A DNA stretch of 9,718 bases from Candidatus Latescibacterota bacterium (GTDB lineage: Bacteria > JAAXHH01 > JACQVL01): assembly GCA_016209865.1 (NCBI GenBank), contig JACQVL010000256.1, positions 1-9,718 of the forward strand. The letters are read 5' to 3'. The translations under genes were made by a program, and so were the position numbers. The stretch's first letter is position 1; every line of letters begins with the position of its first letter. The notes under the pieces were generated by a model. The model ran no database searches, had not been told where the DNA came from, and was given only the letters and a program-made list of their open reading frames with translations. Shown here piece after piece: positions 1 through 9,718 of this stretch.

Positions 1-2
1 GT

Positions 3-1922
3 ATGGGCAAGGTGATCGGGATAGACCTGGGGACGACGAACTCGTGCGTGGCGGTGGTGGAAGGGGGGGAGCCGGTGGTGATCCCGAACGCGGAGGGGAG
101 CCGGACGACGCCGTCGGTGGTGGGGTTCACCAACGAGGGGGAACGGCTGGTGGGGGCACTGGCCAAACGCCAGGCGATCACCCACCCGCAGAGCACGGTG
201 TACTCGATCAAGCGCTTCATGGGGCGGCGCGCTGAGGAGGTCAGCCGGGAGCGGGCGCTCGTCCCCTACCCGGTCGGGCCGGACGCCAGCGGGCAGGCGG
301 TGGTGACGGTGGGGGGCCGGGTGTACAGTCCGCCGGAGGTGTCGGCGATGATCCTGCAGAAGATGAAGCAGAGCGCGGAGGCGTACTTAGGGGAGGCGGT
401 GACGGAGGCGGTGATCACGGTGCCGGCCTATTTTAACGACAGTCAGCGCCAGGCGACCAAGGACGCCGGGCGGATCGCGGGGCTGGAAGTCAAGCGGATC
501 ATCAACGAGCCGACGGCGGCGGCGTTAGCCTATGGGCTGGACAAGCAGACGAACGAGACGGTGGCGGTGTTCGACTTAGGGGGGGGCACGTTCGACATCT
601 CGATCCTGGAGCTTGGGGACGGGGTGTTCGAGGTGCGGGCGACGAACGGGGACACGCATTTAGGGGGGGATGATTTTGACCAGCGGGTGGTCGACTGGCT
701 GGCCGCCGAGTTTCGGGCGGAGACGGGGCTCGACCTGCGGGCCGATCCGATGGCGGTGCAGCGGCTGCACGATGCGGCGGAGAAGGCCAAGTGTGAGTTG
801 TCGACGACCCTGCAAACCGAGATCACATTGCCGTTCATCACGGCCGATGCCAGCGGGCCGAAGCATTTGAGCCGGACGCTGAGCCGGGCGAAGTTAGAGC
901 AGTTGGTGGAGGAGTTGATTGCCCGCACCGTCGGGCCGTGTCGGCAGGCGCTCAGTGATGCGAAGGTCGAGGCAGCGGCGCTCGATGAGGTGATCTTGGT
1001 GGGGGGGGCGACGCGGATGCCGGCGGTGCAGGCGGTGGTGAAGGAGCTCTTTGGGCGGGAGCCGCATCGGGGGGTGAACCCGGATGAGGTGGTGGCGGTG
1101 GGGGCGGCGATCCAGGGGGCGGTGTTGAGTGGGGCGGTGCAGGATGTGGTGTTGTTGGATGTGACGCCGTTGTCCTTGGGGATTGAGACGTTAGGGGGGG
1201 TGTTCACGAAGCTGATCGATCGGAACACGACGATTCCCACCCGCAAGAGTCAGGTGTTCTCGACGGCGGCGGACAATCAGACGGCGGTCAACATCCATGT
1301 CCTGCAGGGGGAGCGGCCGCTGGCGCTGGAGAACCGGACGTTAGGGCGGTTCGACCTGGTCGGGCTGCCGCCGGCGCCGCGGGGGGTGCCGCAGATCGAG
1401 GTGGGGTTCGACATCGATGCGAACGGGATCGTGCACGTGGCGGCGAAGGACCTGGCGACCGGGCAGGAGCAGAAGATCCGGCTGCAGGCCTCCAGCGGGC
1501 TGTCGGAGGCCGACATCCAGAAGATGGTCAAGGATGCCGAAACCCATGCGGAAGAAGACCGGCTGAAGAAGGAAGAGATCGAAACGAAGAACCACGCCGA
1601 CCAACTGATCTACACGACCGAGCGCTCGTTGCGGGAGTTTGGGGACCGGGTCTCGGCGGATGACCGCACCCGTGTCCAGGCAGCGATCGAGACGCTGAAG
1701 AGTGTGATGGCCGGACGGGATGTGGCGGCGATCAGAACAGCGTCGGAAGCGCTGCTCCAGGCGTCCCACAAACTGGCCGAGGTGATGTACCAGCAGGCGG
1801 CGGCGCAGCAGGCGGGGACGGCGGAAGCGGGGTCCTCTGCCTCATCCGGCCAGGAACAGGCGGGGACCACGCAGGGGAAGGGAGAAGGGGCAGTGGACGC
1901 GGACTATGAGGTCGTGAATTAA
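3..1922 (+). CDS. dnaK: Molecular chaperone DnaK (Hsp70)
   Basis: ATP-driven cytosolic chaperone that binds exposed hydrophobic peptides and works with DnaJ and GrpE. The 639-residue length is normal for the family. The nucleotide-binding domain opens with the phosphate-1 motif [10 protein letters not shown] (residues 5-14). Lys70 in YSIKRFMG and Thr196 in DLGGGTFD (191-198) match the ATPase catalytic residues. The segment after FMGRR, about residues 77-100, is the insert typical of Gram-negative-type DnaK and absent from Firmicutes. The interdomain linker [13 protein letters not shown] is at 381-393, followed by the substrate-binding domain, a charged helical lid, an Ala/Gln/Ser-rich tail and the usual terminal DADYEVVN. 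The start is the family-typical [10 protein letters not shown]; only two bases precede it, so the ribosome binding site and any heat-shock operator lie outside the window. Glycine is mostly encoded by GGG, giving G runs up to 8 bases. dnaJ follows after 68 bases. Confidence 0.98.
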
Positions 1923-1924
1923 AG

Positions 1925-1959
1925 CGGTGATCGGTGGTCAGTAGTCGGTGGTCGGTTCA
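1925..1959 (+). repeat. Heptad repeat, CGGTGGT family (single arm)
   Basis: Five consecutive 7-base units at 1925, 1932, 1939, 1946 and 1953, variants of CGGTGGT (CGGTGAT, CGGTGGT, CAGTAGT, CGGTGGT, CGGTTCA). The array begins two bases after the dnaK stop codon and fills half of the dnaK-dnaJ gap. I see no complementary arm before dnaJ, unlike the other heptad loci in this window. Confidence 0.75.
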
Positions 1960-1990
1960 CGTCAATTGGGAAGGATGAAGACCGCGTCTT

Positions 1991-3148
1991 ATGGCCAAAC
2001 GTGACTACTACGAGGTGCTCGGGCTCGATCGCAACGCCTCTCCGGAGGAGATCAAGAAGGCGTACCGCCAGATGGCGCTCAAATACCATCCGGACCGGAA
2101 CCCTGATGATAAAGACGCGGAGGACAAATTCAAGGAGGCGGCGGAAGCGTATGAAGTGCTGAGTGACGCTGACAAGCGGGTCCGGTACGACCGGTATGGC
2201 CATCAGGGGGTCACGAGTGATTTTGGCGCGGGCGGGTTCCAGTGGACGCACTTCTCCCACATGGGCGATTTCGACGATATCCTGGGCAGTTTCTTCGGCC
2301 GGTCGGGCACGATCTTCGGCGACCTGTTCGGGACGGCCCGGACGGGACGGCGTGCCGGGCCTCAGCGGGGCTCCGACCTGCAAGTGAAAGTTCAGTTGAC
2401 CCTCGAAGAGATCGCGAAGGGGCTTCAGAGGACGATCTCGTTGAAACGGCTCGAGGGCTGCGAGACCTGCCACGGGAGCGGGGCCAAGCCGGGGAGCGGA
2501 CAGAAGACCTGCCCGGTCTGCCGGGGGACGGGGGAAGTGCGACAGGTGTCTCAGTCGTTCTTCGGGTCGGTCATCAACGTCGCCGTCTGCGCGCAGTGCC
2601 GTGGCGAGGGGAAGGTCATCGAGCAACCGTGTCCCACGTGCCGGGGAGAAGGGCGCGTTCAGAAGTCGGTCACCCTGAACGTCCGGATCCCGGCCGGAGT
2701 GTCGTCGGGGAACTACATCCCGCTCCGGGAGCAAGGCAACGTGGGGCCGCGTGGCGGCCCGCCCGGCGATGTGATCGTGTTGATCGAGGAGGAAGAGCAT
2801 CCGCATTTCGACCGTCACGGGAACGATATCGTCTATGAACTCCCCATCAGCTTCAGTCAGGCGGCGCTGGGGGATGCCATGGAAGTGCCGACGCTCACCG
2901 GGAAGGTGAAGCTCCACATCCCGCCGGGCACGCAACCCGGCAAGGTGTTTCGGATGCGGGGAAAAGGCATCCCGCACCTGAACGGGTACGGGAACGGCGA
3001 CCAGCTTGTCAAAGTGATCGTCTGGACGCCGACGAACCTCGGCGAGCGGGAGAAGAAGCTGTTTCGAGAACTGGCGACCTTGGAAGGCGGCAAGGCCCCG
3101 GCAGCGGATAAGAGCTTCTTTGAACGGCTGAAGGAGGCATTGGGGTGA
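1991..3148 (+). CDS. dnaJ: Co-chaperone DnaJ (Hsp40, type I)
   Basis: Partner of DnaK: delivers unfolded clients and stimulates its ATPase. 385 residues, normal for type I DnaJ. The J domain (about 4-70) has the essential HPD motif at residues 33-35 within [11 protein letters not shown] Gly/Phe region follows (about 74-120), relatively poor in glycine but with the usual [11 protein letters not shown] stretch. The zinc-binding domain has all four CxxCxGxG repeats, starting at Cys157, Cys174, Cys200 and Cys214 ([32 protein letters not shown]). The C-terminal client-binding domains include [15 protein letters not shown]. The start [11 protein letters not shown] is the canonical family start. A purine tract GGGAAGGA (1968-1975) is 15 bases upstream, farther than usual, so the ribosome binding site is weak or unusually spaced. 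Most likely co-expressed with dnaK. Confidence 0.98.
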
Positions 3149-3152
3149 TTCG

Positions 3153-3271
3153 ATTTTGGATTTTAGATTTTGGATTCATCAAGGAATGGATACCCGCAGT
3201 GTTCGATGATTCGTCTTTAGTATTTGATGATTCGTCTTTCAATCCAAAATCCAAAATCTAAAATCCAAAAT
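3153..3271 (+). repeat. Spaced inverted heptad repeat, ATTTTGG family (dnaJ-prmA)
   Basis: Two perfectly complementary 24-base arms, 3153-3176 and 3248-3271, separated by 71 bases. The left arm is three 7-base units (ATTTTGG, ATTTTAG, ATTTTGG) plus ATT; the right arm is its exact reverse complement, with one extra AATCCAA-type unit on its inner side. The left arm starts five bases after the dnaJ stop codon and the right arm ends directly at the prmA ATG. The same 24-base arm recurs at 9343-9366 and 9419-9442. The element is AT-rich in a high-GC setting. The transcript could form a long stem. Confidence 0.92.
3205..3239 (+). repeat. 14-base direct repeat in the loop of the dnaJ-prmA element
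   Basis: GATGATTCGTCTTT occurs at 3205-3218 and again at 3226-3239, offset by 21 bases, which is three 7-base units. The block reads as heptads GATGATT, CGTCTTT, AGTATTT, GATGATT, CGTCTTT. It is thus a second, unrelated heptad family nested inside the ATTTTGG inverted pair. Confidence 0.85.
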
Positions 3272-4177
3272 ATGTCTGACTGGGTTGAGATTCAAGTCGC
3301 GGTGACCTCCGGCACGGAAGAGGCGGTGTCGAACCTGCTATGCGAGCTGGGGAGTAATGGAGTCGTCCTCGTCGATGGTGAACATGGTACGGGATCATCG
3401 GTCGCTGGCTATATCCCGGCTGGAGAACGCATCCATGACAAGGTGCGGCGTATCCGGGAGTTGTGGGATGGGTTATGCGGACTCGGCCTGGCGGACGGCG
3501 ACTGCCAGATCGCCATCCGGCATCTTCCGGCGAGCGATTGGGCGACCGAATGGCAGGGCCGGTTTGTCCCCATTCAGGTGTCCGACCGGCTGATCGTGAA
3601 GCCCCCATGGGCGACGGTGTCCGGCCGTGCGGATCAGGTTGTCATCGACATCCTGCCGGGGATGGCGTTCGGGACGGGTGAGCACGAGACGACGCAGTTG
3701 TGTCTGCGGGCGCTCGATCGGACGATCCGGCCCGGCGATCGGGTGCTGGACGTCGGCACGGGGTCGGGGGTGCTGGCGATCGCGGCGGCCAGGCTGGGCG
3801 CGGGAGAGGTCACCGCGGTCGACACCGATGACGTGGCGGTGGAGAACGCCCGGTCGAATATCGTCCGCAACCGGATGAGCGACCGTGTCCACGTGGCTTG
3901 CGGGAGCCTCGACCATCCGAGTGTGAGAGGGTCGTACCGGGTGATCCTCTCGAACCTCGACACGCGCACGATTCTCCGGCTCTCAGCGGCCTGGCCCTCC
4001 CGGCTCGACCCGGACGGGACGCTCATCCTGTCGGGGGTGTTGAGCACAGAGGGGGAGGAAGTCGTCCAGAGCCTCCGGGCGCAGGGTCTCGACGTCATCC
4101 AGCAGGCGACGATGGGGGAATGGTGGAGCGGGGCGATGAGAAAGAGTGAAGAGTTAAAAGTGAAGAGTGAAGAGTGA
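3272..4177 (+). CDS. prmA: Ribosomal protein L11 methyltransferase PrmA
   Basis: SAM-dependent methyltransferase that trimethylates ribosomal protein bL11. The N-terminal L11-recognition domain (MSDWVEIQVAVTSGTEEAVSN) leads into the family signature FGTGEHETT (133-141). SAM-binding motif I is DVGTGSG (160-166), an acidic residue follows at the next strand (TAVDTDD), and SNLD (227-230) occupies the motif IV position. I chose ATG 3272 (301 residues) because upstream in-frame TTG/ATG codons at 3224/3227 would encode repeat sequence ([16 protein letters not shown]). No Shine-Dalgarno is visible: the A-rich repeat arm abuts the ATG. The last 11 residues, KSEELKVKSEE, and the stop codon are encoded by an AGAGTGA heptad array, so the native C-terminus has probably been replaced or extended. 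The position after dnaJ and before rsmE matches a conserved gene order. Confidence 0.94.
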   Translation: MSDWVEIQVAVTSGTEEAVSNLLCELGSNGVVLVDGEHGTGSSVAGYIPAGERIHDKVRRIRELWDGLCGLGLADGDCQIAIRHLPASDWATEWQGRFVPIQVSDRLIVKPPWATVSGRADQVVIDILPGMAFGTGEHETTQLCLRALDRTIRPGDRVLDVGTGSGVLAIAAARLGAGEVTAVDTDDVAVENARSNIVRNRMSDRVHVACGSLDHPSVRGSYRVILSNLDTRTILRLSAAWPSRLDPDGTLILSGVLSTEGEEVVQSLRAQGLDVIQQATMGEWWSGAMRKSEELKVKSEE

Positions 4178-4241
4178 AAACCTATAATCATCACTTCATA
4201 ATCCGTTGCTCTTTAACTCTTCACTCTTCATTCTTCACTGA
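4142..4241 (+). repeat. Spaced inverted heptad repeat, AGAGTGA family (prmA-rsmE)
   Basis: The left arm is five 7-base units starting at 4143, 4150, 4157, 4164 and 4171, variants of AGAGTGA; the last contains the prmA TGA stop. The right arm (4214-4241) is four complementary units of the TCACTCT type. A perfect 17-base complement links 4142-4158 with 4212-4228; the remaining units pair imperfectly. The unit at 4235-4241 supplies an in-frame TGA (4239-4241) just before the rsmE ATG at 4245. Confidence 0.9.
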
Positions 4242-4244
4242 TTT

Positions 4245-4982
4245 ATGAACGGGTATTGTTACGTGCCCCCCGAGGCCATCGTCGACGATCGGGCGGTCCT
4301 GACGGATGGGGAGGAGTACCGGCATCTGGTCCGGGTGCTCCGGAAACGGCCCGGCGACCGAGTGACGTTCGTGGACGGCACGGGATGGGTCTACGACGGC
4401 GAGATCGAACAGGTCGGCCCGGCCGCGGTAGGGTTACGGGTGACGCGCCGGCGTGATGAGACGGAGCCGGACGTGCGGGTGACGCTCGCTCCGGCGCTGC
4501 TCAAGGGCAACCGGCTGGATTTCGTCATCGAGAAAGCGACGGAGATCGGGGTCGACGGGATCGTCCCGATGCGCACAGCCCGGACGATCGTCGAGCAGGA
4601 CGCGGCGTCCGGCGAAGCCCGTCGCGCCCGGTGGCAGCGGCTCGCCCTGAGCGCGATGAAACAGTCGTTGCGGTCCTGGCTGCCCCCTGTTGCTCCGGTG
4701 GCCGAGTTCTCGGAGGTGATCGCCCGCGCGAGCGCGTACGACCTGGCGGTGATCGCCTGGGAAGGGGAGACGCTCGATGGCATCCCGGCCGCGCTGGCCG
4801 ACCGGCCGCGTCCCCGGCGGGTGCTCGTCCTCGTCGGCCCGGAAGGGGGGTTTGACCGGACGGAGGTCGACGCGGCCCGTCACGCGCAGGTGTCTCCGGT
4901 GTCCTTAGGGGCGCGGCGTTTGAGGGCGGACACCGCCAGCCTCGTCGCGTTGACCGTCCTGATGACCGCGCTGGAGGCTTGA
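4245..4982 (+). CDS. rsmE: 16S rRNA (uracil1498-N3)-methyltransferase RsmE
   Basis: SPOUT-class enzyme that methylates N3 of U1498 of 16S rRNA in the 30S subunit, using SAM. 245 residues, as expected. An N-terminal PUA-like domain contains the EYRHLVRVLRKRPGD stretch. The SPOUT core shows KGNRLDFVIEKATEIGVDGIVPM, then AMKQSLRSWLP. The knot has GPEGGF (198-203) and LRADTA (226-231). Most family members have Glu in LRxETA; here it is Asp229, a conservative change. The start is fixed by an in-frame TGA at 4239-4241, with ATG 4245 the first start after it. No Shine-Dalgarno is visible, the upstream sequence being the pyrimidine-rich repeat arm. The stop at 4980-4982 is one base before the next start. 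Confidence 0.95.
   Translation: MNGYCYVPPEAIVDDRAVLTDGEEYRHLVRVLRKRPGDRVTFVDGTGWVYDGEIEQVGPAAVGLRVTRRRDETEPDVRVTLAPALLKGNRLDFVIEKATEIGVDGIVPMRTARTIVEQDAASGEARRARWQRLALSAMKQSLRSWLPPVAPVAEFSEVIARASAYDLAVIAWEGETLDGIPAALADRPRPRRVLVLVGPEGGFDRTEVDAARHAQVSPVSLGARRLRADTASLVALTVLMTALEA
4973..4977 (+). promoter_or_regulatory. Ribosome binding site for the HIT gene, inside rsmE
   Basis: GGAGG near the 3' end of rsmE, six bases before GTG 4984. It fixes the GTG as the start and, with the one-base gap between genes, supports translational coupling. Confidence 0.75.
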
Positions 4983-4983
4983 C

Positions 4984-5328
4984 GTGGCTGATTGCATTTT
5001 CTGTAAGATCATCGACGGGGAGATCTCGGCGTCCATCGTGTATTCCGACGACCGGGTCGTCGCGTTCAACGACGTCAACCCGCAGGCGCCGGTGCATGTG
5101 ATCATCGTCCCGCGCCAGCATATCCCGACGGTGGCCGACCTGGGGCCGGAGACGTCAGGTCTGATGGACAGCCTGACGCAGACGGCCAATCGGATCGCTC
5201 AGGAGCGCGGGATCGCGTCACGTGGTTACCGGCTGGTCGTCAACTGCAACGCCGAAGCGGGACAATCAGTCTACCATCTGCATCTCCATCTCTTGGGCGG
5301 CCGCCCGATGACCTGGCCGCCGGGATAA
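4984..5328 (+). CDS. HIT-domain protein (HINT/PKCI-like)
   Basis: Histidine-triad hydrolase of the HINT branch, a family that hydrolyses purine nucleoside phosphoramidates or AMP-lysine adducts; the physiological substrate in bacteria is poorly defined. 114 residues, normal length. The N-terminus CIFCKIIDGEI carries a CxxC pair (Cys4, Cys7), part of a zinc site in some members. The catalytic triad motif HLHLHLL has His98, His100 and His102, preceded by NAEAGQSVY and followed by GGRPMTWPPG, the HINT-type ending. Start is GTG 4984 with GGAGG six bases upstream inside rsmE. It lies one base after the rsmE stop, the only junction here besides cvpA-mutS2 without a gap. The symbol hinT would fit but orthology is not proven. 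Confidence 0.93.
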   Translation: MADCIFCKIIDGEISASIVYSDDRVVAFNDVNPQAPVHVIIVPRQHIPTVADLGPETSGLMDSLTQTANRIAQERGIASRGYRLVVNCNAEAGQSVYHLHLHLLGGRPMTWPPG

Positions 5329-5334
5329 AAGGGC

Positions 5335-5457
5335 AAGGATGAAGGGGTAAGGACGAAGGACGAAAAGAGCAAGGACAAAGGGGGCAGGATGAAACGGCTC
5401 TCTTCTGTCATTCCCGCGCAAGCGGGAATCCATTTCGTCCTTCATACTTCGTCCTTG
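5335..5457 (+). repeat. Spaced inverted heptad repeat, AAGGACG family (HIT-rpsU)
   Basis: The left side (5335 to about 5394) has 7-base units at 5335, 5342, 5349, 5356 and 5371, variants of AAGGACG, with two one-base phase slips. The right arm (5433-5457) has TTCGTCC, TTCATAC and TTCGTCC. The longest perfect complement I find is 11 bases, 5355-5365 with 5433-5443, plus CAAGGAC 5370-5376 with GTCCTTG 5451-5457. The most degenerate of the paired loci. The loop contains a separate hairpin at 5410-5429. Confidence 0.82.
5410..5429 (+). repeat. dRS3-like inverted repeat hairpin
   Basis: Perfect 8-base stem ATTCCCGC / GCGGGAAT around loop GCAA, a GNRA tetraloop if transcribed. It matches the core form of the neisserial dRS3 repeat and of similar dispersed small repeats in many other bacteria. 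It sits in the loop of the AAGGACG heptad pair, three bases before the right arm. No T-run follows, so it is not a typical intrinsic terminator. Confidence 0.8.
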
Positions 5458-5476
5458 AATTTATACGAGAGGGGGT

Positions 5477-5481
5477 GGGAG
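5477..5481 (+). promoter_or_regulatory. Ribosome binding site of rpsU
   Basis: GGGAG five bases before ATG 5487, at the end of a purine tract from about 5467 (GAGAGGGGGTGGGAG). It is the strongest-looking site in the window and selects ATG 5487 over the in-frame GTG at 5475. Confidence 0.7.
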
Positions 5482-5486
5482 TAAAC

Positions 5487-5684
5487 ATGCCAGGCATTCG
5501 AGTGAAGGAAGGAGAGCCGTTTGAGAAGGCGCTCCGTCGGTTCACCAAGACCTGCGAGAAGGCAGGGATCATGTCAGAAATCCGGAAACACCAGCATTTT
5601 GAGAAGCCGAGTGCGCGGCGCAAGCGCAAATTGAACGCCGCGAAACGGAAAAACCAGAAACGGATGCAGCAGTTTCAGAGTTAG
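5487..5684 (+). CDS. rpsU: 30S ribosomal protein bS21
   Basis: Small basic protein of the 30S platform near the anti-Shine-Dalgarno end of 16S rRNA, important for initiation. 65 residues, within the family range. It opens with [27 protein letters not shown], the conserved bS21 N-terminal half, and ends in a Lys/Arg-rich helix ([18 protein letters not shown]). ATG 5487 fits the family N-terminus and has a good ribosome binding site; the upstream in-frame GTG 5475 would add MGVN from the binding site itself. The TAG stop (5682-5684) shares its last two bases with the first unit of an AGTGAAG heptad array. yqeY follows, a pairing seen in many bacteria, often as the beginning of an rpsU-dnaG-rpoD region; dnaG and rpoD are not in this window. 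Confidence 0.96.
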
Positions 5685-5775
5685 TGAAGAGTGAAGAATG
5701 AAGAGTGACGAGTAAAAAACATCGTGCTGTTGAATACGGTAATCGGTTTGCACTCATCACTCATCACTCTTCACT
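5683..5775 (+). repeat. Spaced inverted heptad repeat, AGTGAAG family (rpsU-yqeY)
   Basis: Left arm: 7-base units at 5683, 5690, 5697 and 5704 (variants of AGTGAAG), beginning within the rpsU stop codon. Right arm: CACTCAT at 5751 and 5758, CACTCTT at 5765, then CACT. Perfect complement of 12 bases between 5683-5694 and 5764-5775. This is the same family, in another phase, as the prmA-rsmE element. The loop is about 40 bases of unremarkable sequence. Confidence 0.88.
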
Positions 5776-5782
5776 GCTCCTC

Positions 5783-5787
5783 AGGAG
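5783..5787 (+). promoter_or_regulatory. Ribosome binding site of yqeY
   Basis: AGGAG six bases before GTG 5794. The spacing supports the GTG start. An out-of-frame ATG at 5792 overlaps it and would give no conserved protein. Confidence 0.65.
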
Positions 5788-5793
5788 CCAGAT

Positions 5794-6243
5794 GTGTCGC
5801 TCAAAGACCGGCTGATGGCTGACGGGAACGCGGCCTTAAAAAGCGGGGATCGAGTCCGGCTCACCGTCATCCGGATGGTCCGGGCTCAGATGAAGAACGC
5901 GGAGATCGCGAAGGGCCGGGACCTGACGGAGCCGGAGATGGTCGATGTCCTGGTGTCGGCCGCAAAAGCCCGTCGTGAGGCGCTCGCGTACTTCACCCAG
6001 GGACAGCGCGACGACCTGGTTCACGAGGAAGAACAGGCACTGCGGGTCATCGAGGACTACCTGCCGCAGCCGTTGTCTGAAGCGGAACTCCGGACGCTGA
6101 TCGACGCCACGATCCACGAGGTCGGGGCGGCCGGACCGAAAGATATGGGGCGCGTGATGAGCGTGCTGATGCCGCAAGTCAAAGGCCGGGCTGAGGGGAA
6201 GCTGGTCAATGAGCTGGTCATGAGGACGTTGAAGGAGTCGTAG
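5794..6243 (+). CDS. yqeY: GatB/YqeY domain-containing protein
   Basis: 149-residue stand-alone member of the GatB/YqeY family. The domain resembles the tRNA-interacting C-terminal part of the GatB subunit of Asp/Glu-tRNA amidotransferase, but the role of the free-standing protein is not established. Recognisable segments are LKDRLMADGNAALKSGD near the start, the central ARREALAYFTQGQRDDL, EEEQALRVIEDYLPQPLSEAEL (the conserved YLP block), and GPKDMGRVMSVLMPQVKGRAEGKLVNELV at the end. The start is GTG 5794, chosen because it gives the family N-terminus and has AGGAG at the right distance. Its TAG stop lies inside a 28-base palindrome. Directly downstream of rpsU, as in Bacillus and many others. 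Confidence 0.93.
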   Translation: MSLKDRLMADGNAALKSGDRVRLTVIRMVRAQMKNAEIAKGRDLTEPEMVDVLVSAAKARREALAYFTQGQRDDLVHEEEQALRVIEDYLPQPLSEAELRTLIDATIHEVGAAGPKDMGRVMSVLMPQVKGRAEGKLVNELVMRTLKES

Positions 6244-6267
6244 GGACGCGGCATGCCGCGCCCCTAC
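6240..6267 (+). repeat. 28-base palindrome over the yqeY stop codon
   Basis: Two 14-base halves, 6240-6253 and 6254-6267, are reverse complements except for one mismatch (A6246 against C6261). The outer ends are GTAGGG and CCCTAC and the centre is GCATGC. The yqeY TAG (6241-6243) lies in the left half. No T-run follows, so it looks like a REP-type dispersed palindrome more than an intrinsic terminator; the hairpin could still stall transcription or protect the mRNA 3' end. Confidence 0.85.
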
Positions 6268-6281
6268 ACGACGGCGGCGTG

Positions 6282-6923
6282 ATGAACTGGGTCGATGTCG
6301 GCATTATCGCGCTGATCCTCTATCAGGCGGCCATCGGGTTCCGGGCCGGAGTCCTGAGAGGGGTGCTCGACCTCGGCGGGCTGCTGACGGCGGTGGTCAT
6401 CGCCACGACGCAGGTCCGGTGGGGGGGAGAGATCATCCAGGACCTCATCTCCGCGTCCCCTCCGGTCGCACGCTGGCTGAGTTTTCTGCTCGGTCTCGGA
6501 CTCTTGACGCTCATCTTCCGGGGAATGATCAGCCTGCTGAGCCGGCTGATCCGGCAGCCGCGCCGGACGTGGTCAGACCGGATCGGCGGCACCGTTCTCG
6601 GCAGTCTGCGGGGGGGAATGACCGCGAGTCTCCTGCTGGTGCTGTTTACCCTGATGCCTCTCCCGGCCGGCCTCGCCACCCAGATCGATCAGTCGCCCTT
6701 AGCGCCGTCGACGCTCGACATCGTGCCATCGTTGTATGATTTTCTCGCCGCTCATGTCCTGCCTCGGGCACGGCCGTTTTACGAACAGCTCGATATGCAT
6801 CGTCCTGCTTCTTCGACGACGACCGTCGATCCGATTGACCTGACCGCCCAACGCCGTTCATTCGCACGCGTATCAGCACATTTCGTCCTTCGTCCTTTGC
6901 CCTTCGTCCTTAGAGATTTTTAG
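6282..6923 (+). CDS. cvpA: CvpA family inner-membrane protein
   Basis: Small membrane protein of the CvpA family, named for its role in colicin V export in E. coli; its function elsewhere is largely unknown. Four hydrophobic segments are visible at about residues 5-22, 25-43, 62-84 and 102-124. The N-terminus MNWVDVGIIALILYQAAIGFRAG is typical (Asp5, then a Gly-rich second helix LDLGGLL), and IGGTVLGSLRGG is the conserved block before the last helix. ATG 6282 is chosen; GTG 6279 immediately before would add one residue. No clear ribosome binding site. The last 13 residues (FVLRPLPFVLRDF) are encoded by a TTCGTCC heptad array, so the terminus is probably acquired. The stop codon abuts the mutS2 ATG with no gap. 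cvpA next to mutS2 is a common arrangement. Confidence 0.88.
   Translation: MNWVDVGIIALILYQAAIGFRAGVLRGVLDLGGLLTAVVIATTQVRWGGEIIQDLISASPPVARWLSFLLGLGLLTLIFRGMISLLSRLIRQPRRTWSDRIGGTVLGSLRGGMTASLLLVLFTLMPLPAGLATQIDQSPLAPSTLDIVPSLYDFLAAHVLPRARPFYEQLDMHRPASSTTTVDPIDLTAQRRSFARVSAHFVLRPLPFVLRDF
6882..6911 (+). repeat. Heptad repeat, TTCGTCC family (within the cvpA 3' end)
   Basis: Four 7-base units at 6882, 6889, 6896 and 6903 (TTCGTCC, TTCGTCC, TTTGCCC, TTCGTCC) plus TT. They are read in frame as the C-terminal tail of CvpA and end 12 bases before the mutS2 ATG. The unit is the complement of the AAGGACG family and matches the right arm of the HIT-rpsU element. No left arm is present upstream. Confidence 0.85.
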
Positions 6924-9332
6924 ATGGACCGCCCGAGTCCGTCTCCTCACATCGATCCCCATACCCTCCGGGTGCTGGAATTCCCGGTCATCTGCCAGAT
7001 GCTGGCGGACCGGGCGACGTCTGCCCTCGGCCGCGAGCGGGCGCTCGCCCTGACGCCAGGGACTGACCTGGCGGGGATCGATGAACGGCTCCGCACTGTA
7101 TCGGAATTCCGCACCATCCTGCAGGCCAACGACACCGTCCCCATCCGGGGGATCAAAGACATCCGGCCCGCCCTCGCGCAGGCCCGCATCGAGGGGACGG
7201 CGCTCGACCCCGCCACTCTCTTAGACGTCGCCTCGACGCTCCAGACGAGCCGGCTGCTCCGGGCGTTCGGGTCTCAGCTCCACGAGAAGCTCCCCTCGCC
7301 TCGCGTCGAGCGGCTCCTGGCCGGGTTAGGGACGTTCCCCGGCATCGAGGAGGCGGTGTCACAGGCGATCGACCCGTCCGGCGTCGTCAAAGACCAGGCG
7401 AGCAGTACGCTGCGCCGCATCCGGCGGGAACAGCAGACCATCCGGGAGCGCACCCGCGAGCATCTGACCGGCCTCGTCCAGTCGGATACCGGCCGCCAGG
7501 CGCTCCAGGAGCCGGTGGTCACCGTCCGCGAGGGCCGGTACGTCGTCCCGGTCCGGATCGAACACCGGAACCGCATCCGCGGGGTGGTGCACGACCAGTC
7601 GGCGAGTGGGGCGACGCTGTTCGTCGAGCCGTTCGCCGTCGTCGAGCTGAACAACCGGCTCCGGGAACTGGAGATCGAAGAGCGGCGGGAAATCGACCGG
7701 ATTCTCTCGGCGATCACCACGCTCATCCGTCAGGAGATCGAACAGATCGTGGAGACGGTCATGGGGCTCCAGCAGGTCGATTTTTTCTACGCCGCTGGCC
7801 GGTTCTCCCTCGACCTCCGGGCGGGCCGGCCCCGGCTGAATCAAGACGGCCAGATCGACCTCCGGAACGCCCGCCATCCGCTACTCGAATGTTCCCTCGA
7901 CCCGGCCCAGCCGCTACGGAAGGCCGTCCCGCTCACCCTCCGGGTCGGCGGGTCCGCTTCGACGCTCGTCATCACCGGGCCGAACATGGGGGGGAAGACG
8001 GTGGCGCTGAAGACGGTCGGACTGCTCACGCTGATGGCCCAGTCCGGCCTCCACGTGCCCGCCGATGAGCCGGCGGACCTGGCGGTGTTCACGCAGGTCT
8101 TCGCCGACATCGGGGATGAACAGTCGATCCAGCAGAACCTCAGCACGTTTTCCTCTCACTTGCAGCAGGTCATCACCATCCTGAATCAGGCGGACGCCCG
8201 CACCCTCGTCCTGTTAGACGAGCTGGGCGCGGGGACGGACCCGACCGCCGGGGCGGCCTTAGGGATGGCCGTGCTGGAGTCGCTCACCGGCCGGCGGGCG
8301 GTGACGATCGCCACGACGCACTACGGCGCGCTCAAGGAGTTCGCCGCCCGGACGCCCGGCGTCGAGAACGGGTCGATGGAGTTCGACGTGACCACGTTAA
8401 GCCCGACGTACCGGTTCCGGCAGGGGATTCCGGGCGGAAGCTATGCGGTGGAGATCGGCCGGCGGCTCGGCCTTCCCGATGTGATCCTCGACCGGACGAT
8501 CGCCGTCATCGGGAGCGACGAGCGCCGGCTCGAAGAGCTGATCGTGGCGCTCGACCGGGAGCGCCGTCTCCACGAAGAGGCGCGGGAGCAGGCGGAACGG
8601 CTGCGCGAGGAACTCGACCGCCTGACGAAAGACTACCGGGACAAACTCGATACGCTGACACGCACCGAGCGAGACTTCCTCCGCAAAGCGCAGGAGCGGG
8701 CGGACCGGGTGTTGCGGGACGCAAACACGCTGGTCGAGCGGACGGTGGCGGACATCCGGGCGCAGCAGGCGTCGCGGGAAGCGATCAAGCAGGCCAAGAC
8801 GGCCCTGCACGAGCAGCGCGCCCAGGTGCGCCAGCAGCTCGACGAGACGCGTCCCGCCCCTGCACCGGAGCCGGCCCGGTCGCTCCAGGTCGGGGACGAA
8901 GTCTGGGTGGAGAGCCTGCGGGCGAACGGGGTGATCGTCGAGGCGTCCGACGGCCGGCTCCGGGTGCGGGTGGGCAAGGTGGAGATCACCGTCCGCCGTG
9001 AGGACGTGCGTGCGCCGGCTCTGTCCGAGGCAGAGGAGCCGGTTCCGGAGCGGCGGGCCGGCGGGGTGCGGGTGCACACCCCGACGCGCGTCAACCCGGA
9101 GCTCGACCTGCGCGGATACACGGCCGACGAGGCGATCGAGGCGGTCGACCGCTACCTCTACGATGCCTCGATGGCGGGGCTGTCGAGTGTGTGGATCATC
9201 CATGGGAAAGGGTCGGGCGTGCTGCGGCAGGAGATCGGGAAATTCCTGAAGGCGCATGACCTGGTTAAGAGCTACCGGTTGGCGGAGTGGAATGAGGGGG
9301 GGAGCGGGGTGACGGTGGTGGAGCTGGGGTGA
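6924..9332 (+). CDS. mutS2: MutS2 (Smr-domain MutS family ATPase/endonuclease)
   Basis: MutS-related ATPase lacking the mismatch-recognition domain. Family roles reported are suppression of homologous recombination and, in Bacillus subtilis, rescue of collided ribosomes. 802 residues, normal length. In order: N-terminal LRVLEFPVICQML typical of MutS2, core and lever helices, Walker A GPNMGGKT (352-359), signature STFSSHLQQV, Walker B LVLLDELGAGTDP with Asp432/Glu433, the ATTHYGALKEFA switch, a long charged coiled coil (about 530-645), a KOW-like segment starting near 653 (SLQVGDEVWVESL), and a C-terminal Smr domain with LDLRG (727-731) and HGKGSGVLR (from His760). All nuclease and ATPase motifs look intact. 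The start is ATG 6924, touching the cvpA stop; no Shine-Dalgarno is seen, so coupling to cvpA is plausible. With the L11 and rRNA methylases and bS21 nearby, the ribosome role fits the neighbourhood. Confidence 0.97.
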   Translation: MDRPSPSPHIDPHTLRVLEFPVICQMLADRATSALGRERALALTPGTDLAGIDERLRTVSEFRTILQANDTVPIRGIKDIRPALAQARIEGTALDPATLLDVASTLQTSRLLRAFGSQLHEKLPSPRVERLLAGLGTFPGIEEAVSQAIDPSGVVKDQASSTLRRIRREQQTIRERTREHLTGLVQSDTGRQALQEPVVTVREGRYVVPVRIEHRNRIRGVVHDQSASGATLFVEPFAVVELNNRLRELEIEERREIDRILSAITTLIRQEIEQIVETVMGLQQVDFFYAAGRFSLDLRAGRPRLNQDGQIDLRNARHPLLECSLDPAQPLRKAVPLTLRVGGSASTLVITGPNMGGKTVALKTVGLLTLMAQSGLHVPADEPADLAVFTQVFADIGDEQSIQQNLSTFSSHLQQVITILNQADARTLVLLDELGAGTDPTAGAALGMAVLESLTGRRAVTIATTHYGALKEFAARTPGVENGSMEFDVTTLSPTYRFRQGIPGGSYAVEIGRRLGLPDVILDRTIAVIGSDERRLEELIVALDRERRLHEEAREQAERLREELDRLTKDYRDKLDTLTRTERDFLRKAQERADRVLRDANTLVERTVADIRAQQASREAIKQAKTALHEQRAQVRQQLDETRPAPAPEPARSLQVGDEVWVESLRANGVIVEASDGRLRVRVGKVEITVRREDVRAPALSEAEEPVPERRAGGVRVHTPTRVNPELDLRGYTADEAIEAVDRYLYDASMAGLSSVWIIHGKGSGVLRQEIGKFLKAHDLVKSYRLAEWNEGGSGVTVVELG

Positions 9333-9341
9333 AGAATTTTG

Positions 9342-9443
9342 GATTTTGGATTTTAGATTTTGGATTGAAGAACCACTGAGGGGGAGCCACTGATCGCGGT
9401 TACTCGCCGTTAATCCAAAATCCAAAATCTAAAATCCAAAATC
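9342..9443 (+). repeat. Spaced inverted heptad repeat, ATTTTGG family (mutS2-kinase)
   Basis: Perfectly complementary 25-base arms at 9342-9366 and 9419-9443 around a 52-base loop. The left arm is preceded by one further ATTTTGG unit (from 9336), and the right arm has an extra unit on its inner side. The 24 bases 9343-9366 are identical to 3153-3176 of the dnaJ-prmA element, but the loops differ completely. The left arm starts within ten bases of the mutS2 stop and the right arm ends where the kinase ribosome binding site begins. Confidence 0.93.
9373..9393 (+). repeat. CCACTGA direct repeat in the loop of the mutS2-kinase element
   Basis: CCACTGA at 9373-9379 and 9387-9393, exactly 14 bases (two heptads) apart. 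Short and could be chance, but it keeps the 7-base spacing seen elsewhere. Confidence 0.45.
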
Positions 9444-9451
9444 GAAGAGGA
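9444..9451 (+). promoter_or_regulatory. Ribosome binding site of the kinase gene
   Basis: GAAGAGGA, seven bases before ATG 9459 and immediately after the end of the inverted repeat arm. It supports the chosen start. Confidence 0.7.
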
Positions 9452-9458
9452 TTATCCC

Positions 9459-9718
9459 ATGGTCGGTACCACGCTCTTGCATTACCACATCCTCCGCAAG
9501 CTCGGTGAAGGCGGCATGGGGGAAGTCTACTTAGCCGACGACACCCGCCTCAAACGCCCGGTGGCGCTGAAACTCCTGCCCGAAGCCGTCCGCCACGACC
9601 CGGAGCGCCTGCGCCGGTTCCGCATCGAGGCCGAAGCCGCCGCCCGGCTGAACCATCCCAACATCGCCCAGATTTATTCGATCGAGGAGACGGACATCAC
9701 GGATGGAGAGACGCGACA
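9459..9718 (+). CDS. Serine/threonine protein kinase, N-terminal part (cut by window end)
   Basis: Hanks-type (PknB-like) bacterial Ser/Thr kinase that phosphorylates proteins with ATP. Only the first 86 residues are in the window, enough for most of the N-lobe. The Gly-rich loop is [10 protein letters not shown] (Gly16 to Tyr24), the ATP-anchoring lysine is Lys38 in VALKLLP, and the helix C glutamate is probably Glu57 in [17 protein letters not shown]. The start [19 protein letters not shown] is typical, with no extra N-terminal domain. The catalytic loop, any transmembrane segment and the sensor domain lie beyond the window, so target and class cannot be given. It follows mutS2 after a 126-base gap containing an inverted repeat and may be separately expressed. 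Codon use is more C-ending than in dnaK. Confidence 0.93.

Follow-up and report, generated by a model that had tools for sequence, protein, structure and literature searches.

Heptad arrays occupy seven of nine gene junctions

The window, meaning the whole 9,718-nt stretch of Candidatus Latescibacterota DNA analysed here, carries dnaK, dnaJ, prmA, rsmE, a HIT gene, rpsU, yqeY, cvpA, mutS2 and a kinase gene. The original prediction, that tandem heptads fill seven of the nine gene junctions, was confirmed: TRF period-7 arrays sit at the seven junctions named, and TRF found none at the rsmE-HIT (1 bp) and yqeY-cvpA junctions of the window. Inverted pairs, absent from that prediction, are present at five of the seven array-bearing junctions. 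Their RNA folds outdo those of all 200 shuffled versions (z-scores between -5.3 and -7.0); the dnaJ-prmA hairpin reaches -44.8 kcal/mol (z -6.6) and the mutS2-kinase hairpin -50.6 kcal/mol (z -7.0). The individual features are as follows.

1925–1956, forward strand: dnaK-dnaJ junction, single arm of family GGTGGTC (TRF); the G-rich strand runs away from the dnaK stop
3150–3177 (TRF 3152–3176), forward strand: dnaJ-prmA junction, 5' arm GATTTTGGATTTTAGATTTTGGATT, beginning 2–4 nt past the dnaJ stop
3178–3240, no strand: dnaJ-prmA hairpin spacer, holding a 21-bp (3 x 7) tandem duplication
3241–3271, reverse strand: dnaJ-prmA junction, 3' arm, inverted ATTTTGG family (TRF), abutting the prmA ATG (3272)
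4142–4178, forward strand: prmA-rsmE junction, 5' arm of family AGTGAAG (TRF), doubling as code for the final PrmA residues
4212–4240 (TRF 4216–4239), reverse strand: prmA-rsmE junction, 3' arm (TCACTCT), preceding the rsmE ATG at 4245
5334–5381 (TRF 5323–5364, period 14/7), forward strand: HIT-rpsU junction, degenerate 5' arm of family AAGGACG
5410–5429, no strand: REP-like palindrome ATTCCCGC-gcaa-GCGGGAAT, inside the AAGGACG arms of the HIT-rpsU junction
5433–5457, reverse strand: HIT-rpsU junction, 3' arm (TTCGTCCTTCATACTTCGTCCTTG)
5682–5714 (TRF 5683–5713), forward strand: rpsU-yqeY junction, 5' arm of family AGTGAAG, overlapping the rpsU stop
5749–5776 (TRF 5751–5775), reverse strand: rpsU-yqeY junction, 3' arm
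6882–6911, reverse strand: cvpA-mutS2 junction, single arm of family AAGGACG (TRF); the sense strand is C-rich, ahead of mutS2 (6924)
9336–9366, forward strand: mutS2-kinase junction, 31-nt 5' arm of the ATTTTGG family (TRF), 3 nt past the mutS2 stop
9367–9411, no strand: mutS2-kinase hairpin spacer, 45 nt, with an 87% identical sibling at L022:17726; few spacers have siblings
9412–9443, reverse strand: mutS2-kinase junction, 3' arm (TRF)

At the cvpA-mutS2 junction, the single arm falls inside the cvpA reading frame, at its 3' end.

Period 7 dominates intergenic repeats across the genome

Period and junction statistics were drawn from an unbiased 0.39 Mb sample of the genome comprising 302 junctions; the assembly is 83% complete. 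Intergenic self-match in this sample was 0.295 at lag 7, 0.279 at lag 14 and 0.280 at lag 21, with most other lags near 0.265; the value at lag 3 (0.288) was read as a codon residue. Period 7 accounted for 56 of the 85 intergenic TRF arrays in the sample, and a period-matched test returned 106 arrays of period 7, eight of period 6, three of period 8 and one of period 9. With at most one mismatch, AATCCAAAATCCAAAAT occurs 301 times in the genome, against 0 for its reversed control. The lag-7-only enrichment by which a shared mechanism was to be checked, genome-wide, across unrelated families and in other genomes, was found, the enriched lags being 7, 14 and 21.

Arrays stand at 65 of the 302 unbiased junctions (22%) and at 62 of the 201 junctions of at least 20 bp, so the window is richer in arrays than average. 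Tandem 7-mers recur at many intergenic loci of the genome, as in STRR-type repeats, and fall into about 25–35 families, chief among them AAAATCC, ACGAGTG, ACCACCG, AAGGACG, ACCCCTG and AACCCCG.

Arms are discrete, oriented and frequently paired

The arrays are not open-ended microsatellites; each is a discrete unit with an orientation, 24 or 31 nt long (three or four heptads plus 3 nt), and its start and end phase are fixed. Arm lengths peak at 24–25 and 30–33 nt, with a mode of 31 and a second mode of 24, which is the four-unit preference of Xanthomonas-type repeats. ATTTTGG arms terminate in ...GATT in 50 of 55 cases, AGTGACG arms start with AGTGACG in 44 of 54, and AAGGACG arms start with AAGGACG in 13 of 17 and end in CGAA in 14 of 17. 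Ordinary heptanucleotide microsatellites arising by local polymerase slippage, with 7 favoured by polymerase contact length (a hypothesis for which PMC4692102 cites Mrazek et al. 2007), would fit the strength of period 7 alone and the stepwise mutation of heptads; such microsatellites would end at arbitrary phase, however, which the arms do not, and slippage would predict neither the 31-nt mode per family nor the facing pairs of one family and the polarity described below, which does not depend on gene direction.

Arms lie directly against stop codons (0 ± 10 nt), and a gap of 5–20 nt separates them from the next start. Where genes are co-directional or convergent, arms that follow a stop are G-rich by 92:4, with the G-rich strand pointing away from the gene edge into intergenic DNA; before starts they are C-rich by 49:7 in co-directional and 12:2 in divergent contexts. 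The same rule holds in two Sphaerospermopsis genomes, in mixed cyanobacteria and in mixed other phyla. Rho avoidance was rejected as a general cause of the polarity because convergent and divergent gene contexts obey the same rule.

Neighbouring arrays were convergent in 53 cases, divergent in none and in the same direction in eight, and 81% of convergent pairs carry the same family on both sides, against 20% expected. An inverted partner was found for 115 of 235 arrays, compared with 13 of 234 in controls. Paired arms, whose G-rich strands face inward as in Xanthomonas-type repeats, enclose a spacer of 20–145 nt in a long hairpin. Single and paired arms alike differ from their family consensus by 9–13%. 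Seven families have an A-rich inner flank in common, whether their arms are single or paired; this flank was rejected as a universal feature, being strong here and in genome G001, weak in cyanobacteria and absent from the mix of other phyla.

A four-unit mode on a G-rich strand recalls G-quadruplex repeats, in which four units supply four G tracts, as proposed for Xanthomonas GGGAATC, and families GGGGTCA, GGGGTTC and GGTGGTC could fold in this way. Families AGTGACG and AGTGAAG, however, have no GG runs and yet show equal pairing and polarity, AGTGACG with the 24- and 31-nt modes as well. These families contradict G-quadruplexes as a general explanation, which we hold to be very unlikely; judged from sequence, such a role is conceivable only for the families predicted to be G4-capable.

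Spacers argue against copying of whole hairpins as the main route

Most spacers are mutually unrelated, that of dnaJ-prmA being unique in the genome, and a REP-like palindrome lies within 12 of 46. The internal sequence shared among copies of a MITE was seen in only two sibling pairs among 26 ATTTTGG hairpins; in Sphaerospermopsis hairpins, a 15-nt loop recurs. The sibling spacers and the recurrent loop point to some copying of whole hairpins, which, given the unrelated spacers of most hairpins, cannot be the main route. We saw no clean insertion of a heptad hairpin with target duplication. The sole presence/absence case, the Sphaerospermopsis empty site at junction 88467, is readable as a microhomology deletion through ATTTT. 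Mobilisation of a heptad-armed element with repeated interior was rejected there, the interior being an ordinary MITE with 8-bp duplications inserted into the hairpin. Concerted evolution of arms via hairpin repair was likewise rejected, as the two arms of an element show no greater similarity than randomly drawn arms of its family (19.2 versus 20.3 ± 0.5).

Unrelated spacers would also be left by a templated, telomerase-like end-addition enzyme that puts heptads on broken ends, which are then rejoined to give facing G-strand arrays around filler DNA. Such an enzyme would fit the G-strand 3' ends directed away from gene islands in all contexts, the fixed end phase and quantised length, and the presence of one family on both sides with arms varying independently. 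Nevertheless, we know of no bacterial telomerase-like enzyme that adds heptads, 25 families would require many templates, the families look mutationally related and single arms are common; we hold this reading to be very unlikely. A broader version, in which a single machinery common to several phyla places oriented heptad arms beside genes, by addition or by copying, with fixed phase, length steps and the G-strand away from genes as in telomere synthesis, generating ever-new families, we regard as a long shot.

Families are related and turn over between species

The families resemble one another more than shuffled heptads do (mean nearest distance 1.12 versus 1.62 ± 0.12). They agree in unit and arm length, in having fixed ends, in polarity and in their A-rich flanks. 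A universal sequence motif was rejected, the excess over shuffled heptads being mostly G/C strand skew. Because the families are about one substitution apart, their common period probably reflects descent within a single lineage of dispersed elements and not the action of a fixed 7-nt enzyme. A relative from the same order carries octads resembling heptads plus one base (AATCACC to AAATCACC), so the period follows the copied unit. The original prediction of one mechanism that makes or copies 7-base units is partly supported: shared anatomy and family closeness favour a common origin, but the fixed-end arms and the octads lend no support to the making of 7-base units as such.

Compared junction by junction, sister species differ in family, heptad number and presence, and at junction 84607 array length differs by whole heptads. 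The latter is as slippage would have it, but the derivation of octads from heptads shows that the step can differ from 7, and slippage as the overall explanation is unlikely. An identical ATTTTGG family occurs in cyanobacteria; the number of other families common to this and other genomes does not exceed chance expectation (4 versus 2.7, p 0.28). ATTTTGG is absent from twelve sister-genus genomes, and in-depth sampling of one of them turned up no heptad arrays. Within the order, three further genera do have such arrays, at differing levels. Rfam returned no match.

The arrays could instead be selected sites, either regulator-binding repeats or hairpins that serve as RNA processing or punctuation signals after stops and before Shine-Dalgarno sequences. 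The placement of arms against stops and short of starts and the strong folding of the hairpins fit such a role, as do the four- and five-unit opposite-strand pairs of Geobacter, taken by their authors as global regulator sites (PMC2700814). About 25 families would, however, need many regulators, the polarity extends to junctions of convergent and of divergent genes, and neither the patchiness among sister-genus genomes nor the family swaps at the same site would be expected. We consider selection for such sites a possible but doubtful main cause; it is compatible, as a secondary role, with the dispersed elements favoured below.

Relation to known repeats

Cyanobacterial STRR heptanucleotides reportedly go back to Mazel 1990, with published sequences including CCCCAGT and CAACAGT; the STRR1-3 sequences were not found among the main families here. 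Both sets are intergenic tandem heptads of many families; cyanobacterial arrays are often longer, whereas here the host is non-cyanobacterial and the arms are short, fixed-ended and mostly paired. The comparison with STRR drawn in the original prediction was fair but too narrow, as the same anatomy is known outside cyanobacteria from Xanthomonas (PMC4692102) and Geobacter (PMC2700814). The GGGAATC and GGGGA(C/T)T heptamers of Xanthomonas and Nostoc, studied as one family per genome, were read as G-quadruplexes (PMC4692102, which also cites Calothrix heptanucleotides); here about 25 families follow one plan, several not G4-capable, and fixed ends and unrelated spacers were measured. Geobacter metallireducens (PMC2700814) likewise has heptads or octads repeated four or five times in tandem, in opposite-strand pairs at variable distance and in many copies, but few families, interpreted as global-regulator binding sites; polarity and phase, analysed here, apparently were not analysed there. 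The TAACTGA repeats of Beggiatoaceae, cyanobacteria and Bacteroidetes (PMC4679880) are also intergenic heptads, patchy across phyla and with 7-nt-step indels, but form a single family without inverted pairing, mostly just 5' of start codons.

REPINs (PMC3116915) resemble these elements in their conserved short arms, inverted pairs around a variable spacer, extragenic location and several families per genome. A search for RAYT/Y1_Tnp (PF01797) found no match in this 83% complete genome, however, the arms are heptad arrays rather than REP palindromes, and single arms are as well conserved as those in pairs, whereas REP singlets decay; the missing RAYT and the undecayed single arms led us to reject REPIN membership.

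A model for dispersed heptad elements

What was observed here, namely how the repeats are distributed over the genome, their period, the length and phase of the arms, their polarity and pairing, the relatedness of families and the turnover between sister species, is accommodated by a model in which the junction repeats form one genome-wide class of small dispersed elements that is copied and whose families are related by descent; we give this reading about an even chance. The basic unit is an oriented arm of ~24 or 31 nt (three or four heptads plus 3 nt), with start and end phase fixed per family and the G-rich, C-poor strand directed inward from the gene edge. Arms stand alone or, more typically, face a same-family partner in a long DNA or RNA hairpin. 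Arms or whole hairpins may be copied around the genome in REPIN- or MITE-like, non-autonomous fashion, arm copying being the putative spreading step, and heptads may be gained or lost within arms by slippage or recombination. Families would arise from each other by point changes and then spread, so that period, arm length and polarity would be common by descent. Against this model stand the unrelated spacers, arm pairs no more alike than random, undecayed single arms, and the lack of a clean target-duplicated insertion or of a Y1_Tnp/RAYT candidate enzyme in the 83% complete genome.

Much of the anatomy is already known piecemeal, from Xanthomonas GGGAATC, Geobacter and cyanobacterial STRR, and heptad repeats have been labelled STRR, G-quadruplex repeats, regulator sites or translational signals, each for one family or lineage. 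What is new is that many families, including some unable to form G-quadruplexes, fall under one architecture and one polarity rule. That arm length and fixed ends are shared, that arms face each other in pairs with the G-strand inward, and that the polarity extends to several phyla suggests one kind of element behind the separate reports, and provides a concrete target for search: whatever copies a 31-nt heptad arm. Annotation is affected, because arms overlap stop codons and alter protein C-termini. With strong hairpins or half-hairpins at 22% of the junctions of the genome, the elements bear on operon expression; their likely cellular effect would be to place structured intergenic RNA right after stops, where it may serve, for example, in RNase III processing or operon punctuation.

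Seven-base periodicity in the window and genome

The window corresponds to contig C219 in a draft assembly of 3.75 Mb, with 356 contigs and 83% completeness, from a small phylum represented by 16 genomes of only one order, and its genes run dnaK, dnaJ, prmA, rsmE, HIT, rpsU, yqeY, cvpA, mutS2 and a Ser/Thr kinase; the names yqeY and cvpA rest on weak family matches and on labels from the original prediction. Tandem heptads had been predicted at seven of these junctions, and all of them, with the families named, are present. We read 61 pieces (0.72 Mb, 19% of the genome), part of them picked for the ATTTTGG repeat; the unbiased sample of 0.39 Mb (pieces L029–L068) was selected by contig number only. 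Genes were called with a simple codon model, which reproduced those of the window. The array detection threshold was about three heptads; arms below it escape notice, and some of those classed as "single" may be paired with a degenerate arm.

Heptad periodicity in this genome exceeds chance. The genome-wide check of the predicted period gave prominent lags at 7, 14 and 21 in intergenic DNA of the unbiased sample, where 56 of 85 intergenic TRF arrays had period 7 and other periods, multiples of 7 excepted, were far rarer. With period-matched windows, 106 arrays had period 7, and 8, 3 and 1 had periods 6, 8 and 9, respectively. Arrays occupied 22% of junctions in the unbiased set (31% of those of at least 20 bp), and AATCCAAAATCCAAAAT, allowing at most one mismatch, had 301 genome matches versus 0 for its reversed control.

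Anatomy and polarity of the arms

On the G-rich strand, the start and end phases of each family are fixed, and the arrays are not open-ended. Each array, here termed an arm, is quantised at 24 or 31 nt, equivalent to three or four heptads plus three bases (modes 24–25 and 31), as in ATTTTGG ATTTTAG ATTTTGG ATTTTGG ATT or AGTGACG AGTGACA AGTGACG AGT; one heptad, typically the second, is frequently substituted. An A-rich stretch lies on the inner side of arms in seven unrelated families, paired and single alike (44–74% A at inner flank positions 1–5 of paired arms, background 23%). Conservation is equal in single and paired arms.

Neighbouring arrays make up 62 pairs, of which 53 are facing, with the G-rich strand inward on both sides, 8 point in the same direction and none face away. 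Facing pairs, which with their spacer constitute hairpins, carry the same family on both sides in 81% of cases (20% for random draws), and 115 of 235 arrays have an inverted partner, compared to 13 of 234 with arms shifted to other sites. The five pairs of the window fold with z-scores of −5.3 to −7.0. Up to 15 nt downstream of a stop codon, the sense strand of arrays is G-rich in a ratio of 92:4, against only ~2:1 in non-array DNA after stops; up to 60 nt upstream of a start it is C-rich, at 49:7 for co-directional and 12:2 for divergent genes. Single arrays by themselves give 53:6. Because co-directional, convergent and divergent neighbours all obey this polarity, the rule is one of gene-edge inward orientation rather than of sense strand. 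Sphaerospermopsis follows it too (two genomes, with 25:2 and 34:3), as do mixed cyanobacterial (62:4) and other-phylum loci (12:1), these mixed loci having been retrieved via the ATTTTGG repeat.

Placement and spacers

The 5′ arms lie next to the preceding stop codon, in most cases no more than 10 nt from it; the gap between 3′ arms and the next start is usually 5–20 nt. Some arms enter coding ends, such as those of prmA and cvpA. PrmA (..KSEELKVKSEE, 4142–4177) and CvpA (..HFVLRPLPFVLRDF, 6882–6923) end in residues encoded by heptads, so arms are able to extend or replace protein ends. The heptad-free yqeY–cvpA junction holds an imperfect palindrome, GGGaCGCGGCATGCCGCGcCCC (6243–6264).

Spacers range from 20 to 145 nt. 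Only two sibling pairs among 26 ATTTTGG hairpins share a spacer, the dnaJ–prmA spacer has a single genome copy, and the two arms of one hairpin resemble each other no more than arms drawn at random from that family. The lack of relatedness between spacers and the independence of the arms speak for the arm rather than the hairpin as the unit chiefly copied; sibling spacers, together with shared loops (a 15-nt loop recurs in several Sphaerospermopsis hairpins), show that whole hairpins are sometimes copied. A REP-like ATTCCCGC..GCGGGAAT palindrome lies inside 12 of 46 spacers, that of HIT–rpsU included (ATTCCCGCGCAAGCGGGAAT, 5410–5429); a form related to ATTCCCGCGCAAGCGGGAAT has 26 matches in 0.72 Mb, often within heptad pairs. 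The dnaJ–prmA spacer also holds a 21-bp tandem duplication (3 × 7; 3198–3239), and one spacer between ATTTTGG arms elsewhere (L009:4965–5061) carries a sigma-70-like promoter, TTGACT-17-TATACT.

Occurrence in other genomes

The ATTTTGG pattern had no match in twelve genomes of one same-order genus, and 95 kb of one of these (G006) held no heptad arrays. A genome of a second genus (G014) has few, and one of a third (G001) carries other heptad families and octads that resemble heptads plus one base (AATCACC and AAATCACC). Tandem octads GATTTGGT in two G001 pieces (L209, L211) resemble GATTGGT plus one T and adjoin heptad arrays of the shorter form.

Among the matches listed for the exact 24-mer AATCCAAAATCTAAAATCCAAAAT are many cyanobacteria and MAGs of Chloroflexi, Acidobacteria, Armatimonadetes, Verrucomicrobia, Planctomycetes and Deltaproteobacteria; viral-collection contigs contain it in 14 stretches, and two cyanobacterial plasmids carry a 31-nt arm. 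Other heptad families are abundant at these loci. ATTTTGG aside, family sharing with other genomes was not above chance. One Chloroflexaceae MAG locus (L124) packs 25 heptad arrays of ~15 families into 5 kb, with families alternating in one register (CGCAGTT/CGTTTCA).

The two Sphaerospermopsis genomes, ~96% identical and syntenic over 32 kb, were compared junction by junction. At one junction, GGGCATT x8 in one corresponds in the other to GGTGACA x7, within which an ATTTTGG hairpin is nested; other matching junctions differ by whole heptads or in hairpin presence. A repeated interior considered as part of the heptad element proved to be a separate MITE (L178:487–625) of ~139 bp with target duplications of 8 bp. 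It is present in dozens of copies, some of which sit within heptad arrays.

Relation to known repeats

In Xanthomonas, four-unit GGGAATC arrays form convergent pairs with a strand preference that matches the one seen here, and G-quadruplexes were proposed (PMC4692102); the plan is found here also in families that lack GG runs, which means that G-quadruplexes cannot be the general reason. Geobacter metallireducens carries hepta- and octanucleotide arrays of four or five units, paired across opposite strands, which have been interpreted as regulator sites (PMC2700814). Other repeats of related form are TAACTGA (PMC4679880) and the cyanobacterial STRR. REPINs, inverted-pair REP elements, are the best functional analogy (PMC3116915), though two of their features fail here: i) no Y1_Tnp (RAYT) gene was found in this 83% complete genome, and ii) single arms are not more decayed than paired ones.

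A model for heptad arms

Families of this genome have length steps, ends, polarity and flanks in common, and lie closer together than composition-matched shuffles (1.12 versus 1.62 ± 0.12). The simplest account is a single lineage of dispersed oriented arms from which all families derive. Families would have diversified through substitution and spreading of such arms, heptads would be gained or lost within them, and the common seven-base period would be inherited within the lineage. The original prediction suggested one shared mechanism; the G001 octads favour an inherited period over an enzyme locked to seven bases. Strong RNA hairpins predicted next to stop codons may plausibly mediate a cellular effect.
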